In this document: piece by piece, positions 1 to 64,000 of the stretch
Layout: every line of letters starts with the position of its first letter
How positions within the stretch are numbered: position 1 is the first letter of the stretch
NCBI GenBank assembly: GCA_027028145.1
Contig: JALVJV010000023.1
Location: 62,001-126,000 of the forward strand
Direction: 5' to 3'
Length of the DNA: 64,000 nt
From: Archaeoglobaceae archaeon
Lineage (GTDB): Archaea; Halobacteriota; Archaeoglobi; Archaeoglobales; Archaeoglobaceae
The notes under the pieces: generated by a model
Databases searched by the model: none
Seen by the model: the letters and a program-made list of their open reading frames with translations, nothing else
What the model was told of the DNA's origin: nothing
Position numbers and translations under genes: made by a program

Positions 1-952
1 CTATAACCTCGTCGTAGACCCTTCTGTTGACCGGAAACGGCACACCGTCCTTTCCACCCAAAGCAAAGCAGTATTTGGCTGGATCTTGCTTATCGTATTC
101 GGTGTTGTAGATCAGATCCGCTATCAGTGTTAGGGCTCTGAGTGTTCCCTTTCCGATACCTCTGATTAGCAACAGATCCTCGAATCGCTCCGGCTGGAGT
201 TCGTAAGCGACTTCGATTGCTTTCCAGTCGATCCTTTTCGGAACGGATATACCGTCTCTGAATCTAACGATCGAGATCAACTTCGTGTAGTCCCTTTTGA
301 ACGCTCCGTCTTTCAGTATGTCGAGCATGACCTTTCTCGCATCTCTGCTCCTATCGGATGTGAGGTTGATAACTTCATTCTCCCTTCTTACAGCTATTAT
401 CCCCGAATGCGGATTCTCAACTTCGGGATTGGATGAATAAACGTCCCAGTGGTATCTCCTCGCCATTCTAAGCTGAGTGTTCATTCCCTGCTGAATTACC
501 GTCCAGAACCGCTTAGAAAATATTATCGCGTGATGGTATACGTCGTATCCATCCTGCAGAGCCGAGTTATCGATCTTAGCTGTCAATCTGCTCGCCTTAA
601 TCAGCTTTTCGGCGTCCACATCGATCTCTTTGGCGAATGTCCTTATCTCTTCCGGAGTCTTTAGTGCATTCACACCCTTTCCACCGGCAACTCTGATCTC
701 GAACTCTTCGGAATTCAGAACGGACTTCAAAACACCTATCAGAACCGTAGTAGAGCCCGAAGAGTTCCAGTCGAAGCCTAAAACGTTTGAGAACGATTGG
801 AAGAATATAGGATCGGAGATCCTTTCAAAAAACTCTCTTTCCCCGAACTCTTCGATTATGAGCGTGATTATGGGCTTGGCTAACTTTTTCATTCTGTTGA
901 GCAACCAATAGGGAGCCTTTCCGTTGTGAAGGGGTAGATACATCGATTTCAT
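1..952 (-). CDS. DUF763 family protein, 3' part cut by window edge
   Basis: The minus strand is open from an ATG at 952 to the window edge, about 317 codons, so the C-terminus is missing. The N-terminal part reads MKSMYLPLHNGKAPYWLLNR, followed by a stretch with FGCVLGFDWHSSG-like residues (here NVLGFDWNSSGSTT), a GGKG segment and an ALQDGYDVYHHAIIF segment. These are the recurring blocks of DUF763, an uncharacterised family found in archaea and thermophilic bacteria. Further along, EDLLLIRGIGKGTLRALTLIADL looks like a helix-hairpin-helix element, suggesting nucleic-acid contact, but the function is not known. The family name is a recognition from memory of the conserved blocks. Confidence 0.85.
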   Translation of the reverse strand, partial: MKSMYLPLHNGKAPYWLLNRMKKLAKPIITLIIEEFGEREFFERISDPIFFQSFSNVLGFDWNSSGSTTVLIGVLKSVLNSEEFEIRVAGGKGVNALKTPEEIRTFAKEIDVDAEKLIKASRLTAKIDNSALQDGYDVYHHAIIFSKRFWTVIQQGMNTQLRMARRYHWDVYSSNPEVENPHSGIIAVRRENEVINLTSDRSRDARKVMLDILKDGAFKRDYTKLISIVRFRDGISVPKRIDWKAIEVAYELQPERFEDLLLIRGIGKGTLRALTLIADLIYNTEYDKQDPAKYCFALGGKDGVPFPVNRRVYDEVI

Positions 953-980
953 AACGATACAGGTTTAGTCTTGAGAATAT

Positions 981-1904
981 TTAAGATTTCGATGGTCGAT
1001 AAAACCTGAAGGGAATTAGGTCGGTCATCTTAATCAAACCGGGCTTGTGCTCCACCACAGCCTTCGCCAGATTGATCAAAACAGCCGCTGTTCCCAACTC
1101 ACCTTTAATACCGCTACTCCTCCAGATAACCTTGTTGTCGCCATCTATAACGATCTCTTCGAATTCCTCAGCGTTTGCGTAAGCGTGAAACTCCACTCTG
1201 ACCACCTCTTCGCCTTCGGAGAAGACCGAACCGAAACCCTTCATCCCCAATATTCTACCGTTTTTAACCACTGAATTTTGCTCCTCCTCAACCTTTTCGG
1301 CTTTGAAGCCCAAAGCTTCGCTTATCAGCAAAGCGGATTCGGCGTAACCGACATGACCGGTCGGACTTGCCTTTTTGAATTCATCCACACTCAAGCCTAC
1401 TCCGACCTTCTTCCGAAACTGCGACCTTCTCTTTAACGCATCTACGCATCTAATCGCTTTAATTTTTCTAACTTCAACGCAGGGTGCTGAAAGGACTATC
1501 GGAAGAGTATCGAGCAGAAATCCGGGGTTTATTCCGGTTCCGAGCACGGTAACTCCGTATTCCTTAGCGAGTTCGTCGATTTTTCTCGCGAGTTCCGGAT
1601 AGCGGTATTCCGGATATGCGAGGGTCTCGCACGTGCTTATAACGTTGAAACCTTTCTCAATGCACTTCTCAATTTGCGGGTAAACTTCGTCTAAAAACGA
1701 ACCGGTAGTTACAAAAGCCAGATCTCCCTCAAAGCTGAGTGAGTTCTCGATCTTGGCATCGCTATCTATTCCGAAATCTCTGAGAGTTTTCCCAACAATC
1801 TCCGGGTTAACGTCCACAGCACCAACTACGTCGTATCCTCTTTTGATGCAGTTTTCAGCCAGCAGTCTTCCGATCTGCCCGAAGCCGTAGATCACGACTT
1901 TCAT
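981..1904 (-). CDS. NAD(P)-dependent oxidoreductase, DapB-like / 2,4-diaminopentanoate dehydrogenase-like
   Basis: A 307-residue protein opening with a Rossmann dinucleotide motif, VVIYGFGQIGRLLAENC, at residues 3-19. The overall plan (Rossmann domain, GTGINPGFLLDTLP segment near residue 120, C-terminal mixed domain) matches the dihydrodipicolinate-reductase-like family that includes 2,4-diaminopentanoate dehydrogenase. It is not a typical DapB: the DapB catalytic HH motif was not found. The start codon directly abuts the stop of the upstream leuD-like gene, so the two are probably co-transcribed. An amino-acid or branched-acid pathway role is an inference from that pairing; the substrate is unknown. 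Confidence 0.7.
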   Translation of the reverse strand: MKVVIYGFGQIGRLLAENCIKRGYDVVGAVDVNPEIVGKTLRDFGIDSDAKIENSLSFEGDLAFVTTGSFLDEVYPQIEKCIEKGFNVISTCETLAYPEYRYPELARKIDELAKEYGVTVLGTGINPGFLLDTLPIVLSAPCVEVRKIKAIRCVDALKRRSQFRKKVGVGLSVDEFKKASPTGHVGYAESALLISEALGFKAEKVEEEQNSVVKNGRILGMKGFGSVFSEGEEVVRVEFHAYANAEEFEEIVIDGDNKVIWRSSGIKGELGTAAVLINLAKAVVEHKPGLIKMTDLIPFRFYRPSKS

Positions 1905-2402
1905 CTAAACTTCAAAAGTTCCATACTTCTTAACGAACTCCACCAATCCGCCTTCCTGCAGAATCTTAATCATTATGTCCGGCAGAGGTTTCGCCTTTAG
2001 CTCGATCCCCTTCGTCAGATCTCTAACCACTCCGCCAGCCAGATCAACTTCAAGCTCGTCTCCGGATTCAATAGGATCGGTGTCAACCATCAGCACGGGC
2101 AAGCCGACGTTTATCGCGTTTCTGTAAAATATTCTGGCGAAGGATTTTGCGAGAACGGCTGAAACTCCAGCAACCTTTAAAGCGAGAGGGGCGTGCTCTC
2201 TACTGCTACCCATTCCGAAGTTCCTACCACCAACAACGAAATCCCCCGGCTTGAACTTCTTCATGAAGTCCGGATCCGCATCTTCCATCACGTGCTTTGC
2301 GAGTTCCCGAATGTTGCTCCTAAGATGGAAGTATCTACCCGGAGTTATGTGATCGGTGGATATGTTATCGCCGAACTTCCAAGCTCTTCCCCTTAGAATC
2401 AT
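1905..2402 (-). CDS. leuD: Isopropylmalate/homoaconitate-type dehydratase small subunit (LeuD family)
   Basis: A 165-residue aconitase-swivel protein. Visible signatures are WKFGDNISTDHITPGRY at the N-terminus and the GGRNFGMGSSREHAPLALK loop around residues 58-76. It would pair with a LeuC-type [4Fe-4S] large subunit, not encoded here, to isomerise 2-isopropylmalate or a related 2-alkylmalate. The residues after TPGRY (FHLRS) are where archaeal isopropylmalate and homoaconitate enzymes differ, and here they match neither textbook loop (YLVY or YLRT) exactly, so the substrate is open (isopropylmalate, homoaconitate or dimethylmalate). It is upstream of and abutting the DapB-like gene. Confidence 0.85.
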   Translation of the reverse strand: MILRGRAWKFGDNISTDHITPGRYFHLRSNIRELAKHVMEDADPDFMKKFKPGDFVVGGRNFGMGSSREHAPLALKVAGVSAVLAKSFARIFYRNAINVGLPVLMVDTDPIESGDELEVDLAGGVVRDLTKGIELKAKPLPDIMIKILQEGGLVEFVKKYGTFEV

Positions 2403-2474
2403 CCCTCGGCAATAGCCGCAACGATTTAAAAAGATTTCAATTTAATTAGCGTGAAAATTAAAAAATAAAAGAAT

Positions 2475-3113
2475 TCAGATCCAACCCTTCTGCACCTCTT
2501 CCGTTTTTGGGGGTATCGGGAACTTTGGAGGGAACGGCTTCTTTTCAACGTGAATTCTCATGAAGTTGTAACCGTGACACTCCTTACAACCCACATGATA
2601 CGGAGAATGTATTGCAAGAAGGTTACCGTTGTCGTGACATGTTCCGCAGTTCTTGATACTCTTCTCACTCATGGCGGCTTTGTGGCAATACTGACAGTCT
2701 CCCTTCTGGGCGTATACCGTTTTGTGATGCAACTCAGTTATGTATTCGTCTATCTGCTGTGGAGTCATCTTGGTAACGTTCGGAACGTGACAATACTTAC
2801 AGTAAGCCGATCCGTTGATGTGTCCGGGTATGCTGAGAGCTTGCGGATATACCAATTTCTTGGATGGGTTGTTGTGACAGCTCAAGCACTCTCCGTCGAC
2901 GAGCTTAATCTTTTCAGCGGAAACATTCTTTTCGGGTGTAGGAGTCGATGTGGGTTTCGGAGTTGCCACCGGTGTCGGTTTAGCGGGCGTAGTTACGGTA
3001 GGTTTCGGAGTCACAGCGGGTGTTTTCTCTACCGGCGTTGGCTTACTGGCGCAGAGGCAGAAGGACACTGCAAAAGCCACTATAAAAATTAAAAAAAGTT
3101 TGGAGGCCTTCAT
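2475..3113 (-). CDS. Pentaheme c-type cytochrome, secreted or lipid-anchored
   Basis: 212 residues with an N-terminal hydrophobic signal (KLFLIFIVAFAVSFCLC), a Pro/Thr/Lys-rich linker (residues about 25-65, repeated TPxPT units) and five CxxCH haem-binding motifs: CLSCH, CKYCH, CQYCH, CGTCH and CKECH. Extra His residues (GHINGS, ELHHK, IHSPYH, RIHVEK) can serve as distal ligands. The signal end contains cysteines that could act as a lipobox, less cleanly than in its neighbour. The gene starts two bases after the stop of the upstream pentaheme gene, and the two share architecture, so they look like a duplicated electron-transfer pair acting outside the membrane. The redox partner is unknown. 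Confidence 0.9.
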   Translation of the reverse strand: MKASKLFLIFIVAFAVSFCLCASKPTPVEKTPAVTPKPTVTTPAKPTPVATPKPTSTPTPEKNVSAEKIKLVDGECLSCHNNPSKKLVYPQALSIPGHINGSAYCKYCHVPNVTKMTPQQIDEYITELHHKTVYAQKGDCQYCHKAAMSEKSIKNCGTCHDNGNLLAIHSPYHVGCKECHGYNFMRIHVEKKPFPPKFPIPPKTEEVQKGWI

Positions 3114-3115
3114 GG

Positions 3116-3688
3116 CTACTTACCGAGGAAATCTTCATCCGCCGCCTTGTGAATGACGTTTATGGGCTGTGTGTGGCAGACGGTGCAGTATTTACCTCTC
3201 TCGAGGTGAATTATTACGAGGTTCGTGCAGGGCTTCGTCGGATCCTTCGGGTTGTGGCAGTTAACACAGACCGACTGGTTCGGATATATCGGCTTTGGAA
3301 TCGTCAGGTTCGGAGCCTTTCCGTGACAGACATCACAGCTTATTACACCCCTGTGAACGGTGTGCGCAACTTCGGCAACTGTCATACCCGGCTTACCGTG
3401 ACACTTGAGGCAATACTTTCCGCCCTCCTTGTGCGGTGGATAGTCTACCGCTTTCGTGTGACACAACTCACACTTAACCTTCGCGGGTGGCTGAGCGGCC
3501 TTGATCTCCTCCGTCTTCTTTGGCGTTGGCGTCGGGGTTACGGCGGGCTTCGGTGTTTGAACGGGCTTCGACACTTCCTTAGTCATTGTTGGTGTGGGTG
3601 TCGCCTTGGGCACTTCAGTCTGTTTTTTAGCACAACCAGCCAGCACGAGTCCAACACATATCAACAACAACAGTATAATCCTCTTCAT
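3116..3688 (-). CDS. Pentaheme c-type cytochrome lipoprotein
   Basis: 190 residues. The signal peptide ends in a clean lipobox, LAGC, with the acylated Cys at residue 19. It is followed by a Thr/Pro/Lys-rich linker (about residues 22-65) and five CxxCH motifs: CELCH, CLKCH, CDVCH, CVNCH and CTVCH. This is a small membrane-tethered multihaem protein with the same plan as the next gene downstream. A Shine-Dalgarno GGAGGG lies just upstream of the ATG, and a TATA-like AT run lies at about 3715-3730, in the space shared with the divergent acyl-CoA synthetase gene. Multihaem c-type proteins of this kind support metal-oxide or interspecies electron transfer in Ferroglobus and Geoglobus; the actual acceptor here is not visible. 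Confidence 0.92.
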   Translation of the reverse strand: MKRIILLLLICVGLVLAGCAKKQTEVPKATPTPTMTKEVSKPVQTPKPAVTPTPTPKKTEEIKAAQPPAKVKCELCHTKAVDYPPHKEGGKYCLKCHGKPGMTVAEVAHTVHRGVISCDVCHGKAPNLTIPKPIYPNQSVCVNCHNPKDPTKPCTNLVIIHLERGKYCTVCHTQPINVIHKAADEDFLGK

Positions 3689-3714
3689 TATTATCCCTCC
3701 AAATTACGGTGGAG

Positions 3715-3730
3715 TAATTATATATATTAG
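3715..3730. promoter_or_regulatory. TATA-like AT run between divergent cytochrome and acyl-CoA synthetase genes
   Basis: The run aattatatatattag lies about 30 bp upstream of the cytochrome ATG (minus strand). It is the only strong TATA-like element in the gap of about 110 bp between the two divergent genes. The synthetase start at 3800 is farther away, so its own promoter may be the weaker AT-rich stretch at 3760-3780. Confidence 0.5.
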
Positions 3731-3799
3731 CCTTTTGGTTTTGGTAGAACTGCGATTCGTAGTAAATTTCAAATATTGTTAAAACTCATCTTTTCTCGA

Positions 3800-5848
3800 A
3801 TGCTGGAAAGGATGTTCAATCCGAAAGTCGTTGCAATTATTGGCGCTACTCCGAAAGAAGGCAAGGTCGGAAATATCCTACTAAAAAATCTTAAAGATTT
3901 TAAGGGAAAGGTTTATGCCGTAAATCCGAAGTATGAAGAGGTTTTGGGTTTCAAATGCTATCCGAACGTCGAAAGCATACCGGACGATGTCGACTTGGCA
4001 GTTATAGCTGTTCCAGCAAAAGCTGTTCCAGAAGTTCTCGAATCTTGTGGCAGAAAGGGCGTAAAAAATGTGGTCGTTATAACGGCTGGCTTTAAAGAAG
4101 CCGGAAACTACGCATTGGAAAGGCAGATCGCAGAGATATGCAGGAGATACGGAATAAACATGGTAGGTCCGAACTGCTTGGGCATCATCAATACTCACAA
4201 CAACTTAAATGCAACGTTCGGCAAGGTGATGCCTCCGAAGGGAAACATAGCATTCCTAAGTCAATCCGGAGCCTTCATCTTAGCCGTTCTGGACTGGGCT
4301 AAGTCGAACAATGTCGGCTTCAGCAAGATAGTTTCCTTGGGCAACAAAGCCGTTCTGGACGAATCCGATTTTATGAGGTTCCTTGCAGAAGACGACGAAA
4401 CAGACGTGATCATGCTATACTTGGAAGGAGTCAGCGATGGGAAGAAGTTCATGGATGTAGCCAAGGATGTCTCGAAGGTAAAGCCGATAGTTGCCGTAAA
4501 GAGCGGAAGAACCGAAGCCGGAGCTAAGGCGGCATCGAGTCATACCGGTAGCTTAGCCGGGAGCTTCGTAGCTTACAGAACGGCATTCAGGCAATCCGGT
4601 GTTGTTGAGGCTGAATCCATAGAGGATCTTTTCGACTACACCCTCATACTGAGAAGAGTTCGTTCGATCAACGGCGATATAGCGATAGTAACGAATTCCG
4701 GTGGGCCCGGAGTAATCGCGGCTGATGCAGTTGAAGAATTCGGTTTAAATCTTGCAAGATTCGATAAGAAAACGATCGATAGGCTTAAATCAATTCTGCC
4801 ACCGATCGCAAACGTTTACAATCCCGTGGATGTTCTCGGAGATGCGGATGCCGAGAGATTCGGAAAAGCTTTGAAGATAGTAGCAGAAGATCAGAACGTC
4901 GGAGCTATAATCGCTATTTTGACTCCCACAGCACAAATAGATTTCGTTAAAGCTTCCGAGTTCGTTGCGAGTGTCGATAAGCCGATCGTAACTTGCTTCA
5001 TGGGTGGAGAGACTGTAGCCGACGCTGTAAATCTGCTGAAAAAACACGGTATCGTCAACTTCTTGGATCCGGTTAAAGCTGTCAAATCCCTAAACTCGGT
5101 CAAAAAATATGAGCTCATGAAAATCAAGCTTGAAAGGGAGGTGGAATCGATCGAAATAGATGTCGATACCGACAACGCGAGAAAGATCGTTGAGAAATAC
5201 AGAGATAGGAGGGTTCTAACGGCTGAAAGCTTTGAGATTCTCAAGAGCTACGGAATTCCCGTTCCTCCTTACGGGGTCGCGAGGACGGCTGAGGAGGCTT
5301 TGGAAATAGCCGATAGAATAGGTTATCCCGTCGCGATGAAGATAGTCTCCCCCGACATTCTGCATAAAACCGATGTGGGCTGTGTAAAGCTGAACGTTGA
5401 TAGGGATAGAGTTATACCGACGTTCTACGAACTCGTGAAGAGGGCTGAGGACTACCTCAAAGCGGATGTGGAAGGGGTGATGGTTCAGAAGATGATGCCT
5501 ATTGGAAGGGAAGTCATAGTGGGGATGAAGAGGGATCCGCAGTTCGGAGCGCTTATAATGTTCGGAATGGGCGGAATCTACGTTGAAGTCTTTAAGGATG
5601 TCTCCTTCAGAATAGCTCCGATATCGAAGAGCGACGCTTATGATATGATAAGGGAGGTGAAGTCATACAGGATTCTTAAGGGAGTTAGGGGGGAAAAGCC
5701 TTCCGATATAGATTCGCTTGTTGATGTCCTGCTTAGAATATCCAAGCTCAGCTTAGATTTTGAGGAGATAGTTGAAATGGATTTAAATCCGATATTCGTT
5801 TACGAGAAGGGTTGTTGTGTCGTCGATGCGAAAATCGTTTTGAGGTGA
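3800..5848 (+). CDS. acd: Acetate/acyl-CoA synthetase (ADP-forming), fused alpha and beta subunits
   Basis: About 682 residues from the ATG at 3800; a second ATG at 3812 ([13 protein letters not shown]) also fits the family start. The N-terminal half is a succinyl-CoA-synthetase-like alpha part, with a CoA-binding [18 protein letters not shown] motif and the phospho-histidine loop SSHTGSLAG. The C-terminal half (from about residue 450) is an ATP-grasp beta part with [18 protein letters not shown] and MGGIYVEV. The enzyme makes ATP from ADP and phosphate while releasing the acid from acyl-CoA. In archaea this is the main way to harvest energy from acetyl-CoA and other acyl-CoAs, or to activate acetate in reverse. 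Fusion of alpha and beta in one chain is common in Archaeoglobales. Confidence 0.92.
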
Positions 5849-5852
5849 TAGA

Positions 5853-6902
5853 ATGCTGATCTCGTCTATAGATGAGTATTCGGGAAAGAGCGGATTCATA
5901 ACGGCTCTCGGATTGATTCTGAAGGATAGAGGCTATAAGGTCGGTTACTTCAAGCCTCTGGGAATCGGAAGATACGTCGGCGATGAGCTTATAGATGAGG
6001 ACGTTACGTTCGTAGCGAAGACGCTGAAGCTTGAAGATCCCATCAAAGACATCTGCCCGGTTGTGATAGATAAGCCATACATTGAATTCATAATTTCAGC
6101 GGATCCGGTAAAGATCAAAAGGGATATCCTGAGGGCTTACGAAACTATCAAGCGGGATAAGGATGTTGTTTTAGTCGAAGGAGCTTTACATTACGAATTG
6201 GGAAGAACTCTGGGTCTTTGCGACGTAAGCGTAGCCTCGATGCTCGATGTCGATGATCTTATGATCGTGAAGTTCACGGACGATTCGGTTATCGATAGGC
6301 TGATATCGGCGAAATCCCAATTCGGTGAGAAGCTGAAGCCGGTAATCTTCAATCAGATATCGGGCTACAAGAGATCGTATTTGGAGAGCATAACCAAATC
6401 TCTGCTCGTAAAGTATGGTATAGATGTGCTGGGGATGATTCCGAAGGATTCTCTGCTTGCGGGAGTCTTCGTAAGCGAAATTGCCTCAGCCTTGGGCGGA
6501 AGATACTTGGTCGAGCCCGAGCAGGATTACATAATCGAACAGCTTTTGGTCGGAGCCATGTCCCCGCAATCAGCTTTGGGATACTTCAGAAAGGCTAAAA
6601 ACTGTGCGGTAATCACCGGCGGAGACAGATCGGACTTAATAATGCTCGCATTGGAGATTCCAAACGTAAGATGTCTTATTTTGACCGGAAATCTTGAGCC
6701 ACCGAGTATAGTCGTAGGAAAAGCCGAGGAAAAGGGAATTCCGATGATTCTCGTTCAGGACGATACGCTTACGACTGTAGAAAAGACCCAATCGATCTTT
6801 GGAAAAGCGAGGATAAGGGGGGAGGAGAAAATTAAAAGAATGAGAGAGCTTATTGAGACTTTCGTCAACTTGGACAAGCTTTTGGAATATACGGGACTCT
6901 AA
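5853..6902 (+). CDS. Phosphotransacetylase-N-terminal-like protein (BioD-like domain plus DRTGG domain)
   Basis: 349 residues starting four bases after the synthetase stop, so translationally close. The first 200 residues resemble the BioD/CobB P-loop-like fold found at the N-terminus of long phosphotransacetylases ([29 protein letters not shown]). The Walker-A-like loop is altered (DEYSGKSG), close to the GxxxGKT type. Residues about 210-320 look like the DRTGG domain ([17 protein letters not shown]). No phosphotransacetylase catalytic domain follows. Such stand-alone proteins recur beside ADP-forming acyl-CoA synthetases, and a regulatory or CoA/phosphate-sensing role is a reasonable inference but unproven. 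Confidence 0.8.
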
Positions 6903-7250
6903 ATTATTTTTAATGATCTTTGAAGTATATATCTTAAAAATAATTGGTTTTGTTAGGTTATACCAAAAACGGTCTATTTTTTCGCGAATTAACCAAAAAA
7001 GTTCAAAAATTTGCGATTTTGGAAAGATTTGGTCGATGAATTGCTGAACATTTCGATTTTAAACGCTAAATTCTTGTCCAAGTTTTGCGAAAACTTTAAA
7101 AATCAATAGTTAATAGCTTCTACTTAGCCTGATCAAAGTAAATTTGATACGGGCTGTCAAGTCCGAAAAAAATCCGATGTCTTCCGCTTAAACCCAATTA
7201 AATTTGAAAATATGCTCAAATTGGGGTGAAAAATATGGAAGAAAGGGGGG
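6903..7250. other. AT-rich intergenic region with an imperfect hairpin
   Basis: About 350 bp without a convincing gene. It is strongly AT-rich, with poly-T tracts (6970-6980) that may terminate the upstream operon. Just before speD there is an inverted repeat: AATTTGA (7202-7208) pairs with TCAAATT (7216-7222), extended by ACCC (7192-7195) and GGGGT (7223-7227). It could be an operator, an RNA hairpin in the leader, or simply composition. Confidence 0.4.
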
Positions 7251-7256
7251 ATGATT

Positions 7257-7595
7257 ATGATCGTAGGAAGGCATATAATTGCGGAGTTGTATGGAGTTCC
7301 AAAGGAGCTAATTTCAAATGAGAGCACGGTAAGGCAGATTGTGGAGGAGGTAGTCAAAGAGGCGGAGCTGAACAAAGTGGGCAGTGTATACAAGCAGTTC
7401 AATCCGCACGGCGTGACGGGAATAGTTTTGATAGCGGAGAGTCACATATCGGTGCACACATGGCCGGAATACGAGCTCGTAAACTTGGATGTGTTCACGT
7501 GTGGTGATGCAAAAAAAGCTGAGAAAGCCTTCCAGCTGTTCTTAGAAAAGTTTAAACCCAAATCATACAGGCACTACATACTCGACAGGGGTTAG
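7257..7595 (+). CDS. speD: S-adenosylmethionine decarboxylase proenzyme (or arginine decarboxylase of the same fold)
   Basis: About 112 residues. The pyruvoyl self-cleavage site is the ESHIS in IAESHISVHTWPE: cleavage before Ser makes the pyruvoyl group, and the following His and the Cys in VFTCGDA are the usual proton-transfer residues. ATGs occur at 7251 and 7257; the GGGGGG run ends at 7250, so a six-base spacing favours 7257. The product, decarboxylated SAM, supplies aminopropyl groups and fits directly with the next gene, bpsA, four bases downstream. Some archaeal proteins of this fold decarboxylate arginine instead; the neighbouring aminopropyl transferase supports the SAM assignment. 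Confidence 0.88.
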   Translation: MIVGRHIIAELYGVPKELISNESTVRQIVEEVVKEAELNKVGSVYKQFNPHGVTGIVLIAESHISVHTWPEYELVNLDVFTCGDAKKAEKAFQLFLEKFKPKSYRHYILDRG

Positions 7596-7599
7596 GGAG

Positions 7600-8628
7600 A
7601 TGATGGAGAGAATTAGAAGGCAAATCTTGCAGGCTTTGTTTAGAGAGCCAATGAGCGTCTACAGGCTTATCGACGAGCAGGATGCGAGCTTACCGGAGTT
7701 TTTCGAACTGCTACAGCAGATAGAGAGCGAGGGGCTTATTGCTATTGAAGACGGGAAGGTCAAGCTTACGGAAAAGGGCATCGAGGTCTGTGAGTCCTTG
7801 GGCTTGAAGAAGATCGGCAGATTCGAGTGCAAGTGTTGCGGAGGAACGGGATACGAGATAAATGAGTTCTTTCAGGAAGTTATGAAGGAATACGCTAAAA
7901 TTGCAGAGGAGAGACCAGAGGCAATAGAGAAATACGATCAGGGATTCATAAGCTTGGACGGCGTAATCAGAAGGGTGGAATTCTTATATGAGAGGGGAGA
8001 TCTGCTTAAGACCAAGATCTTCGTCGTCGGAGATGACGATCTGTTCAGCTTGGCTTCGGCTCTCACTGGTTTGCCGGAGAAGGTATTCGTAATCGACATC
8101 GACGAAAGGCTGATAGATTTCATAAATAAGAAGGCTGACGAATACGGATTGCCGGTAGAAGCTGAAGTCTACGACGTTCAGCAGGCTTTTCCGGATGATC
8201 TTAAGAGGAAATTCGACGTCTTCGTAACGGATCCGGTCGAAACGATCCCCGGGCTAAAGCTTTTCCTTTCGAGAGGCGTTTCGACGCTCAAGGGTGTGGG
8301 ATGCTCCGGATACTTCGGCTTAACAACGCTTGAGGCTTCGAGGAAGAAGTGGTTCGAGATTCAGATGATGATACACGAGATGGGATTCATAATTACAGAC
8401 ATGAGAAGGAAGTTCAACGTCTATCCGCAGGAAGAGAAGAACTTCTTCAGATTTCAGGAGAAGTTGCCGATAGTGAAGAAGCTGGGAGTCGGGATCGACT
8501 ATAACTGGTATAAGTCCACGTTGTATAGAATTGAAGCGGTTAAGGAGCCAAAGCCGTTGGTAGAAGGGGAGATGATCATAGACGAGAAGGTCTACAAGGA
8601 CGAAGAGAGTTGGGCTACGCCTTACTGA
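7600..8628 (+). CDS. bpsA: N4-bis(aminopropyl)spermidine synthase (branched-chain polyamine synthase)
   Basis: 342 residues with a winged-helix-like N-terminal region (about 1-75), a CKCCGGTGYE cysteine motif near residue 78, and a Rossmann methyltransferase-like core. In the core, GDDDLFSLA (near residue 145) and the catalytic-pocket DPVET (near residue 208) are the hallmark motifs of the Thermococcus BpsA family. The enzyme adds two aminopropyl groups to the same nitrogen of spermidine, producing branched polyamines that stabilise nucleic acids at high temperature. It shares an operon with speD, which makes its donor substrate. The gene is a good marker that the host is a hyperthermophile. 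Confidence 0.92.
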   Translation: MMERIRRQILQALFREPMSVYRLIDEQDASLPEFFELLQQIESEGLIAIEDGKVKLTEKGIEVCESLGLKKIGRFECKCCGGTGYEINEFFQEVMKEYAKIAEERPEAIEKYDQGFISLDGVIRRVEFLYERGDLLKTKIFVVGDDDLFSLASALTGLPEKVFVIDIDERLIDFINKKADEYGLPVEAEVYDVQQAFPDDLKRKFDVFVTDPVETIPGLKLFLSRGVSTLKGVGCSGYFGLTTLEASRKKWFEIQMMIHEMGFIITDMRRKFNVYPQEEKNFFRFQEKLPIVKKLGVGIDYNWYKSTLYRIEAVKEPKPLVEGEMIIDEKVYKDEESWATPY

Positions 8629-8664
8629 TCTTCTATTTTTATTTCAGCTTTTTCGCTTGATTGG

Positions 8665-8673
8665 TTTTATAAG
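8665..8673 (+). promoter_or_regulatory. TATA box of the C/D sRNA at 8692
   Basis: TTTTATAAG lies about 25 bp before the first bases of the predicted sRNA, the usual archaeal TATA-to-start distance. It is the only strong TATA-like element in the gap after bpsA. Confidence 0.6.
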
Positions 8674-8691
8674 CAGTTCTTGAGATTCACT

Positions 8692-8751
8692 TTGAGGGAT
8701 GAGGAAACTTACGGGGTCTGAACAGTGATGACACTGGGCAGGACTGACCTC
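8692..8751 (+). ncRNA. Box C/D guide sRNA with two guides
   Basis: The plus strand shows the full kink-turn order. C box GGGATGA (8696-8702, one mismatch to RTGATGA), guide 8703-8717, D' box CTGA (8718-8721), 3-nt spacer, perfect C' box GTGATGA (8725-8731), 12-nt guide cactgggcagga (8732-8743), D box CTGA (8744-8747). The D guide is complementary to TCCTGCCCAGTG. From memory, CCUGCCCAGUG is conserved in domain IV of archaeal 23S rRNA, so position-5 methylation would fall on the G after CCU. The D' guide is complementary to ACCCCGTAAGTT, which also resembles a 23S segment. Target claims rest on recall; the box structure is directly visible. Confidence 0.85.
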
Positions 8752-8754
8752 ATT

Positions 8755-8958
8755 TCAATTTCTGGGCGTTTTTGAAGATACATCCTCGATGATTTTGTTG
8801 TCCTCGATTGCCGTAATAGTGGGTGTTGCTGTAACAACTGAAGGCAATGTTCTTTGTTGGTCGATCGGTATCTGTTCCAAAGCGACTGAAGCTTTAATCA
8901 CACCGCCTAATACTACTAAAGTCAATACTATCTCCCTCAGCGATCTAACCCTTTTCAT
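8755..8958 (-). CDS. Small secreted protein, unknown
   Basis: 67 residues with a positively charged start and hydrophobic core typical of a signal peptide (MKRVRSLREIVLTLVVLGGV) ending near SVALEQ. The signal resembles that of the phospholipase-like protein encoded nearby. The mature part is only about 40 residues, Thr/Ile-rich, with no recognised motif. A GGGTGAT ribosome-binding sequence lies upstream of the ATG. It may be a genuine small exported protein or a remnant of a longer one; the open frame is short enough that chance cannot be excluded. Confidence 0.5.
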   Translation of the reverse strand: MKRVRSLREIVLTLVVLGGVIKASVALEQIPIDQQRTLPSVVTATPTITAIEDNKIIEDVSSKTPRN

Positions 8959-8997
8959 CTAATCACCCTCGGAATAGCGATTTATATTCAAACTACA

Positions 8998-9642
8998 CTA
9001 TAAATCGTACCAGTGCTTTCTGAACCACATGTCTATTTTTGCTGACCCTTTTCCCAATATCCAACCTTTACCGCTCGCAACAATTTCATCCACCCTATCT
9101 CCGCAGTACTTTTTACCGTTGTAGGTGGGTTCAAACAGACCGATTCCCGAACAAACGGTTAGGTTTACTACTATTGTTAGGTTGTGAGATGTATAAAATG
9201 GGGCTGTGTAATTTATTAACCTTATAGTTCCATCCAAAGGATCTTTAAACATCGTAGAATTCGTAATGCACGATGGTTTGATAGTAACTTCATTATTAAC
9301 TTCTGTAACCGGGAAATCGAAAAGCTTACGCCCTCTAAATATAATCTTCGAGCCGTTTACGTAATCAGTGTGTAGTTCGAGCATCTTGCCGTATTTAGTA
9401 TCGACTATTTTATACTCCCAACCGTTCCCAAATTTGAAGTTTTCGTATTCGAATATAGGTTTCCCTTTAATGTAAATTATTGGCATAAAAATCGTTACGT
9501 TTGTCGCATTCCCTACCGCAACCGCCTTCACTACGTATCCTCTCGGTGGACCCCAAACCACAGTTAAAGACCAATACACGAACCACGCAATAACAATTAT
9601 TATAAAAATAAGTAAAATTAAATAAATTATCCATTTTCTCAT
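8998..9642 (-). CDS. Membrane-anchored extracytoplasmic protein, unknown
   Basis: 214 residues. Residues 4-28 (WIIYLILLIFIIIVIAWFVYWSL) form one N-terminal transmembrane anchor. The rest is beta-rich and carries many N-x-S/T sequons (NAT, NVT, NGS, NST, NYT, NLT), as expected for a glycosylated exterior domain. Two or three cysteines near residues 133, 173 and 189 may pair. No family is recognised. It sits just downstream of the phospholipase C-like gene on the same strand and is probably in the same transcript. AT-rich codons set this stretch apart from flanking housekeeping genes. Confidence 0.7.
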   Translation of the reverse strand: MRKWIIYLILLIFIIIVIAWFVYWSLTVVWGPPRGYVVKAVAVGNATNVTIFMPIIYIKGKPIFEYENFKFGNGWEYKIVDTKYGKMLELHTDYVNGSKIIFRGRKLFDFPVTEVNNEVTIKPSCITNSTMFKDPLDGTIRLINYTAPFYTSHNLTIVVNLTVCSGIGLFEPTYNGKKYCGDRVDEIVASGKGWILGKGSAKIDMWFRKHWYDL

Positions 9643-9654
9643 ACATCATCCCCT

Positions 9655-10836
9655 CTATATACTCGACAATGTATATTTTATTAGACCTTTTGTGTAGCCT
9701 GCTGTTTCGCCTATTAACATCGTCGTTAAACTCTTTATCGTGTTGAGGTACTTTACATCACCCGTTGCCCTATATAAGTCAATAGCCCAGTCTAAGGTTG
9801 TTAACCAGTTGTAGGAGTATCTGGCTAGCGATACAACGGCTGACTTTGGACTACTTACAGTCTTAGTTTGAGCATAGTAAACAGTATTGTCCAAGTTCCA
9901 GTCTGACCAATGATCGTCAACTAAGTTTTCGTAATACACATGGTTGGGATAGTACAACGGATCGAAAGTAGTATGATAGGGATTACCTACATCTTGGAGG
10001 TAATGTAGTGCGTGTGCTAAGTGTTTATAGCCATCAGTATATTTTCCATCTCTGAAACTGTTTAACGCATCAGTAACGTTTTTATTGCATGCATCCGGTG
10101 CTCCACCAAAGCCCCACGGTCCCACGGGACAATAGCCGTGCTTCCAGATTCTATCCCAACCCTGATCGTATCTGTCTGGATCCCCAGAGTGGTCTCTCAA
10201 TATATTTCTATACTCTTCTGGTATATCAAGAGCCTTTGCAGACTGATAACTTATCTTCTCGTGCGTTCCACCACCGCTTCCTGGTGTGGACACCCACAAT
10301 GGAGAAATAAAGCCACTATGACCAAGTTCGACATCTGCATTTCCGTCTATGGAATAACTAAATACTTTGGTTTTAATTTTACCGCCATTATAGAGATAAT
10401 ACCTTACTTCTTGAGATTTTGTATCTACAATTTTTATTAGTATAACAGTATTATATCGACCCTTTGCGAAGATGAATACGGCAGGCTTCTCTCCTTTTAA
10501 TGGAATTCTAATGACTTCTGTAGGAGTGTTACCATATTTTAAGATGTAGACTTTAGCTTTGTCATACATAGGTTTGTAATGTTCTATATACTTTCTTAGC
10601 TTTGCTGACTCTTTAAATGCATTTAAAGCTTTAATATAAGTCATTCTCCCTTTTATTTCAGTAATAGACAGTTCTCCTAACTTATGTTGAACCATTGTAG
10701 TAACTTGTCCTTCTAGGCACTTTTCCGTATCTAGACTCGTTGTCGCCTCCATTTGTTTCGCCATAGCTAGACTCACTATGTTTCCAAGCACCACTAAAGC
10801 CAATACTACCCCTATCACCGACTTAATCCCTTTCAT
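9655..10836 (-). CDS. Secreted zinc-dependent phospholipase C-like protein
   Basis: 393 residues with a clear signal peptide (GIKSVIGVVLALVVLGNIVSLAMA, cleavage near residue 26). The C-terminal half carries the pattern of the zinc phospholipase C / S1-P1 nuclease fold: GGGTHEKISYQSA near residue 190, an HSGDPDRYD stretch, and the diagnostic HALHYLQDVGNPYHTTFD near residues 278-295, whose His and Asp residues would bind zinc. The N-terminal 160 residues are not recognised and may be a pro- or binding domain. It could hydrolyse phospholipid headgroups or another phosphate ester outside the cell. Activity on archaeal ether lipids is speculative. It is divergent from the secreted protein/regulator pair across a large inverted repeat. 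Confidence 0.75.
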   Translation of the reverse strand: MKGIKSVIGVVLALVVLGNIVSLAMAKQMEATTSLDTEKCLEGQVTTMVQHKLGELSITEIKGRMTYIKALNAFKESAKLRKYIEHYKPMYDKAKVYILKYGNTPTEVIRIPLKGEKPAVFIFAKGRYNTVILIKIVDTKSQEVRYYLYNGGKIKTKVFSYSIDGNADVELGHSGFISPLWVSTPGSGGGTHEKISYQSAKALDIPEEYRNILRDHSGDPDRYDQGWDRIWKHGYCPVGPWGFGGAPDACNKNVTDALNSFRDGKYTDGYKHLAHALHYLQDVGNPYHTTFDPLYYPNHVYYENLVDDHWSDWNLDNTVYYAQTKTVSSPKSAVVSLARYSYNWLTTLDWAIDLYRATGDVKYLNTIKSLTTMLIGETAGYTKGLIKYTLSSI

Positions 10837-10887
10837 CCCACCACCTCTTTTCCTCTCATTTCATATTTAGCCTAATTCTACAAATAT

Positions 10888-10963
10888 TTTCTGACCATAT
10901 ATTGAGAATAATATTATTGAGATTAAATAATTCAAAGTATAATTCTCAAGATATGGTCAGAAA
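10888..10963. promoter_or_regulatory. Near-perfect 25-bp inverted repeat between divergent promoters
   Basis: Left arm 10888-10912 and right arm 10939-10963 are reverse complements at 23 of 25 positions (core TCTGACCATAT...TTGAGAAT), separated by 26 bp of AT-rich sequence. Each arm ends against a TATA-like element: AAATATTT at 10882-10889 facing the phospholipase-like gene, and TTTATATAG at 10965-10973 facing the secreted protein/regulator genes. The mirrored placement, one arm immediately upstream of each TATA box, is what a shared activator or repressor site would look like. The best candidate ligand is the winged-helix regulator encoded at 11368. Confidence 0.8.
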
Positions 10964-10994
10964 GTTTATATAGAAAATAACCACAAATTTCAAC

Positions 10995-11378
10995 ATGAAA
11001 TGGATTAAAGCCGTAGCTGTCTTTCTTCTTTTAGTCGGATTAGCAACCACTGTAAGTGCCAAAGTCGAAAAGAAAATAGGCGTTGAAACCGTTTATAACT
11101 GGATCGGACAGGGCGAATCGCACTGGTATTATTCCTACGTAACATCGCCAACATTTGACGTTTATTTAATCTGGAACAACCCGTCAAACAGCTTAACCTT
11201 AACCGTTTACTCACCGGATGGCAGTGTTAAGACTTACAGAGATGGCTACGACGGCAAGATAGACGGAAAGATAATGATAAGAATAACGAATGCAGAGACT
11301 GGCTACTGGTTCTTCAGAGTCTACGGTGAAAGAGTTAAAGGTATTCAGTTCTACGCCTTTGCTGTTTATGAAGGCTAA
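10995..11378 (+). CDS. Small secreted beta-rich protein (PPC-like domain)
   Basis: 127 residues with a signal peptide (WIKAVAVFLLLVGLATTVSA, cleavage after residue 22). The mature 100 residues alternate hydrophobic and polar residues, with a YSPDGSVKTYRDG turn and a C-terminal GYWFFRVYGE strand. This resembles the bacterial/archaeal pre-peptidase C-terminal (PPC) jelly-roll domain, where the strand TGxYxxxV is typical. It may bind a substrate or sense the exterior. The ATG lies about 25 bp after TTTATATAG, so the mRNA is nearly leaderless. The last 11 bases overlap the start of the membrane regulator, so the two are translationally coupled. Confidence 0.72.
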   Translation: MKWIKAVAVFLLLVGLATTVSAKVEKKIGVETVYNWIGQGESHWYYSYVTSPTFDVYLIWNNPSNSLTLTVYSPDGSVKTYRDGYDGKIDGKIMIRITNAETGYWFFRVYGERVKGIQFYAFAVYEG

Positions 11379-12030
11379 GGTCTTTTTAACCGTTGCAATT
11401 ACTTTGATTTTCATTATAATATTCTTACCCGTAGTATCCGCCTTCAGCGACGAGCCGATAAACGTAAGTGACAAAAAACTGCAGGAAATCTTGAAGAAGG
11501 ATGATCCAAATGAAATTCCAATATCCTTTTGGGATTTACCGCTTTGGATTAAAATCCACTACATAATTACGGTCGTATTGGGTATAATCGGCGTTTGGAA
11601 GTTTCTGCCAATTTTAATTACAAAGTTAAAATCCGCTCTCGAAAACGCAAAGAGACGTAGAATTTTAAAGATAATCATGAAAAATCAGGGTATAAGCGTT
11701 GCCGAACTTGAAGTAATGACGAAAGAAAACAGAAGCACGCTCAGATACCATCTAAGCAGATTGGAGCAGGAGGGATGGATAAAAACCGTTAAGTTCGGCA
11801 AAAACAGGATTATATTTCTCAACACCGATGACATCGATTTAGCGAATGTTGTTAAGGGTAGGAAGAAAGAAATCGTAGAACTTTTAAAGGAAAACGGCGG
11901 CTTGACACCTTCGCAGATTGCTGAGAAATTAAAATTGAACGTTAAAACAGTCTATCATCACTTGGGAAATTTGATAGAATTGGGTATCGTAACTAAATGC
12001 GAGAACGGTAGATATAAACTTACTAAATGA
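11368..12030 (+). CDS. Membrane-tethered double winged-helix transcription regulator
   Basis: About 220 residues from the ATG at 11368 (MKAKVFLTVAITLIFIIIFL), which overlaps the preceding stop; an earlier in-frame ATG at 11290 lacks family support. It has an N-terminal signal anchor, a short exterior loop (SAFSDEPINVSDKK...), a second transmembrane segment (IIGVWKFLPILI region), then two ArsR/MarR-like winged helices in the cytoplasm. The first is RRILKIIMKNQGISVAELEV..STLRYHLSRLEQEGWI, and the second is KEIVELLKENGGLTPSQIAEKL..TVYHHLGNL. The layout suggests that an outside or membrane signal is passed to DNA directly. The target is probably the inverted repeat upstream of its own operon; that link is inference. 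Confidence 0.82.
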   Translation: MKAKVFLTVAITLIFIIIFLPVVSAFSDEPINVSDKKLQEILKKDDPNEIPISFWDLPLWIKIHYIITVVLGIIGVWKFLPILITKLKSALENAKRRRILKIIMKNQGISVAELEVMTKENRSTLRYHLSRLEQEGWIKTVKFGKNRIIFLNTDDIDLANVVKGRKKEIVELLKENGGLTPSQIAEKLKLNVKTVYHHLGNLIELGIVTKCENGRYKLTK

Positions 12031-12292
12031 TTCGGGGGATATATCGAACGTCCGCATACTTCTTGGCGCACGTCGACCTCAGTTCTCAACCGCCCGCAAT
12101 TACCCTCATCCTTAAGTCACAACCCTTCGGAACGCACGACTTCAGTAAATTATACCCGCTCCATTGAAAATTTAGCTATCAACGAGGCTAATTTTTTAAC
12201 CGTTATTACTGCTTATTATTACACGGCAAATTCTCTTTTTACGCATTATCGGACAGTTTTTCCAGTAGGCAATATAATCTTCAATTTTAATT
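12031..12292. other. Non-coding gap between convergent genes
   Basis: About 260 bp with no credible gene. On the minus strand a TATA-like GGTATAATTT (about 12146-12155) precedes, at about 25 bp, a segment with AGGATGA and, 23 nt later, CTGA (12077-12108). It has the outer boxes of a C/D RNA but no recognisable internal D' and C' boxes. The rest is AT-rich. Confidence 0.4.
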
Positions 12293-12745
12293 TTAACAGA
12301 GATTCATCAAAAACATCTTAGCCTCCAAGTTCTTCGCACATATCATATACCCCCATTTTTGTTTTACAATCTGTAAACCGTATTCCGGATCCTCCCTAAG
12401 GTAGAACTTAAATCCGTTAAATACGAACGGTGGTTCCGGCTTTTTGTCCAAATCCTTAAACTTGCATTCGTTCCTGAAGTTACAATCTTCGCAAATTTTA
12501 CCGTTTTTGATTTTGTAGGCTATTTCAGTATCTCCAACAATCGCATCTATCTCCTCAGAACTCAAGTTCAACCTTCTCGATACGTATTTCCTAACCTTCG
12601 CATTCCTCAGAAGCTTTGGAACGTATTCTTCCGGCGTATCAACCAAGCGGTTTGCAAAATCGCAGATTTCCTCGTCTATCCCATGCTCCAAACAGAATCC
12701 CATATGTTCCCTCCAAGACGGCATTAATTTAACTTTCCATATCAA
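12293..12745 (-). CDS. Hypothetical protein with CxxC...C motif
   Basis: 150 residues; the family start may be Met8 (MPSWREHMGFC). No family is recognised. The first half is helical and charged (EHGIDEEICDFANRLVDTPEEYVPKLL). The middle carries CEDCNFRNEC, a compact cysteine cluster suited to zinc or an Fe-S centre. The C-terminus has another Cys (YMICAKNLEAKMF, MNLC). It is isolated on its own strand between the secretion-island regulator and the sRNA/tRNA region, so context gives no hint. Composition and the continuous frame support a real gene. Confidence 0.65.
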   Translation of the reverse strand: MIWKVKLMPSWREHMGFCLEHGIDEEICDFANRLVDTPEEYVPKLLRNAKVRKYVSRRLNLSSEEIDAIVGDTEIAYKIKNGKICEDCNFRNECKFKDLDKKPEPPFVFNGFKFYLREDPEYGLQIVKQKWGYMICAKNLEAKMFLMNLC

Positions 12746-12793
12746 AAATTAAATTTTTCCAAAACGGTTATCTGCAATCTTTTCTCATTTCAA

Positions 12794-12856
12794 TTCGGTG
12801 ATGAAGCTGGGGATACAGAGCTTCTGCGATGACGAAGCCTGGGGTATCTGATTTAA
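12794..12856 (+). ncRNA. Probable box C/D sRNA with near-duplicate guides
   Basis: Plus strand: perfect C box GTGATGA (12798-12804), guide agctggggatac (12805-12816), a degenerate D' (AGAG), C' GCGATGA (one mismatch, about 12826-12832), then agcctggggtat ending at 12847 and D box CTGA (12848-12851). The two guide regions are nearly the same sequence (gaagctggggata and gaagcctggggta), so this RNA may aim both guides at one target or have arisen by internal duplication. A weak TATA-like GGTTATC lies about 27 bp upstream. Confidence is lower than for the other sRNAs because D' is poor. Confidence 0.6.
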
Positions 12857-12932
12857 TTTTTCTTTTTCTAATTCTGTTGCGTCTGGACTCACAAATAACA
12901 GCCGGTCGTTAAGCTTGCATCGGTAAGTAGTT

Positions 12933-12938
12933 AAAAAA
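12933..12938 (-). terminator. Oligo-T terminator of tRNA-Gly
   Basis: On the minus strand six T residues follow the tRNA 3' end by six bases (ATGTGCG then TTTTTT), the usual archaeal intrinsic stop signal. Confidence 0.55.
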
Positions 12939-12944
12939 CGCACA

Positions 12945-13017
12945 TGCGGCCGCCGGGATTTGAACCCGGGCAACGGGCTCGGGAGGCCCGTGTCCTGCCA
13001 GGCTAGACTACGACCGC
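12945..13017 (-). tRNA. tRNA-Gly (anticodon CCC)
   Basis: A 73-nt cloverleaf on the minus strand. Acceptor GCGGTCG pairs with CGGCCGC (one G-U pair) and the discriminator is A. The anticodon stem CGGGC/GCCCG encloses the loop CTCCCGA, giving anticodon CCC. The T arm is CCGGG-TTCAAAT-CCCGG. No CCA is encoded and no intron is present. It reads GGG glycine codons. The promoter TATA is shared with the divergent thioredoxin gene. Confidence 0.95.
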
Positions 13018-13038
13018 TTAAAGAATTTAGCGAAAATG

Positions 13039-13049
13039 TAAATATATCT
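13039..13049. promoter_or_regulatory. Bidirectional TATA element for tRNA-Gly and thioredoxin
   Basis: The AT run taaatatatct sits about 25-30 bp from the tRNA 5' end (minus strand) and about 22-27 bp from the thioredoxin ATG at 13068 (plus strand). It can be read as a TATA box in either direction, and the thioredoxin mRNA would be nearly leaderless. Confidence 0.55.
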
Positions 13050-13067
13050 ATTTCGGTTGTTTTTCTG

Positions 13068-13343
13068 ATGGATCTGTCGAGAGGGAAATACATCTTGGAT
13101 TTCTATTCGGAAAGATGCGCAACTTGCAAGGCAGTCGAGTCTATCATGAATAAGCTCATGAAGGAATACGGCGATGTTAAGCTCGTAAAGATCGACGTTC
13201 GAAAGAACAGGGATCTGGCAAAGAAATTTGGAGTGATCGCTCTGCCGGTTTTGGTATTCATCAAGGATGGTGTGGAGATTGACAGGATTAAAGGCGCGAG
13301 GACTGAAAAGGAGCTTAGAGAATTTATAGAGCGGAACAGGTGA
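13068..13343 (+). CDS. Thioredoxin-like protein with CATC active site
   Basis: About 91 residues from the ATG at 13068. Thioredoxin fold features are KYILDFYSERCATCKAVES with the active-site pair at CATC, followed by VKLVKIDVRKNRDLAKKFGVIALPVLVFIKDG, including the conserved cis-Pro (LPVL). The usual CGPC is replaced by CATC, seen in some archaeal thioredoxins and glutaredoxin-like proteins, so the redox potential and partner may differ. It would reduce disulfides in the cytoplasm. An upstream in-frame ATG lies inside the opposite-strand tRNA and is ignored. It is followed closely by the HAD protein. Confidence 0.85.
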   Translation: MDLSRGKYILDFYSERCATCKAVESIMNKLMKEYGDVKLVKIDVRKNRDLAKKFGVIALPVLVFIKDGVEIDRIKGARTEKELREFIERNR

Positions 13344-13347
13344 TGCT

Positions 13348-14325
13348 ATGCTGTTCTTTACAGATTGGGAGGGGCCTTGGGTTCTAACGGATTTTGCCTA
13401 TGAGGTTGCGATAGCCTTCTTCAACAACCACGAATTTTTTGAAAGACTAAGCCAATACGACGATTACCTCGTTCTGATCGAAAAGAGGAGGGGATACGAA
13501 GCCGGAGATACGTTGAGACTTCTCGCACCGTTCATCGTAGCCTTAGGAATTTCGTCGGACGAGTTGAAAGATTTAGCTGAGAGGGTCTTAGCCTACACAC
13601 CTGACGCCGAAGAATCGATCGGATATCTGCTGAAGAAGGGGATCGAACCGGTTGTGATTTCAACGGCCTACGAGCACTTTTTGGAAGTTTCAGCCAAACC
13701 CCTATGCATACGAAGGATCCATGCGACTGCGTTTAAGCCGGAAAAGTATCGTCTGCCTAAAGACGAAAGGGATTTCATACTTCAAGCAGTGGATGTCATC
13801 GCTTCTCTTCCCGAAATCGACATACCGCCCAACGATCGCTCAAAAAGTTCCGTTGAGTGGTTAAATGACTTCTTCTGGAATAAGCTTGCAAAAATGGAAG
13901 CCGGGAGGATTTTGGATGAAGTTAAGGCTGTGGGTGGGCAAAGGAAGCTTGACGTCGTTAGGAGCTACGGTATCCCAGATCCCGTAGTCATCGGAGATAG
14001 CATATCCGATCATGCGATGCTCTCGTGGGCTAAGGAAAACGGATTGGCAGTTTCTTTCAACGGAAACGAATTCGCCGTCAGAAATTCGAACTTGGCTGTA
14101 ATCAGCGAAACGACGTTTGCCGAAGCTTACATCGTTGAAGCATACTTAAGCGGAGGTGTAGAGGGTGTCAGAAAATCCGTAAGGCGGGAGTTCGACAGTG
14201 ATATAGCGGATAAGCTAAAAGGGACGGAGTTTTACTGGATCGACGAATCGAACGTCGAAGAAGTCGTCAGTAAGTCGAAGGCGATGAGGAGAAGGCTTAG
14301 AGGTTTGGCTGGTGCCTTAAGCTGA
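13348..14325 (+). CDS. HAD-superfamily hydrolase-like protein (COG4030/EhaR-like)
   Basis: 325 residues. A HAD-type start, LFFTDWEGPWVLTD (nucleophile region DWEG), and a late GDSISDHAMLSWAKENG segment near residue 217 match motifs I and IV of HAD phosphatases. The middle is helical. Archaeal proteins of this kind have been labelled energy-converting hydrogenase subunit R in methanogens, but no hydrogenase genes are present here, so that label is not transferable. The substrate is unknown. It is spaced four bases from the thioredoxin and about 12 from the PhoH-like gene, in a likely operon. Confidence 0.7.
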   Translation: MLFFTDWEGPWVLTDFAYEVAIAFFNNHEFFERLSQYDDYLVLIEKRRGYEAGDTLRLLAPFIVALGISSDELKDLAERVLAYTPDAEESIGYLLKKGIEPVVISTAYEHFLEVSAKPLCIRRIHATAFKPEKYRLPKDERDFILQAVDVIASLPEIDIPPNDRSKSSVEWLNDFFWNKLAKMEAGRILDEVKAVGGQRKLDVVRSYGIPDPVVIGDSISDHAMLSWAKENGLAVSFNGNEFAVRNSNLAVISETTFAEAYIVEAYLSGGVEGVRKSVRREFDSDIADKLKGTEFYWIDESNVEEVVSKSKAMRRRLRGLAGALS

Positions 14326-14337
14326 CGAAATTGATTT

Positions 14338-15489
14338 ATGCAGAGATTCGAACTTTCTCCTATGATTCTCGAAAAGATCGAGCCTCTAACTCCGGGGCAG
14401 GAGGAGATACTCGACGCACTGAATGACGATTACGATATAATCGGAATATTCGGTCCCACTGGAACCGGCAAATCACTCTTCAGCTTAGCCTACGGCATAG
14501 ATGACGTTTTGGAGGGAAACCACAGGAGGTTCATCGTCGTCAAGCCGATAGTAGATGTGGTAACCGGCGAGGAGCTTACGATGGCCAAAGCCGGCGAAGA
14601 GTTCCTCAAACTCGCTAAGGAATACGTCAGAGACGTGATAGGCGAGTTCGTTGAGTGGAATAAGCTTGAGGAGTTGATAGATGACGGAAGATTGGTATTC
14701 GTCGATTCTCACTACCTGAAGGGAAGAACTTTCGACGATGCGATCATATTTTTGGATGAGGTTCAGGCTCTGAAACCGGAAAGTCTGATAGAAGTTTTGG
14801 TCAGAGTTGGAAGGAACAGCAGGCTGATAGTGGCAGGAGATCCTGTTTTTCAATCGCTTAAGGCTGTTGAGAACGATCCGGCAACCCTAATCAGAGACGT
14901 TCTGATGAGCGAGGAGAACGCGAAGGTAGTAGACTTGGGGATCAAGGATATAGTCAGAGAAGGAGCGAAGAGGGGACTCAGGCTTCTAATAGAATACAGG
15001 ATGAGAACGAGGGAACTGAGCGACGAAGAAGAGGATATCTTAGAAGCTACGAGGATACATTCGCCTGATGCTGACGTCATCACGGTTGTGGAGTTCAGCG
15101 AGGAGAAGGAGAAGTTCGAGATAACTTCCGAGCACACACCTGATGCTTTGATAATAGTGAAGCAGGGTCACTTCGGAAGATTGGTTGGCAAGGGCGGTGA
15201 AAGAATCAACGCGATAGAGGAGGAGACGGAAAAGAGGATCAGGGGAGTTGAACTCACGTTGGACTTCAGAGAGCTTATAAGAGCTATTCACCCCGTTTCT
15301 TGGATCTGGAAGCATATCGAGGATATCGACTTCGCCGGGCCAACTCTTGCCGTGAAGGTTAACGAGAGCGCATTCGGAGCATTCGTAGGACAGAAGGGCA
15401 ACCACGTCAGGTTCGTCGATGCCGTGATCAGAAAGCTGATGGGAGTCGGAGTTAGGGCTATAGAGGTTAGAGGCAAGCGTAGAAGGTAA
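14338..15489 (+). CDS. PhoH-like ATPase with C-terminal KH domains
   Basis: 383 residues. The N-terminal P-loop ATPase has LTPGQEEILDAL, Walker A GPTGTGKS (near residue 42), VVKPIVDV and Walker B IIFLDEVQAL, with VAGDPVFQ matching the PhoH-like helicase-1 set. The C-terminal 140 residues have two KH-type units, with GRLVGKGGERINAIEEETEKRIR and GAFVGQKGNHVRFVDAVIRK (GxxG loops GKGG and GQKG). The combination points to ATP-dependent RNA handling, perhaps in rRNA or mRNA metabolism; the partner is not known. Confidence 0.85.
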   Translation: MQRFELSPMILEKIEPLTPGQEEILDALNDDYDIIGIFGPTGTGKSLFSLAYGIDDVLEGNHRRFIVVKPIVDVVTGEELTMAKAGEEFLKLAKEYVRDVIGEFVEWNKLEELIDDGRLVFVDSHYLKGRTFDDAIIFLDEVQALKPESLIEVLVRVGRNSRLIVAGDPVFQSLKAVENDPATLIRDVLMSEENAKVVDLGIKDIVREGAKRGLRLLIEYRMRTRELSDEEEDILEATRIHSPDADVITVVEFSEEKEKFEITSEHTPDALIIVKQGHFGRLVGKGGERINAIEEETEKRIRGVELTLDFRELIRAIHPVSWIWKHIEDIDFAGPTLAVKVNESAFGAFVGQKGNHVRFVDAVIRKLMGVGVRAIEVRGKRRR

Positions 15490-15543
15490 TTCGTCGAAAG
15501 TCGAATGGAAATTTTTATTTCCTCGAAATTTCTTTGATGAACG

Positions 15544-16731
15544 ATGGAAAGGGACGTTGCAGTATTGGGCGTCGGGCAGACGAAATTCGGCTCACATCCG
15601 GATAAAACCCTGCCAGAACTTTTTGCGGAAGCGTTCTTTGAAGCATTCGATTCATCGAACATAGAGCTAAGAGATATCGAGGCGATATACTTCGGAAACT
15701 TCGTCGGAGAAATAACTGACGGAGCGGCAAACTTGGGCGGTTTCATAGCTGATGAAATAGGGCTGAGAGGGATTCCGGCTTATAGATTCGAAGGAGCTTG
15801 CGCATCATCTTCAGTAGCTTTCAGAGATGCATATTTGGCGGTGAAGCACGGTATCTACGATTGCGTTCTCGTCGGCGGGGCGGAGAAGCTCTATTCGGCT
15901 GGGACACCCATCGGAACGAGAGCATTAGCCACAGCTTTGGATTCCGCTTACGAAGTGAATTCCGGCTTGACTTTCCCCGGAGTTTTCGCTCTGATAGCGA
16001 GGTTATACGCGAAAACATATGACATCCCTTTGGAGAAGCTCAGAGAGAAGATCGCGCACGTTTCGGTTAAGAACCATAAATACGGGGCCATGAATCCTAA
16101 AGCTCAGTTCTACAACAAGTTCGGTGATCTGAAGGTCGAAGACGTTCTCAATTCGAGGATGATCTGCTCTCCATTAACGTTATTCGACTGCTGTCCGATG
16201 ACTGACGGGGCTTCGGCTGTAATCATAGCAACGGCAGATTTTGCGAAGGATAGAATTGACGAGCCGATATACGTGCGGGGAGCCGGACAATCCTCTGCCG
16301 GAAGCCTTTTCAGGCAGAAATGGGATGTGGTGAAAGCTTTGCCGAGAAAGAGATCTGCGGAGATGGCTTACAGAGAGGCCGGAATGACGCCGAAGGATAT
16401 AGACGTGGCATTCGTGCACGACTGTTTTACGATCGCTGAGGTTATAGCTACCGAAGCTATGGGATTCTTCGAATACGGAAAGGGTGCTGATGCCGTTGAA
16501 GAAGGGTTGACTTGGGCTGACGGAGAGATTCCCGTAAATCCGGACGGCGGTTTGATCGGCAAGGGTCATCCCGTCGGAGCAACGGGAACAGCCCAGATCT
16601 ATTCGGCAGTGAAACTGCTTAGAGGAGAGCTCGATTTTATCAAGATCGATGCTGAGACGGCAATCACAGATACTTTGGGCGGAGATTTCGGAACTCTTGT
16701 AAACGTAATTCTGAGCGTCCACAGGAGGTGA
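15544..16731 (+). CDS. Thiolase (acetyl-CoA acetyltransferase family)
   Basis: 395 residues with the thiolase plan. The nucleophile Cys is in YRFEGACASSSVAFRDA near residue 86, VHDCFTIAE holds the family His region, and a C-terminal GGLIGKGHPVGATG loop holds the second catalytic His. It condenses or cleaves acyl-CoAs. With the DUF35 protein five bases downstream it forms the typical archaeal thiolase unit, which in other archaea joins HMG-CoA synthase to channel acetoacetyl-CoA into the mevalonate pathway; a beta-oxidation role is equally possible in Archaeoglobales. A TATA-like aatttttatttcc lies about 25 bp upstream of the ATG. Confidence 0.9.
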   Translation: MERDVAVLGVGQTKFGSHPDKTLPELFAEAFFEAFDSSNIELRDIEAIYFGNFVGEITDGAANLGGFIADEIGLRGIPAYRFEGACASSSVAFRDAYLAVKHGIYDCVLVGGAEKLYSAGTPIGTRALATALDSAYEVNSGLTFPGVFALIARLYAKTYDIPLEKLREKIAHVSVKNHKYGAMNPKAQFYNKFGDLKVEDVLNSRMICSPLTLFDCCPMTDGASAVIIATADFAKDRIDEPIYVRGAGQSSAGSLFRQKWDVVKALPRKRSAEMAYREAGMTPKDIDVAFVHDCFTIAEVIATEAMGFFEYGKGADAVEEGLTWADGEIPVNPDGGLIGKGHPVGATGTAQIYSAVKLLRGELDFIKIDAETAITDTLGGDFGTLVNVILSVHRR

Positions 16732-16735
16732 TACC

Positions 16736-17137
16736 GTGTTTAAAGATTTCTTTTCCGCGCTCATGGAAGGAAAGCTGATTGGTGTCAAATGCAAGGACTG
16801 CGAGGAAATAACGTGCCCGCCGAAGTCAACTTGCAACAACTGCGGAAGTAGAAACCTTGAGAGAATCGAGCTCTCCGGCAAAGGGAAGGTAGTGAGTTAC
16901 ACAGCCACATACGTCGCACCATTGGGATACGACGGGGAGGTTCCATACGTGGTTGCGATCGTCGAGCTTGACGAGGGAGCTTGGATCGTTGGAAGACTCG
17001 ACGTCGATGCGGAGAAAGCCGACAAGGAGGATCTTATAGGTAAGAGAGTCGAAGTTTACGGCAAAGAGTTTCCGACGGAGCAGTTCTATCCCGATAAGCA
17101 GAGAAGAGTCGTTCCGATGTTCAGGATTGTGGAATGA
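16736..17137 (+). CDS. Zn-ribbon OB-fold protein (DUF35)
   Basis: 133 residues from a GTG start placed a few bases after GGAGGTGAT, a perfect Shine-Dalgarno. The N-terminal rubredoxin-like zinc ribbon is CKDCEEITCPPKSTCNNCGS (Cys pairs CxxC and CxxC). The C-terminal OB fold contains GKGKVVSYTATYVAPLGYDG and ends with QRRVVPMFRIVE. It is the structural partner of the preceding thiolase and shields CoA intermediates in the archaeal thiolase-HMGCS complex (family knowledge). Confidence 0.9.
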   Translation: MFKDFFSALMEGKLIGVKCKDCEEITCPPKSTCNNCGSRNLERIELSGKGKVVSYTATYVAPLGYDGEVPYVVAIVELDEGAWIVGRLDVDAEKADKEDLIGKRVEVYGKEFPTEQFYPDKQRRVVPMFRIVE

Positions 17138-17171
17138 CAAAATTTTAATATATTTTTGGGCGATCGCGATT

Positions 17172-17429
17172 ATGGACTGTCCTTCGTGCAATTTCAGGGT
17201 TCCTTTGGGAATGGGCAAAGTTGCCGAAATGCTCATGGAAAGATTCAGACTCAACGGCTTTTGCATAACCTCGGAAGGGCTGAGGGTTTTCATGGATCTA
17301 TTCACCGAGCACTTCGGCGAAGTTAACGACGACGATGTTGATGAACTCTGCTCCTTTGTAGAGAAAAACTACGACACCAAGGTTATAGATGTAGATCACG
17401 TTAAAGCGTATTTTGCCGGATTCGAGTAA
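17172..17429 (+). CDS. Small CxxC protein, unknown
   Basis: 85 residues from the ATG at 17172 (MDCPSCNFRVPLGMGKVAEM). The single N-terminal CPSC pair may be half a zinc site or a redox pair. The rest is helical and acidic (GEVNDDDVDELCSFVEKNYD). The family is not recognised. The earlier in-frame start at 17127 overlaps the DUF35 gene and lacks a ribosome-binding site. TATA-like AAATTTTAATATATTTTT lies at 17139-17156, so it probably has its own promoter despite following the thiolase operon. Confidence 0.65.
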   Translation: MDCPSCNFRVPLGMGKVAEMLMERFRLNGFCITSEGLRVFMDLFTEHFGEVNDDDVDELCSFVEKNYDTKVIDVDHVKAYFAGFE

Positions 17430-17496
17430 CCCCAGCAAAAAAACAATTAAATAAATTAAAATTTTAAAATTTAAAATTTTTGATAATTTATCGAAC

Positions 17497-17691
17497 CTAC
17501 TCCACAACTTCGGCAAACGCGTATTTCTTCAAAACTTTCGTGATTCTTATTTTAACAACGTCGTTCAAATTCGTTCCCGGAACAAACACTACGTAGCCCT
17601 TAATTTTTGCTATTCCGTCTCCACCGTTTCCCATAGCCTCAATTCTAACTTCCCTTACATCTCCCACATTTACGGGAGGTTTTCTATCCAA
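17497..17691 (-). CDS. TRAM-domain RNA-binding protein
   Basis: About 64 residues, all of it a single TRAM domain: PPVNVGDVREVRIEAMGNGGDGIAKIKGYVVFVPGTNLNDVVKIRITKV. The TTG at 17691 is preferred because GGAGGT ends seven bases before it; a farther TTG at 17706 would overlap that ribosome-binding site. Single-domain TRAM proteins are abundant archaeal RNA chaperones, proposed to act like bacterial cold-shock proteins. Confidence 0.88.
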   Translation of the reverse strand: MDRKPPVNVGDVREVRIEAMGNGGDGIAKIKGYVVFVPGTNLNDVVKIRITKVLKKYAFAEVVE

Positions 17692-17896
17692 ATTCGGCAC
17701 CTCCAATTTAGTTCCCCACGCTTGATTTCTATATTATATAAATCTTTTGCTCGAAGTTATCGAGTTATCCGAATTAAATACAGCAGTCGGACGGATCAAA
17801 AATTATTTTGATAAATTTATAATAATTAGTAGTTGATTTTAGCTCAATTAATCGTCAATTCGATAATTTTATTAACATCTCATCAGATGATACCGC

Positions 17897-18646
17897 ATGA
17901 GATATTATAGCGCTTCGTTTATATTTGCAGTCGGTGTTGGTCTATTAATTTTAGGTCTTTTCATGATTCTGTTCTTTCAGCTTCATTACGGTTCTGAGCC
18001 GTTTAAAGTAAAGGTAACGTTCACGATCATAGGTGTTGCCGTTCCGATAATAGTTTATGGCTTGAGCCAGATGCTTAGCAGTCGAAGGGGGTCGAAGGTA
18101 ATCGCAACCTTCGGCTTCGCTCTTTCAATTTTAGCCGTCATTTTATTCGATTTTTACTATCCCGAGGAGTGGTATTATCCGAATGTAACCTACGTTGCGA
18201 TAATTTACGCTTTGGGATTGATTACACTTTTCGGAAGTTCATTTGCCGATGCGGTTGAAAGGATCATAGAAAGCTCGAGCAAGACCATAATGAAGGTTAT
18301 CCATCACGAGAGGGTGGAGGAAAAGCCGAAATCAACGGAAGAACTCCCGCCGCTCGAAGCTAAGTTCGCTTTCCCCACGAATGTCGAAGAACCCAAACTC
18401 GAAATTAAGGATATCACGATACCATCAGATTTAAAGCCGGGAAAGGCTTTGGAGAAGTCGAGAGTGGGTAAGATAGTTAAGGTTAAGGATGAGGTCGGTA
18501 AAGAGGCTGAAAAGCTCGTTAGAGTTAAAGAAGGAGAACTTAAGGTTAAGAAGTCCGATTCGGACATTTTGGAGGTTACAAAAGCTTTAAAGTCAATTGA
18601 AGGTAGGATGGGGAAGGAGGATAAAAAGAAGATTTTTGGGGGTTGA
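17897..18646 (+). CDS. Four-TM membrane protein with charged cytoplasmic tail, unknown
   Basis: 249 residues. Four hydrophobic segments lie in the first 125 residues (YSASFIFAVGVGLLILGLF, TFTIIGVAVPIIVYGLSQM, IATFGFALSILAVILFDFYY, TYVAIIYALGLITLFGSSF). They are followed by a Lys/Glu-rich tail of about 120 residues (KSTEELPPLEAKF, VKEGELKVKKSDSD), likely cytoplasmic and partly coiled. The family is not recognised. It ends four bases before the actin-like ATPase gene, so the pair is probably co-translated. A membrane anchor or adaptor for that filament protein is the simplest inference. Confidence 0.78.
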   Translation: MRYYSASFIFAVGVGLLILGLFMILFFQLHYGSEPFKVKVTFTIIGVAVPIIVYGLSQMLSSRRGSKVIATFGFALSILAVILFDFYYPEEWYYPNVTYVAIIYALGLITLFGSSFADAVERIIESSSKTIMKVIHHERVEEKPKSTEELPPLEAKFAFPTNVEEPKLEIKDITIPSDLKPGKALEKSRVGKIVKVKDEVGKEAEKLVRVKEGELKVKKSDSDILEVTKALKSIEGRMGKEDKKKIFGG

Positions 18647-18649
18647 GCT

Positions 18650-19627
18650 ATGGCTAAGGGGCTGGATGTCGGAACTATGAATATTGTTTGTGCGGAGATG
18701 GAGGGAGAAAACGTAGTTTTCGTCCAGCAGAGAAACGCCTTCTTGGAATTGGACTACAGCGACCTTACGAAGATGATGCTCGACAACGCGAACGTTCAGT
18801 ATGTCGTGAAGGGTGATAAGATATACGTGCTCGGCGATGATGCGATGAAATTCGCTACGGTTTTTAGAAAGAGCACGAGGAGACCGATGAAGACCGGAAT
18901 TCTCAGTCCGGAGGAGAAGGAGGCTGTTCCGATAATAAAGCTAATCGTCGAAAAGGTTTTGGGTGAACCGAACTACGAGAACGAAGTGGTCTGCATATCG
19001 TCCCCAGCTAATCCGATCGACTCCGACATCGAAACGACATACCACAGAAAGACCATGGAAGCTTTGGTTAAGAAGTTGGGATACCACCCGTTTACGATCG
19101 ACGAAGGTCTTGCGATCATATATTCGGAGCTTGCCGATAACAGCTTCACGGGAATTGGCATCAGCTTCGGAGCGGGAATGACGAACGTCACTGCAGCTTA
19201 CTTCGCCGCACCGATCGTTTCGTTCAGCATAGCCAGAGGAGGAGATTGGATCGACGAGAATGCGGCGAAGGCAACCGGAACTCCGAAGGAGCAGGTTTGC
19301 GCGATCAAGGAGTCGAACTTCGAGCTGAAGTATGAGGTCGAGCTCGGAAGTGTTGAGGGAGCCTTAGCGATTTACTACGACTACCTGATCACGTATGTAG
19401 TCGAGAATCTGAAGAGGAAGTTGACGGAAGTTACACCTCCGCAAGTAGATTTCCCGGTTGTGTTAGCCGGAGGAACTTCGAAGCCGAGAGGGTTCAAGAG
19501 GGTATTCGAAGAGAAGATTTCACAAGTCGGATTGCCAGTCGATGTTTCCCAGATCAGAATGGCTAAGGATCCGCTCTTCAGCGTCGCAAGAGGTTGTTTG
19601 ATAGCGGCTAAGACGAAAGAGGAGTAG
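18650..19627 (+). CDS. Actin/MreB/Hsp70-superfamily ATPase
   Basis: 325 residues with the actin-fold nucleotide motifs: phosphate-1 GLDVGTMNIVCAE (residues 4-16), phosphate-2 GIGISFGAGMTNVTAAYF (near residue 168) and adenosine motif VVLAGGTSKPRGFKRVF (near residue 272). It is shorter than Hsp70 and lacks the peptide-binding domain. It is closest in layout to archaeal MreB/actin-like proteins. It may polymerise and, with the four-TM neighbour, act at the membrane in shape or division. A poly-T terminator follows at 19633-19646. The exact subfamily is uncertain. Confidence 0.8.
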   Translation: MAKGLDVGTMNIVCAEMEGENVVFVQQRNAFLELDYSDLTKMMLDNANVQYVVKGDKIYVLGDDAMKFATVFRKSTRRPMKTGILSPEEKEAVPIIKLIVEKVLGEPNYENEVVCISSPANPIDSDIETTYHRKTMEALVKKLGYHPFTIDEGLAIIYSELADNSFTGIGISFGAGMTNVTAAYFAAPIVSFSIARGGDWIDENAAKATGTPKEQVCAIKESNFELKYEVELGSVEGALAIYYDYLITYVVENLKRKLTEVTPPQVDFPVVLAGGTSKPRGFKRVFEEKISQVGLPVDVSQIRMAKDPLFSVARGCLIAAKTKEE

Positions 19628-19774
19628 ACGTAATTTTTTATTTTTTACTTCTGCATATGTCAAGGATCCGTTAGGGGAAAGTGGGTTTTTATATATGAGC
19701 TTCTTTTCGCATAAGGTAGCGCGCGTTGTCCTTAGGCATAAGGAATATTAATAACCTCCGTTCAACTTTAGGGC

Positions 19775-20851
19775 GTGAACAGATATAAGAGAAACAACGA
19801 ACAGCCGAGAGTTGGAGAGGTAAGGTATTTGGTGCTCAGACCCTTGGGATACCCCCTAAAGGCAAGCTATCACGAGTATCCGGTAGTAGATAACCCAAGA
19901 GTATTTGAGAAATACGCGAAAGATCAGTGGAAAGGTGAGTATGTTTCGAAGGGCAAGCTTCTGTTCGACTACAGAATGTTTCCCGATTTCGCTTTCGAAG
20001 TCGTAAGTGCAGAGCCGGATGGCATCATTACCGATTCGACTATCATACTCGTCGAAAACCCGACGAGGATCATCGAAACCGAGATAGTTAAGGATGTCAG
20101 ACTTGAGGATGTCGTCGGGCAGGAGGATGCGAAGAGGAAGGTGAAGGTTATTCTGGAATACCTAAAGAACCCTGAGAAGTTCGGAAAGTGGGCGCCCAAG
20201 AACGTTCTGTTCTACGGCCCGCCGGGAACGGGAAAGACCATGACCGCCAAAGCGTTGGCTAACGAGGCTAAGGTTCCCTTCCTTTCGGTTAAATCTACCA
20301 AGCTCATCGGGGAGCACGTAGGAGATGGAGCAAGAAAGATACACGAGCTATACGAGAAGGCAAGGCAAGTCGCTCCTTGCATAGTATTTCTCGATGAGTT
20401 CGATTCGATCGCTTTGGATAGGGGGTATCAGGATCTAAGAGGAGACGTCAGCGAAGTCGTAAACGCCTTGCTTACCGAACTGGACGGAATTCAGAAGAAC
20501 GAGGGAATATGCACGATCGCCGCTACGAACAGAATCGAGATGCTCGACCCTTCGATAAGGAGCAGATTCGAGGAGGAGATCGAGTTCACCTTGCCGAGCT
20601 ACGAAGAGAGACTAAAAATTTTGAAGAACAACCTGAAGGACTTCCCGCTGAAGGTCAAAGCGAACTTGGACGTTGTTGCAAGGAGCACGGAAGGTTTCTC
20701 GGGAAGGGATCTCGTTGAGAAGGTGATCAAGTCCGCTTTGCACAAAGCTATAGCGGATGGAAAGGATGCCATAGAGACCGAAGATCTGCTAAGTGCGGTT
20801 GAGAAGGTAAAAACACCTTCAAGACATCCGCCGAAGCAGATGTTCGTTTAA
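19775..20851 (+). CDS. AAA ATPase of the AMA type
   Basis: 358 residues from a GTG start (MNRYKRNNEQPRVGEVRYLV); TATA-like gaatattaataacc lies about 25 bp before it. The first about 110 residues form a beta-rich N-domain. It is followed by a single AAA module with LEDVVGQEDAKRKVKVILEYL, Walker A GPPGTGKT (near residue 150), Walker B IVFLDEFDS, sensor AATNRIEMLDPSIRSRFEEE and SRH arginines. This matches AMA, the hexameric AAA protein described from Archaeoglobus and methanogens, related to proteasome-activating ATPases but of unresolved function; an unfoldase or chaperone role is likely. The C-terminal KQMFV lacks the HbYX proteasome-docking motif. Confidence 0.85.
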   Translation: MNRYKRNNEQPRVGEVRYLVLRPLGYPLKASYHEYPVVDNPRVFEKYAKDQWKGEYVSKGKLLFDYRMFPDFAFEVVSAEPDGIITDSTIILVENPTRIIETEIVKDVRLEDVVGQEDAKRKVKVILEYLKNPEKFGKWAPKNVLFYGPPGTGKTMTAKALANEAKVPFLSVKSTKLIGEHVGDGARKIHELYEKARQVAPCIVFLDEFDSIALDRGYQDLRGDVSEVVNALLTELDGIQKNEGICTIAATNRIEMLDPSIRSRFEEEIEFTLPSYEERLKILKNNLKDFPLKVKANLDVVARSTEGFSGRDLVEKVIKSALHKAIADGKDAIETEDLLSAVEKVKTPSRHPPKQMFV

Positions 20852-20856
20852 CGTTT

Positions 20857-21177
20857 ATGAAGCTGAGGGGTAGAGGTTTCGTCAATTTGGGAACGGAGAA
20901 GATCTACGAAATTCTGAGAAATCCGAACTTCAGTTTGGCTTTTGCCGAAATTCGTGAGTCTAAGCTTCATCTCCACAGGAGATCTACGGAACTCTACATG
21001 ATATGCGACGGCGAAGGGGTTCTGTTTCTGGGTAAGTCCAAAATCAGGATTCGTAAAGGAGACGTGATTAAGATCCCTCCGAACACACCCCACAAAGTAG
21101 TTTCTGAGGGTTGGGTAAAGCTGTTCGTCGTAAGCTATCCGCCTTGGAACGAGAACGATCACATTCTGCTGGAATGA
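20857..21177 (+). CDS. Cupin-domain protein
   Basis: 106 residues forming one small cupin barrel. Motif 1 is ESKLHLHRRSTELYMICDGEGVLFLG (metal-site His residues in LHLHR plus Glu) and motif 2 is IRKGDVIKIPPNTPHKVVSEGW with the third His. It may be a sugar isomerase-like or sensing cupin; the substrate is unknown. It follows the AMA gene by five bases. Its stop codon directly borders the 3' box of an antisense C/D sRNA. Confidence 0.85.
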   Translation: MKLRGRGFVNLGTEKIYEILRNPNFSLAFAEIRESKLHLHRRSTELYMICDGEGVLFLGKSKIRIRKGDVIKIPPNTPHKVVSEGWVKLFVVSYPPWNENDHILLE

Positions 21178-21233
21178 TCAGCCGACATCCCTGTCATCAT
21201 CTTTTATCAGACCCGATGGGTTTCATCACCCGA
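21175..21233 (-). ncRNA. Box C/D sRNA A
   Basis: Minus strand, all boxes perfect: C GTGATGA (21229-21223), guide aacccatcgggt (12 nt), D' CTGA (21210-21207), 6-nt spacer, C' ATGATGA (21200-21194), guide cagggatgtcgg (12 nt), D CTGA (21181-21178). A TATA-like TTTTTATTC (21253-21261) lies about 28 bp upstream of the C box. Guides are complementary to ACCCGATGGGTT and CCGACATCCCTG; the RNA targets were not identified. Its 3' end touches the stop of the cupin gene. Confidence 0.93.
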
Positions 21234-21263
21234 TCGAGTTTCGATTTAATGAGAATAAAAAGT

Positions 21264-21318
21264 TTATCAGTCCCGCGCACATCATCACCACTCAGCCCGG
21301 GTCGATCTCATCATCCAA
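21264..21318 (-). ncRNA. Box C/D sRNA B
   Basis: Minus strand: C ATGATGA (21314-21308), guide gatcgacccggg (12 nt), D' CTGA (21295-21292), 3-nt spacer, C' GTGATGA (21288-21282), guide tgtgcgcggga (11 nt), D CTGA (21270-21267). A TATA-like TTAAATAA on the minus strand (21339-21347) is about 25 bp before the C box. It is divergent from sRNA C, with which it shares a 36-bp promoter gap. Confidence 0.93.
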
Positions 21319-21348
21319 ACGTTTTTAAGTATCGACGGTTATTTAATC
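21319..21348. promoter_or_regulatory. Overlapping divergent TATA boxes for sRNAs B and C
   Basis: Between the C boxes of sRNA B (minus) and sRNA C (plus) lie GTTTTTAAGT (21320-21329, about 25 bp before the plus C box) and, reading leftward, TTAAATAA (21339-21347, about 25 bp before the minus C box). The spacing is almost symmetric, so transcription of the two RNAs would start past each other's TATA box. Confidence 0.6.
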
Positions 21349-21350
21349 TG

Positions 21351-21404
21351 GCGGATGATGACGTCCGGCCCTCCTGAATAATGAGGAGACGTTTTAGGTC
21401 TGAC
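21351..21404 (+). ncRNA. Box C/D sRNA C
   Basis: Plus strand: C ATGATGA (21355-21361), guide cgtccggccctc (12 nt), D' CTGA (21374-21377), 3-nt spacer, C' ATGAGGA (21381-21387, one mismatch), guide gacgttttaggt (12 nt), D CTGA (21400-21403). Guides are complementary to GAGGGCCGGACG and ACCTAAAACGTC. The next sRNA begins five bases later, so the two may be cut from one precursor. Confidence 0.92.
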
Positions 21405-21462
21405 GCCGATGATGACCTTGCCCTTCTCTGAATCGTGACGATACCCAGGGCACGCTGAGGCA
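21405..21462 (+). ncRNA. Box C/D sRNA D
   Basis: Plus strand: C ATGATGA (21409-21415), guide ccttgcccttct (12 nt), D' CTGA (21428-21431), 3-nt spacer, C' GTGACGA (21435-21441, one mismatch), guide tacccagggcacg (13 nt), D CTGA (21455-21458). No separate TATA box is evident within the preceding RNA, which supports a dicistronic C-D transcript. Guides are complementary to AGAAGGGCAAGG and CGTGCCCTGGGTA. Confidence 0.9.
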
Positions 21463-21496
21463 AAAGCCTTTTATGAAATTTGTCTCAAAATGACTG

Positions 21497-21553
21497 CGCC
21501 CGATGAAGAAAAAACAGTGCTGAACGGTGATGAATTTGCCGATTGCCGAGGGC
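21497..21553 (+). ncRNA. Box C/D sRNA E, with variant outer boxes
   Basis: Plus strand: C-like CCGATGA (21500-21506, two mismatches), guide agaaaaaacagtg (13 nt), perfect D' CTGA (21520-21523), 3-nt spacer, perfect C' GTGATGA (21527-21533), guide atttgccgattg (12 nt), D-like CCGA (21546-21549). Inner boxes are canonical while the outer pair is not, the reverse of the usual trend. TATA-like CTTTTATG (21468-21475) lies about 27 bp upstream, and GC-rich flanks could form a terminal stem. Plausible but less sure than A-D. Confidence 0.6.
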
Positions 21554-21569
21554 TCGATGGTAAAATTTA

Positions 21570-21597
21570 TATCGGTATCGATATATCGGTATCGATA
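21570..21597. promoter_or_regulatory. Tandem 14-bp repeat operator at the padR promoter
   Basis: TATCGGTATCGATA occurs twice with no gap (21570-21583 and 21584-21597), each copy containing the palindrome TATCGATA. It lies between the TATA-like TAAAATTTATA (21561-21571) and the ATG at 21597, so a protein bound here would block transcription start. With no room for a ribosome-binding site, the padR mRNA is probably leaderless. Autoregulation by the PadR protein is the natural reading. Confidence 0.75.
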
Positions 21598-22115
21598 TGG
21601 AAAAGATTCCGCGCGGTGTTCTGAAGTATCTAATTCTAAAGCTGTTGGATGAAAAACCCGATACCGGTTACGGTATAATAGCCAGAATTCGTGAGAAGAC
21701 CGGATTCTGGAAACCGTCAACCGGATCAATCTATCCGCTCCTCGATGGTCTGGTAACCGACGGTTTCGTAGAAAAATGCGAGCTCGACAACAGGTGCGTT
21801 TACAGGCTAACGGAAAAGGGAAAGGAAGCTTTAAAGGAGACGAGCAAAATAAAAACGGAACTGCTCGAAAAGATAAAGAACGCGCACATAGTCTTGGCGA
21901 AGATATTCGACGATCCCGACTTGATGATGGTTGCCGAGAGAATCGACGATAAAATTAAGAGGGGAATCCCCATATGCGCACTGATTCCGCGCGATTTTGT
22001 AGATACCCTCGAAAAACTATACCGATCTAACGTTGATAGAGATGCCGTTCTGGCTATACTCGAAGAAACCAGAAGAAAACTTGAAGATTTACTAAGAGAG
22101 GTCGATGAGAAATGA
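21597..22115 (+). CDS. PadR-family transcription regulator
   Basis: 172 residues. The N-terminal winged helix is the PadR signature, LKYLILKLLDEKPDTGYGIIARIREKTGFWKPSTGSIYPLLDGLVTDGFV, with YRLTEKGKEAL following. The helical C-terminal part (residues 90-172) mediates dimerisation. PadR proteins usually repress a neighbouring exporter and respond to its substrate. Here the ATG of the next gene overlaps the stop (ATGA), and an MFS drug exporter completes the operon, which fits exactly. The tandem repeat over its own promoter is the likely operator. Confidence 0.9.
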   Translation: MEKIPRGVLKYLILKLLDEKPDTGYGIIARIREKTGFWKPSTGSIYPLLDGLVTDGFVEKCELDNRCVYRLTEKGKEALKETSKIKTELLEKIKNAHIVLAKIFDDPDLMMVAERIDDKIKRGIPICALIPRDFVDTLEKLYRSNVDRDAVLAILEETRRKLEDLLREVDEK

Positions 22116-24142
22116 TCAGACGGGTTTTGCTTGCAATCTTATTGGTGTTGTCCGTAGGAGTCGCAAAGGCGTCCAACAATTTTCACGTCGTAATATTGGG
22201 AGACAACAAGCTTCATCCCGGTGAAGAGACATATATAACTCTTCTCATCGAGAACGAGGGAATTGTAAGCGGATTTTACTTGAACGAAAGCACGGCACCA
22301 GCTTTACAACTGATAACTACGGCTAAAGATCTCAGAGTTAAAATCAACGACGAATTCGTTCCGATTAAGGTTGAATCAGCCAATCCGTTTTTGATAGGTG
22401 ATCTACCGGCTGGAAGAGTCGCAAAGGCTGTTTTTAAGGTCAGAGTTGACGAAAACGCCAAGATGGGAGAATACAGGATTCCCGTAGAATTGAGATATAC
22501 GAGCGTTAGATACGAGAAAGCCAACGGCGGTGTGATAATAACCTATTCCGAAAACGATTGTGATACGGAATACGTAACGGTAAACGTAACCAAAAAGGAC
22601 TACGATTTCGCCGTTATAAGAGTCAACGCGAATTTAAAAACCAACGGCGAGGGATCGGTTGAAGTTACGATCGAGAACACCGGACTATACGAGATGCGCA
22701 ATGCTGTTCTAATACTGAACGCCACGCCTCCGCTGGTGGTTAATCCCAAAGCGATGTCCGTTTATCTCGGCAATTTAAGTCCCGGAGATGTTGCCAAAGC
22801 CGAATTTAAGGTCTACGTCTCCGAAGGTGCGCTGAATCAAACTTATCCAGCCACTCTCGTTTTAAGATTCAAAACCACCGGAGATATACCAAAGATACTG
22901 ACAAGGCAGATCGGATTGAAGGTTGTAAGGGAAACGACTTTCGAAATCCTATCCGTTAAAAGCCTCATAACCGCTCCGAAAACGATTCCGAAGCAATACG
23001 GTATACAGCAAGGCATGCAACAGAAGTTCCCGTTCATCCAAATGCAAACACGAGACGATGCCCAAACGATCACGATACCTACGAGGGGTTTTGTTGAGGT
23101 CGAGATTAAAGCCGAAAAAACAATGAACGATGCGGTAGCCGTGCTAACATTCGATACTCCTCTAATTCAAGCCGAAAACGAACCCTACTTGGGCAACCTT
23201 AAGAGAGGAGAAACGAGGATCGTTCTATTTTACATAAGAGATTCGGCCCCCGTCGGAACATACGGAGCCAGCTTACTATTGAGATACAAAAACGCGCTCG
23301 GAGATGATGTCGTAAGCGAGAGGCATTACGTTGAAGTCACGGTAACTTCGTCCAGTCCTATCAAAATAGACAGAATAGAAACTAAAAACGTCGGAGTCGG
23401 AATGAAAGGTAGCGTTACGATTCAGCTGAGCGGGAGGGATGTCAGAGACCTCAGCCTCTACCTCGTATCTCCTGATCCAACCATAACCCCCATCAGCCCG
23501 GCATACTTCGTGGGAGACCTCGGCGTAAAGCGGGCAACTTTCAGACTTTACATTTCCGGAGATGCGGTAAGCGGGACTCACAAGCTATACTTAATAGAGA
23601 GATTCGACTTCGGAGATGCAAAGGATCTGGTCAGCGTTGAATCATTTCCGATAGTAGTAAAACCCAAGATTGCATACTTCGAAGTAGTATCGATTAAGAG
23701 CGAGCTTTATCCGGACGAAACGGGAAACGTTGAAGTGGTCGTGAAAAACATAGGCAGTCTCACAGTTTACAACGCGGTTGTGGAGCTTGAACTCAGCCCG
23801 CCATTGACGATAGCCGGCGGAAGTTCTTTAAGTAGCTTAATAGGAAAATCCCAGCCGGGATTATACTTCGTAGGAACTCTGAAACCGAATCAGACCGCAG
23901 TTGCAAAATTCAAGGTTGACGTAAGCAAAGATGCGGGAGCGGGCTACTATCCGGTGAACATAGTGATCGAATACTACGACAGCCAAGGATACAGGCATGT
24001 ATCGAGTCCCATAACTGCATCTGTCGAAGTTAGGGAAAAACCGCTGATAACACCTCTAATGGCTACGTCGATAGCTTTGGCGATAACAGGCTTAGCGATT
24101 GCCGTTGCATTCGTAAGGAGGGCTAAACGTGGAAAGGGTTAA
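22112..24142 (+). CDS. Secreted, membrane-anchored multi-domain protein (COG1361, S-layer-like)
   Basis: 676 residues with a signal peptide (RRVLLAILLVLSVGVAKA), a long extracytoplasmic region made of four or five similar Ig/CARDB-like units, and a C-terminal transmembrane segment (MATSIALAITGLAIAVAFV) with a basic tail. Each unit has a phrase like VEVTIENTGLYEMRNAVLIL, LGNLSPGDVAKAEFKV, and (G)xYxxxLxxRYxD/N; units are visible near residues 20-140, 150-260, 325-410, 420-505 and 515-640. These COG1361 proteins often accompany archaeal exporters and may act as surface adaptors. It overlaps both neighbours, indicating tight coupling with PadR and the exporter. Confidence 0.85.
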   Translation: MIRRVLLAILLVLSVGVAKASNNFHVVILGDNKLHPGEETYITLLIENEGIVSGFYLNESTAPALQLITTAKDLRVKINDEFVPIKVESANPFLIGDLPAGRVAKAVFKVRVDENAKMGEYRIPVELRYTSVRYEKANGGVIITYSENDCDTEYVTVNVTKKDYDFAVIRVNANLKTNGEGSVEVTIENTGLYEMRNAVLILNATPPLVVNPKAMSVYLGNLSPGDVAKAEFKVYVSEGALNQTYPATLVLRFKTTGDIPKILTRQIGLKVVRETTFEILSVKSLITAPKTIPKQYGIQQGMQQKFPFIQMQTRDDAQTITIPTRGFVEVEIKAEKTMNDAVAVLTFDTPLIQAENEPYLGNLKRGETRIVLFYIRDSAPVGTYGASLLLRYKNALGDDVVSERHYVEVTVTSSSPIKIDRIETKNVGVGMKGSVTIQLSGRDVRDLSLYLVSPDPTITPISPAYFVGDLGVKRATFRLYISGDAVSGTHKLYLIERFDFGDAKDLVSVESFPIVVKPKIAYFEVVSIKSELYPDETGNVEVVVKNIGSLTVYNAVVELELSPPLTIAGGSSLSSLIGKSQPGLYFVGTLKPNQTAVAKFKVDVSKDAGAGYYPVNIVIEYYDSQGYRHVSSPITASVEVREKPLITPLMATSIALAITGLAIAVAFVRRAKRGKG

Positions 24143-25625
24143 TCCATGGCTCTCCTTACTACCCGTCGCCTTGGGACTTTTCATGGTTATAATAGACGCA
24201 AGCGTTTTGAATGTGGCACTGCCGAGCATAGCTCAGGAGTTCAAAGCTACGGCGACGGATGTAGAATGGATACTGAACGCATACACGATAACTTTGGTCA
24301 TACTCCTGATTCCGTTCGGCAGGATAGGAGATATGGTGCGAAGGGATCTTCTCTACTGCGTCGGAATGTCGGTATTCGTAATCGGGAGCTACCTCTGTGC
24401 CCAGTCTTGGAACGTAACCGTCTTTATAATTTTTAGGGTTATTCAGGCTGTGGGCGGTGCGATAATTTCTGGAAACGCCGTTGCTATGCTCGCTGAACTG
24501 TTTCCTCCGGGCAAAAGAGGAACCGCGATGGGCGTTCAGTCGATCATAATAGCTACGGGCTTCAGCCTCGGCCCCGTTTTGGGAGGGTGGCTAACTACAA
24601 ACCTAAGCTGGCACTGGGTTTTTTACATAAACATACCGGTGGGAATAATTTCCGTCATTTTGGGGCTGACGCTACTTCCGGCTTTAGGTGAAGGCGTAAG
24701 GGAGCCAATAGATGTCGTAGGCGTTGTTCTGCTCGCGATAGGACTCGGATTTCTCACCCTTGGCTTAATAAAAGGTCAAGAATGGGGATGGGATTCGGAA
24801 AAGACCGTAGCAAGCTTTGTAATATCCATTCCTTATTTGATCGCGTTCGTAGTTAGGGAGCTGACATATGAGCATCCCATCCTCGACTTGAGCTTATTTA
24901 AAATAAGGAATTACAGTGTATGCGTGATTTCCCTCTTCTTCATGTTCATGGGTCTCTCCCTTTCGATGTTTCTGTTGCCCTTCTTCCTTCAGGGAATAAA
25001 GGGGCTTACGGCAGAAGAAGCCGGTATATGGGTTCTACCGATATCTATACTAAACACGATAGTTGCCCCGTTAGCCGGAAGGTTGAGCGATAGGATAAAT
25101 CCGAAGATAACGATGTGCGTAGGGCCAATTCTTTTTGCGACCTCACTCTACCTTCTGAGCCATCTGAAGATAAACGTCAGATTTTGGGATCTCGCTCCCA
25201 TTTTAGCGATGCTCGGAACGGGAATGGGACTGGTAATGGCTCCGGCGATGAACGTCATGATAACCGCAGTTCCTCCGCAAAAAGCCGGTATGGCAAGCGG
25301 AACCATCAGAACGTTTAATACGCTCGCCCAAGCGATGGGCGTTGCGTTTGGAGGAGTTCTGTTTACTGGAAAGATGAACGAACTCATACCCAACTACGGA
25401 AACCAGCTTCCGAATCCTTTGCAAATTAAGATGCTCGGAATCCTTGCGATGAAAGGTTTCGGAGCACCACTCGTGCTGATAGTCGAAGCATTCATGAGGA
25501 GCTTCAGACACGTCTTCGTGAGCGCGATACCGTTAATAGCCGTTGGTTTCATCGTCATTCTGCTTTTCCTTAGAGGTGAAGAGCACTTAAAGATAGTTAA
25601 AGAGTCCGCATTCATGGTGGCTTAG
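24129..25625 (+). CDS. MFS exporter, DHA2 (14-TM drug:H+ antiporter) family
   Basis: 498 residues from a GTG start inside the end of the preceding gene (14-bp overlap). DHA2 signatures are the N-terminal LGLFMVIIDASVLNVALPSIAQEF (motif D1), LIPFGRIGDMVRR (motif A), FRVIQAVGGAIISGNAVAML (motif B) and GFSLGPVLGGWL (motif C). About fourteen hydrophobic segments are present. It exports amphipathic or toxic compounds using the proton gradient. Control by the PadR protein of the same operon is expected; the substrate is unknown. Confidence 0.92.
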   Translation: MERVNPWLSLLPVALGLFMVIIDASVLNVALPSIAQEFKATATDVEWILNAYTITLVILLIPFGRIGDMVRRDLLYCVGMSVFVIGSYLCAQSWNVTVFIIFRVIQAVGGAIISGNAVAMLAELFPPGKRGTAMGVQSIIIATGFSLGPVLGGWLTTNLSWHWVFYINIPVGIISVILGLTLLPALGEGVREPIDVVGVVLLAIGLGFLTLGLIKGQEWGWDSEKTVASFVISIPYLIAFVVRELTYEHPILDLSLFKIRNYSVCVISLFFMFMGLSLSMFLLPFFLQGIKGLTAEEAGIWVLPISILNTIVAPLAGRLSDRINPKITMCVGPILFATSLYLLSHLKINVRFWDLAPILAMLGTGMGLVMAPAMNVMITAVPPQKAGMASGTIRTFNTLAQAMGVAFGGVLFTGKMNELIPNYGNQLPNPLQIKMLGILAMKGFGAPLVLIVEAFMRSFRHVFVSAIPLIAVGFIVILLFLRGEEHLKIVKESAFMVA

Positions 25626-25684
25626 TTTCAGGGCTGGAACTACTCATCATCTTTAAATCAGATACGGCCGCATTCATCATCCGT
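25624..25684 (-). ncRNA. Box C/D sRNA F, predicted 16S rRNA guide
   Basis: Minus strand, all boxes perfect: C ATGATGA (25680-25674), guide atgcggccgtat (12 nt), D' CTGA (25661-25658), 7-nt spacer, C' ATGATGA (25650-25644), guide gtagttccagcc (12 nt), D CTGA (25631-25628). A TATA-like GTTTTATC on the minus strand (25706-25713) lies about 27 bp upstream. The D' guide is complementary to TACGGCCGCA, which from memory is conserved in small-subunit rRNA just before the central pseudoknot region (E. coli about 890). The D guide target GGCTGGAACTAC was not identified. It overlaps the last bases of the exporter gene. Confidence 0.93.
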
Positions 25685-25838
25685 AAGGGTTGTAGGAACA
25701 CAACAGATAAAACTTTTGGCAAACTGAGTGGTAGATGCATTGTTTACACCGCCCAATTCCCGAGAACCTATGACCTACCGTTTGGATCTTTCGTCTCAAA
25801 ACGAATGTATTTTATAATCATTAATTCCACAACATTTG

Positions 25839-27074
25839 ATGATCGATGGCTTGCCCACTCTCGACGATGTAGATTACGACGGTAAAAGCGTCCTGCTCAG
25901 ACTCGATATAAACGCTCCCATAGTCAATTCTACGATATTGGACACGACGCGTTTTGAAAGTCACGTTCCGACTCTCAAGGATCTTGAGGATTCGAAGGTC
26001 GTGATTCTCGCCCACCAAAGCAGACCGGGTAAGAAGGATTTTACGACGCTCGAAATTCACGCTAAGGTTCTGTCCGAGCTTTTGGGGAGGGAGGTAGTAT
26101 ATCTCGACGAAATATTCAGCAGTCGCGTTACGGAGAAGATAAAGAACATGGATGTAGGAGAGGTCGTATTGCTCGAAAACGTCCGATTCTACTCAGAGGA
26201 GCAACTTAAGAGAAGTGCGGAAGAGCACGCTACTTCTCATATGGTGAGAAAGCTGAAGGATTACTTCGATCTATACGTAAACGATGCTTTTTCGGCTTGT
26301 CATAGAGCTCACGCTTCTTTAGTCGGCTTCCCTCCCGTTTTACCTTCCGTAGTTGGTAGGCTCGTTGAGAAGGAAGTTTTCGCTCTCTCTAAAGCTCTGA
26401 AGAGCGAGGGGAGAAAGGTTTTTATCTTGGGTGGAGCAAAGATCGAAGATGCTGTTAAGGTGATGAAGAACGTTCTAACTAAGGGAATCGCAGAGAAAGT
26501 TATTCTAACGGGAGTCGTAGCCAACTACTTCCTCATGCTCGCCGGAAAGGACATCGGCGATATAAACCGAAAGGTGGTTGAGGAAAACAAGGAGGGCGTA
26601 GACGACAGGGAGATGATCGAACTCTATAACAGATTCAAAGACAAGATAGTTTTGCCGGTGGATGTCGGAGTGGAGATCAACGGTGTCAGGAAGGATATTC
26701 CACTGGACAAATTCGATGGAAAAGCGAAGATAATGGACATAGGTATTGAGACGATATCAATGCTCTCCGAGGAGATTCCGAAGTATGACATCGCCGTGAT
26801 AAATGGCCCAGCAGGAGTGTTCGAAGACGAAAGGTTCACGTTGGGAACGTTCGAGATACTCAAAGCCGTATCCAAAGCGAAATATTCGGTAGTCGGAGGA
26901 GGTCACATATCAACGGCCGCAAGGATGACCGGAATCGACAAGAAGATGGATCACGTTTCCGTAGCTGGAGGTGCATGCATAAGGTTCCTGAGCGGTGAGA
27001 AGTTAATCGCTTTGGAGGTTATCAAAGAGTATTGGGAGAAGAAGTGGAGTAAGGTTGTGGGAAAGAAATCTTGA
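25839..27074 (+). CDS. pgk: Phosphoglycerate kinase
   Basis: 411 residues from the ATG at 25839; TATA-like ATTTTATAATC (25808-25820) lies about 25 bp upstream, so the mRNA is leaderless or nearly so. Motifs: VLLRLDINAPI (substrate-binding start, Asn for the usual Asp/Asn pair), LAHQSRPGKKD, VNDAFSACHRAHASLVG, and the C-terminal nucleotide loop YSVVGGGHISTAARMTG. The enzyme interconverts 1,3-bisphosphoglycerate and 3-phosphoglycerate with ATP, here most likely for gluconeogenesis. It is monocistronic. Confidence 0.95.
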   Translation: MIDGLPTLDDVDYDGKSVLLRLDINAPIVNSTILDTTRFESHVPTLKDLEDSKVVILAHQSRPGKKDFTTLEIHAKVLSELLGREVVYLDEIFSSRVTEKIKNMDVGEVVLLENVRFYSEEQLKRSAEEHATSHMVRKLKDYFDLYVNDAFSACHRAHASLVGFPPVLPSVVGRLVEKEVFALSKALKSEGRKVFILGGAKIEDAVKVMKNVLTKGIAEKVILTGVVANYFLMLAGKDIGDINRKVVEENKEGVDDREMIELYNRFKDKIVLPVDVGVEINGVRKDIPLDKFDGKAKIMDIGIETISMLSEEIPKYDIAVINGPAGVFEDERFTLGTFEILKAVSKAKYSVVGGGHISTAARMTGIDKKMDHVSVAGGACIRFLSGEKLIALEVIKEYWEKKWSKVVGKKS

Positions 27075-27310
27075 CTTTGCTTTAATACTTTCCACTAATA
27101 TTTCCCAGTAAGTATAAAAGCCTGAATAACAAAAATAATCACAGTAGAAATTTCAAGAAGCTTAAAGCTCAAAATCGACAAAGATAGTCTAAAGCTTTAT
27201 TTAAACGAAATACACTTATGGATCTTTTATTAAAAAGATTAAACTCAAAGTCCGTAATGGTATTAACTTATACAATATTTAAATAATTTTTTAATAATTT
27301 TTTAAGTTTT
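27075..27310. other. AT-rich intergenic region, no gene seen
   Basis: About 235 bp of very AT-rich sequence with several poly-T/poly-A runs (27226-27310) between pgk and the vapC remnant. It probably contains the pgk terminator; no RNA boxes or ORFs are convincing. Confidence 0.5.
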
Positions 27311-27710
27311 CTATTGTAGTATTTCAACATCAAAATTCTCGTGAACCCGCTTTATCATTTCAAAATCTCTATCCAAAGTTAGCAACTTTTCTCTATTTCG
27401 TATACAGACTGCCAAAATAATTATATCAGCATCGCTAATACTTAAACCTTCAGCTTTAAGCTTAGCCCAAATTATAGAAGCAATCTTAGCATCTTCGGAT
27501 GTAAACGGCACGATCGAAATGTCTGAAAATAGATCAAGCAAGATACTCAGTTCTTTGTTTCTTGTCAGTTTTACGTATATTGCACCCCTAAGCAATTCGT
27601 AAACACTTACAGAAGTTACCTTAACTTACTCATCGATCTTATTTTTAATATTCTCGAAGAACTCTTTATCCTTATAAAATTTGTAGAACTATGGATGTGC
27701 CAAATATCAA
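27311..27710 (-). pseudogene. vapC: Decayed VapC (PIN-domain toxin)
   Basis: Reading from a TTG at 27710 gives LIFGTSIVLQIL followed by stop codons. Shifting frame recovers FYKDKEFFENIKNKIDE, an in-frame TAA, then KVTSVSVYELLRGAIYVKLTRNKEL... which continues to the end as an intact PIN C-terminus (ISDADIIILAVCIRNREKLLTLDRDF). So at least one frameshift and one stop break the gene. The first catalytic Asp of the PIN triad (normally in xDTSxxI) is Gly (GTSIVL). The 27595-27311 piece alone could be expressed but lacks the N-terminal active-site part. Confidence 0.82.
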
Positions 27711-27922
27711 GTTTCCTCACCTCAAATTTCTTCCTTTCATTCATCACGATCTCAAACAGATCGCTCTCCGAAAGTTTTCCAGCAACTCTTTCAAAAACAT
27801 CTAAAGATTTTGTCTTTTCTTTCCTCTATTAGTCTTAATATATCATCTGAAAACGATTCTCCTTCTTTCTTCAACCTTAGCAGTTTTTCGTAAACCTCAT
27901 CCCTCACCATTATATTCCTCAT
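27711..27922 (-). pseudogene. vapB: Decayed VapB-type antitoxin
   Basis: From the ATG at 27922 the frame reads MRNIMVRDEVYEKLLRLKKE, GESFSDDILRLIEERKDKI, then FRCF and a stop. Moving one frame near 27815-27825 continues the family text KTKSLDVFERVAGKLSESDLFEIVMNERKKFEVRK. This is the archaeal antitoxin that precedes PIN toxins. A single indel in an A-rich run explains the break. The adjacent toxin is also broken, so the whole addiction module is dead. Confidence 0.8.
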
Positions 27923-27938
27923 ACATGAATGCATGTAT
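27921..27938. promoter_or_regulatory. Inverted repeat at the vapB start (old operator)
   Basis: ATACATG (27921-27927) and CATGTAT (27932-27938) form a perfect palindrome with a 4-bp centre. It overlaps the vapB start codon on the minus strand, the place where VapB autoregulatory sites are found. The site survives although the genes it served are broken. Confidence 0.6.
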
Positions 27939-28040
27939 GTGTAGACAATATATGAATTCCGTTATCTCAGCTTGATGAAAGAAAAAATTATTAATTTTAA
28001 TAAAAATAAAATTAGAATTCAAAAATAAATTTCAATATCA

Positions 28041-31000
28041 TCACCCACACCTCGTAAATCCGCAAACTCTGCAGGTTTCGCATCCTTCCGAATACTCAAG
28101 AATGTTGCCGCATTCGGGGCAAGGAGTGCCGAGTCTTCCTTTCTTTTCTTCTTTGAATTCCTTAAACTCGGTTAGCGGCTTGACTTTCTTGGCATCTCCC
28201 CTCAAATACCTCTCCAAGGCTTTTGCTATTCCGTCCGCACAAGAAGTAACCATCTCTCCCTCGTCAAATCCAACCGACGGACATCTGATCCCTCTAAGCT
28301 GATCTATTATCGCCTCCGGGCTAACACCGCTCCTCAAAGCTATGGAGATCAGTCTACCTATGGCTTCGGTCTGCGAAGCAAAACAACTTCCACTCTTGCC
28401 CAAGTGAACGAAGACCTCCGCCAACCCGTAATCGTCTTCGTTTATCGTAACAAACAACGATCCGCAACCTGTTTTGATCCTAATGGTTTTGCCGGATGTA
28501 ACTTTGGGACGAGGTCTCGGCTCTACGAACCTCCTAAGTTTTTCTGTCTTCTTAGTAACCAAAACCTGCTCTTCTCTGCTACCATCCCTGTAAACCGTAA
28601 CGCCTTTGCATCCAAGCTCGTAAGCCGTCAAAAATACATTGGCAACGTCCTCTTTCGTTGCATGGTTCGGTAAATTTACGGTTTTAGCCACCGCGTTATC
28701 AACGTATTTCTGGAACGCCGCCTGCATTCTCACGTGCCAGCTCCAGTGAATGTCCAAAGCGCATTTGAACACCCTCCTTATTTCCTCCGGCAGTTCCTTC
28801 ATTTCCTGAATGCTACCCTCCTCGGCGATCTTTGCGATAAGTTCGTCGCTGTACAATCCCATCTCTCTTAGGGTTTCCTCAAAAACCGGGTTGATCTCGA
28901 AGAACTCCTCCCCATTCAGTATGTGCGTTCTCTTATAGGCTAAGGCGTAAACCGGTTCAATACCACTGCTACATCCCGCTATAATGCTGATCGTGCCGGT
29001 AGGAGCTATTGAAGTCGTGGTTGCGTTTCTCATCTTTATGCCCTTCTTTTCCCAGACGCTACCCTTCCAATTCGGGAATACCCCCCTTTCCTCAGCTAAA
29101 GCTTGCGAAGCTTTGTGAGATTCCGACTGAATGAACGACATCAGCCTTTCAGCCAACTGCAAGGCATCTTCACTGTCATACGGAATCTTGAGTTTGAACA
29201 ATAGGTCAGCCCAGCCCATTACGCCCAATCCGATCTTTCTATTCGCCTTCGTCATCTTTTCGATCTCGGGAATTGGATAGCTGTTTACATCTATGACGTT
29301 GTCCAAAAACCTAACAGCCAACCAGACTACTTCCTTAAGCTTATCCCAGTCTATATCTTTCCCTTTCACGAATTTTGAGACGTTTATACTTCCCAAATTG
29401 CAAGATTCGTATGGAAGGAGCGGAAGTTCGCCACAGTTGTGAACTACAAAGCCGTTTGCATCGAACGCATGGATTTCCCTGACGTGGGCATCGTAAACCT
29501 CATCATATCCTTCGAATTCTATAGACTCCACAGTTGCAACGAACCTCGTTCTGTTCGACTTTCGTTTGTAGCTCGTAATTAGTTTTTCAAGCTTCTCTGC
29601 TTTTTCAACATCGCCGAACCCGATCTTTCTATAGAACTCAAAAACGTCTTCGTTTGAGATAACAAGCTCGTGCTGAGCTTTAATATTATACTCCTTCAGA
29701 CCACCCCTGCCATCGGGAAGCTTTTGCTTTCCAGCCTTTCTCCTGTTTTTGTAGATCCTTGAATAGATTCCTAATCTCAGAAGCATCCTCTGAACAGCTT
29801 TGAGAATCCCCAGATCGCTCTGAGATAGTCTTATGCTGATACCCTTCTTCTGCGAACCTTGAACTGATCCATCAGCGTCGAACAATCCTCTCAAAAATCC
29901 GATGTAAAAGTCCTTAGATGCTTTTTCGATCTCCGGTGTGATAGCTTTTCCATTGGGCATCAATCTTCTCGCAAGCTTTGTTATGTAGGCTGTTCTGTAT
30001 TCGTTTCTTCTCTTTATCCAGCCTTTGAAGTCCTTTCTATGCGGGAACGAGCAAGCGGACTGGTAAGCTATTTCCCTGATCGATCTTGCACCTCTACCAT
30101 CACCATAAACTGAAAGAATAGCCTTTTCTTTGGTTATCGTTCCATCCCCTAAAAGCAAACCCATTAAATATCCTTCCTTCTTGCTATACTTCCCATTCCA
30201 GCCTTCAAATTCCCTGTGATTGTTCAAAACGACCTTATCTCCAGGCTTGAGATTGCAAGCTTTAACCCACTCCGTCTCAAGCACATATCTCGTCATCCTC
30301 TTTACCTTCAAAATCGGATGGTCAGCTGTGAGTTTTAATTCAAAGCCCTCCTTCGTCTTAAGCCTGTAAACTTTCCTAATACCAGTAAAGAAGAAACCGC
30401 CACTTTCATATTTTCGTCCGTTCACAACGGCAACGAACCTCCTGCCAATTAGATCCTTAACCTGCCTTGGACCTTCGGCAGTCATTATCCATGTATCAGC
30501 GGTAACGCAAGGATTCGTAGCTTCGATTTTTCCGACATGAGGAGTAGGATTGTATTTATTTATTGTATCTATAAAAATCATTCCCGGTTCACCGTTTCTC
30601 CAAGCTCCTTCGACTATCAAATCGAATATCTTCTTTGCGGGAATCTTTCTAACTACCTTCCCAGTTCTCGGATTTATAAGCTCGATCTCACCGTCGTTCT
30701 TGAGTGCCTCCATAAAATCGTCCGTAATCGCAACGCTGATGTTGAAGTTTCTGAGCACACCTTCCTCCCACTTCGCCTTTATGAACTCTTCTATGTCGGG
30801 ATGGTGGACGCTTAAAACGCCCATGTTCGCTCCCCTTCTCTTCCCACCCTGCTTTATCTGCTCCGTAGCACAGTCGAAGATTTTCATGAATGAAACGGGT
30901 CCGCTTGCCACTCCTTTGGTCGATCTTACTATGTCTCCCTTCGGTCTTAAACGGGAAAAGCTAAAACCAGTGCCTCCCCCACTCTTTTGCACTTTAGCCA

Positions 31001-31313
31001 TGTCCCAAAGCGCTTTAAAGATCCCGTCTATAGAGTCCTCAATCGGAATAACGAAACAAGCGGAAAGCTGGTTTAGCTCAGTCCCGGCATTCATCAAAGT
31101 GGGGGAATTTGGTAAAAACAGCTGTTCATCCATTATTTTAAAAAACTTCTTTGCCATTTCACCCGGATTTCCGCCGTATAACTCCTCAGCTTTGGCTATC
31201 GCGTTTGCAACCCTCCAAAGCATCTGCTCGGGGGTTTCTATGATATTACCCTCGTTATCTTTCAGCAGATACCTCTTTTTCAGCACGATCTCAGCCGTTT
31301 TAGTTAGCTTCAT
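28041..31313 (-). CDS. nrdJ: Ribonucleoside-diphosphate reductase, adenosylcobalamin-dependent (class II), with intein
   Basis: About 1090 residues; the ATG at 31313 is chosen because GGGGTG precedes it by a suitable distance (a GTG lies three codons earlier). Removing the 358-residue intein leaves about 732 residues, the normal NrdJ length. Extein motifs: FLPNSPTLMNAGTELNQLSACFV (with the redox Cys), GGGTGFSFSRLRP, NRKIGLGVMGWADLL, the post-intein CGELPLLPYESCNLGSINV, and TTTSIAPTGTISIIAGCSSGIEP. The C-terminus CPECGNILEYSEGCETCRVCGFTRCG is a zinc-ribbon-like tail with redox cysteines. It converts ribonucleotides to deoxyribonucleotides using B12 and needs no oxygen. Confidence 0.93.
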   Translation of the reverse strand: MKLTKTAEIVLKKRYLLKDNEGNIIETPEQMLWRVANAIAKAEELYGGNPGEMAKKFFKIMDEQLFLPNSPTLMNAGTELNQLSACFVIPIEDSIDGIFKALWDMAKVQKSGGGTGFSFSRLRPKGDIVRSTKGVASGPVSFMKIFDCATEQIKQGGKRRGANMGVLSVHHPDIEEFIKAKWEEGVLRNFNISVAITDDFMEALKNDGEIELINPRTGKVVRKIPAKKIFDLIVEGAWRNGEPGMIFIDTINKYNPTPHVGKIEATNPCVTADTWIMTAEGPRQVKDLIGRRFVAVVNGRKYESGGFFFTGIRKVYRLKTKEGFELKLTADHPILKVKRMTRYVLETEWVKACNLKPGDKVVLNNHREFEGWNGKYSKKEGYLMGLLLGDGTITKEKAILSVYGDGRGARSIREIAYQSACSFPHRKDFKGWIKRRNEYRTAYITKLARRLMPNGKAITPEIEKASKDFYIGFLRGLFDADGSVQGSQKKGISIRLSQSDLGILKAVQRMLLRLGIYSRIYKNRRKAGKQKLPDGRGGLKEYNIKAQHELVISNEDVFEFYRKIGFGDVEKAEKLEKLITSYKRKSNRTRFVATVESIEFEGYDEVYDAHVREIHAFDANGFVVHNCGELPLLPYESCNLGSINVSKFVKGKDIDWDKLKEVVWLAVRFLDNVIDVNSYPIPEIEKMTKANRKIGLGVMGWADLLFKLKIPYDSEDALQLAERLMSFIQSESHKASQALAEERGVFPNWKGSVWEKKGIKMRNATTTSIAPTGTISIIAGCSSGIEPVYALAYKRTHILNGEEFFEINPVFEETLREMGLYSDELIAKIAEEGSIQEMKELPEEIRRVFKCALDIHWSWHVRMQAAFQKYVDNAVAKTVNLPNHATKEDVANVFLTAYELGCKGVTVYRDGSREEQVLVTKKTEKLRRFVEPRPRPKVTSGKTIRIKTGCGSLFVTINEDDYGLAEVFVHLGKSGSCFASQTEAIGRLISIALRSGVSPEAIIDQLRGIRCPSVGFDEGEMVTSCADGIAKALERYLRGDAKKVKPLTEFKEFKEEKKGRLGTPCPECGNILEYSEGCETCRVCGFTRCG
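29436..30509 (-). mobile_element. Intein with LAGLIDADG homing endonuclease, in nrdJ
   Basis: 358 residues, C272 to N629 of the precursor numbered from the upstream GTG. Block A is CVTADTWIM with Cys1 after ATNP; block B is LTADHPIL with the catalytic His; the endonuclease helices are YLMGLLLGDGTI (residue 385 region) and FLRGLFDADGSV (residue 476 region); block G is NGFVVHNC, ending His-Asn followed by Cys+1 (C630). All splicing residues are intact, and the Asp of both LAGLIDADG motifs is present, so splicing and homing both look possible. It splits the reductase in its conserved active-site region before CGELPLLPYE. Confidence 0.95.
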
Positions 31314-31473
31314 ACCTAGCACCCCGATTTAACTTTGTTTATTATGTTTTTTAGACTTCTACGTTGCAGTCGAAGACGGCTGAATTTCGTGTTCCATCGA
31401 AGTATATTTCAAAACGAGTTTTCGCCAACTTCAAACCCTAAAACTTATATCTCTCCCCAAAAGCTTTGAAGTT

Positions 31474-32673
31474 ATGAGAAACATTTACGTTCAAGAGCTC
31501 AAGCAGATTCCGGTTGAGCAACAGATGATCGAGATCGTCGAAAGGAAGGGTATCGGGCATCCCGACAGCTTGGCAGATGGAATCGCGGAGGCTATGAGTC
31601 GGGCTTTGAGCAGGGAATACATAAGGAGGTTCGGGGTAGTTCTGCATCACAACACCGATGAAACTCAGATCGTCGCAGGAAAAGCCAAACCGGCTTTTGG
31701 AGGTGGCGAATTAATTCAGCCCATCTTCATCCTGCTCGTCGGCAGAGCTACGAAGGAGTTTGACGGTGTTAGCATTCCGGCGGACAGAATAGTTCTAAAG
31801 GCTGCGAAGGATTACATAAGGAGTGCGATGGCTAATTTGGATCCGGAAACCGACATAATATTCGACGTTCGGATCGGGGAGGGTAGCACGGATCTCAGGG
31901 ACGTGTTCGCGAGAAGGAAGGGAGAAGTTTCGATGGCTAACGACACGTCATTTGGCATAGGCTTCGCCCCGTTCACGGAAACCGAGAACTTGGTATATAA
32001 CGTGGAGAGGAGGATTTACAACGAATTCAGGAAGCAGGAGAAGGCTGTAGGTGAGGATGTGAAAGTTATGGGGCTTAGGGAAGGGGACAAGATCACGCTA
32101 ACGGTTGCGTGCGCATTCGTGGATAGATACCTTAACAACATCAAGGAATACATCGCCGTGAAGGATGAACTCACGAACTGGATCAAGGAGATCACGGGCG
32201 AATATACTGAGAGGGAAGTGAACGTCCAAGTGAACACAGCCGACGATTACGAGAGGGATTGCGTTTATCTCACCGTCACCGGAACTTCAGCCGAGCAGGG
32301 GGACGACGGTAGCGTTGGAAGGGGTAACAGATGCAACGGACTCATAACACCCTGCAGACCGATGAGCATGGAAGCTTCGAGCGGTAAGAATCCGATAAAC
32401 CACGTCGGCAAGATCTACAACATCCTCGCAAACTTAATAGCTAAGGACTGCTACGAAAACATCGAAGGAATTGAGGAAGTCTACGTTAAGATTCTGAGCC
32501 AGATCGGAAAGCCGATAAACGAGCCCCGTGCTTTGAGTATTCAGATAATTCCGAAGAAGGGTTACGAAGTGGAAAAGATGGAGAAGTGGGCTGTGGAGAT
32601 AGCCGAAGGTTGGTTGGACAACATTCTGAAGATCACGGACATGGTCATAGAAGGGAAGGTAAGCACCTTCTAA
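31474..32673 (+). CDS. metK: S-adenosylmethionine synthetase, archaeal type
   Basis: 399 residues of the archaeal-specific MAT family: [28 protein letters not shown] at the start, [23 protein letters not shown], and [41 protein letters not shown]. The enzyme makes SAM from methionine and ATP, feeding methylases and the speD/bpsA polyamine route in this window. TATA-like AAACTTATATCTC (31440-31452) precedes the ATG by about 25 bp. It is divergent from nrdJ. Confidence 0.95.
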
Positions 32674-32725
32674 TTCTAATTTTAAGAAAGGGGTTGGGAT
32701 ACCCGAAAATAATAAAAAATTTTTG

Positions 32726-33685
32726 TTAGACCTGCTCGAAAGCCTTCTGCAACGGCGGAACGACCTGCTTCTTTCTCGACATCACACCATCAAGCCAAAC
32801 GCTCTTGCCCTCAAGCTTCTTGCCGAACGCGATCTCTACTACCTGCGGGTAGTCCGTAACGACCAGTAGCTCGGTTCCCTCCTTCATTATGTCCGTGAGC
32901 ATCAGGAATATTCCCGCGTAGCCGCCCTCTTCCTTCATCTTCTTCATCTCTTCGTAGATCTCGTCGATCCTGTCCTTGATCAATCCCAAGTCCACGAGCT
33001 CAATCTGACCAATTCCGACCTTCTTTCCAGCCATGTCGAAGTCCTTGAAGTCCCTCGTTATGATATCCCTCGCAGACATTCCTTCTACTGCTGAAAGCTT
33101 AGCCTTTAGATCGATTCCGAACTTCGTTATGTCCTCTATTCCGGCTATCTTCGCAAGCTCTTCAGCTACCGCTTTGTCCATGTCCGTAGTCGTTGCTGAT
33201 TTGAAGATCACGGTGTCGCTCAGAATTGAAGCCAACATGAGTCCAGCCATCTCCTTCGGAATCTCGATTCCCGTCCAGTCGAAGAGCTTTTTGAGGACTG
33301 TTCCAGTGCATCCGACCGGGAAGTTCACGAAGAGTATCGGGTTCGGTGTTGTCACATCTCCGATCTTGTGGTGATCGACGATCGCGATTATCTCAGCCTT
33401 GTCGATGTTGTCCGGAGCCTGAGTCTTCTCGCTGTGATCGACCAAAGCGATCTTCTTTCCTTCCGCATCCGTCATTATCTCCGGAGTTGAAACTCCGAAC
33501 GTTTCAAGAACGAACTTCGTTTCTGGGTTCGGCTCTCCCTGAATAACCGGCACAGCCTCGCCGTCGATCTTAATCAATCCGCCCTTCTCCTTCCACTGGT
33601 TGAGCAAGTATGCAAACACGATCGCAGAACAGACGGAGTCCGTGTCCGGGTTCTTGTGTCCGACAACATACACCTTTTCCGCCAT
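32726..33685 (-). CDS. ppaC: Manganese-dependent inorganic pyrophosphatase
   Basis: 319 residues of the DHH family II pyrophosphatase. The metal-site motif is VYVVGHKNPDTDSVCSA (HxxPDxD), with VDHSEKTQAP and the diagnostic IVDHHKIGD. The C-terminal DHHA2 part has the substrate-lid SRKKQVVPPL. It hydrolyses pyrophosphate to drive biosynthesis. It is monocistronic and convergent with metK. Confidence 0.93.
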   Translation of the reverse strand: MAEKVYVVGHKNPDTDSVCSAIVFAYLLNQWKEKGGLIKIDGEAVPVIQGEPNPETKFVLETFGVSTPEIMTDAEGKKIALVDHSEKTQAPDNIDKAEIIAIVDHHKIGDVTTPNPILFVNFPVGCTGTVLKKLFDWTGIEIPKEMAGLMLASILSDTVIFKSATTTDMDKAVAEELAKIAGIEDITKFGIDLKAKLSAVEGMSARDIITRDFKDFDMAGKKVGIGQIELVDLGLIKDRIDEIYEEMKKMKEEGGYAGIFLMLTDIMKEGTELLVVTDYPQVVEIAFGKKLEGKSVWLDGVMSRKKQVVPPLQKAFEQV

Positions 33686-33747
33686 GGTGCTATGATAACA
33701 TTGCTAATAGATAACACTTTCGAATTTTTTTGACTTTAAGATGTTTT

Positions 33748-34428
33748 TTAACGGCTCGATCGACGGGAAACTACCCGCCACCTCGTGAGCACACCTCTTC
33801 CGAGTTTTTCAACCGAAATCAATTCGAGTTCTATAGGCGGGCTGAAAGAAGATCCGTCCACCACTGTCGGTGCTTTTGCCCCGCCGATTATCATGTTGCC
33901 GTAATATACGTAAATCTCGTCCACCAAACCTTCTTTAAGCAATCCGTAGTTCAGCGTTGCCCCGCCCTCCACCATAACCTTCCTTACACCTATTTCGTAG
34001 AGGTAATTCATAAGAGCAACCAAATCCACTCTGCTCTCACCGAAGCAGACGACTTCCGCTCTCTCTTTCAGCTTTTCAACCCTGCTTCGATCAGCCACCT
34101 TCGATACCGCTACGATCGTCTTTGCATCATTGTTTAGGATTTCAGCATTTAGAGGAATCCTGCATTTGCTATCTACGACGACTCTGATGGGATTCTCCGG
34201 CTTTCCCTGCTCGATCCTCCATCTTCTGAGTTCGTAGCTTTTAACGGTTAAACGTGGGTTGTCAGCCAAAACAGTCCCGATTCCAACCATTATCGCATCG
34301 CTTTCGGCCCTAAGCCTATCGACTCGCTTGAGATCTTCTTCGCACGAAATTCTAATCTGTCTCCTCGTTTCATCGCTGATCTTTCCATCCACGCTCGAAG
34401 CTATGTTAATGAATACGAATGGTCTCAC
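33748..34428 (-). CDS. 2,5-diamino-6-ribosylamino-4(3H)-pyrimidinone 5'-phosphate reductase (riboflavin pathway)
   Basis: 226 residues, RibD C-terminal reductase fold. FVFINIASSVDGKISDETRRQIRIS, VDRLRAESDAIMVGIGTVLADNPRLTV and VRKVMVEGGATLNYGLLKEGLVDEIYVYYGNMIIGG are the signature blocks of the archaeal stand-alone enzyme. It reduces the ribosyl side chain of the early riboflavin precursor with NAD(P)H. This fits with RibL (FAD synthetase) at the other end of the window. Confidence 0.9.
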   Translation of the reverse strand: MRPFVFINIASSVDGKISDETRRQIRISCEEDLKRVDRLRAESDAIMVGIGTVLADNPRLTVKSYELRRWRIEQGKPENPIRVVVDSKCRIPLNAEILNNDAKTIVAVSKVADRSRVEKLKERAEVVCFGESRVDLVALMNYLYEIGVRKVMVEGGATLNYGLLKEGLVDEIYVYYGNMIIGGAKAPTVVDGSSFSPPIELELISVEKLGRGVLTRWRVVSRRSSR

Positions 34429-34464
34429 GATTTAGCTGTCCATTCATTTAATATATATATCTCC

Positions 34465-34483
34465 CGTTGGTAATCTCCCAACG
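34465..34483. repeat. Short hairpin upstream of the riboflavin reductase gene
   Basis: CGTTGG (34465-34470) and CCAACG (34478-34483) pair around a 7-base loop, between the methyltransferase pseudogene and the reductase promoter TATA run (taatatatatat, 34449-34460). It may be a weak operator or a terminator remnant. Confidence 0.35.
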
Positions 34484-34517
34484 ATATTTTGCATTACCAA
34501 GCCATTTCCAAAAAAGA

Positions 34518-35764
34518 CTAAGCCCGCTTTAGGATTACTATAAACTCCCTATTCATCGTTTCAACTTTATCTCCCCTAACGTTCGAGGGACTCGATTTCT
34601 TCGGTAGCCTCTTGCTTGGAATCTCCCTTACTACAGTTTCCAAATGCTCGTAGCCCAAGCTTTGGAAGATCTCGGACATTATAATGTCGGTTGGTATGTT
34701 GACCTTACAAACCGTTCTGTTACCGACCACGAGAGCTATGATAGAATCGTCGGATAACGCGTCAACTATATTATCGCTCGCGATTTGAAAATCCCTAAAG
34801 AAAGTGTAAACGTCCAGAGCTCTGTTTTCGTCTCTCTCCTTTATTTCATCTAAGACTTCGTAAAGCGTTGGTGATTTTACGTCACTTAGGATTCTCTTAG
34901 CCCTGATTCCTCCAAGAGATATCCTATCGATGTTCCGTATCTTTTCCTAATCGAATCCGAGCCACTGAAGTGAAAGTCGAGAAAATTGCCCGTAAGCAAC
35001 CGTCGTTCTCGAATCTCCGTATGGAGGAGAAGTTAGAACCATATCGGCGGAAACGTCAATCCCGTTTCGAACGTCACCCAAAAAACGTCTGCAGAAATTC
35101 GATCGAGTAGCTTAGTTATAGCAGGATAGTATTCAACCGCAAGTCTAACGTTCCTGTTCAGGATTTCCAAGAAAATTCCTATGGCGTTTGGATTCCAGCT
35201 TTTCAGCTTGCTTTCGGGAATTCTGAACAGCTTATACTCACTATCCCTCGTGTTGCTGACCTTTCTAACTGTTTCGCTAAAAACGATGAAGAGGAAATCT
35301 CTGATATCGTCATCTTCAACCTCTTCGATAACTCTTTTGATGAACGACAGCTGTTTGATCACGGAGGGCTTGAACCAGTAGTCGATGTTGAAGAACTTAG
35401 GAACTTCAACGCTTTCAAAAATCCTCGGATTAAACTGCGCGATTGAAAGTTTTTCCTCTATCCTCTCAGTTTCCAAAAGTAAAGTCCTTACGTTTAAAGG
35501 TGTAATCTTAACCTTGGAAATTAAAATTGCGAGTGGGTTTATGTCGTATCCAAAAGCGTTTCTACCGCTTAAAATCCCTTCAACCAAAACGGTTCCAGAA
35601 CCACAGAACGGATCTAAAATCGTTTTCTTATCTCTACCATACTTCTCGATCAACTTCTTTGCGATCTGGGGTAGCATCATCGCGGGATATGTATGAATTC
35701 CGTGAATACCTATTTTTGCAGTTTCTCCTCTGAAATCCCAGCTTTTGTCTCTAATTCTTAGCAT
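34518..35764 (-). pseudogene. DNA methyltransferase (SPPY type), broken by a frameshift and a stop
   Basis: From the ATG at 35764 the first 243 residues are intact. They include motif I, ILDPFCGSGTVLVEGILSG, and reach ISADVF. The frame is then lost at a run of six T (35085-35080). The other frame continues with FLGDVRNGIDVSADMV and LTSPPYGDSRTTVAYGQFSR (catalytic SPPY motif IV), then LQWLGFD, an in-frame TAG (34949-34947), and EKIRNIDRISLGGIRAKR... to the natural end at 34518 with MNREFIVILKRA. Two separate lesions make a functional product unlikely. SPPY suggests an N4-cytosine or N6-adenine methylase. Confidence 0.87.
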
Positions 35765-35932
35765 CTACTCACCTTCTCTTTCAACTTTTCGGATAATATC
35801 GATTTTTCGGAGAGCCAAGCTATTATAATGTTCCTGACGACTTCCGAATCACTCGAACCCATCTCACCTTTAAGTTTCTGAATCAATTCGTATTGCTCTT
35901 TGGTTAAACTGCTAAATCGGGCAAATATTCCT
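35758..35932 (-). pseudogene. Remnant of a small ribbon-helix-helix-like ORF preceding the methyltransferase
   Basis: In a frame different from its neighbours the sequence reads GIFARFSSLTKEQYELIQKL, KGEMGSSDSEVVRNIIIAWL, SEKSILSEKLKEKVSRC then stop. The stop overlaps the methyltransferase ATG, a typical operon joint. The stretch looks like a small archaeal DNA-binding protein, but no ATG, GTG or TTG lies upstream in frame before a stop, so its beginning is missing or has been joined to the preceding truncated gene. Too short and start-less to be predicted automatically. Confidence 0.6.
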
Positions 35933-36329
35933 CTTTTTTCTTCTTTTTCAAAACCTCACATTCAATTCCTTCAAAATCCCTTAAAGCTATTTGCAGTATC
36001 TTTTCCGCTGAACTTCCAACCCTTGCCCTTCTTATGTTCGGTAGATCGCTCGCTATTCTTTCTTGAATCAGTTTTGCAATGTGATTAATCAACCTGTCGA
36101 TTAACTCATCCCTATCTTCGATCGTTTTAATCTCTTCTGGAATGTTATCTCTTAAATACGAGGCAATAGCTTCGAGTTCTTCATTTAAATACACTTGATG
36201 TGCCAAATTTTCGAGCAAGTTGACGATTTCAGAAAAGCTCGTTGAACCGTTGATTTTCTCCTTCAGCAATTCTTTAGCTTCGTTTAAAATCCCATCGACC
36301 GACTTTATCCTCTCCGACAGCTTCTTCAA
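35904..36329 (-). pseudogene. Truncated protein, possibly a restriction-endonuclease-like N-terminus
   Basis: 141 residues from an ATG overlapping the stop of the CinA-like gene (ATGA). It is helical and charged for the first 100 residues, then GSSAEKILQIALRDFEGIECE and EEYLPDLAV before the stop. A helix ending in GIxCE followed by a basic loop and YxPDxxV is what a PD-(D/E)xK nuclease start looks like, and the protein stops exactly where catalytic residues should follow. With the broken methyltransferase downstream, a decayed restriction-modification system is a fair inference. The nuclease assignment is tentative. Confidence 0.5.
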
Positions 36330-37024
36330 CTCTTTACCTCCTTCAAAAGTTCCTTCAATCTCTCCTTCGCCTTTTCAACCCTATCCTTACTCTTACCGGA
36401 GAACTTTATTATTACATATCCGGGCTTCGGATAAGAACCGATCTGAACGTCTTTAAACTCCTCCACAACCCTGTTCAGCTGATCCAGAATTTTCTCTTCG
36501 TATCCCTCCACGTTAAGCGTTGTTTCGTAGTATTCCTTTTCTCCAAACCTCGGCAAGATCTTTTCAAACACATCCTCCATCTCCGCAGGAACGCCGGGCA
36601 TAACTGCAACGTTCTCAACCACGTAACCCGGTGCAACGCCTACATCGTTATCTATAACTTCCGATCCCTCGGGGAAAGTGCAAACCTTTTTTAAAGCTTC
36701 TTCATTCGCATTCGGATACTTCCTTCTTAGTTTCTCAAAAACGTCTTCGTAGAGCACGAGCTTTCTGCCCAAAGCCTTGGCTATGCCTTCCGTTGTTACA
36801 TCATCGTGCGTCGCACCTAAACCTCCGGTAACGAGAACGAAATCAGCCATCTTCCTTGCCCTATCTACTTCTTCCGCAATATCCTTTATAATATCTGGCA
36901 CTGTTATGATCCTGATAACCCTATGTCCCTTCCGCGTAAGCCTGCGAGCCATGTAAGTTGCGTTGGTGTTTGATATGTCTCCGCTGAGGATTTCGTTACC
37001 TACGCTGACGATTATAAATTCCAT
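36326..37024 (-). CDS. CinA-like / MoaB-fold protein (COG1058)
   Basis: 232 residues: FIIVSVGNEILSGDISNTNATYMARRLTRKGH at the start, and VLVTGGLGATHDDVTTEGIAKALG, the molybdopterin-binding-fold loop. The nicotinamide-mononucleotide deamidase domain of long CinA proteins is absent. This short form is widespread in archaea and may be an ADP-ribose or nucleotide pyrophosphatase; the role is not settled. Its end overlaps the start of the truncated gene downstream by four bases. Confidence 0.88.
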   Translation of the reverse strand: MEFIIVSVGNEILSGDISNTNATYMARRLTRKGHRVIRIITVPDIIKDIAEEVDRARKMADFVLVTGGLGATHDDVTTEGIAKALGRKLVLYEDVFEKLRRKYPNANEEALKKVCTFPEGSEVIDNDVGVAPGYVVENVAVMPGVPAEMEDVFEKILPRFGEKEYYETTLNVEGYEEKILDQLNRVVEEFKDVQIGSYPKPGYVIIKFSGKSKDRVEKAKERLKELLKEVKS

Positions 37025-37062
37025 GCTATTTTATAGGTTCGAAATAAGAAAAATTTTGCGAT

Positions 37063-37752
37063 CTAATCTTTCTCAGTTACGAATTTCGTCACCAAATTCG
37101 ATGGAATGAGCTCGAAGAGCATATCCTCGCTGAATGATGTGCTTACAACTTCTTCAAAATCGACATCTCCGAACTTGTAGCTCGGCGAAGCCACGTAAAA
37201 TTCCTTGGAGAAGTGTTTAGCCGTCAAAGCCAACGGTAGCGTTCCCGTTTTGTTTATGAACGCATCGCTGAGCACCGCATCTGCACCAACTACGACCAAA
37301 TCGCAAGCCTTAACTGCATAGCTAATAGCGGAATCCGGGAAGGTCGTTGCCAGAAGTCCCCTTCCCCTAAGATACCTCACCATCTCCAAACCTTCCTTAC
37401 CCGGAGTCGACTCAAGAACTATCACATGCTTTGCTTTAAGCAAAGCCCTTTCGACTATGTGGCTCCTACTAATCGTAGTAACGATTTTACCTTCAACAAT
37501 CTTCTCAAGATTCTTTGCACATCCATCATCCATCTCCTCTATCTCCGCCTCGATCTCCGAGATGGATCTCCCCTCTTCAACACGCTTGAGCAACCACCTA
37601 AGTCCAGCCATAGCTTTATGAGCCGAACAAACCTTCCTGCATATCTCGATCCTATCACCCTTCTTCCTCGTCTTCTTCAGAAGATCGATCGTCATTCTGA
37701 TAATCCTCGACTGTCCGCTCGATCTATCCTTAAGAATGGTCTCAAGATCCAT
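37063..37752 (-). CDS. eIF2B-alpha-like / ribose-1,5-bisphosphate isomerase-family protein
   Basis: About 229 residues from the ATG at 37752 (MDLETILKDRSSGQSRIIRM); a TTG further upstream is not needed. Family marks are SRSHIVERALLKAKHVIVLESTPGKEGLEMVRYL and CDLVVVGADAVLSDAFINKTGTLPLAL. The fold is shared by initiation factor 2B subunits, methylthioribose-1-phosphate isomerase and ribose-1,5-bisphosphate isomerase. It is shorter than the isomerases (about 320 residues), missing much of the N-terminal domain, so it is best called aIF2B-like. Confidence 0.82.
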   Translation of the reverse strand: MDLETILKDRSSGQSRIIRMTIDLLKKTRKKGDRIEICRKVCSAHKAMAGLRWLLKRVEEGRSISEIEAEIEEMDDGCAKNLEKIVEGKIVTTISRSHIVERALLKAKHVIVLESTPGKEGLEMVRYLRGRGLLATTFPDSAISYAVKACDLVVVGADAVLSDAFINKTGTLPLALTAKHFSKEFYVASPSYKFGDVDFEEVVSTSFSEDMLFELIPSNLVTKFVTEKD

Positions 37753-37799
37753 GATCCAATTTAGCAAACGATATTATTTTTACCTTTTGAAATCCTTTC

Positions 37800-38438
37800 A
37801 TGATCGACCTTCACATCCACTCTGTTTTCAGCGATGGAGAGCTTATTCCCTCCGAAATAATTAGAAGGATGGCGCAGTTGGGAAACGAAGGACTGGCAAT
37901 TACAGATCATGCGGACTTCTCGAACATAAGTTGGATAATGCAGAACTTAAGGAGGTTCATGGATTTCAGAGACGATTACGAATTGGACGTTCTGTTCGGA
38001 GTCGAAATAACCCACGTTCCTCCTAAGCTCATCGGCAAAGCGGTAGAGCTTGCTTGGAAGGAGGGGGCGGAAATAGTCATCGTTCACGGCGAAACGATAG
38101 CCGAGCCGGTTAAGGAGGGAACGAACATCGCCGCAGTTCAGGAGGAGATAGATATCTTAGCGCATCCCGGACTTATAGACATAAAAACGGCGGAACTCGC
38201 CAAGGAGAACGGGATCTATTTGGAGATTTCAGCCAGAAAGGGGCATTGCCTAACGAACGGGCACGTTGCGAAGATCGCCAAAGAGGTGGGATGCGAGCTC
38301 GTGATTAACACCGACTCTCATTCACCTGCAGACTTCATAGACACCGAGACTGCGATAAAGATTCTAAGAGGGGCCGGAGTTGATGACGTCGAGGATGTTT
38401 TTGAAAATTCTAAGAAGATTATAAAGAAAAGACTTTGA
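37800..38438 (+). CDS. PHP-domain phosphoesterase (histidinol-phosphatase-like)
   Basis: 212 residues with the four PHP metal motifs: IDLHIHSVFSDGE, AITDHADFSN, ILAHPGLID and NTDSHSPADF. It hydrolyses a phosphate monoester using a metal cluster; histidinol phosphate is one family substrate, but archaeal members are often unassigned. The ATG at 37800 lies close to the TATA-like element, giving a very short leader. Confidence 0.87.
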   Translation: MIDLHIHSVFSDGELIPSEIIRRMAQLGNEGLAITDHADFSNISWIMQNLRRFMDFRDDYELDVLFGVEITHVPPKLIGKAVELAWKEGAEIVIVHGETIAEPVKEGTNIAAVQEEIDILAHPGLIDIKTAELAKENGIYLEISARKGHCLTNGHVAKIAKEVGCELVINTDSHSPADFIDTETAIKILRGAGVDDVEDVFENSKKIIKKRL

Positions 38439-38492
38439 CATTCGTTGACAAGCCAAAAAAACTTTAACAGTTTAGAATTGATACAGATTAGC

Positions 38493-39446
38493 ATGGAAAT
38501 AAGGAAACTTCAGCTTATCGGTGGTTCGAGTTACATGATAAGTTTACCGAAACGCTGGATTAAGGAGAACAACCTAAATCAAGGTGACGAACTCATCTTG
38601 CAGGTCGACAAATGCGTAGTTAAGATATATCCCAAAAAAGGTGCTGAAAACGTTTTTAGGGTTAAGATCGACAAGATACCGAGAGCCGACGACAAATTCC
38701 TTAGGAGATTCATTTACGCGTTATACGTTCAGGGTTCAGACGAGATAATAATTGAGGACACGTTGTCGCCGAAGATAATTACGAAACTAAGCGAAATCGT
38801 TAGGGATCTAATCGGAATGGAGATAATCGATGTTACCGACTACAAGGTGGTTATAAAATGTCTTACAGCTTCCGATCTCGATATCGAAGGCGTTCTTAGG
38901 AGGATGAGTCAGATCGTCATCGAGATGATCGACGTAATCGAGGAGTTTCTGAGGAGGAAAAAACCATCTACCGTAAGCGTAATACCTAAGCTTGAGGAGG
39001 AGGCTGACAGATTTTATCTCTTAGCCGTCAGACTTGAGCACAAGCTTTTGAGGGAGTTATCTTGTCCAACGAAGTGGAACGAGATGAAACAGCTTTTGGG
39101 CATGAGGATAGTTGCGAAACTGCTTGAAAAGATTGCCGATGCTTTGTATGACGCCTCCGAATTCGTTTTAAGCGTTGAGAACGGTGAAGTGCTTCCGATT
39201 CTGCTCGATTTGAGAAGGATATTCAAGATAGTTTTGGACTCATACTTCAACGGAAACGTTGAAGTGTGCGAGGACGGAATAGAAATGGCTGAGGAGCTTG
39301 AAGAGAAAATACTAAGGGCGAGAAGTGGTAAAGATGGAGTTCCCTGCAAATTGGCTTTGGAATCACTGCTCGAAGCTTGCAGACACGTTAAATCCATCGG
39401 GGAGATAGCTTTTAATAAAGCGGTTAGGGAAACGATTATGGTGTGA
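38493..39446 (+). CDS. PhoU-domain regulator with N-terminal AbrB/SpoVT DNA-binding domain
   Basis: About 317 residues from the ATG at 38493 (MEIRKLQLIGGSSYMISLPKRW). The first 45 residues are an AbrB-like swapped-hairpin (SYMISLPKRWIKENNLNQGDELIL). The rest is PhoU-like helical repeats with RMSQIVIEMIDVIEEFL. In archaea such fusions replace the bacterial PhoU and are thought to control phosphate uptake genes; no pst genes are nearby. An earlier in-frame start lies within the promoter (aactttaacag). Confidence 0.88.
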   Translation: MEIRKLQLIGGSSYMISLPKRWIKENNLNQGDELILQVDKCVVKIYPKKGAENVFRVKIDKIPRADDKFLRRFIYALYVQGSDEIIIEDTLSPKIITKLSEIVRDLIGMEIIDVTDYKVVIKCLTASDLDIEGVLRRMSQIVIEMIDVIEEFLRRKKPSTVSVIPKLEEEADRFYLLAVRLEHKLLRELSCPTKWNEMKQLLGMRIVAKLLEKIADALYDASEFVLSVENGEVLPILLDLRRIFKIVLDSYFNGNVEVCEDGIEMAEELEEKILRARSGKDGVPCKLALESLLEACRHVKSIGEIAFNKAVRETIMV

Positions 39447-39449
39447 TTT

Positions 39450-39791
39450 ATGCCTAACTACCTCGTAGTTTTGCAAGGCGCATGGATAGTCAGGAATGCC
39501 AGAACCATAAAGGATGCCATGAACATAGCTGTCGCTGAGGCTGGAAAAAGGTTGCATCCCGATCTCGATTTTGTTGAGATAGACGTCGGAGTTATGCAAT
39601 GCCCGAAGTGTCACGAAAACCTCAAGAGCGTTTTCATGGTGGCCGGAACTGCTTTGGTCGGGCTGATCTTCGAGATGAAGGTGTTCAACGCTCAGAGTAA
39701 GGAGCATGCGGCAAGAATAGCGAAGTCCGAAATAGGTAAGAGGTTGCAGAGAGTTCCGCTTGAAGTGCTGGAGGTCATCGAAATAGAATGA
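39450..39791 (+). CDS. DUF555 family protein (UPF0212)
   Basis: 113 residues: MPNYLVVLQGAWIVRNARTIKDAMNIAVAEAGKRLHPDLDFVEIDV, then MQCPKCHENLKSVFMVAGTALVGLIFEMKVFNA. This is a euryarchaeal family of unknown function with a CPKC zinc-type pair. It is three bases after the PhoU-like gene, so likely in the same operon. Known only as a conserved archaeal signature; no activity can be stated. Confidence 0.87.
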   Translation: MPNYLVVLQGAWIVRNARTIKDAMNIAVAEAGKRLHPDLDFVEIDVGVMQCPKCHENLKSVFMVAGTALVGLIFEMKVFNAQSKEHAARIAKSEIGKRLQRVPLEVLEVIEIE

Positions 39792-39792
39792 T

Positions 39793-40665
39793 TCAATCGA
39801 TCAATTTATCGACTTCATCCCTCGCCGGGAAGTTTCTCGCTCCGTAATACCGGATGTTGTAGCTCGCTACGAAGTTTCCGAGTTTCAAGCACGTTTCGAG
39901 AGGTAATCCCTTCAGAAATCCGTATAGAAATCCGGCTGAGAATGCATCTCCGGCTCCCGTTGTGTCAACTACCCTATCTACGCTGAAAGCCGGCTGATAT
40001 ATCTCTTTGTCCTTCGTAACCGCTTTGCTTCCCCTGCTTCCGAGGGTAATCACAAGAATTTCGACGAACTTCAGAAAGTCTTTTTCGGAAACGTTTAGAC
40101 TTTTGAATTCTGGCTCGGATATTATGACCAAATCCGTGAACTTCAAAAGCTCCTTAAGTTTCTCGAAGCCCAGCTTGGTGTATGGATAGCCGGGGTTTAA
40201 TATCACGAACTTCCCATGCTTTTTGGCATTCTTAGCTATTTCTAAATGAACGTCGAAGCTTTGCTTCGACGGAAATGGATCCAAGTAGAAGTAATCGACC
40301 TCCTCGTAATCCCTATCGCTTATTTCCAATTCGACTACGCCGGATGCGTTCGGATGGACGAAGAAAGTTCTTTCTCCATGCCTATCAACGTAAACGTCAA
40401 CCCTGCCAGTTAGATCGTGAGTAACCTTCAACCTTAGCTCCACATTCTTCATGCTCTCCATGAAGAACTTTGCATTCTCATCCCTTCCGATGGTGGAATA
40501 GAACCTGCATCTTACGCCGAAGCTCGCCAATCCGGCCATTACGTTTGCACATGCACCGCCGGGCATCCTTACGAAGTTCTTGACGATCGCATGACCTCCC
40601 CTCTGAGGATATTCGTCGATCGCGTATATGTGATCGACCAAAGCAGGCCCTACTCCGGCTATCAT
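39793..40665 (-). CDS. PfkB-family carbohydrate/nucleoside kinase
   Basis: 290 residues of the ribokinase fold: [17 protein letters not shown] (substrate GG motif), and the anion-hole signature [21 protein letters not shown] with the catalytic Asp. Archaeal members include nucleoside, ADP-dependent and 2-keto-sugar kinases; the substrate cannot be read from the sequence. It is convergent with the DUF555 gene, one base apart. Confidence 0.9.
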
Positions 40666-40724
40666 ATTTCGAGGATCTTCGCCGAATCGATAAGCTTTTT
40701 CTTAACTTAACCAAGCTTGGTATT

Positions 40725-42788
40725 ATGGATGTTGATGAGCTTAAGGATCATCTATCAAGCTACGTAATCGATGTTCTCAAGCGGAACGGCATTATTAAGC
40801 TCTTTCCTCCTCAGATCGAAGCCGTAAAGAGAGGACTTTTTGATAGAAAGAATATGGTTGTAGCAATTCCGACGGCAAGCGGAAAGACGCTCATAGCTGA
40901 ACTTGCGATGGTAAAGGAGGTTATAGAGGGCGGTAAATGTCTTTACACGGTTCCTCTCAGAGCTTTAGCCAACGAGAAGTTCGAAGAATTTAGAAAGTGG
41001 GAGAGTATTGGTATAGAGGTCGGAATAACGACCGGCGATTACGAATCCAAAGACGAGTGGCTCTCGAACAAGGATATAATTGTTGCAACGGCTGAGAAAG
41101 CGGATTCCCTGCTTAGGAATAGAGCGAGCTGGATGAAAGGAATTACATGTTTAGTTGTGGACGAAATTCACCTTTTGGATTCAGCCGACAGAGGAGCTGT
41201 TCTGGAGATTCTAATTGCGAAGATGAGAAAGATTAATCCCGAACTTAAAATAATTGCTCTCTCAGCAACGATTCCAAATGCGGATGAAATAGCGGAGTGG
41301 CTCGATGCTGAGCTTGTAAGAAGCGACTGGAGACCCGTTCCGCTGTATGAAGGAGTCTTCGTGAACGGAAGGATAGAGCTTTACGGTGATGGATCGCTGG
41401 TGGATACGAAAATAGTAGGCAAAAGCATTGAAGATTTGGTGGAGGATTGTTTGAAAGAGGGAGGGCAGGTTCTCGTATTCGATTCAACGAGGAGAAATGC
41501 CGAGAATACTGCTTTAAAGCTTGCAAAGGTAACCGCAAGGTATTCTGATCCGAAAGAACTCAGGAGTGTTGCAAAGTTGGTTTTGGAGGAAAACGATTGT
41601 GAGATGAGCAGGAGGCTGTCGGAATGCGTTGCTAGGGGTTGTGCATTCCATCACGCCGGACTGCTGAGCTCTCAGAGAATGGCTATAGAGAGGGCTTTCA
41701 GGGAGGGGAAGATCAAAGTGGTATGCGCAACTCCGACGCTATCGGCTGGAGTGAATCTGCCGGCGAGAAGGGTCATCATAAAAAGCTACTACAGATTTGA
41801 CGGATTTTCGAAACCGATTAAAGTCATGGAATACAAGCAGATGGCTGGAAGGGCTGGAAGACCGGGAATGGATGAAAGGGGCGAGGCTATACTAATAGTT
41901 AGGAACGAAGCTGAGAAGAGTAGAGTTCTGAAGAGGTTCGTCTTCGGGGAGTTTGAGAAGATAAGATCGAAGCTCGGTGCTGAGAATCATCTCAGATTTC
42001 ACAGTCTATCGCTGATAGCGGAAGGATTTGCAAAAAGCCTTAAGGATCTCGAGGACTTCTTCTCCCAGACATTCTTTTTCCATCAGAATGAAATCTCGCT
42101 CGCTTACGAGCTCGAGAGGGTTGTTCTGCAGTTGGACAGCTGGGGAATGGTTGAATTCGACTACGATAGCGTTAAGCCGACCGAATTGGGAAAACTCGTA
42201 TCAAGACTTTACATCGATCCCCTAACCGGTTATCTTTTCGTGGAAGAAATTAAGAGATCCGAATTTCTTTCGGGATTCGATGCCCTTTATTTAATATGCA
42301 GAACGCCGGATATGGAGCACATATACGTCAGGAAATCGGATTTAAACTGGCTTACCGATGAAGCGCTGATGCATGGAATTCCACTCAACGACTGGAGTCT
42401 CAGAGAACTCAAAACCGCTCTGTGCTTGCAAGATTGGATAAACGAGGTCGACGAGGATGCAATATGCTCCAAGTTCGGCATAGCTCCCGGAGATCTCAGA
42501 AGACTGATTGAAACCGCAGAATGGCTGGCAAATGCCTTGGCAAGAATTGCGGAGTTTTTGAACGTTGAAGGACTTGACAGATTGGTTTTGAGGATAAAGC
42601 ACGGGGTTAAGGAAGAGTTGCTCGAACTCGTCGAGCTTAAGGGAATAGGAAGGGTCAGAGCCAGAAAGCTGTTCAGGGCAGGAATAAGGAATAAGGAAGA
42701 TATTTTGAGAAATAAAGAAAAGCTTCCGTCGTTGCTCGGCAAAAAGATCGCCCAAAACTTGCTTGAGCAGTTGATCAGCGAGCCCTAA
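40725..42788 (+). CDS. hel308: ATP-dependent DNA helicase Hel308
   Basis: 687 residues, superfamily 2 Ski2-like. Q motif FPPQIEAV, Walker [10 protein letters not shown] (near residue 47), Walker B DEIHLL, motif III SATIPN, motif IV-VI with [25 protein letters not shown] and [10 protein letters not shown]. The C-terminal part has the winged helix, ratchet and helix-hairpin-helix [20 protein letters not shown]. It unwinds lagging strands at stalled forks with 3' to 5' polarity. The 3' end overlaps the convergent methyltransferase gene by 14 bp. Confidence 0.96.
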
Positions 42789-43341
42789 TGCAGACAACAT
42801 CCTTCCCATACTTCAGATCTGCGAATTCCACCCTTTCTATTTTAAATCCAGCGCTCTCAAGCATTTTCACGATTTCATCCGAGCTGTATAGCTTAGCGTT
42901 TGCGTAAAAGGGACTGTCCTTCCTCTGACTGTATTCCTCGCCAAGTTTCGAATCCGCGGGAACGCCGCACACGACAATTGATTTTCCGACTCTTCGTGCT
43001 TCCTTCAAAGCTTTAAAAGGATCATCGAGAAAGCACAGCGTAAATGCGAAGAGAACGAGATCGAAGCTCTTATCTTTAAACGGCAGATTTTTAGCATCGG
43101 CTTTTATAACTTCTATTCCCCTCGATTTTGCGAGCTTCAGCATCGCATCCGCCAGATCCACTCCGTATCTTATTCCGAGTTCCCTTGCGAATCTGCCGGT
43201 TCCGACTCCGACTTCAAGCCCGAGCTCGAATTTTCCGGCGACTCTTCTTATCAGTTCTACCTCCTTTAGAAACCACTCCCTGTTGCGATCATACCATGAA
43301 TCGTATCTCTCAGCGAATCTGTCAAAAATTTCGACGATCAT
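42775..43341 (-). CDS. Class I SAM-dependent methyltransferase (type 11)
   Basis: 188 residues: motif [17 protein letters not shown], motif II/post-[50 protein letters not shown]. The small size and UbiE-like spacing indicate a small-molecule methylase; the substrate is unknown. It is close to the FAD-dependent protein upstream on the same strand. Confidence 0.88.
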
Positions 43342-43354
43342 AAAAATTGTAAGA

Positions 43355-44761
43355 TTACCTATCCTTTTTCTCCTTTCTGAGTATGCTCTCAGCCGCTATC
43401 AAGCCCGTAACGGCGGCACCAACGATTCCCCTGCTTATTCCCGCTCCATCTCCAATTGCATAGACGTTCGGAATGTTCGTCTCCATTTCACTGTTAACCT
43501 TCAGCTTAAGCGAGTAGAACTTGATTTCAGGAGCATACAGAAGAGTCGAATCATCGGCTACGCCGGGGATAACCTTATCGAGCGCTTCGAGTGCATCCAA
43601 GATGTCGTCAACGACTCTTCCGGGGTAGGCTAAGCTTATGTCTCCCGGAATTGCGGTTTTCAGCGTTGGCTGGACGAGACGGTTGTTCTTTATTCTCCTT
43701 TCCGTGCTCCTCCTCCCCAACCTAAGATCCTTAAGCCTCTGCACTATAGGATTACCTCCGCCGAGCTTCGTAGTTATCCTTGCAAGATCCCTACCCCACT
43801 CGTTTGGATATTCGAAGGGCTCCGTAAATTCGTAATGTCCAAGCAGAGCGAAGTTAGTGTTGTTCGTCTTCTCCTTAGCCTTGCTGTGTCCGTTGACCAA
43901 GCAGAAGTCCCCGTAATCTTCCCTTATGACCCAACCTCTCGGACATGTGCAGAACGTTCTGACGTAATCGTCGTGCCTCTTCGTAAGTATCCTCAGCTTC
44001 GGATCGTATATGACTGAAGTTATCTCGTCCATTATCGAAGCCGGAACCTCAACCCTAACTCCGACATCTATCGCCTTCGCATTCTCACTCACGGCGATAT
44101 TGTATTTCTTAACCCACTTTTCGAGCCACTCTGATCCACCTCTTCCGACTCCGATGATTAAGTAATCGTATTCGTATTGCTTCCCGTCGTGCAGTGTGAT
44201 CTTCTTCTCCTTCGGATTTATATCCACGACCGTCTTCCTCGTGTATATCTTGACGCCGTTATCCTTCAGATACTTCTCTATGCTCTTTATGACCTTCGGC
44301 AATTCATCGCTCCCTACATGTCTCTGCTTAAGCGGAACGAACTCAATTCCGGCGGCGTTAGCCCTTCTCAAAAAATCTTCGATCTTCTCCTTATCAGTCC
44401 CGTAAACTTCATCCGGCGCTCCGTGTTGCAAAAATATCTTATCGACTTCCTCCATCTTCTTCAGCAGATACTCAGCATCGATCAGATCGATCAGATCTCC
44501 GCCGACGGTGTAGCTTGAAGGATACTCCGGAATGGCGTAGTTCAGCTTTCCGTCGGAAAGACCACCAGCCCCTCCGACGCCGAAGGTTATGTTGCAGGGT
44601 TTGCACTTCGTGCAGAAACTTTCGGAAAGATCGCTGGGACACTTTCTTTTGTCGATATCTCTACCGAGCTCGAAGATCGCAACCTTCAACTTTCCTGCAA
44701 GCTTGTATGCGGCGAACAAACCTCCAGGGCCGGCTCCAACGATTATGACATCGTATTTCAT
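43355..44761 (-). CDS. FAD-dependent dehydrogenase (COG2509)
   Basis: 468 residues. FAD-binding start YDVIIVGAGPGGLFAAYKLAG, a cysteine-rich CPSDLSESFCTKCKPCNITFGVGGAGGLSDGKLNY, the GVGRGGSEWLEKW loop, and a second GXG-type end PNVYAIGDGAGISRGIVGAAVTGLIAAESI. This is the uncharacterised dehydrogenase family sometimes annotated with geranylgeranyl-reductase-like folds. The substrate is not known. The CxxC pair at about residues 52-57 may be redox active. Confidence 0.85.
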   Translation of the reverse strand: MKYDVIIVGAGPGGLFAAYKLAGKLKVAIFELGRDIDKRKCPSDLSESFCTKCKPCNITFGVGGAGGLSDGKLNYAIPEYPSSYTVGGDLIDLIDAEYLLKKMEEVDKIFLQHGAPDEVYGTDKEKIEDFLRRANAAGIEFVPLKQRHVGSDELPKVIKSIEKYLKDNGVKIYTRKTVVDINPKEKKITLHDGKQYEYDYLIIGVGRGGSEWLEKWVKKYNIAVSENAKAIDVGVRVEVPASIMDEITSVIYDPKLRILTKRHDDYVRTFCTCPRGWVIREDYGDFCLVNGHSKAKEKTNNTNFALLGHYEFTEPFEYPNEWGRDLARITTKLGGGNPIVQRLKDLRLGRRSTERRIKNNRLVQPTLKTAIPGDISLAYPGRVVDDILDALEALDKVIPGVADDSTLLYAPEIKFYSLKLKVNSEMETNIPNVYAIGDGAGISRGIVGAAVTGLIAAESILRKEKKDR

Positions 44762-44804
44762 ACATTTTTAGGCTCTTCTGGCAAAGTATATTTAAGATTT
44801 TTTA

Positions 44805-45554
44805 TCAGACGTTCACCACTTTCAAGCATCTCCCTACTTCGGCTGAGTTGATCACAGCCCTATAAACGAACTCTCTCGCCTTCTTGCAAGCATCTTGTAG
44901 GCCCAACCCTTTAGCAAGGTAACATGCAAGGGCGGAACTGTAAACACAGCCCGTTCCGTGGATCTCAGCATCGACGATCTTGCCTTCGATTACGAACGTT
45001 TTTCCAGTATCGGCATCGAATACGACATCCCTTCCACCTAAGCTCCCACCTGTAACCACTACCGAGCATCCGAATCTATCCGCAATTTCCTTCGCCGCCT
45101 TCTCCGCGGATTCCGAATCCTCAATCTCGATTCCAGAAAGCTTAGAAGCCTCATCCGCGTTGGGAGTTACGACATCGCAAGCTTCCGCGAGGATAGAATA
45201 AACGTCCCTGCCGGAAAATTTAAAGCCGGTAGTTGCCTTGATTACGGGATCAACGACCTTGGGAATCTCGAGACCCTTTATCAGCTTCGCAATAACCTTC
45301 GCCTGATCTTTGGAGCAAACCAATCCCACCTTTATACCGGCCAAGTTTAGATCGTCCAACACCGCCGAAATCTGTCTTTCGAGGCATTTCGGTTCGATCT
45401 CGTAGATCCCGTAAACGCCACACGTGTTCTGATACGTTATAACCGTAACGGCTGAAGACGGAAAAAAGCCGAGAGCCTTTATGGTCTTAACGTCTGCGAG
45501 GATTCCAGCCCCACCGCTCGGATCCAATCCGGCTATGCTCAATACGCTCCTCAT
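44805..45554 (-). CDS. thiD: Hydroxymethylpyrimidine/phosphomethylpyrimidine kinase
   Basis: 249 residues: SVLSIAGLDPSGGAGILADVKTIKALG at the start, AVTVITYQNTCGVYG, VVTPNADEASKLSG and the C-terminal HGTGCVYSSALACYLAKG. It phosphorylates HMP twice for thiamine synthesis. Archaeal ThiD is often fused to ThiN; here it stands alone at normal single-domain length. A GGAGGT site just before the ATG at 45554 supports the start although this lies inside the 3' end of the PAP2 gene (68-bp overlap). Confidence 0.93.
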   Translation of the reverse strand: MRSVLSIAGLDPSGGAGILADVKTIKALGFFPSSAVTVITYQNTCGVYGIYEIEPKCLERQISAVLDDLNLAGIKVGLVCSKDQAKVIAKLIKGLEIPKVVDPVIKATTGFKFSGRDVYSILAEACDVVTPNADEASKLSGIEIEDSESAEKAAKEIADRFGCSVVVTGGSLGGRDVVFDADTGKTFVIEGKIVDAEIHGTGCVYSSALACYLAKGLGLQDACKKAREFVYRAVINSAEVGRCLKVVNV

Positions 45555-46287
45555 TTCGAAACCTCCAGCCGATGCAATTCGGTATTATGCATCCAAAAAA
45601 TCCCGAGATCGGATACACTATCGGTCGGTTGATGATAGAACCGAAAAGCAGTATCGACAAGCCGATTAGGAACATAACGAATCTGAGCTTTAAGCTGTCG
45701 GGAAGTTCGTAGTTTAGGTAGTCCGTAGATAAGGTGTGTGCGACACCGAATCCGAGCAGATACCCGCCGATCTTGAATGCGTAGTGTCCGATCAAGGGAT
45801 ATAAGGAAAAGATGAGAAGGGACGAAATCACGATTCCCAAAAGCTTTGAACTTCTGTTTAAACTGAATTCTATCGAAGATGCGACGTATCCTATCGAAAT
45901 TCCTATGATCAAACCTCCGATCACATCTCTAACGTAATGAACGCCGAGAAATATCCTCGACAGACCTACGAGACCTACCACAACAAAAGCAACGGCGAAA
46001 AACCACACCTTCCTTATTTTAAACGCCAAGTAACTCCAGAAAGTCGCTGAAACTGTCGTATGTCCGCTCGGGAATCCGTAACCGCTTACGGATGTCTTCC
46101 ACAGATACTTAGGAGGTCTCGGAAGCTTGAAAAAGTTCTTTAGGGTTATAACGGTTAAACTGCTCAAGATGAGCGCACAGAAGAGTTGCCATCCCGTTCT
46201 TCTGTCCACCACGAAGTATACGAAAGGAACGAAAACTAAATACGCTTTTTCGTCTCCGAGTTCCGTAATCAACAACCAAAAGTTCAT
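45487..46287 (-). CDS. PAP2-family membrane phosphatase
   Basis: 266 residues with about eight hydrophobic segments and the three PAP2 motifs: KNFFKLPRPP, PSGHTTVSATFWSY and SRIFLGVHYVRDVIGG. It dephosphorylates lipid phosphates or polyprenyl pyrophosphates at the membrane. The last about 23 residues (ERIEHSRIGSERWGWNPRRR) lie in the thiD overlap and are polar, so the original end may have been lost to a late frameshift. The start overlaps the hisS stop by four bases. Confidence 0.87.
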   Translation of the reverse strand: MNFWLLITELGDEKAYLVFVPFVYFVVDRRTGWQLFCALILSSLTVITLKNFFKLPRPPKYLWKTSVSGYGFPSGHTTVSATFWSYLAFKIRKVWFFAVAFVVVGLVGLSRIFLGVHYVRDVIGGLIIGISIGYVASSIEFSLNRSSKLLGIVISSLLIFSLYPLIGHYAFKIGGYLLGFGVAHTLSTDYLNYELPDSLKLRFVMFLIGLSILLFGSIINRPIVYPISGFFGCIIPNCIGWRFRNEERIEHSRIGSERWGWNPRRR

Positions 46288-47513
46288 ATCAAATCTAGGA
46301 GTTCATTCAAGCTTACGGCTTTCTGCTCACCGCTCCTCAAATCTTTAACAGCGACCTTCCCTTCCTTAAGCTCTCGCTCACCGACGATTACGGCTAAATC
46401 CGCGTTTATGTCGTTTGCATAGCTGAGCTGTTTTTTGATGTTCCTTTCCATGACATCCGTAACGACAACCGCTTTATCCCTCAGCATATTCGCAATTTTA
46501 AAGGCTTCTCCTTCCAAACCCCTGAAGCTTACAACGACAACCTTCTTCTTTCGCTCCAACTCAACTTCGCAGATCTCGGCAATCCTATCGAATCCCAAAG
46601 CGAAGCCTGTGGCTGGAGTATCTTCCCCTCCGAAAAGATGCGCCAAACGGTAGCTACCTCCCCCGCATATCTGATTCTGAGCTCCCAAGCCTTCTTTAGC
46701 GTAGGCTTCGAAGACTACGCCGGTGTAGTAATCCAGCCCCCTCGCAATTCCGAAATCGAGCTTGTATTTAACGTCGAGAGCATCCAATACGTCGCACAAC
46801 TTTTCTATGTGACCGAAATCGAAATCGGGGATGATCTCCTTAGCTGAGCCAATGATGTCTCTATCTCCAACGAGTTCGACCAAAGAAAATATCGAATCTC
46901 GCAGATCCGAGCTAACCCCTACTTCGTCCAGATACTTCTCAAGACCTTCGACGTCCTTCTTATCTATAAGCCTCATGATCTTCGAAGCAACGTTCTCATC
47001 CAAATCTCTGAGCAGATGCCTCAGCAGTCCTACATGACCTACGTGCAGATCGAACTTAATCTTAAGCTCGTCCATTATTCTGTATGCGAGGGATACAACC
47101 TCGGCATCGGCTAAAGGCGATGAGGAGCCTATAAGCTCAACTCCGAATTGCCAGAATTCTCTGTATCTTCCTTTCTGAGGCCTTTCATAGCGGAAGCAGT
47201 TTGCGAAGTAGTAGAACCGCAACGGTTTCGGCATTCCGACGCATTCGTTTACGAACATCCTGATTACCGGAGCCGTGAGTTCTGGTCTCAACGCGAGATC
47301 CCTTCCACCCTTATCCTTGAACGCGTATATCTCCTCTATTATCCCCTCGCCGGATTTTATCGTGAAAAGCTCCAAATGCTCGAACGTAGGAGTTAAAACT
47401 TCTCTGTAGCCGTAGCTTTCCGCAATTCTTCTCATGATTTTCTCGATGGCTCTTCTTTTTTCCATCTCATCCGGCAGAAAGTCCCTCGTTCCTCTCGGTC
47501 TTTCGATTTTCAC
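46284..47513 (-). CDS. hisS: Histidyl-tRNA synthetase
   Basis: 409 residues, class II synthetase: motif 1 EVLTPTFEHLELF, motif 2 LRFYYFANCFRYERPQKGRYREFWQFGVELIG, the His-specific ARGLDYYTGVVFEAYAKEGL, motif 3 GFALGFDRI, and the C-terminal anticodon-binding domain. It is a standard housekeeping gene. Overlap with the PAP2 gene suggests cotranscription. Confidence 0.95.
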   Translation of the reverse strand: MKIERPRGTRDFLPDEMEKRRAIEKIMRRIAESYGYREVLTPTFEHLELFTIKSGEGIIEEIYAFKDKGGRDLALRPELTAPVIRMFVNECVGMPKPLRFYYFANCFRYERPQKGRYREFWQFGVELIGSSSPLADAEVVSLAYRIMDELKIKFDLHVGHVGLLRHLLRDLDENVASKIMRLIDKKDVEGLEKYLDEVGVSSDLRDSIFSLVELVGDRDIIGSAKEIIPDFDFGHIEKLCDVLDALDVKYKLDFGIARGLDYYTGVVFEAYAKEGLGAQNQICGGGSYRLAHLFGGEDTPATGFALGFDRIAEICEVELERKKKVVVVSFRGLEGEAFKIANMLRDKAVVVTDVMERNIKKQLSYANDINADLAVIVGERELKEGKVAVKDLRSGEQKAVSLNELLDLI

Positions 47514-47589
47514 GCCTCAAGCTTAGCAGTATCTGTTTAAAAATTTGCTCAAAGGTTAAATTATTTATAAGGTTTGCATAGCTAAGGGT

Positions 47590-47913
47590 ATGGACAAAAT
47601 AAACTTCGATGCAGAATACGTCAGACCCATAATAAGGGGAGAAAAGGTCACTACGATTAGAAAGGGAATCAAGAGCTACCCCGTTGGCAGAATAGTGGAT
47701 CTCACCGTAAACTACACGCCGTTTGCAAGGGCGAGAGTTGAGAAGGTGGTCGTAAAGAGAGTTAGCGAGCTCACCGATGAGGATGCTAAGAGAGACGGTT
47801 TCAGCAGTAAGGACGAGCTTATCCAAGCTCTTAGGAGAATATATGGAGATATAAAGGATAGCGACTTCGTTACGATCGTCCATTTTGTGGTGGTTGAGAG
47901 TTACGTTAGATGA
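47590..47913 (+). CDS. ASCH-domain (PUA-like) RNA-binding protein
   Basis: 107 residues: INFDAEYVRPIIRGEKVTTIRKGIKSYPVGRIVDL with the GxKxxTxR signature, and LTDEDAKRDGFSSKDELIQALRRIYG, the typical end of archaeal ASCH proteins. The fold binds RNA; the role (possibly a coactivator or RNA modification factor) is unproven. Its own promoter is in the 76-bp gap after hisS, with AAATTATTTATAAGG (47559-47573). Confidence 0.87.
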   Translation: MDKINFDAEYVRPIIRGEKVTTIRKGIKSYPVGRIVDLTVNYTPFARARVEKVVVKRVSELTDEDAKRDGFSSKDELIQALRRIYGDIKDSDFVTIVHFVVVESYVR

Positions 47914-47998
47914 TCTCCCAAATCGATCGGCTTGCAATTGATCATACGTGGTCAGACTAAACCGTTAAATAATAAAGCTTGCTGGCAGTAATACACGT

Positions 47999-48997
47999 AT
48001 GGAGAAGTTCAGCTACGCGAAGGCTGGAGTTGATATATTTCAAGAAGAGAAAGCCGTCAAAGCCCTCACGAGTCAGATAAAGCATGTTAGGAGCGGTTCC
48101 GGTAAGCCGATTTTGATGGGGCATTACGCGAGCGTCTTGGATTTCGGCGAGTTCGGAGTTGCGATAACCACCGATGGCGTCGGAACGAAGATAATGGTTG
48201 CTGAGAAGCTCGGTAAGTTCGACACCATCGGAATAGACTGCGTAGCAATGAACGTCAACGATCTCGTAGCCATAGGAGCCGAGCCGATAGCGATGGTTGA
48301 CTACATCGCAACGTTCAAGCCGAATGAGGAGATCATGGCCGAAATTGCCAAGGGATTGGAGAAGGGATGCGAGATCGCAAACATAACTCTCGTCGGAGGC
48401 GAAACGGCAACTCTGCCGGATCTAATCAAAGGATGGGATCTGGTGGGAACGGCGATAGGAATAGTAGATAAGGATAAGATAATAACCGGCGAAAACATTC
48501 AGCCGGGGGATGTTATCTTCGGAATTCCGAGCTCCGGCATACACAGCAACGGCTTAACTCTTGCGAGGAAGGTTATCGAGAAAGCCGGTTACAGTTACAG
48601 CGACGAATTTGAAAACGGTAAGACGATCGGTGAAGAGTTGCTAACGCCTACGAGGATATACGTTAAGGAGATCTTGCACGTAATTAAGAACTACGAGGTT
48701 CACGGTCTCGCCCACATCACTGGCGGAGGTCTGCTCAACCTCAAGAGGCTTAAAAAGGTTAAGTTCGTGATAGACGATCCCCTACCACCGCAGAGGATCT
48801 TCAGGTTCATTCAGGAATTGGGAAACATAGATGATGATGAGATGTTCAGAACCTTCAACATGGGCATGGGTTTCGCAATAGTTATGCCCAAGGAGGAAGC
48901 CAAAAAACTCGAAAGAGCGGGTGTAATTGATGGAAAGATCGTCGGATATGTAGAGGAGGGAGAAGGGGTTTTCGTTAAAGATTTGAGGATAGATTAG
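47999..48997 (+). CDS. purM: Phosphoribosylformylglycinamidine cyclo-ligase
   Basis: 332 residues: [20 protein letters not shown] start, [40 protein letters not shown] (the PurM ATP-binding region), [13 protein letters not shown] and [13 protein letters not shown]. It closes the imidazole ring in purine synthesis. TATA-like CGTTAAATAATAAAG (47961-47975) lies about 25-30 bp upstream. Confidence 0.95.
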
Positions 48998-49302
48998 TCC
49001 TTTTCGACCTCCTTTTTCAACAACTTCTGCCTCTCCTTTGCCGTGTAGCCCGTAAGTTCCTCTAAAAACTTGTTGTAAGTCTTAATCGTCTGAACTGCTA
49101 CATCTTCAGATACATTCGGATTGGTTTTCGACTCAGCGTAGAGCTTTTTATCCTTAAGCCAGAGTCTTAGCTCTTCTATAGCCCCGAACCTGACGATGTA
49201 AACGTCACCGTCCTTCTCGAACTCGCCGAAGTGCTTGACGATCATCTCTTCCAATCTCTCCTGCGTGGGCTTAAAACCTCTCTTAAATCTGTATTCTCTC
49301 AT
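48994..49302 (-). CDS. Small conserved archaeal protein (DUF5611-like)
   Basis: 102 residues from the ATG at 49302 ([20 protein letters not shown]); an upstream extension would cross the promoter of the divergent gene. It reads [40 protein letters not shown] and [29 protein letters not shown]. This is a conserved euryarchaeal family of unknown function. The end overlaps purM by four bases, convergently. Confidence 0.8.
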
Positions 49303-49350
49303 GCTATAAGCTATGGAAAAGGATAAATAAGCTTTTATCAATCCATAATC

Positions 49351-50082
49351 ATGGAAGATTTTGAAACAAGAATATTGGTCGATAAAGTGGATGTAAGAAA
49401 TCCTATCGTCCTTACAAGCTTCCCCGGGATCGGACTCGTTGGAACGATCGCATCCTCGCACTTCATAATGGAGTTGAACTTAGAACAGATCGGTGTGATC
49501 GAGTCGAAGAGCATTCCTCCGGTGGCTTCGCTCATGGACGGAATAATTCTACCGCCGATAAGGATATACCAATCAGTAGATTTAGGATTCGTTTTAATCC
49601 ATTCGGACGTTCCGATAGTTCCTTACGCAACTTACGAGATGAGTCAGAAGATAGTGGAATGGGCGATCGAGATAAACGCGAGAAGGATCTTCTCTTTAGC
49701 TGGAGTTGCAACGTTTGAGGACAAGAAGAGGGTGTTCGGAGCGGCGACTTCCAAGGAGTTGTTAGACGAAATCAAGGATTACGTTGAAATCTTTAAGAGT
49801 GGGACGATTTCCGGCATTGCCGGTTCGATTTTAAACGAGTGCGTTGCGAGGAAGTTCCCCGGCTTGGCTTTGCTCGGAGAAACTTTAGGATTCAATCCCG
49901 ATCCGAGAGCGGCGGCAGAAGTTATAAACGTTTTGAACAAAATGTTTAATTGGAACGTCAGCGTAGAGAAGTTGATCAAGGAGGCCGAGATGATAGAGGC
50001 TCAGATGCAGAAGCTTGCGGAACAAGCCAGAATGCACGAGGAGAAGGCTATGAAGAGGGAAGAACTGCCCATGTATGGGTGA
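49351..50082 (+). CDS. Proteasome assembly chaperone family protein (PAC2)
   Basis: 243 residues: PIVLTSFPGIGLVGTIASSHFI (PAC2 glycine loop), VPYATYEMSQKIVEWAIEINARRIFSLAGVA, and GTISGIAGSILNECVARKFPGLALLGETLGFNPDPRAAAEVINVL. Archaeal PAC2 proteins (PbaA/PbaB type) are proteasome chaperone relatives that also bind ATPases. The coiled C-terminal tail EAEMIEAQMQKLAEQARMHEEK is as expected. It is followed directly by DUF473. Confidence 0.9.
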   Translation: MEDFETRILVDKVDVRNPIVLTSFPGIGLVGTIASSHFIMELNLEQIGVIESKSIPPVASLMDGIILPPIRIYQSVDLGFVLIHSDVPIVPYATYEMSQKIVEWAIEINARRIFSLAGVATFEDKKRVFGAATSKELLDEIKDYVEIFKSGTISGIAGSILNECVARKFPGLALLGETLGFNPDPRAAAEVINVLNKMFNWNVSVEKLIKEAEMIEAQMQKLAEQARMHEEKAMKREELPMYG

Positions 50083-50087
50083 TGATC

Positions 50088-50477
50088 ATGAGATGTTTGG
50101 TCATCACCGGGGTTTCCAAAAGGGCTCTTGATGAGTTGACGAGAAGGATAATAAAAACGATTGAATTGAGAAGTGCTCACAACGTTGCGACAGCTTTGAA
50201 AGCTGATATAGGAGATAAGGTTTTGCTTACGACTTCGAAGTTGCACGATGTGGATAAGGGAACTGTCGGTGTAATAGCCGAAGTCGTCGGTAAAGAGGTA
50301 ATATCGCATTCTCTGATCTTCGCATCCGAAAGCATGATTCAGGAGAACGAAATGACGGTGGTAAGGCTGAAATTGGATGTAAAAGGTGTAGGTAGGATAG
50401 TGAAGTTGTATAACGCCGGAATTCTCGACACGACCGAAGCGGATGTGGTTGAAGTTAGCTACTTCGATGCCCGATAG
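50088..50477 (+). CDS. DUF473 family protein
   Basis: 129 residues from the ATG at 50088, four bases after a GGGTGAT site; an ATG at 50082 overlaps the upstream stop and is an alternative. It reads MRCLVITGVSKRALDELTRRIIKTIELRSAHNVATALKADIGDKVLLTTS, matching DUF473, a family found mainly in methanogens and Archaeoglobales. No activity is known. Co-transcribed with the PAC2 gene. Confidence 0.85.
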   Translation: MRCLVITGVSKRALDELTRRIIKTIELRSAHNVATALKADIGDKVLLTTSKLHDVDKGTVGVIAEVVGKEVISHSLIFASESMIQENEMTVVRLKLDVKGVGRIVKLYNAGILDTTEADVVEVSYFDAR

Positions 50478-50525
50478 TTTTTTATTATTTAAATAAATAA
50501 ATATATTTAAATTTTTGAAAAAAGT

Positions 50526-51347
50526 TCATGAATATTGATAATTCACGTTGGGAATTACCCCGGGCCACGTAACGTTTGTCAAGTTGGTGGCGCCGTAGCC
50601 TGTGGTGTTACCGTATACGATCGCCCATGCGGTTCCGTTTATCTTCCACTTCGTGATGTTCCAGTTATGCACGCCGTTTGACAGTGTAGCTGGATTGGTT
50701 ATGTTTACGTCGAACTCCAAGCTTCTCGCGTGAGTCCAGTTAATTTTAACGGCAACGGCGGTATGGCAGGCTATGCAAGCTTCGTTTTCTCCCCTGAGTA
50801 GGGTCGAATTGTTGGCGGCTCTAACAAAAGCCAAGTGCGCCGCACAGCTTCCGGTATCTCCCGGATATGCAGTCAAACCGAATCCTCCGGCTATCACGTA
50901 ACTACTGCTGAAGACTCCCGGATTACCGTGGCACTCGTAACACGTCTGAGAGCCTATGCTTAGGTAGTAACCTACGTGATTCAGATTGTTGTATGCACCG
51001 TGGCAATCCATGCATCTCACGGTGCTCGCCGCATGAGCTTGAACACCGGGCGTATATTGTGTGTAACTACCACTTACGCTTGCGAACGAAATTCCGTTGA
51101 AACCTCCCGCCCTATGGCAAAGTTGGCATTCGAATACGTAACCGGTTTCGCCGGTGTGCGGGCCTACGTGCGCTCTCATCTCTTCGTATATATCGGCGTG
51201 GCACTTTTTACAGGGAACGTTATTTCCAGTTCCGCTTAGGTTATACCAGTAGTGTTGCCCGGCGAACAGTGAAACCGTGCTGGGTAAAACGACCAATCCC
51301 GTTGCGGCGAGGACAAGGGTTACCAGTAAAAGTTTGGCTAAGTTCAT
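50526..51347 (-). CDS. Secreted pentaheme c-type cytochrome
   Basis: 273 residues from the ATG at 51347, preceded by GGAGGGGA; an earlier in-frame start lies within the leader. Signal peptide MNLAKLLLVTLVLAATGLVVL, then five CxxCH motifs: CKKCH, CQLCH, CMDCH, CYECH and CIACH. Tyr-, Asn- and Thr-rich segments between haems and N-x-T sequons mark it as exterior. There is no lipobox and no C-terminal anchor. It differs from the tandem pair at 2.5-3.7 kb in lacking the Pro/Thr linker. TATA-like AAATATATACAC lies at about 51383-51393. Confidence 0.92.
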   Translation of the reverse strand: MNLAKLLLVTLVLAATGLVVLPSTVSLFAGQHYWYNLSGTGNNVPCKKCHADIYEEMRAHVGPHTGETGYVFECQLCHRAGGFNGISFASVSGSYTQYTPGVQAHAASTVRCMDCHGAYNNLNHVGYYLSIGSQTCYECHGNPGVFSSSYVIAGGFGLTAYPGDTGSCAAHLAFVRAANNSTLLRGENEACIACHTAVAVKINWTHARSLEFDVNITNPATLSNGVHNWNITKWKINGTAWAIVYGNTTGYGATNLTNVTWPGVIPNVNYQYS

Positions 51348-51427
51348 ACCGTCCCCTCCTAAAAATAGGTTTACCACAAAAGTGTATATATTTTTTACTA
51401 AAATGTATTTAATTTAACAATAATGTT

Positions 51428-51441
51428 ATGATAATCATTAT
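51428..51441. promoter_or_regulatory. Palindrome resembling a Fur/DtxR-type metal operator
   Basis: ATGATAATCATTAT, lying inside a longer AATAATG...CATTATT dyad (51420-51442), matches 14 successive bases of the bacterial Fur box. It sits in the gap between the divergent pentaheme cytochrome and the FwdG-like gene, upstream of both TATA boxes. The match is suggestive only, since AT-rich DNA yields such palindromes by chance. Confidence 0.5.
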
Positions 51442-51494
51442 TATTTGTTGTTGGTTGCACAATCTTTAATTATTGTTCAATGTAAATTTTCAGC

Positions 51495-51959
51495 ATGCCT
51501 TCACCTATGGACATCTACAAGCTCCTTCCGAAGACTAATTGCAAGCTTTGCGGAGAGCAAACTTGCATGAGCTTCGCGTTCAAGCTGATTAAAAAGGAGA
51601 AGAAGTTGGAAGACTGCAAGCCGTTGTTCGAGCCCGAATTCGAAGAGCAGAGAAAAAAGATAGAGGAGATGCTGAAGGTAGTTGAAAAGGCGACGGAGAC
51701 GGGTTTGGTCGTGAACGAAGACCTTTGCATAGGTTGCGGAAACTGCATCGTCGTTTGCCCGGTTCACGTTTACGAAGATCCCGAAGGAGCGGGCTCTGGA
51801 TTCGGAGTGAGGCTCGAGAATCCCATACTCAGGGTGGAAAACGGAGTGGTTAGGGTTGTAGATGTGGGCTTATGCAGGAGATACAAGGAGAAGACCATCT
51901 GCGTTGCCTGTAGGGAGAACTGTCCCACTTCCGCAATAGCATTTCTGGAGGAGTTATGA
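51495..51959 (+). CDS. Fe-S protein: CdhE-type [4Fe-4S] domain plus ferredoxin domain (FwdG-like)
   Basis: 154 residues. The N-terminus DIYKLLPKTNCKLCGEQTCMSFAFKLI carries Cys at 16, 19, 24 and 41, the same spacing as in CdhE of this operon region, where it holds a [4Fe-4S] cluster. The second half is a ferredoxin with CIGCGNCIVVCP and a later CVACRENCP. It probably passes electrons between the formylmethanofuran dehydrogenase (next genes) and the ACDS system. In other Archaeoglobales this gene is called FwdG. TATA-like TCTTTAATTATT lies at about 51463-51474. Confidence 0.82.
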   Translation: MPSPMDIYKLLPKTNCKLCGEQTCMSFAFKLIKKEKKLEDCKPLFEPEFEEQRKKIEEMLKVVEKATETGLVVNEDLCIGCGNCIVVCPVHVYEDPEGAGSGFGVRLENPILRVENGVVRVVDVGLCRRYKEKTICVACRENCPTSAIAFLEEL

Positions 51960-53092
51960 TGTGGGTCTGCACGGGTTGTTCGTGTTTGTGCGACGACATA
52001 GAAATTGAAGGAGACGTAGTAAGGCATGCATGCAGGATAGGAGCCGGATTATACCTCAACCGTTCGGTTGCAAGAGCCGAACCCCTCATCGACGGAAAGC
52101 GAACTGATATCGATTCTGCTATTGAGAGGGCTGTGGAGATTCTGAAAGATTCGAAGAGCGTTGCAATCTACGGCTTAAACAATTCAACGCTCGAAGCTCA
52201 AAAGATCGCAATGAAGATCGCGGAGAAGATCTCCGCATACGTTGACAACGGATCGAAGTTCGGCAAGTTGGCGGAGATGATATTGAGGAAAGAGATACCT
52301 TCAACTACTCTTGAAAACGTGAAGGATTACGCTTACGTTATATTCTACTGGGGATGCGACGTTCACAATTCGATGCCGAGGCACATGTCGAGATACACCT
52401 ACTATCCGAGAGGGAAGAAGAGGCAGAGGGGATACGAGGAGGACAGGTTTTTGGTCGTCGTGGATGTTAGAAGAAGCCACACCGCTATGCTCGCTAAGAA
52501 GAACGCCGTCTTCATAAAGACGGACGACGACGGAAAACTCATTCGTGAATTCTTAACAGCTTTAGAAGGTGGAATAGCGAGCGGGGACGTTTTGAGAGTT
52601 GTCAAGGAGTTGAAGAAATCGGATTTCAACGTCATATTCGGCGGAGGGGGATTGATAGAAGGATTGGGTAACGAATTTGAGGAGTTCGTCAGATTCGTAA
52701 GCAATGTGGGTTACTTCATCCCCGCGGATTACCGCACGAATTCGATGGGATTCTTCAAAAGCCTATTCGAAGCTGGTATACCGAAGGCGAACTTAGAGGA
52801 TCTGCTCATCGACGAAAAAGTAGACACGGCGATCATCGTAGGTAGCGATCCGCTGAACTCGATGCCTTTCGACGTAGCTAAAAGACTTTTGAAGCTTAAA
52901 TTAATAGTTATAGATCCTAAAGTCAGTTTTACGTCAAAGATGGCGGATGTCGTAATTCCTTCTGCAATATCGGGTGTTGAATGCGGCGGAAAGATGATCA
53001 GAAGTGATTTCGTGGAAGTCGAACTGAAACCGATTTTTAAGTCGGAATACGACGATGCCAAGATATTGAGGAGTATTTCGGAGGGATTGTGA
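51956..53092 (+). CDS. fwdB: Formylmethanofuran dehydrogenase subunit B
   Basis: 378 residues. Starts VCTGCSCLCDDIEIEG (the [4Fe-4S] cysteines) and continues with VVRHACRIGAGLYLN, where the Cys is the tungsten/molybdenum ligand. FYWGCDVHNSMPRHMSRY and IIVGSDPLNSMPFDVAKRL belong to the molybdopterin-binding fold. It reduces or oxidises the formyl group on methanofuran, the first C1 step of the methyl branch. FwdA and FwdC are not in this window. Overlaps the preceding gene by four bases, and fwdD follows in one base. Confidence 0.92.
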   Translation: MMWVCTGCSCLCDDIEIEGDVVRHACRIGAGLYLNRSVARAEPLIDGKRTDIDSAIERAVEILKDSKSVAIYGLNNSTLEAQKIAMKIAEKISAYVDNGSKFGKLAEMILRKEIPSTTLENVKDYAYVIFYWGCDVHNSMPRHMSRYTYYPRGKKRQRGYEEDRFLVVVDVRRSHTAMLAKKNAVFIKTDDDGKLIREFLTALEGGIASGDVLRVVKELKKSDFNVIFGGGGLIEGLGNEFEEFVRFVSNVGYFIPADYRTNSMGFFKSLFEAGIPKANLEDLLIDEKVDTAIIVGSDPLNSMPFDVAKRLLKLKLIVIDPKVSFTSKMADVVIPSAISGVECGGKMIRSDFVEVELKPIFKSEYDDAKILRSISEGL

Positions 53093-53093
53093 A

Positions 53094-53459
53094 ATGCTGA
53101 GGTTCGCGAAATACCTCAAAAAGGTTGAACTGAAGCTTGTTACGTATAGAGACGGATTTCAGGTATCGGTTGCGGTGAAAGACAAGTTCGGCGACGAATT
53201 CGTCGAAAAATCTGCCGTGGTGATCATACATCCGGATACGGCAAAAACCTTCGGATTCAAAGACGGGCAAATAGTGAAAGTTTCGTCATACGAAAGATGC
53301 GCGAATTTGAGGCTTAAAGTCAGCGAGATTGCTCCGGAAAATGGAGCATTAATTCCTAAAAGCATCTACTCTTGCTATCTATATTCGGACAAGATTACAA
53401 TAGAACCGACGGACGGCGAAATTACGACGCCGAACGAACTTCTCGAAAGATATACGTAG
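53094..53459 (+). CDS. fwdD: Formylmethanofuran dehydrogenase subunit D
   Basis: 121 residues, the molybdopterin dinucleotide-binding barrel: VVIIHPDTAKTFGFKDGQIVKVSSYERCANLRLKVSEIAPENGALIPKSIYSCYL. This domain is separate from subunit B in archaeal formylmethanofuran dehydrogenases, as here. Translated with fwdB. The gene ends about 120 bp before cdhA, so ACDS genes start their own unit. Confidence 0.9.
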   Translation: MLRFAKYLKKVELKLVTYRDGFQVSVAVKDKFGDEFVEKSAVVIIHPDTAKTFGFKDGQIVKVSSYERCANLRLKVSEIAPENGALIPKSIYSCYLYSDKITIEPTDGEITTPNELLERYT

Positions 53460-53540
53460 TTATTATTTAGTGTTAATGATCTATTAAGCAATAATACCGC
53501 ATAAGCCAATAATTTAAAATGACAGATATTTCAGAAGAGA

Positions 53541-53553
53541 AAATTTTATAATC
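53541..53553 (+). promoter_or_regulatory. TATA element of the ACDS operon
   Basis: AAATTTTATAATC lies about 27-35 bp before the first cdhA ATG at 53578, so the mRNA starts at or just before the gene. The GC-rich GGCGGGG between them serves as a ribosome-binding site mainly if translation begins at the second ATG, 53584. Confidence 0.6.
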
Positions 53554-53577
53554 TATAATGTTAGATCCGAGGCGGGG

Positions 53578-55974
53578 ATGGTAATGGATCTCAGGGATGG
53601 TTTTATAGTTCTCGATGAAATGAGGAACGTCACGATTCGAATAGGGAAGGTTATCGAGGAGGATGAATGGGAGCCGATGGGTCCGACTCCGAAACCCCAC
53701 ATCCTCGACCTAAGATACTGGGATCAGAAGCTGTTGGAGAGATACGAGCCATTCTACGCACCTATGCAGGACTTCTGCAATCTGTGCACGATGGGTCCCT
53801 GTGAACTGTCGCACAACAAGGAAGGAGCTTGCGGTATCGATCTTAAAACCCAGAAAGCCAGACTGGTCGTTCTCGCATGCCTCATAGGAGCTTCATCTCA
53901 TACCGCTCATGCGAGGCACTTGGTTCACTACCTCGTCGAAAAGTTCGGCAGGGATCATCCCATTGACTTGGGAAACAACGTGAACATCGAAGCTCCGAAC
54001 GTGAGGCTCGTTTTCGGAATAAGACCAAAAACTATCGGCGATCTTGAGACGGTATTGGATTACGTCGAGCAGGAGTTGGTTAGAGTTTTGCACACCCTCC
54101 ACACCGGACAGGAGGAAAGCTACTTGGACTACGAATCGAAAGCTCTGCACGTCGGAATGCTCGATCACGTTGCGATGGAAGTGGCGGACATAGCGCAGGT
54201 AGCGGCTTTTAACTATCCGAAAGGAGATCCGGATGCTCCGTTGGTAGAGACCGGTTTCGGCGTGCTCGATCTGAACAAGCCCGTAATTCTGATTATAGGA
54301 CACAACGTCCTTCCGGCGAGAAACATCGTCGACTATTTGGAGGAGCACGGTCTTGAGAACGAAGTCGAAGTAGCCGGTTTGTGTTGCACCGCAATAGACA
54401 CAACGAGATACGATCCCAAGGCTAAGATCGTCGGAACTTTGAGCTTCGAACTCAGAGCGATCCGTTCCGGAATTCCGGATGTCGTTGTTACGGATGAACA
54501 GTGCATAAGAGCGGACACCCTTAGAGAATGCTCCAAAATGGGGATTCCGGTTATAGCTACTTCGGAAGCCGCTTCGAGGGGATTGCCCGACAGAACCCAC
54601 GAGAATCCCGATGTCATAGTAGAAGACCTCGTAAGCGGAAGGGCGAAGGGTGTTTTGATCAGAGATCCGGATAAGGTCGGAGAAATAGCGGTGAGAGTGG
54701 CTATAGAGGTAAGAAAGAGGAAGGGTAGAAAGGAGCCTTTCATGAGTGAAGAAGAACTCAAAGCCGAAGTTCAGAAGTGCACCGGCTGTGCGAGGTGCGT
54801 ATTCTCGTGTCCGCACAATCTCCGCATAGATGTTGCGATGCAACATGCAAAGAAGAAAGGGGACTTCAGCAAGTTCAGAGAGATCGAACCGACGTGTATA
54901 GCTTGCGGAAGATGCGAGCAGGTATGTCCCAAAGGGATAAGGATCGTAGATGTCATAATGAAGTCGAGCTTGGATCAGCTTAAGTCTAAAACCGGCAAGA
55001 GCAGGGCTGGAAGGGGGCCGATTCAGGATGTGGAAATTAGAAAGGTCGGACAGCCGATCGTTATGGGAACGATTCCGGGAGTCATCGCGGCAATAGGTTG
55101 TCCGAACTATCCGAGAGCAAGAGAGGAACTCGGGCAGATCGTAGAGGAGTTTTTAAAGAGGAGATACATCGTCGTAACGTCTGGCTGTCATGCGATGGAT
55201 CTGGGAATGTATACCGACGAGGAGGGCAAGAGTTTATACGAGAAGTATCCCGGTTCTTTCGATGCCGGAGGGCTTGTGAACGTCGGAAGCTGTGTTGCGA
55301 ATTCGCACATAAGCGGAGCGGTGATAAAGATAGCCGCCATATTCGCGCAGAGACCTTTGAGAGGCAACTACGCGGAGATAGCCGATTACATACTGAACAG
55401 AATAGGAGCCGTCGGTTTGGCTTGGGGTGCATACAGCCAGAAAGCGGCGTCGATTGCAACCGGCTTCAACAGACTTGGCGTTCCGGCTGTAGTCGGACCT
55501 CATTCCACAAAATACAGACGAGCCTACATCGGTAAGTATTGGAAGAAGGAGAAGTGGTGGGTTTACGACATAAAGTCGAAGAAGAAGATACCGGTTGAAC
55601 CCGCTCCAGATGCTTTGCTCGTCTGTGCGGAAACGAAGGAGGAGGCAATAGTTCAGCTTGCAAGGTTGTGTATAAGACCCGCTGACACTTACTTGGGAAG
55701 ACAGATCAAGCTCACTCACTACATAGAGCTCAGCCAGAAGTATTTGGGTTGTTTGCCAGATGACTGGCATCTGTATGTTAGAACGGAGGCAGATCTTCCA
55801 GTTAAGATGAGGGATCAACTGTTGAAGATTTTGGAAGACGAGCACGGCTGGAAGATCGACTGGAAGAACAAGAAGATTCTTGAGGGCCCGATAAGGCAAT
55901 ACGATGCTGGATTCAATCCGACGTTGGTTGAGCACGTTTACGAGAAGTATACCGGAGAGAAGATCATTAGGTGA
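53578..55974 (+). CDS. cdhA: ACDS complex subunit alpha (carbon monoxide dehydrogenase)
   Basis: 798 residues. Cys67, 70, 75 and 85 (CNLCTMGPCELSHNKEGACG) bind the B/D clusters. HVGMLDHVAMEV and GHNVLPARNIVDYL lie in the catalytic lobe. Two ferredoxin-like motifs, CTGCARCVFSCP (near residue 400) and CIACGRCEQVCP (near 438), hold the E and F clusters typical of archaeal CdhA. The Ni-Fe-S C cluster ligands lie in GLCCTAIDTTRY, DEQCIRADTLRE and later Cys motifs (SGCHAMDLG, VGSCVANSH). It interconverts CO and CO2. The ATG at 53578 or 53584 may be used. Confidence 0.96.
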   Translation: MVMDLRDGFIVLDEMRNVTIRIGKVIEEDEWEPMGPTPKPHILDLRYWDQKLLERYEPFYAPMQDFCNLCTMGPCELSHNKEGACGIDLKTQKARLVVLACLIGASSHTAHARHLVHYLVEKFGRDHPIDLGNNVNIEAPNVRLVFGIRPKTIGDLETVLDYVEQELVRVLHTLHTGQEESYLDYESKALHVGMLDHVAMEVADIAQVAAFNYPKGDPDAPLVETGFGVLDLNKPVILIIGHNVLPARNIVDYLEEHGLENEVEVAGLCCTAIDTTRYDPKAKIVGTLSFELRAIRSGIPDVVVTDEQCIRADTLRECSKMGIPVIATSEAASRGLPDRTHENPDVIVEDLVSGRAKGVLIRDPDKVGEIAVRVAIEVRKRKGRKEPFMSEEELKAEVQKCTGCARCVFSCPHNLRIDVAMQHAKKKGDFSKFREIEPTCIACGRCEQVCPKGIRIVDVIMKSSLDQLKSKTGKSRAGRGPIQDVEIRKVGQPIVMGTIPGVIAAIGCPNYPRAREELGQIVEEFLKRRYIVVTSGCHAMDLGMYTDEEGKSLYEKYPGSFDAGGLVNVGSCVANSHISGAVIKIAAIFAQRPLRGNYAEIADYILNRIGAVGLAWGAYSQKAASIATGFNRLGVPAVVGPHSTKYRRAYIGKYWKKEKWWVYDIKSKKKIPVEPAPDALLVCAETKEEAIVQLARLCIRPADTYLGRQIKLTHYIELSQKYLGCLPDDWHLYVRTEADLPVKMRDQLLKILEDEHGWKIDWKNKKILEGPIRQYDAGFNPTLVEHVYEKYTGEKIIR

Positions 55975-55979
55975 TCGCC

Positions 55980-56519
55980 ATGAGCCTCGATAAGGCTTTC
56001 GAGAGGGTTACGAGGATTTTCAATCCAGCGGACGTCCAAGTGAGTAAGTGTGCGAGCATAATAAAGCCGAAGGTGGTAGCTACGATGATAAAGAAGTCAA
56101 AGCACCCCGTTCTGATAACCGGAGGTAAACTACTTGAGGATGAAAGGCTCGTAGATTTCGTCGTCAAGCTTCACGAGAAGACGGGGATGGACGTAATCGC
56201 TACGGGTGGTTCGAGCAGACCTCTGATTGAAAGGGGTGTTGAGCCAGTCGCCACCGTATTTACGCTCCACTACGTAACCCAATACCTCACCGATCCAAAC
56301 TGGAAGGGATTTGACGGTAAGGGTAACTACGATTTAGCGGTGTTCATAGGGTTCACAGCACCATACTACCTTTCGAGGATGCTGTCAGCTTTGAAGCACT
56401 TCTCAAGGGTAAACACGATTTCGATATGCGAATACTATCAGCCGCACGCCAAGTTTAGCTTTCCGAATTTGAATGAGGATCTGTATTATGAAGCTTTGAA
56501 CATGATTTTAGAGGTGTGA
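55980..56519 (+). CDS. cdhB: ACDS complex subunit epsilon
   Basis: About 179 residues from the ATG at 55980 (MSLDKAFERVTRIFNPADVQ); the GTG at 55971 overlaps the cdhA stop but has a poorer context than the GGTGAT-preceded ATG. KHPVLITGGKLLEDERLVDFVVKL and NYDLAVFIGFTAPYYLSRMLSALKHF are the family's DHS-like Rossmann strands. It forms the alpha2-epsilon2 CO dehydrogenase core and perhaps binds FAD or aids electron passage. Confidence 0.93.
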   Translation: MSLDKAFERVTRIFNPADVQVSKCASIIKPKVVATMIKKSKHPVLITGGKLLEDERLVDFVVKLHEKTGMDVIATGGSSRPLIERGVEPVATVFTLHYVTQYLTDPNWKGFDGKGNYDLAVFIGFTAPYYLSRMLSALKHFSRVNTISICEYYQPHAKFSFPNLNEDLYYEALNMILEV

Positions 56520-56522
56520 AGG

Positions 56523-58043
56523 ATGGTCGAGAGAAGGAAGGTCGAGATCCCCGAAGGGAAGAAGGTCAAGGTTAGCGTTGGTGAGGAGGATTTCCCGTTT
56601 GAGATATCTCCGATGTTCGAGGGGGAGAGGATAAGAAAGGGAGACATGTTCGTAGAGTTAGCCGGCCCGAAGACGGTAGGATTCGAACTCGTGATATCAC
56701 TTCCTCCGGATCAGGTTGAGGACATGAAGGCAACGCTCGTCGGAATTGATCTCGACGAGATGGAAGAAGGTGGCAGGTATCCGTTCGCTATGATCTACTA
56801 CATAGCCGGCGAAAAGATCGATCCGGACATAGAGCCAGTGGTCGAAAGGAGAAACCACGAATTCCAGAATTACATCGAAGGCTACATGCACATAAACTCG
56901 AGGGACACGATTTGGATCAGAATCGGAAAGAACGCGGTTAAGAAGGGTCTTAAAAGTCTGTTGCAGATAGCAAAAGCCACGATGTTGCTGTATAAGAACG
57001 AGATGTCCTTCATAGAGAAGATAGAGGCGTTATACATAACCGACAGGGAGCTGGTTGAGAAGCTACTGAACGAGCTTGCGAGACCCATCTACGAGGAGAG
57101 AGACGCGAGGGTCGAGAAGTTGCATGACGAAGACGTCGATGAGTTCTACTCTTGTTCTCTATGCCAAAGCTTCGCTCCGACCCACGTTTGCATAATAAGT
57201 CCAGACAGACCCGCACTTTGCGGAGCGATAACTTGGTTCGATGCGAGAGCGGCATCAAAGATAGATCCGGAAGGTCCGAACAGACCCGTTCCGAAGGGAG
57301 AATGCGTGGATCCGATAGGTGGGGAATACTCCGGCGTCAACGAATTCGCGAAGCAGGAGAGCGGTGGAAGTGTGGAGAAGGTTAAACTTCACAGCTTCTT
57401 CGACAGCCCCCATACCTCATGCGGATGCTTCGAAGTCATCGGCTTCTACATGCCCGAAGTCGACGGAATAGGATTCGTGCATAGAGGGTATCCGCATCCC
57501 GCACCGAACGGCTTACCATTCTCAACTATGGCTGGGCAGACGGGTGGAGGAAAGCAGACGGTCGGATTCTTGGGCGTAGGTATGGCTTACTTCAGAAGCA
57601 AGAAGTTCCTCCAAGCCGATGGCGGATGGTATAGAGTAGTTTGGATGCCGAAGGAGCTGAAGGAGAAGGTTCTGAAGTATATTCCCGAGGATATGCGAGA
57701 CAAGATCGCCACCGAGGAGGATGCGAAGACGATAGACGAGCTGAAGGAGTTTCTCAAGAGGGTGGATCATCCGGTCGTTAAGGGGGTCGTTAGACCGGTC
57801 GATGGAAAGAAGATCACCGAAGGCTGGGTGGAGGAGAAGGAGGAAGAGAAGGCTGAAGAAGTTAAAGAGGTTCCGGCGGAAGAGGCTCCGTCCGTATTAC
57901 CAACTCAACTACCGATTCAGATGCCTCAGCTTCCTCAGATTCCTATGGCTCAGAGCATGCCCACCATAAGACTGATAATTAAGAACGCCAAGATCTACAT
58001 CGATAAGGTGGTCGTTCGAAAGGTTGAAGACAAAAAGAGCTAA
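56523..58043 (+). CDS. cdhC: ACDS complex subunit beta (acetyl-CoA synthase)
   Basis: 506 residues. Cys211, 214, 223 and 233 (CSLCQSFAPTHVC, ALCGAITWFDARAASKI) and Cys300/302 (SCGCFEVIGFYMPEVDG) build the Ni-containing A cluster, the CGC giving the distal-nickel site. It joins CO, a methyl group and CoA to acetyl-CoA. The C-terminus is long and Glu/Pro-rich (KEEEKAEEVKEVPAEEAP), then MPTIRLIIKNAKIYIDKVVV, a basic hydrophobic tail motif. That tail is repeated as a tiny gene just downstream. Confidence 0.95.
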   Translation: MVERRKVEIPEGKKVKVSVGEEDFPFEISPMFEGERIRKGDMFVELAGPKTVGFELVISLPPDQVEDMKATLVGIDLDEMEEGGRYPFAMIYYIAGEKIDPDIEPVVERRNHEFQNYIEGYMHINSRDTIWIRIGKNAVKKGLKSLLQIAKATMLLYKNEMSFIEKIEALYITDRELVEKLLNELARPIYEERDARVEKLHDEDVDEFYSCSLCQSFAPTHVCIISPDRPALCGAITWFDARAASKIDPEGPNRPVPKGECVDPIGGEYSGVNEFAKQESGGSVEKVKLHSFFDSPHTSCGCFEVIGFYMPEVDGIGFVHRGYPHPAPNGLPFSTMAGQTGGGKQTVGFLGVGMAYFRSKKFLQADGGWYRVVWMPKELKEKVLKYIPEDMRDKIATEEDAKTIDELKEFLKRVDHPVVKGVVRPVDGKKITEGWVEEKEEEKAEEVKEVPAEEAPSVLPTQLPIQMPQLPQIPMAQSMPTIRLIIKNAKIYIDKVVVRKVEDKKS

Positions 58044-58052
58044 GTCGTGATC

Positions 58053-58145
58053 ATGAGGGATGAAAGGCAGAACGCTGGAAAGTTTAAAATTATTTTAAAA
58101 GATGCTAAGATATACATCGAAAAGGTCAGGTTCGAAGAAGAGTAG
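58053..58145 (+). CDS. 30-residue mini-protein resembling the CdhC C-terminal tail
   Basis: An ATG at 58053 opens a 30-codon frame ending at a TAG. It reads MRDERQNAGKFKIILKDAKIY followed by IEKVRFEEE, and its core aligns with the last part of CdhC, IIKNAKIYIDKVVVRK (KIILKDAKIYIEKVRF). The gene lies between cdhC and cooC with weak ribosome-binding bases (GTGATC) touching the ATG. It looks like a duplicated CdhC tail domain made as a separate peptide. Whether it is translated is unknown; conservation would decide. Confidence 0.6.
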   Translation: MRDERQNAGKFKIILKDAKIYIEKVRFEEE

Positions 58146-58157
58146 CGGGGATCTTCT

Positions 58158-58916
58158 GTGGTTGTGATAGCAGTGACGGGGAAGGGCGGAACCGGAAAGA
58201 CTGCGATAGCCGCTCTGTTAGTTAAGTTTATCTCCGAAAAGACATCCAACATTTTAGCCGTCGATGCCGATCCGGATTCGAATCTGCCGGATGCTTTGGG
58301 CGTGGAAGTCGAGAAAACGCTTGGAGATGTCAGAGAGTTGTTTCAGGTTACGAGGGATTCCTTGGGAACTGTCGATAAGGGATTGTGGCTCGAAGGAAAG
58401 ATATTCGAAGCCATCCACGAGTTCGAGAACTTCGATCTCCTCGTTATGGGTCGGCCTGAAGGTGAAGGCTGTTACTGCTTCGTGAACAACCTACTCAGGG
58501 GGATTTTGAAGAAGTTTATGAGGCATTACGATCACGTGATAGTCGATTGCGAAGCCGGATTGGAGCACTTCAGCAGGAAAACGATAGAGGGTGCGGATTA
58601 CATAGTCGTAGTTACCGACACATCCCGAAAGGGTCTAAAGACGGCTAAGAAGATAAAGGATTTGGTTGAAGAGCTCAATCTAAACTTTAGGGAGATGTTC
58701 CTCGTCGGAAACAAAATAGTGGGAGATGAGGCGAAGGAGGTCATAAAGAATTTCGCAAAGGAGGAAGGTTTCGTTCTGCTTGATCTTCTGCCTTACGATG
58801 AAGAGGTCGTCGAGCTCGATCTGAGAGGAGAGCCCATAGTTAACCTATCCGAAGATTCGGAGTTCGCGAGGAGGGTTAGGCTTATTGCGGAAGTTCTTAC
58901 GGGGTGGGGGTCGTGA
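58158..58916 (+). CDS. cooC: CooC-type ATPase, CO dehydrogenase nickel-insertion factor
   Basis: 252 residues from a GTG preceded by GCGGGGAT. MinD/ParA-like P-loop: VVIAVTGKGGTGKTAIAALLVKFI, with LAVDADPDSNLPDALG, VMGRPEGEGCYCFVNNLLR and HVIVDCEAGLEHFSRKTIEGADYIVVVTDTS. The Cys pair (GCYC) suits Ni or Zn binding between two monomers. It delivers nickel to CdhA and CdhC. It lies within the ACDS operon and shares four bases with cdhD. Confidence 0.93.
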   Translation: MVVIAVTGKGGTGKTAIAALLVKFISEKTSNILAVDADPDSNLPDALGVEVEKTLGDVRELFQVTRDSLGTVDKGLWLEGKIFEAIHEFENFDLLVMGRPEGEGCYCFVNNLLRGILKKFMRHYDHVIVDCEAGLEHFSRKTIEGADYIVVVTDTSRKGLKTAKKIKDLVEELNLNFREMFLVGNKIVGDEAKEVIKNFAKEEGFVLLDLLPYDEEVVELDLRGEPIVNLSEDSEFARRVRLIAEVLTGWGS

Positions 58917-60208
58917 AGATAGACGACCTGTTCAAGCTGTTGAAGAAGTATAACGTTGAAGAGCTTGAAGGAGTGCGTATTGAGGGTGATATCGAAATAG
59001 AAATAGAATCCGGAGCGAATATTCTTCCGATCATTCAGGCTTTGGCTCAAGAGCTCGGAATGGCGGCTTATCATTTGGCAAGAGCATCGAAGATCTTAGG
59101 ATTTCCGGTTGAGCAACTCTTCGGCGGTGAGCTTAAGCCGGAAATTGAAAAAAAATTGGAGAAGAAAGAAGAGCTACCGCGAGAATTGATTAAAGCCGAA
59201 TTTAAGCCATACAAGGCTAAATTTCCCGGGAAGATAAACGAGGTGACATTGGGAGCAACGCCAAAGGAGGGAGGAACGAGAAAGTATACGATCACCGTCG
59301 GTGGAGAGAGGAGTTTGCCTTTCTACTTCTTCGATGCCGAGCAACCCCATTTGCCGGTGATCACTATAGACGTTTTCGACAAGCCCGTTCCATTCCCCAA
59401 AGCCGTTAGAGAGCACTACGAGGATGTGATGGACGATCCAGCGGAATGGGCTAAGAAGGTGGTAAAGGACTTCGGAGCGGATATGGTTACGATTCATCTG
59501 ATAAGCACGGATCCCTTGCTCGATGATACTCCGATCCACGAAGCGGTTAAGACTGTTGAGGAGGTTCTTCAAGCCGTCAAATGTCCCATAGTCGTCGGAG
59601 GTAGCGGTAACAAGGAGAAGGATCCGCCTTTACTTGAGAAGGTTGCTGAGGTGGCTGAAGGGGAAAGAGTATTGCTCGCATCTGCAACGCTCGATACCGA
59701 CTGGGAGAGAATTGCGAATGCCGCGAAGAAGCACAATCAGGTCGTTTTGGCTTGGACTCAGCTCGATATAAACTCCCAGAAAACTCTGAACAGGTATCTG
59801 CTCAAGAAGGCTGGATTGTCGCCGAACAGCTTAGTTATGGATCCCACAACCGCCCCCCTCGGATACGGCATAGACTACGCTTTCTCAAACATGGAGAGGA
59901 TCAGACTCGCCGCTTTAAAAGGTGACGTGGATTTGGCATTCCCGATTTCGAGCGGAACGACGAACGCATGGGGTGCGAGAGAGGCGTGGATGAAGGAGTC
60001 GCCGATTTCGGGCGACACATCTTGGGGGCCGAGGGAGTTGAGGGGTCCGCTCTGGGAGATCGTAACGGGACTGACGCTCGCTTTGGCTGGTGTCGACATA
60101 TTCATGATGCTCCATCCAGCGAGCGTTGCCGTTCTTAAGGACGTTATAAGCATGCTCGGAGGAAAGTCGAAGGAGAGCGTCGATAAGGATTGGCTGGTGG
60201 TAGCATGA
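58913..60208 (+). CDS. cdhD: ACDS complex subunit delta (corrinoid Fe-S protein, small)
   Basis: About 431 residues from the GTG at 58913, overlapping the cooC stop (GTGA) with GGTGGGGG upstream. A TIM-barrel of the dihydropteroate-synthase type: FGADMVTIHLISTDPLLDDTPIHEAVKTVEEVLQ, PIVVGGSGNKEKDPPLLEKVAEVA, and SPNSLVMDPTTAPLGYGIDYAFSNMERIR. With CdhE it carries the B12 methyl group between tetrahydromethanopterin and CdhC. An extra N-terminal domain of about 70 residues (DDLFKLLKKYNVEELEGVRI) precedes the barrel, as usual in archaea. Confidence 0.93.
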   Translation: MKIDDLFKLLKKYNVEELEGVRIEGDIEIEIESGANILPIIQALAQELGMAAYHLARASKILGFPVEQLFGGELKPEIEKKLEKKEELPRELIKAEFKPYKAKFPGKINEVTLGATPKEGGTRKYTITVGGERSLPFYFFDAEQPHLPVITIDVFDKPVPFPKAVREHYEDVMDDPAEWAKKVVKDFGADMVTIHLISTDPLLDDTPIHEAVKTVEEVLQAVKCPIVVGGSGNKEKDPPLLEKVAEVAEGERVLLASATLDTDWERIANAAKKHNQVVLAWTQLDINSQKTLNRYLLKKAGLSPNSLVMDPTTAPLGYGIDYAFSNMERIRLAALKGDVDLAFPISSGTTNAWGAREAWMKESPISGDTSWGPRELRGPLWEIVTGLTLALAGVDIFMMLHPASVAVLKDVISMLGGKSKESVDKDWLVVA

Positions 60209-61626
60209 AGGCTAAGAGTCCGCTCGAAATTTACAAGCTTCTTCCCCAAACGAACTGCGGGGAATGTGGATTCGACACCTGCATGAGCTTTGCCGCTCAT
60301 CTATTGGACAGATCTGCAAAACCGACTCAATGCAAGCCTTTGGTCGAGCAAGCGAAGAAGGATGAGAAGGCTAGGAAAAAGCTTCAGCAGATAGAGGAGC
60401 TCGTTGCTCCGGAGATAGCCGAAGTAGTGATAGGAACCGGAGATTACGCGGTTAAGATAGGTGGAGAGGACGTTCTCCACAGGCACGAGCTTACGTTTTA
60501 CAATCCCACAGCCTTCTTCTACGACATTCCCGACACGTTGGATGATAAGGAGATAGACGAGCGATGTAGTAGGGTCGTTGAATACAGGAAGTTCTACGTC
60601 GGAAAGTTCCTGACGATCGAAGGAATGGCGGTTCGATGCGTTTCCGGTGATGCGAAGAGGTTTAGGGATGTGGTTAAGAAGGTAGCCGGCTACGGAAGAC
60701 CTATGATCTTGGTTTCGCTCGATCCGAAATGCATGAGATCGGCGTTAGAAGTAGTGGCGGATAAGAGACCACTCATATACGCGGCAACCGAGGATAATTG
60801 GAGGGAGTTTCTGAAGCTTGCTCTGGAATTTAAGGTTCCGGTGACGTTGAGATCTAAGGATCTAAACACCCTCAAGAGCTTAGCGGTCACATTTAGAAAG
60901 GTAGGTGTTAAGGATATCGTGCTCGATCCAGTTACCGAGCCTTTGGGTGAGGGATTGAGAGGAACGTTCGAGAGGGTGATTCAGCTTAGGAGAACCGCCA
61001 TCCACGAAGACAAGGATGTCGCATATCCGATAATGGTAACTCCCATCTCCGCTTGGGTTATCGAAGGTGATGATGTGGCAAAAGCTTACTGGGAGTGCGT
61101 GATAGGTGCGATATTCATAGTGAAGTATGCCGACGTGATGATATTCAAGAGTCTTGAGCCTTGGACGATCATGCCGCTCGTAATCTTGAGGCAGAACATA
61201 TACACGGATCCGAGAGTGCCTGTGCAGGTCGAACCCGGTTTGAGAAAGATCGGAAATCCGGACGAGAATTCTCCGGTTATGATCACAACGAACTTCGCCC
61301 TGACCTACTATACGGTCGAGAGCGATCTTACGAGCGCGAAGATAGACTGCTGGCTTTTAGTTCTCGATACGGGCGGAATATGCGTTGAAGCCGCCGTGGC
61401 TGGAGGAAAGTTCACCGCAAGCGGAGTCAAGGAGTTGATGAAGCAGACGAAGATAGAGGAGAAGGTGAAGCATCGGTATCTGATAATCCCCGGTTTAGCG
61501 GCGAGGCTGAAGGGTGCGATAGAGGATGAGACTGGCTGGAAGATCTTAGTTGGGCCGATAGATTCGGGAAGGATTAAAGGTTGGCTCGAACAGAACTGGC
61601 CTCCTAAGAACGGAGATAGATCTTAA
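60205..61626 (+). CDS. cdhE: ACDS complex subunit gamma (corrinoid Fe-S protein, large)
   Basis: About 473 residues from the ATG at 60205, overlapping the cdhD stop (ATGA). Cys18, 21, 26 and 43 (TNCGECGFDTCMSF...TQCKPL) hold a [4Fe-4S] cluster that reductively activates the corrinoid. The TIM-barrel middle has VKDIVLDPVTEPLGEGL. The C-terminal domain (ITTNFALTYYTVESDLTSAKIDCWLLVLDTGGICVEAAVAGGKF) binds the B12 base-off. This is the last gene of the operon. A similar Fe-S start occurs in the FwdG-like gene at 51.5 kb. Confidence 0.95.
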   Translation: MKAKSPLEIYKLLPQTNCGECGFDTCMSFAAHLLDRSAKPTQCKPLVEQAKKDEKARKKLQQIEELVAPEIAEVVIGTGDYAVKIGGEDVLHRHELTFYNPTAFFYDIPDTLDDKEIDERCSRVVEYRKFYVGKFLTIEGMAVRCVSGDAKRFRDVVKKVAGYGRPMILVSLDPKCMRSALEVVADKRPLIYAATEDNWREFLKLALEFKVPVTLRSKDLNTLKSLAVTFRKVGVKDIVLDPVTEPLGEGLRGTFERVIQLRRTAIHEDKDVAYPIMVTPISAWVIEGDDVAKAYWECVIGAIFIVKYADVMIFKSLEPWTIMPLVILRQNIYTDPRVPVQVEPGLRKIGNPDENSPVMITTNFALTYYTVESDLTSAKIDCWLLVLDTGGICVEAAVAGGKFTASGVKELMKQTKIEEKVKHRYLIIPGLAARLKGAIEDETGWKILVGPIDSGRIKGWLEQNWPPKNGDRS

Positions 61627-61631
61627 AATTT

Positions 61632-62099
61632 TTATTCGATTCCCCTCTTCCTAAAGAATTCCTCATACTCCTTCAACCTACTTTTAACGACATCGACGAT
61701 CCTCTTGATTATTCTCGTACTCGAACAGAACTCGCATTCCTCCTTTACCTTTATTCTAACAACCTTTGTGTTCAATCCCCTTTTCCTCAACTCTTCTTCG
61801 AGCTTCTTCTCGTCGAAGTGCTGATCGTAGCCCAAAACGATTATGTCCGGCTTTAACTCAATTATCGGCTTGAACATGTCGTGCTCATCACCCAAGATGG
61901 CTCTATCGACCGGCTTTAGAGCTTCCACCACCCTTCTCCTCTGCTCCTCTGGAATTATCGGCTTGGGTTTGTGCCGAACGTTCTTCTCTCTTGCAACGAT
62001 GACTATGAGCTCGTCACCCAACTTCTTGGCTTCTTCAAGGAATCTGATGTGACCGGGATGGATTATGTCGAAAGTTCCCGTTGCCACCACTCTGACCAT
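61632..62099 (-). CDS. ribL: FAD synthetase, archaeal RibL
   Basis: 155 residues of the nucleotidyltransferase fold: VVATGTFDIIHPGHIRFLEEAKKLGDEL (the HxGH loop HPGH), IILGYDQHF-type centre (IIVLGYDQHFDEKKL), and a C-terminal ECEFCSSTRIIKRI with the STR motif and two cysteines typical of RibL. It adenylates FMN to FAD. Its end lies six bases past cdhE, convergently. Confidence 0.92.
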   Translation of the reverse strand: MVRVVATGTFDIIHPGHIRFLEEAKKLGDELIVIVAREKNVRHKPKPIIPEEQRRRVVEALKPVDRAILGDEHDMFKPIIELKPDIIVLGYDQHFDEKKLEEELRKRGLNTKVVRIKVKEECEFCSSTRIIKRIVDVVKSRLKEYEEFFRKRGIE

Positions 62100-62135
62100 G
62101 CAATCCGCATCGATTTGTTTTGAATAAAAGCTTTC

Positions 62136-62936
62136 CTAAGGATTTAGTAGGTATCTAAATGCCAAAGCGAAAACTACTGTTGCGAGTATGACCCTTATCA
62201 CCCTCTCCGGCACGTATCTCTGAACCCTCGCCCCGCAGTATATCCCAGCCAAGCCACCCATTCCGAAGAGGATCGCAACCTTCGGATTAGGTGGGTAGCC
62301 CATTAGTGTGTAGGATGTGACTCCAACTGCTGAAGATACGAACGTGCTGAGCAATGTTGCACTTGCCGTGGCATGAATCGGCAAGCCGAAAGTCGTTACG
62401 AGCATCGGAGTTATCAGCGCTCCGCCACCAACGCCGTAAGCACCGCCGATCAATCCAACAACGAAAGATACCGCCGAAATCGATAGGGTTGAAAAAACGT
62501 ATGTTTTCCCTCCAAATTCGAACTCAACTCGAAAGAGATTTGCTCGCCTGATCTTAATCTCCCCGACTATACTCGTCTTCTTTTGGGCTGTGACGAGCCT
62601 AACTCCAAAGTATAGCAAAACCAAGCCGACAAACCGCTTAAACGTCGCTTCAGGCATGAAAGCTACTCTGATAAAAGAGCCGAGTATGATGCCCGGAATC
62701 GAGCCGGCTAAGATAGATAAAGCCAAAGCCGGAATGAACCTTTTTTCCGCTTTATACCTGTATATCCCGCTTGGAATAGCTATAAGGTTGTAGGCTAAGT
62801 TTGTCGAACTTGCCGTAGGTGAGGATATCCCAAGGAGACCGATCTGGATGGGCAGTAGTAGGAAAGCTCCGGATATTCCAGCTTGGGATGTGAAAAAAGA
62901 TACGATAAACGCTATTATCGGCAGAAGTTCGAGCAT
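62136..62936 (-). CDS. TauE/SafE-family anion permease
   Basis: 266 residues, eight hydrophobic segments. Two family repeats can be seen, GISGAFLLLPIQIGLLGISSP near the start and GAYGVGGGALITPMLVTTFG in the middle. The family moves sulfite, sulfoacetate or similar anions, often exporting them. A sulfur link would suit a sulfate-reducing relative, but no sulfur genes are nearby. Confidence 0.88.
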   Translation of the reverse strand: MLELLPIIAFIVSFFTSQAGISGAFLLLPIQIGLLGISSPTASSTNLAYNLIAIPSGIYRYKAEKRFIPALALSILAGSIPGIILGSFIRVAFMPEATFKRFVGLVLLYFGVRLVTAQKKTSIVGEIKIRRANLFRVEFEFGGKTYVFSTLSISAVSFVVGLIGGAYGVGGGALITPMLVTTFGLPIHATASATLLSTFVSSAVGVTSYTLMGYPPNPKVAILFGMGGLAGIYCGARVQRYVPERVIRVILATVVFALAFRYLLNP

Positions 62937-62941
62937 AACAA

Positions 62942-63793
62942 TCAGATGTTCTCGTGCTGGTAGCTACCGGCGTAAGGCTCGGCTTCACAGCTAAGCTTGA
63001 CGAAAACGAGTTGCATTATTCTCGCATTCCTTTTAAGCCAGATTCCGTTTTCGTTGTAGACCACCAACCCGACTTCGCTCCTCCCTCTGTATCCGGCATC
63101 CCAAACTGCTGTGAGTATATTCGCTCCAGCCCTGATGAGGGTCGAACGGGGTCTTCCGAAAGCCATCAAATTAGTCGGAAGATTTACGATCTCGTTCAGA
63201 TAGGCTTTGTAAAATCCCTTCGGCAGAAAAATCCATCCGTCATCGTCGAACTCCAGCTCCTCAACTTCAGGCAGTTCCTTCGAATGGAAGTCGATCCTTG
63301 CAGATCCTTTGATTTTGGCAACCTTCCTCAGCGTGCAGTCGAATCCGTTCGGTTGAAGTTGAACGTCGAGATCGATGTAGTCCTCGATTAACCTGTCGTG
63401 GAGAATCCTATTTCTGATATCCTTCATGCATAGGACACTTCCGAATGGCAGATCGAACACCTCCGCGTAGGGCTTTATATCTATAACCGGCGAGCCCTTA
63501 AGCGCATCCAACCCCTGAACGAAAACCCTTCTTCCCTCAACCCTCAAAAGTCTAACTGCGGACATGCCGATTCTGTTCGGTCTTGCCGGAGATCGAGTGG
63601 CAAACGCACCGCGAATTTTCGTCCTATCACCGTGAGGATGGACGAGCAAAGCCTCTTCGGCTTTGTGGAAGTGATAGAGGATCCAGAGGAGCTCGTGCTT
63701 CTCCAAATCCTTGAGTGCCTGCTCGAATTCTGGAAGGATTTCTATGACGTTTTCATCGATGACGTAGCCCACTGGCTTCAGCGCGATTTCCAT
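62942..63793 (-). CDS. Fusion of TrmO-like methyltransferase and dUTPase/dCTP-deaminase-like domains
   Basis: 283 residues in one frame. Residues 1 to about 115 form the UPF0066/TsaA fold of TrmO, the SAM enzyme acting on t6A37 of tRNA: KPVGYVIDENV, then LLVHPHGDRTKIRGAFATRSPARPNRIGMSAVRLL with the RSPxRPNRIG signature, and DALKGSPVIDIKPY. From about 120 on it is a dUTPase-like trimer subunit: LQPNGFDCTLRKVAKI, GRPRSTLIRAGANILTAVWDAGYRG (dUTPase motif with the catalytic Asp) and MQLVFVKLS. The join (AEVFDLPFGSVLCMKDIRNRI) is continuous, with no frameshift. tRNA and dUTP chemistry seem unrelated, so the link is unexplained. Confidence 0.82.
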   Translation of the reverse strand: MEIALKPVGYVIDENVIEILPEFEQALKDLEKHELLWILYHFHKAEEALLVHPHGDRTKIRGAFATRSPARPNRIGMSAVRLLRVEGRRVFVQGLDALKGSPVIDIKPYAEVFDLPFGSVLCMKDIRNRILHDRLIEDYIDLDVQLQPNGFDCTLRKVAKIKGSARIDFHSKELPEVEELEFDDDGWIFLPKGFYKAYLNEIVNLPTNLMAFGRPRSTLIRAGANILTAVWDAGYRGRSEVGLVVYNENGIWLKRNARIMQLVFVKLSCEAEPYAGSYQHENI

Positions 63794-63829
63794 AGGATAG
63801 AGTGGTCAAAGCACATACTTAACAATTCC

Positions 63830-64000
63830 TCAGCAGTCCTCCTCGATCTCGAGTCCGTCCATAATGTAGTTCGGATCCGTATAACGTCTGATCAACCTTT
63901 CGAGCCAGCACTCCGCTTTATCGACGTTGGCCCCTAAGAACTCGAAGAACTCGAGTATCTGCCTCTTTGGGCGTAACTCGTAGAATCGAAATGCTCCGGA
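63830..64000 (-). CDS. C-terminal end of an unidentified protein, cut by window edge
   Basis: The minus strand is open from the window edge to a TGA at 63832-63830, encoding 56 residues: FRFYELRPKRQILEFFEFLG, ANVDKAECWLERLIRRYTDP, then NYIMDGLEIEEDC. It is charged and helical with a short acidic end. The family cannot be judged from the fragment. It is upstream of the TrmO-dUTPase fusion on the same strand, 36 bp away, and may be in its operon. Confidence 0.6.
   Translation of the reverse strand, partial: SGAFRFYELRPKRQILEFFEFLGANVDKAECWLERLIRRYTDPNYIMDGLEIEEDC

What the first reader, a model, noticed from the sequence alone, without database searches (positions are those of the whole stretch)
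8755..12030. Secretion island with a membrane-tethered regulator and a mirrored operator
A phospholipase C-like exoenzyme, a glycosylation-rich anchored protein and a tiny secreted peptide lie on one strand. On the other a small secreted beta protein overlaps by 11 bp with a regulator that has two membrane segments and two winged helices. A 25-bp repeat (23/25 inverted identity) places one arm against the TATA box of each unit. The simplest model is a one-component transmembrane sensor: the small secreted partner reads the outside, the regulator binds both arms and switches exoenzyme and sensor together. AT-rich composition and lack of housekeeping genes suggest an accessory, perhaps transferred, block. 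I do not know of a described system of this form.
Basis: partly seen in the sequence, partly recalled or inferred. Interest (0 to 1): 0.78.

Follow-up and report, generated by a model that had tools for sequence, protein, structure and literature searches.

The report
Archaeal membrane switch for swappable toxins
A small mobile gene block in a heat-loving archaeon pairs a membrane-bound gene switch and its secreted partner with a mirrored DNA control site and an exchangeable secreted weapon-like enzyme; the same switch recurs in many archaea with different cargo, so it looks like a general, little-studied control system for archaeal chemical warfare.

Summary
Window 8760-12231 is a foreign-looking island (GC 0.387 vs 0.464) that sister genomes lack. 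It holds a secreted PPC-domain protein translationally coupled to a membrane-tethered double winged-helix regulator (REG). Opposite lies a phospholipase C-fold exoenzyme. The 23/25-matching inverted repeat lies between them, each arm fused to a BRE/TATA promoter. The operator (TTCTNAANNNATGGTCAGAAA) recurs in Archaeoglobaceae (reversed control: 0), mostly before signal-peptide genes, and tracks the regulator (10 of 11 carriers have two or more sites; 23 of 25 non-carriers do not). The module and a diverged mirrored operator also occur in methanogen families. The divergent secreted protein is swapped between loci: phospholipase C, C39 peptidase, an operon with a halocin C8-like bacteriocin, unknowns. 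The window enzyme's pro-domain is homologous to that of halocin C8 precursors (E 6e-18). Best reading: a one-component transmembrane regulator plus secreted partner controlling exchangeable archaeocin/polymorphic-toxin-like cargo. DNA binding, the signal and killing are inferred. The 'tiny secreted peptide' is a truncated gene at the island edge. No published description was found, but one key survey could not be read.

The parts
8760..12231 (.). the inserted island: absent from sister genomes G003 and G001 at this place; in G003 about 0.53 kb, the 3' part of a host gene, stands here instead
   Evidence: blastn: G003 aligns to window 7031-8759 (91.7%) and 12232-12530 (91%), G001 to 6908-8759 (92.6%); junctions read; GC 0.387 vs 0.464
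8755..8958 (-). 'tiny secreted peptide': truncated 5' remnant of a cargo gene (shared signal peptide), cut at the island's left border
   Evidence: 75% DNA identity of 8912-8967 to the 5' end of the enzyme gene (D1); N-terminus like other cargos; ORF ends 4 bp into host DNA
8998..9642 (-). membrane-anchored, 7-sequon outward-facing protein (ANC); found with PLC cargos elsewhere; candidate immunity or accessory protein
   Evidence: sequons; homologues next to PLC in G010 (5.8e-61), G019 and G008 loci; similar-looking ORFs (by eye) beside halocin C8 genes in G008 and G023
9655..10836 (-). secreted cargo: signal peptide, pro-domain shared with halocin C8 precursors (about residues 56-165), zinc phospholipase C-type domain (about 175-393)
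10889..10913 (-). operator arm of the enzyme promoter (TTCTCAATATATGGTCAGAAA then ATATTTGTA)
10938..10962 (+). operator arm of the PPC-REG promoter (TTCTCAAGATATGGTCAGAAA then GTTTATATA)
10995..11378 (+). small secreted PPC-domain partner protein
   Evidence: PF04151 E 4.5e-6; co-conserved upstream of REG
11368..12030 (+). REG: signal-peptide-like N-terminus, conserved outside/juxtamembrane segment (..SFWDLPLWIKIH), one TM helix, two winged helix-turn-helix domains

Best explanation
The island is one copy of a mobile regulatory cassette. REG is a membrane-tethered transcription factor whose winged helices bind the inverted TTCTCAA-N3-ATGGTCAGAAA arms that abut (and overlap the BRE of) the two divergent promoters. 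It thereby sets expression of its own PPC-REG operon and of the secreted cargo opposite. PPC is its secreted partner: it folds outside, contacts the short outside segment of REG and passes on a state such as its own accumulation, envelope damage or a rival's product. The cargo is an archaeocin/polymorphic-toxin-like exoprotein: signal peptide, halocin-precursor-type pro-domain and an exchangeable warhead, here a phospholipase C, with an adjacent membrane-anchored protein as likely immunity or accessory factor. Recombination within the conserved promoter and signal-peptide DNA lets new cargos be swapped in while the switch stays. Shown: gene content, fold, operator conservation and distribution, co-occurrence, cargo swapping, pro-domain sharing, empty site. 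Inferred: binding, signal, sign of regulation (a site upstream of and overlapping BRE allows activation or competition with TFB), toxicity, immunity.
For: Operator: TTCTNAANNNATGGTCAGAAA (1 mismatch allowed) in 20 of 60 genomes, all Archaeoglobaceae, reversed control 0 in all 60. Of 74 sites 71 have a TATA-like element within 10 nt; 44 of 57 sites with an ORF start nearby lead to a signal-peptide-like protein, against 13 of 65 window ORFs. Co-occurrence with REG: [[10,1],[2,23]], Fisher p 2.7e-6, not corrected for relatedness. REG profile in 150 of 295 phylum genomes, 62 of 107 genera. Inverted repeats in the PPC promoters of methanogen families beat 30 of 30 shuffles (L190, L191, L194, L196-L199), with arms mostly of the form CAGTTsGAyGATATGGwCAnAAA. 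Cargo swap: window and G003 C165 share only 10760-12027 (signal-peptide codons, promoter, PPC start, REG 95% identical), while their cargos are PLC and a C39 peptidase. Bacteriocin link: the operon facing PPC-REG in G035 encodes a halocin C8 domain (TIGR04449 3.5e-16; 1.4e-16). The window PLC pro-domain, signal peptide excluded, matches the pro-domains of halocin C8 precursors in G227 (6e-18) and G008 (1e-15). The same trio with an annotated zinc phospholipase C lies on plasmid pMETHO01; PLC and PPC-REG are also divergent in G005 and G042. A C39 cargo faces PPC-REG in G059 (5e-62 to the G003 cargo).
Against: No wet-lab data. Operator-like sites also occur singly in genomes without a strong REG (G004, G017, both before a ~400-aa secreted family) and as a pair in G010 (REG perhaps lost or unassembled) and G009 (only a weaker relative), so another factor may use the motif. 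No single conserved immunity gene; most cargos have no family match. In some outgroup loci PPC-REG neighbours ABC-2 transporter operons rather than obvious toxins. G003 C165 REG persists with its PPC gene deleted or frameshifted, although an intact pair exists elsewhere in that genome. One G034 REG locus lacks an evident PPC gene.
Confidence: 0.62

Rival explanations
1. A nutrient or envelope exoenzyme regulon: REG and PPC sense substrate or envelope state and switch on scavenging hydrolases such as phospholipase C and C39 peptidase, as PlcR does for secreted enzymes in Bacillus.
For: Cargos include hydrolases; PPC domains usually accompany secreted peptidases (established knowledge). PlcR offers a precedent for a box-defined regulon of secreted proteins including phospholipase C (PMC2464732).
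Against: Cargo changes completely between 95%-identical regulators; a halocin C8 bacteriocin is in one such operon; the PLC shares a pro-domain with bacteriocin precursors. Such modularity is typical of conflict systems.
Confidence: 0.25
2. The operator is a general Archaeoglobaceae promoter element bound by another, housekeeping, factor; REG is merely linked to it and regulates something else.
For: Single sites in REG-less genomes (G004, G017) before a conserved ~400-aa secreted protein; sites near small soluble wHTH genes in G009 and G020.
Against: Multiple sites track REG across genomes; both arms occur at the REG promoter itself, and in distant families REG keeps a diverged but still mirrored operator at the same position, as expected for an autoregulator co-evolving with its site.
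Confidence: 0.1
3. Toxin-immunity cassettes whose PPC protein is itself the immunity or delivery factor, with REG sensing envelope attack by cognate cargo.
For: PPC is secreted, co-conserved with REG and opposite cargo.
Against: PPC is conserved while cargos vary, which does not suit specific immunity; the variable membrane genes downstream of the cargo suit immunity better.
Confidence: 0.1

Closest known systems
Transmembrane transcription regulators (TTRs; Demey et al. 2023, PMC10269533), including bacterial ToxR/ToxS and TcpP/TcpH
   Same: DNA-binding domain and TM segment in one protein, acting from the membrane; ToxR and TcpP also have a small partner protein, ToxS and TcpH (PMC7496328, PMC11323476)
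   Different: C-terminal double wHTH, short outside segment and a secreted PPC-domain partner; archaeal BRE/TATA promoters; TTRs were counted in archaea there, but in the passages read this module, partner and operator are not described
Halocin C8 / ProC8 and the halocin C8 domain family (TIGR04449)
   Same: some cargos are halocin C8-domain proteins; the window cargo shares the pro-domain found in Archaeoglobaceae halocin C8 precursors
   Different: the window warhead is a phospholipase C, not the Cys-rich C8 peptide; no link of HalI to this pro-domain was tested
Polymorphic toxin systems (PMC3482391) and the archaeal survey of Makarova et al. 2019 mBio e00715-19 (not held; known here from a reference list and memory)
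   Same: constant N-terminal parts with exchangeable C-terminal domains, adjacent variable membrane genes, island location
   Different: standalone signal-peptide proteins swapped at the signal-peptide/promoter DNA and governed by a dedicated membrane regulator
Zinc-dependent phospholipase C family (PF00882; B. cereus PC-PLC, PDB 1ah7)
   Same: fold (TM-score up to 0.74 normalised by target) and ligand pattern HxxxDxGNPxH..HxxxE
   Different: extra archaeal pro-domain; the window protein itself is not reported by Pfam, relatives are
PlcR-PapR regulon of Bacillus cereus (PMC2464732)
   Same: functional analogy only: palindromic box, regulon of secreted proteins including a PC-PLC, small secreted partner gene beside the regulator
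   Different: unrelated proteins; PlcR is cytoplasmic and reads an imported peptide (own knowledge); REG is in the membrane

Membership tests
Transmembrane transcription regulator (TTR) | predicted DNA-binding domain and TM region in one protein | tested here: met
   two wHTH; hydrophobic helices 2-26 and in 59-105 of the model
Transmembrane transcription regulator (TTR) | acts on transcription from the membrane | not testable with these tools
   needs biochemistry
Zn-dependent phospholipase C (PF00882) | family profile match | tested here: inconclusive
   window protein not listed at E<=1; cargo relatives match, best 9.7e-9 above cut-off; profile of relatives finds PC-PLC in PDB at 1e-10
Zn-dependent phospholipase C (PF00882) | fold and zinc-ligand pattern | tested here: met
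   Foldseek 8cqm E 2.7e-6, TMt 0.74; H278, D282, H288, H299, E303 invariant in 9 sequences; match to PC-PLC ligand spacing from own knowledge
Polymorphic toxin / archaeocin | shared N-terminal region with different C-terminal toxin domains | tested here: met
   pro-domain common to PLC and halocin C8 precursors (E 6e-18, 1e-15)
Polymorphic toxin / archaeocin | cognate immunity gene | tested here: inconclusive
   variable membrane genes follow cargos; ANC homologues follow PLC; function unknown
Polymorphic toxin / archaeocin | growth inhibition of rivals | not testable with these tools
   no assay
Halocin C8 family | C-terminal TIGR04449 domain | tested here: not met
   window cargo lacks it and G000 has no hit; present in the equivalent operon of G035

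The most novel reading that the evidence does not exclude
REG-PPC is a phylum-wide archaeal self- or rival-sensing switch: the secreted PPC protein accumulates outside, is read by the membrane-tethered regulator, and coordinates a genome-dispersed arsenal of interchangeable toxins through co-evolving mirrored operators; cassette exchange at signal-peptide DNA keeps the switch while replacing the weapon.
Probability: 0.3. Interest if true: 0.87.

Novelty: new variant of a known kind. Interest (0 to 1): 0.74.

Why it matters
How archaea outside the haloarchaea and Sulfolobales control secreted weapons is scarcely known, and membrane-tethered regulators in archaea have few assigned targets. Here a regulator family present in about half of the sampled phylum is tied to a defined operator, a secreted partner and a set of cargo genes, so binding, signal and regulon can be tested directly, including in genetically tractable methanogens. 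The operator also works as a search key for uncharacterised archaeal secreted effectors.

Tried and rejected
Tiny ORF as a genuine secreted peptide: rejected as a truncated cargo at the border. REG start at 11290: rejected, no conservation upstream of 11368. Rfam MIR5512 match over the repeat: far below its threshold, ignored. REG fold search: only generic wHTH matches. Halocin, archaeal-armory and regulator literature: no paper describing this module found in the held library; the key 2019 survey is not held. The search for related loci in genome contigs added only the same G003 contig. A first inverted-repeat scan used unoriented loci and was redone. A region request over the size limit failed and was repeated.
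Full report
What is there. The block lies between bpsA with a C/D-box sRNA on the left (8695-8750, below the Rfam cut-offs) and a truncated host gene with tRNA-Gly on the right. Sister genomes G003 and G001 align to the window up to 8759 at about 92%, and G003 again from 12232; in G003 about 0.53 kb, the 3' part of the host gene, stands in place of the 3.47 kb island. GC is 0.387 against 0.464 for the rest of the window, among the lowest 3 of 243 sliding windows. So 8760-12231 is a recent replacement or insertion in this genome. No integrase was seen, and target-site duplications were not apparent in the junction reads.

The regulator pair. 10995-11378 encodes a secreted PPC-domain protein (PF04151, 4.5e-6) and 11368-12030 encodes REG, with two winged helices. 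The alignment of 20 REG homologues shows a signal-peptide-like N-terminus ending in A-x-A type residues, a short segment with a very conserved SFWDLPLWIKIH stretch, one further TM helix and the winged helices. The model agrees (mean pLDDT 81.7, weak in about 21-50). Topology is inferred. A REG profile finds relatives in 150 of 295 genomes of the phylum. In most loci where I could look, a small secreted gene ends at or just before the REG start.

The mirrored operator. The arms match at 23 of 25 positions and do not occur by chance. Reading each arm towards its gene gives TTCTCAA-N3-ATGGTCAGAAA-n-TATA box, so the last part (CAGAAA) is also the BRE. Nearly all Archaeoglobaceae PPC-REG loci inspected have this arrangement (weakest in G014, where the arms are degenerate, and G034, where only one weak arm is seen). 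The pattern with up to 1 mismatch occurs in 20 of 60 genomes, all in this family, with a reversed-pattern control of 0. Ten of 11 genomes with strong REG have two or more sites, against 2 of 25 without (genomes are related, so the p value of 2.7e-6 is only indicative). The extra sites mostly stand 30-60 nt before genes with signal peptides, often still as inverted pairs 55 bp apart (own genus, G010) or 39-40 bp apart (others). In methanogen families the PPC promoters carry their own inverted repeats with a related inner part (ATGGwCAnAAA) and a different outer part (CAGTTsGAyGAT), beating every shuffle in 7 loci. An autoregulator co-evolving with its site explains this best; it is inference.

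The cargo. The gene opposite PPC-REG encodes something secreted in the intact Archaeoglobaceae loci, but not the same thing: PLC (window, G005, G002), a C39 peptidase with a Spi-like propeptide (G003), an unknown secreted protein followed by a halocin C8 domain protein and a Cys-rich paralogue (G035), and several unrelated unknowns. Their signal peptides resemble one another more than their mature parts. The sharpest case is G003 C165: REG is 95% identical to the window's, and DNA similarity runs from the REG stop through the promoter to about codon 25 of the cargo and then ends. That contig carries several further promoter copies, i.e. an array of cassettes. The tiny ORF at 8755-8958 has the same kind of 5' end and is cut at the island border, so it is probably a lost cargo.

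What the window cargo is. Residues 175-393 have the PC-PLC fold (Foldseek 8cqm TMt 0.74; profile against PDB 1e-10), with the ligand pattern HxxxDxGNPxH...HxxxE invariant in 9 sequences. The pro-domain, tested without its signal peptide against 3592 ORFs, matches the pro-domains of halocin C8 precursors in G227 (6e-18) and G008 (1e-15), whose C-termini pass the TIGR04449 cut-off. One pro-domain with different C-terminal domains is the hallmark of polymorphic toxins. ANC (8998-9642) has homologues beside PLC in G010, G019 and G008; similar-looking ORFs stand beside halocin genes in G008 and G023 (by eye). That makes ANC a reasonable immunity or accessory candidate, unproven.

Independent recurrence. 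A plasmid of Methanomethylovorans hollandica carries an annotated zinc-dependent phospholipase C, hypothetical small genes and the wHTH regulator in a row. PLC and PPC-REG are divergent in G042. A C39 cargo related to the one in G003 (5e-62) faces PPC-REG in G059. These are different families of the phylum, so the association is old or repeatedly transferred.

Mechanism and limits. Most likely REG sits in the membrane, reads a state through PPC outside, and acts at the mirrored operators to set both its own operon and the cargo. Whether it activates or represses is open: the site lies upstream of and overlapping BRE, so recruitment of, or competition with, TFB are both possible. The antagonism reading rests on cargo turnover, the halocin link and pro-domain sharing, not on any assay. 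Counter-observations: operator-like sites in genomes lacking a strong REG (G004, G017, G010), a G003 copy with a broken PPC gene, a G034 copy without evident PPC, and outgroup loci paired with ABC-2 transporter operons.

Novelty. TTRs are known as a class and were counted in archaea (PMC10269533). Variable secreted-protein islands were noted and tied to conflict by Makarova et al. 2014 (PMC4158269). I found no description of this pair, partner, operator and cargo exchange, but the 2019 archaeal armory survey (cited in PMC12352652) could not be read, so parts of the cargo may be listed there. Genome identities (for example G035 as A. fulgidus, from its length) are from memory only.

Noticed in passing
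7251-8628: speD-like gene directly followed by a bpsA-like gene (names from own knowledge): a polyamine operon flanking the island.
   Followed up: no
8695-8750: C/D-box sRNA-like sequence, conserved in G001, G002 and G003, ending about 10 bp from the island's left edge.
   Followed up: partly
12293-12745: Host gene truncated by the island; in G003 its reading frame continues for about 180 more codons. Function unknown, no Pfam match.
   Followed up: partly
L067 9162-9329 (G003 C165): PPC gene with a ~206 bp internal deletion and frameshift beside an intact REG 95% identical to the window's.
   Followed up: partly
L159 (G000 C13:27173-27193), L139, L140, L152: Single operator-like site before a conserved ~400-aa secreted protein family, also in G004 and G017 which lack a strong REG.
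   Followed up: no
L149 and L148 (G009 C1:1673046, G020 C74:36538): Operator sites next to genes for soluble winged-helix proteins (..TTTPLKLRIMEELKE..), possibly a second regulator layer.
   Followed up: no
L131-L133 (G047, G056): PPC-REG pairs next to ABC-2 permease and large secreted-protein operons, with tandem near-identical copies in G047.
   Followed up: no
operator pairs listed: Two spacing classes of the mirrored arms, 55 bp and 39-40 bp start to start, differing by about 15 bp; meaning unknown.
   Followed up: no
L071/L145 (G035 C1:1409678-1415904): Three operator copies in one 6 kb stretch with a halocin C8 gene, a Cys-rich paralogue and multi-TM genes.
   Followed up: partly

Follow-up and report, generated by a model that had tools for sequence, protein, structure and literature searches.

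Five box C/D sRNA genes in one intergenic region

In the window analysed here, a stretch of 64,000 nucleotides from a heat-loving Archaeoglobaceae archaeon with a genome of 1.52 Mb in 24 contigs, the interval between a cupin-domain gene (20857–21177, plus strand) and a gene for a PadR-type regulator (21597–22115, plus strand) is occupied by what are very probably five box C/D sRNA genes of archaeal type, arranged in a compact cluster. These genes, named A to E, span positions 21178–21549, with A and B encoded on the minus strand and C, D and E on the plus strand. They are listed below, each in the order box C, guide, box D', spacer, box C', guide, box D, together with the evidence by which it was recognised.

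21178..21229, minus strand: C/D sRNA A, GTGATGA·AACCCATCGGGT·CTGA·TAAAAG·ATGATGA·CAGGGATGTCGG·CTGA (unit scan, congeners and genome G015)
21267..21314, minus strand: C/D sRNA B, ATGATGA·GATCGACCCGGG·CTGA·GTG·GTGATGA·TGTGCGCGGGA·CTGA (unit scan, congeners, Rfam snoPyro_CD with 41.9 bits)
21355..21403, plus strand: C/D sRNA C, ATGATGA·CGTCCGGCCCTC·CTGA·ATA·ATGAGGA·GACGTTTTAGGT·CTGA (unit scan, congeners)
21409..21458, plus strand: C/D sRNA D, ATGATGA·CCTTGCCCTTCT·CTGA·ATC·GTGACGA·TACCCAGGGCACG·CTGA (unit scan, congeners and genome G015)
21500..21549, plus strand: C/D sRNA E, CCGATGA·AGAAAAAACAGTG·CTGA·ACG·GTGATGA·ATTTGCCGATTG·CCGA (sequence; eight genomes of four genera)

An earlier note on this DNA had proposed five C/D sRNAs within 380 bp on two strands, and all five units were found where it had placed them. 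A scan for full C/D units returned A to D, and E, with its variant outer boxes, was located by hand; the boxes C, D', C' and D follow each other in this order in all five. The boxes of A to D had been described as near-perfect; those of A and B are in fact perfect, whereas C and D each carry one mismatch in box C' (ATGAGGA and GTGACGA, respectively). The description of E as canonical inside and variant outside is accurate, given that its D' and C' boxes are canonical, box C reads CCGATGA and box D reads CCGA.

The 64-kb window contains three copies of the exact order TGATGA-guide-CTGA-spacer-TGATGA, and 100 shuffles yielded none; genome-wide, the strict box pattern has 35 matches, some of which overlap, against 0 for a reversed-pattern control. 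Genes for fibrillarin and L7Ae are found in the host genome. In scoring with covariance models, which had been suggested as a check, Rfam C/D models match all five genes, but each of these matches falls below the curated gathering cut-off, which counts against the cluster, and at the gathering threshold the sole Rfam match in the window is a tRNA. Such a score is a practical criterion and does not define the family; genome-wide, no more than two C/D genes exceed the cut-off of RF00095.

Conservation and rearrangement in related genomes

All five sRNA genes are kept in four congeneric genomes (G001–G004), and the relatives with the locus carry the names Archaeoglobaceae archaeon or Ferroglobus sp. 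Across a 411-base region, identity to the host sequence amounts to 98% in G001, 92% in G003 and 79% in G004, and the match in G002 is in three pieces. Whether the boxes are conserved in relatives had been named as a point on which the proposal could fail; it withstands this check, since at 79% identity, in the G004 alignment, boxes and guides are almost unchanged and the spacers and flanks have drifted. The alignments of the individual sRNAs give the same picture, with variable D'-C' spacers and flanks and nearly invariant boxes and guides. Box C' of D reads TGATGA in G002, G003, G004 and G015. In the last of these, which belongs to another genus, A and D are adjacent and divergent (L017).

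The cluster is interrupted in two of the congeners. In G002, A and B are separated by a UPF0175 gene and a gene of the DUF3368/PIN-like type, the latter interrupted by an in-frame stop (L015, 690–1480), and C and D by ~610 A+T-rich bases. In G003, ~300 bases, containing a weak frame of ribbon-helix-helix-like type, stand between D and E. Every insert is located at an exact gene border and leaves each sRNA unit whole, as would be expected for units that are separable and under selection.

Of the five genes, E is the most widely conserved; its D half (TGATGAATTTGCCGATT) is invariant in eight genomes representing four genera, box D being CTGA in three of them. Its D-side guide is present in three further genera beyond that of the host. 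In G014, the D' guide beside the D half of E differs and reads CCCCTCCCCTAG. G004 possesses the E gene together with a second C/D gene (L114) that carries CCCCTCCCCTAA as well as the TTGCCGATT guide in a shifted register, so that the gene in G014 may be an orthologue of this second gene. In L020 (G014:C1, ~298037) and in L114 (G004:C16, ~42109), a CCCCTCCCCTA guide and the E-like TTGCCGATT guide are combined within one C/D gene; this guide combination, the register of which is shifted in L114, may reflect duplication or guide exchange between C/D genes.

Putative promoters and transcription units

The sequence upstream of 30 further C/D genes of the genome is richest in A+T (0.88) some 30 bases ahead of box C. 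The promoter matrix built on these 30 genes is weak, with 20 of the 30 training genes scoring in the top tenth of the background; single promoter scores are, thus, no proof. At the position that is usual for this lineage, namely at -33 or -34, A, B, C and E have TATA-like words with background fractions of 0.013 to 0.066:

21256..21263, minus strand: TATA-like element of A, ACTTTTTA, 34 bases before box C and just past the end of B
21321..21328, plus strand: TATA-like element of C, GTTTTTAA, 34 bases before box C and beside the 5' end of B
21340..21347, minus strand: TATA-like element of B, ATTAAATA (minus), 33 bases before box C and beside the 5' end of C
21466..21473, plus strand: TATA-like element of E, GCCTTTTA, 34 bases before box C

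The TATA boxes of B and C had been described as placed symmetrically in the gap between these genes. Both elements are indeed located there, but that of B adjoins C and that of C adjoins B, so that the two promoters would cross within 40 bases. The A+T-rich element of B is kept in the four congeners. The T run contained in the element of A may end the transcript of B, and the element of E, together with the preceding GGCAAAAGCC, resembles a terminator that could serve C-D. A second divergent pair with crossed TATA-like elements is found 40 bases from a tRNA gene elsewhere in the genome (C5:16148–16201, minus, and 16237–16292, plus; L081) and is kept in G003 and G004. Two more C/D sRNA genes of the window (8696–8747, plus strand, and 25628–25680, minus strand) have a TATA-like element at the usual distance.

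As previously noted, C and D are five bases apart and there is no canonical TATA between them; D probably shares the transcript of C. A further matrix match, GAATAATG, lies within C, 33 bases ahead of D; it is weak and poorly conserved and makes a weak promoter for D possible. Joint transcription is not obligatory, since D lies apart from C in G002. The CGCC between the two genes can pair with GGCG of C or, as GCC, with GGC of D; read from the sequence, the terminal stems of C and D would, therefore, compete with each other in a joint transcript.

Alternatively, the RNAs of each strand could be released from longer polycistronic precursors (B-A and C-D-E) by k-turn-dependent trimming, instead of being transcribed from separate promoters. 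Such precursors would suit the distances of only 5 to 41 bases between genes of the same strand and the lack of own promoters in most archaeal C/D genes studied (PMC7994747). We consider this unlikely because A and E are each preceded, at the standard distance, by a TATA-like element that is conserved in the congeners, that of E being kept in G003 although the DNA upstream is a different one; C-D alone fits the polycistron model. The organisation preferred here comprises four putative transcription units (A, B, C-D and E), in which B and C would be expressed from the crossed divergent promoters and D would be processed out of the transcript of C.

Predicted rRNA targets

By the established rule for this family, a box C/D guide targets the rRNA base opposite its own fifth base, counted upstream from box D or D'. 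The guides were tested against the 16S rRNA of the host, the 23S rRNAs of the congener G004 and of G005, and 42 tRNAs; the two foreign 23S rRNAs were used because the 23S gene of the host was not found in its assembly, nor were those of G001–G003. Positions are given in E. coli numbering, obtained by MAFFT alignment to the MG1655 rRNAs, and may be a few bases off near gaps. In the double-guide test, pairing of both guides within ~110 nt was scored against 300 shuffles per RNA. The earlier note had suggested searching the rRNAs and tRNAs with the guide complements, and for four of the five RNAs this gave rRNA target pairs of the double-guide kind:

C/D sRNA A: 23S G2048 (D' guide) and C2020 (D guide), 0/300 shuffles
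C/D sRNA C: 16S G500 (D' guide) and A572 (D guide), 0/300 shuffles
C/D sRNA D: 23S G1588 (D' guide) and C1623 (D guide), 0/300 shuffles
C/D sRNA E: 23S G1776 (D' guide, weaker) and C1672 (D guide), 0/300 shuffles

Taken singly, the D' guide of C is weak, and so is that of E; the former pairs at least one base longer in G003 and G004. The score of the D-side guide of E against 23S C1672 is reached by none of 500 shuffles. For B, no rRNA target above chance was obtained with the 16S rRNA of the host and the 23S rRNAs of G004 and G005, and among the 42 tRNAs there was no convincing target for any guide, including those of B. A match of ten bases between the D' guide of B and the G005 23S rRNA near position 1045 was rejected because the G004 23S rRNA does not have it.

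The best pairing of the D' guide of D is with 23S G1303 (12 pairs, one of them G-U; score reached by 9 of 500 shuffles). In the archaeal LSU model, GGGC in the G1303 site pairs with GCCC in the C1623 site, which makes the two best sites of D opposite strands of one helix, separated by ~320 nt. Published patterns include double guides acting within 100 nt as well as guides directed to opposite strands of one helix (PMC4644070).

The opposite-strand sites of D, which are known from chaperone-type sRNAs (PMC4644070), and the failure of B to match an rRNA or tRNA target in these comparisons might indicate that some of the RNAs are mainly antisense or regulatory RNAs or rRNA-folding chaperones instead of methylation guides. 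This is quite improbable, considering that all five carry the box set of methylation guides and that methylation and chaperoning are compatible. Least credible by far is that only A to D are genuine and that E is a degenerate or fortuitous copy whose outer boxes are broken, as its CCGATGA and CCGA boxes and its promoter score, the lowest of the five, could imply, since its D half is invariant in eight genomes of four genera, its box D is CTGA in three of them and its D-side guide pairs with C1672 beyond any shuffle.

Proposed working and significance

If the five RNAs are methylation guides, as is preferred here, each of them would form a k-turn from boxes C and D and a k-loop from boxes C' and D', and would bind L7Ae, Nop5 and fibrillarin. 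The guides would then direct 2'-O-methylation to the rRNA bases selected by the rule given above. Given its sites, D would bind two distant strands of one helix in 23S domain III and may, thereby, aid rRNA folding.

A more far-reaching and rather speculative idea, which is on the whole unlikely, is that the five-gene block is itself a selected unit. The crossed promoters, the stem shared by C and D and the T-rich end/start elements would tie together the expression of guides directed at the 16S G500–A572 region and at 23S domains III–V, and D would chaperone the long-range helix of domain III.

The locus provides nine predicted, testable 2'-O-methylation sites in an uncultured lineage. Furthermore, the intact and split clusters of G001–G004 and G015 constitute a natural series for the transcription and rearrangement of C/D sRNA genes, and D is a direct test case for the proposal that double-guide sRNAs join distant rRNA strands.

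Comparison with known systems

With the archaeal double-guide box C/D sRNAs (RF00095 snoPyro_CD, sR families), the five RNAs share a length of 48–53 nt from box to box, four boxes, guides of 11–13 nt, a D'-C' spacing of 3–6 nt and predicted rRNA targets. The guides, in contrast, are unlike those of the curated Rfam families, hence the scores below cut-off. Like the folding-chaperone sRNAs (PMC4644070, Table 3), D pairs with far-apart sites on opposite strands of one helix; it differs from them in that its helix closes part of 23S domain III. The site pair of D was not recognised among the entries of this table, the comparison being made across differing, unconverted numbering systems.

Other compact C/D arrangements are found in this lineage. 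On contig C21 of the host genome (192788–192914, minus strand; L094 280–500, L122), four consecutive C/D guide units are preceded by a single TATA-like element; the second box D is followed by the next box C after only three bases, and there is no room for terminal stems. This array, which is conserved in G001, G002 and G004, would be either a gapless dicistron or a four-guide RNA. A chain of three C/D guides is present in L117 (G003:C132, ~11550–11650) and in L115 (G004:C10, ~52988–53070), the middle guide of which could serve either neighbour; the host's own copy (L078) is without the third box C.

According to the available part of the literature on this subject (Tripp et al. 2017, reviewed in PMC7994747), archaeal C/D clusters of two or three genes and dicistronic precursors are established. 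The close tandem genes and the apparent C-D precursor agree with what is described there; the present locus differs from the clusters covered in that part by its five genes on both strands, its crossed promoters and its mostly own TATA-like elements. The density of the locus had been called unusual, and the five-gene block is indeed the largest among the C/D blocks found in the host genome. However, roughly every second C/D gene identified there is clustered (~17 of at least 35 lie within 150 bases of another), and smaller clusters are published. Five genes on two strands are, therefore, an extreme case of a known arrangement and not a new kind of RNA.

Follow-up and report, generated by a model that had tools for sequence, protein, structure and literature searches.

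The cdh operon of the window

The ACDS genes in the window, by which we mean the whole 64,000-nucleotide stretch of DNA that was analysed, are arranged in the order cdhA-cdhB-cdhC-(micro-gene)-cooC-like-cdhD-cdhE. The features of the locus are as follows.

53578..55974 (+): cdhA, CO dehydrogenase alpha subunit (Pfam Prismane)
55971..56519 (+): cdhB, epsilon subunit (Pfam CO_dh PF02552)
56523..58043 (+): cdhC, acetyl-CoA synthase (ACDS beta subunit; Pfam PF03598, PF19436; TIGR00316)
57783..57965 (+): low-complexity linker from the catalytic part of CdhC to its tail (from the translation; limits by eye)
57966..58022 (+): CdhC tail core IRLIIKNAKIYIDKVVVRK, the module in its fused form (profile comparison)
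58047..58055 (+): start region GTGATCATG, in which ATG 58053 is the conserved start
58053..58145 (+): micro-gene encoding a free-standing tail-like protein (30 codons plus stop, frame intact)
58083..58133 (+): tail-like core FKIILKDAKIYIEKVRF of the micro-protein (profile matches)
58158..58916 (+): cooC-like P-loop ATPase (Pfam CbiA/AAA_31/Fer4_NifH)
58904..60208 (+): cdhD, corrinoid protein delta subunit (Pfam CdhD, NF003375)
60190..61626 (+): cdhE, corrinoid protein gamma subunit (Pfam CdhD + FeS)

The micro-gene is translated as MRDERQNAGKFKIILKDAKIYIEKVRFEEE followed by a stop, and lies between cdhC and the cooC-like gene, whose name rests on operon place and fold, not on a CooC-specific model. 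A preliminary description had claimed a stand-alone, tail-like gene of 30 codons inside the ACDS operon, and such a gene is indeed present at these positions. ATG 58053 is the start common to all five genomes of the window's genus, and an in-frame GTG at 58047 is present in only two of them. GTGATC within the start region partially matches GGAGGTGATC, the archaeal Shine-Dalgarno consensus. CdhC itself ends in IRLIIKNAKIYIDKVVVRKVEDKKS, and the linker that leads to its tail is composed first of E/K and then of P/Q/M-rich sequence.

The micro-protein was not recognised by Pfam or NCBIfam models. TIGR00316 aligned to it at model positions 437-456 only (E 0.067, below the cut-off), and the catalytic A2/A3 domains of CdhC are absent from its 30 residues, which had no Pfam match. 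Among the aligned micro-proteins, Pfam matches to DUF5118 and BBIP10 (one each, E 0.075 and 0.11, respectively) were dismissed as chance. No Rfam family was matched at the gathering score within 55000-62000, and the region is thus not read as a structured RNA. Elsewhere in the window, a frame on the reverse strand (50526-51377) contains the CxxCH motifs CKKCH, CQLCH, CMDCH, CYECH and CIACH and, by eye, probably encodes a multihaem c-type cytochrome.

Conservation of the micro-gene in the Archaeoglobales

CdhC was present in 51/57 genomes of the order, and the 3' end of cdhC was readable in 50 loci of 49 genomes after two genomes with partial CdhC (G012 and G031) were dropped. A tail-like frame follows cdhC in 37/50 loci (36/49 genomes, 9/14 genera), and in all 37 it lies between cdhC and the cooC-like gene, that is, within the cdh operon. 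The encoded micro-proteins range from 22 to 43 residues across the Archaeoglobaceae. Within seven genus groups, compared as consecutive pairs, pN/pS was 0.115 in the coding frame and 1.30 and 2.35 in the other two frames of the same DNA, and differences at codon positions 1, 2 and 3 numbered 69, 44 and 253. The dN/dS of the micro-gene was 0.13 in the window's genus and 0.02 in group g2, with g8 and g12 omitted due to saturation of their synonymous sites. The preliminary description had named as its check the same frame, with a synonymous bias, in the cdhC-cooC gap of relatives, and the 37 loci and their pN/pS supply both. The frame also withstood the sequence-based refuting condition named there, namely lack of conservation or stops in relatives. 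The open frame and the purifying selection in relatives are those of a protein-coding gene, and the absence of selection that marks a pseudogene was not seen. These results indicated that the micro-gene is almost certainly a real protein-coding gene.

Genomes with the micro-gene include those that we take to be A. fulgidus (G001), Ferroglobus placidus (G023) and Geoglobus (G026 and G027), and those without it presumably include A. sulfaticallidus (G014) and A. veneficus (G020). Its absence from 13/50 loci indicates that it is dispensable in several lineages. On a CdhC-core tree of 56 rows, in which deep branches inside the family are partly unresolved, the micro-gene label requires five changes, the simplest account of which is that the micro-gene was gained once, at the base of the family, and lost four times (g3, g5, g4 and 2/6 g12 rows). 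In 80 loci from named records, the frame was found only in Archaeoglobus, Geoglobus, Ferroglobus and records labelled Archaeoglobi, Archaeoglobales or Archaeoglobaceae archaeon; these records overlap many of the genomes surveyed before and are not independent counts. No description of this micro-gene was found in the open-access literature. In A. fulgidus, cdhCDE is listed under the consecutive tags AF0376-AF0379, so that, should cooC account for one of them, no tag would be left for the micro-gene.

The assembly G030 has two cdhC loci (L023 and L039), both with the micro-gene; either the genome carries the locus twice or the bin is mixed. A second, distant CdhC-like frame (e.g. G026:C1:1423705 and G027:C1:775401) of about 30-44% identity, often 360-395 codons long and in some cases with a stop inside the match, was also present in many Archaeoglobales genomes.

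The micro ATG overlaps the cdhC stop in 26/37 loci (a one-base overlap in 22, a four-base overlap in 4), and in 16/37 the end of the micro-gene runs into the aligned start of the cooC-like gene. In all five genomes of the window's genus, the micro-gene starts 9 bases past the cdhC stop. The overlaps are what would be expected if the frame served mainly to link translation of cooC to that of cdhC through overlapping stops and starts, with the peptide as a by-product. However, conservation extends to the peptide sequence, which matches that of the CdhC tail, and the 13 loci that lack the micro-gene couple cdhC straight to the cooC-like gene (gap of -7 to 19 bases), which indicates that a relay is not needed. 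We regard a role confined to translational coupling as very unlikely. Readthrough of the CdhC stop codon into the micro-gene was also considered. It would be in frame only in the window's genus and two g12 loci (L010 and L026); in most other loci the micro start overlaps the cdhC stop but lies in a different frame, and readthrough was therefore rejected as a conserved mechanism.

Homology to the CdhC tail and reversal of charge

That the peptide core matches the end of CdhC had been stated in the preliminary description and was confirmed using tail profiles and shuffled sequences. The window peptide scored 31.4 bits against a profile of 92 unique CdhC tails (best among 20,000 shuffles, 20.2) and 30.3 bits against a profile of 49 tails from outside the Archaeoglobales (best among 1000 shuffles, 11.1). 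With the latter profile, 33/37 micro-proteins scored higher than any of their own 1000 shuffles; the remaining four (L017, L018, L022 and L034) were outscored by 1-4 of 1000. Comparison of the profiles of 92 tails and 33 micro-proteins gave a probability of 90-92% (P 1e-7 to 2e-7) over 30 columns. When the window's own genome was searched, the gene itself was followed by the CdhC tail (E 0.004) and then by a chance-level site (E 0.2). The micro profile found CdhC tails in many of 392 genomes of the phylum (best E outside the order, 3.5e-7), and 151 of the 392 had a match of any kind at E 0.02, micro-proteins included. The micro-protein matches the CdhC tail beyond chance, its core FKIILKDAKIYIEKVRF aligning with the tail core IRLIIKNAKIYIDKVVVRK, and by sequence homology it belongs with the C-terminal tail module of CdhC. 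One further candidate frame, L086 (G352), looks by eye to be of ribosomal-protein-L24 type and was set aside as a chance match.

Homology to the adjacent CdhC end would also be left by a scar of a duplicated or truncated cdhC, which the preliminary description had offered as an alternative. The frame, however, is intact in nine genera under purifying selection, and this refutes the scar as a description of the present-day gene; we consider it hardly credible. An ancient duplication of the tail probably gave rise to the micro-gene.

Signatures were compared between 90 unique tail cores and 25 unique micro cores, the hydrophobic positions of which coincide. Position +2 is N/D in 99% of tails and G in 92% of micro-proteins, position +9 is K/R in 98% of tails and E in 68% of micro-proteins, and positions +13/+14 are mostly K/R in tails compared to E in 88% of micro-proteins. 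The net charge of the end averages +2.03 in tails (84/100 positive) and -2.12 in micro-proteins (28/33 negative). Most genera carry the micro signature KGA.I.[IV].E, and the combination that defines tails ([ND] at +2, K/R at +9 and a basic end) does not hold for the micro-proteins as a group. The window's genus is intermediate: position +2 is D, N or G (D in the window peptide), position +9 is K/R (K in the window peptide) and the end is acidic, so that the charge reversal there is confined to the end.

The shared motif and operon, the production of the micro-protein beside CdhC, and the core of the window's genus, which is the closest to the tail, are consistent with a competitor that would take the docking site of the CdhC tail, displace the acetyl-CoA synthase (ACS) and so set the amount of ACS attached. 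Most genera, however, consistently change the tail-defining residues at +2, +9 and the end, and a mimic of the same site needs no such change. A competitor of this kind appears unlikely. The same skeleton with reversed charges suggests pairing halves or neighbouring sites more than a single-site competitor, and the charge-reversed sequence of most genera argues for the role of a distinct partner over plain competition at one site.

Through the phylum, the CdhC tail follows a consensus of roughly [GP][IV]K[IL]xLK[ND]AxIxI[DG][KR][IV]I[IV]K (44 loci listed). The M. thermophila CdhC chain in the solved complex includes the tail sequence. According to PMC11474084, residues 398-472 of this chain are without density in the 2024 cryo-EM CODH/ACS structures, and the stretch that corresponds to the window's linker falls in that region. 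As stated in that paper, the archaeal ACS has a C-terminal extension of about 75 residues whose function is given as unknown, and the authors suggest that a flexible extension likely matters for the swinging of ACS from CO dehydrogenase to the corrinoid protein and back; limited proteolysis is also related to release a truncated beta subunit from the ACDS complex, which is 2.2 MDa (PMC11474084). This extension (TIGR00316; M. thermophila 398-472, PDB 9c0s/9c0t) has the homologous motif at its very end. The micro-protein differs from it in being free-standing and without catalytic domains and, in most genera, in its acidic end and in the residues at +2 (G) and +9 (E).

An AlphaFold model of the micro-protein alone (70 aligned rows) had a mean pLDDT of 81.6, with 88-89 for residues 11-30, a pTM of 0.24 and no intrachain strand pairing; its confidence is local only. 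If the model is right, the micro-protein would be an extended peptide that needs a partner. Tail and micro-protein modelled as one chain gave low confidence (pLDDT 55.7), and a Foldseek search returned no match.

Detached tails and a candidate docking role

In 11 loci of 10 genomes from six families (L073-L076, L078-L082, L084 and L085; families f8, f9, f19, f21, f26 and f34), CdhC lacks the tail and a separate tail gene is adjacent. The separate gene has 56-71 codons, starts at most 45 bases from cdhC and usually encodes a K-rich N-terminus and a low-complexity linker before the tail motif at its end. Two loci cut by contig ends (L071 in G158 and L083 in G183) and two with a separate tail frame where the fetched stretch gave no match to CdhC (L072 and L077) were left out of this count. 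The tail-less CdhC ends in a winged-helix-like stretch (..YIE..GEID...A..L..SE.Q...V...L...GILE) that is missing from the tailed CdhCs examined; in the one protein tested, this end matched DUF7343 weakly (E 0.0059, below the curated cut-off).

Family f21, which we take to be Methanotrichaceae, has two successive tail genes in 4/5 loci (L074, L075, L076 and L079) and only the first in L078. One of the pair is of the ordinary tail type and the other has an RGA-like core and EV at +9/+10; both open with a K-rich strand followed by an A/P linker. The second copy in G377, presumably Methanothrix soehngenii, scored 17.5 bits with the micro profile and 4.6 with the tail profile, whereas that in G237, presumably Methanothrix harundinacea, scored 6.2 and 10.1, respectively. 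The former is nearer to the micro-proteins but the latter is not, and common descent of the second copies is therefore unproven.

Judged from these gene arrangements, the CdhC tail is a detachable module. Its detachment beside a tail-less CdhC, and its doubling in four of the five f21 loci, indicate that it can work unlinked, and its splitting into a gene of its own in other archaea suggests a plug-in docking piece. Like the micro-gene, the separate tail genes are small, follow cdhC and end in the motif. They are longer, with a K-rich N-terminus and linker that the Archaeoglobaceae micro-protein lacks, and they replace the CdhC tail, whereas the Archaeoglobaceae micro-gene is a second copy beside a retained tail.

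Further frames were seen before the cooC-like gene in two of these loci, at 4592-4711 of oriented L080 (39 codons, ILKEYSIELVGVTIEGDIEIEIEEI) and at 4340-4414 of oriented L081. The L080 mini-frame resembles the CdhD N-terminus of other archaea, which holds a conserved acidic stretch (LEGVxIEGDIEIEIE), and CdhD of L080 aligns to the window's CdhD from residue 89 onward only. The CdhD N-terminus was tried as a third copy of the motif and rejected, as profile comparison with tails and micro-proteins gave P 0.36-0.98 and no homology.

The constant place of the micro-gene beside the cooC-like gene (37/37 loci) would fit an assembly or maturation factor that acts transiently, outside the finished complex, for example by keeping hold of the CdhC tail or by bringing CdhC to the CooC-like ATPase when metal is inserted. 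Set against this, L073 and L085 have separate tail genes and no downstream cooC-like gene was found in the fetched stretch. We consider a maturation factor improbable.

We put at about an even chance the reading that the micro-protein is a small subunit of ACDS that docks through the strand motif of the tail, with the CdhC tail probably as its docking partner. Overlap or close spacing of the cdhC stop codon and the micro-gene start codon would keep synthesis of the micro-protein in step with that of CdhC. The CdhC tail, on its flexible linker, would act as a docking peptide by which the complex retains the mobile synthase during its travel between CO dehydrogenase and the corrinoid protein. 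The micro-protein, alike in hydrophobic skeleton but mostly opposite in charge, would either pair with the CdhC tail or fill a neighbouring docking position, and would thereby complete or tune attachment of the synthase. Of these, a specific pairing with the tail is a possibility that we regard as rather doubtful. Equally tentative is a plug-and-socket arrangement, in which the basic motif on the CdhC tail might zip with the acidic motif on the micro-protein to hold the swinging synthase, the acidic half in Archaeoglobaceae being a sixth subunit. Such a system is not described in the literature searched. As described in PMC13370731 and PMC12774963, MtrR and MtrI of Methanosarcina mazei are likewise very small and act on a complex of an archaeal C1 pathway; theirs is the Mtr complex, whereas the micro-gene belongs to the ACDS operon, and the likeness is one of description.

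A conserved gene of a central carbon-fixation/methane pathway was thus found below the size of routine gene calling, as the preliminary description had supposed. If the plug-and-socket arrangement is true, archaea would differ in whether the motif is joined to the synthase, encoded apart from it or present twice next to it. Archaea with the tail as a separate peptide, together with a charge-reversed second copy, provide ready reagents, since the tail peptide can be added, removed or swapped with the catalytic subunit untouched. With the tail and its second copy available as separate peptides, the way in which the 2.2 MDa complex holds and moves ACS becomes directly testable.
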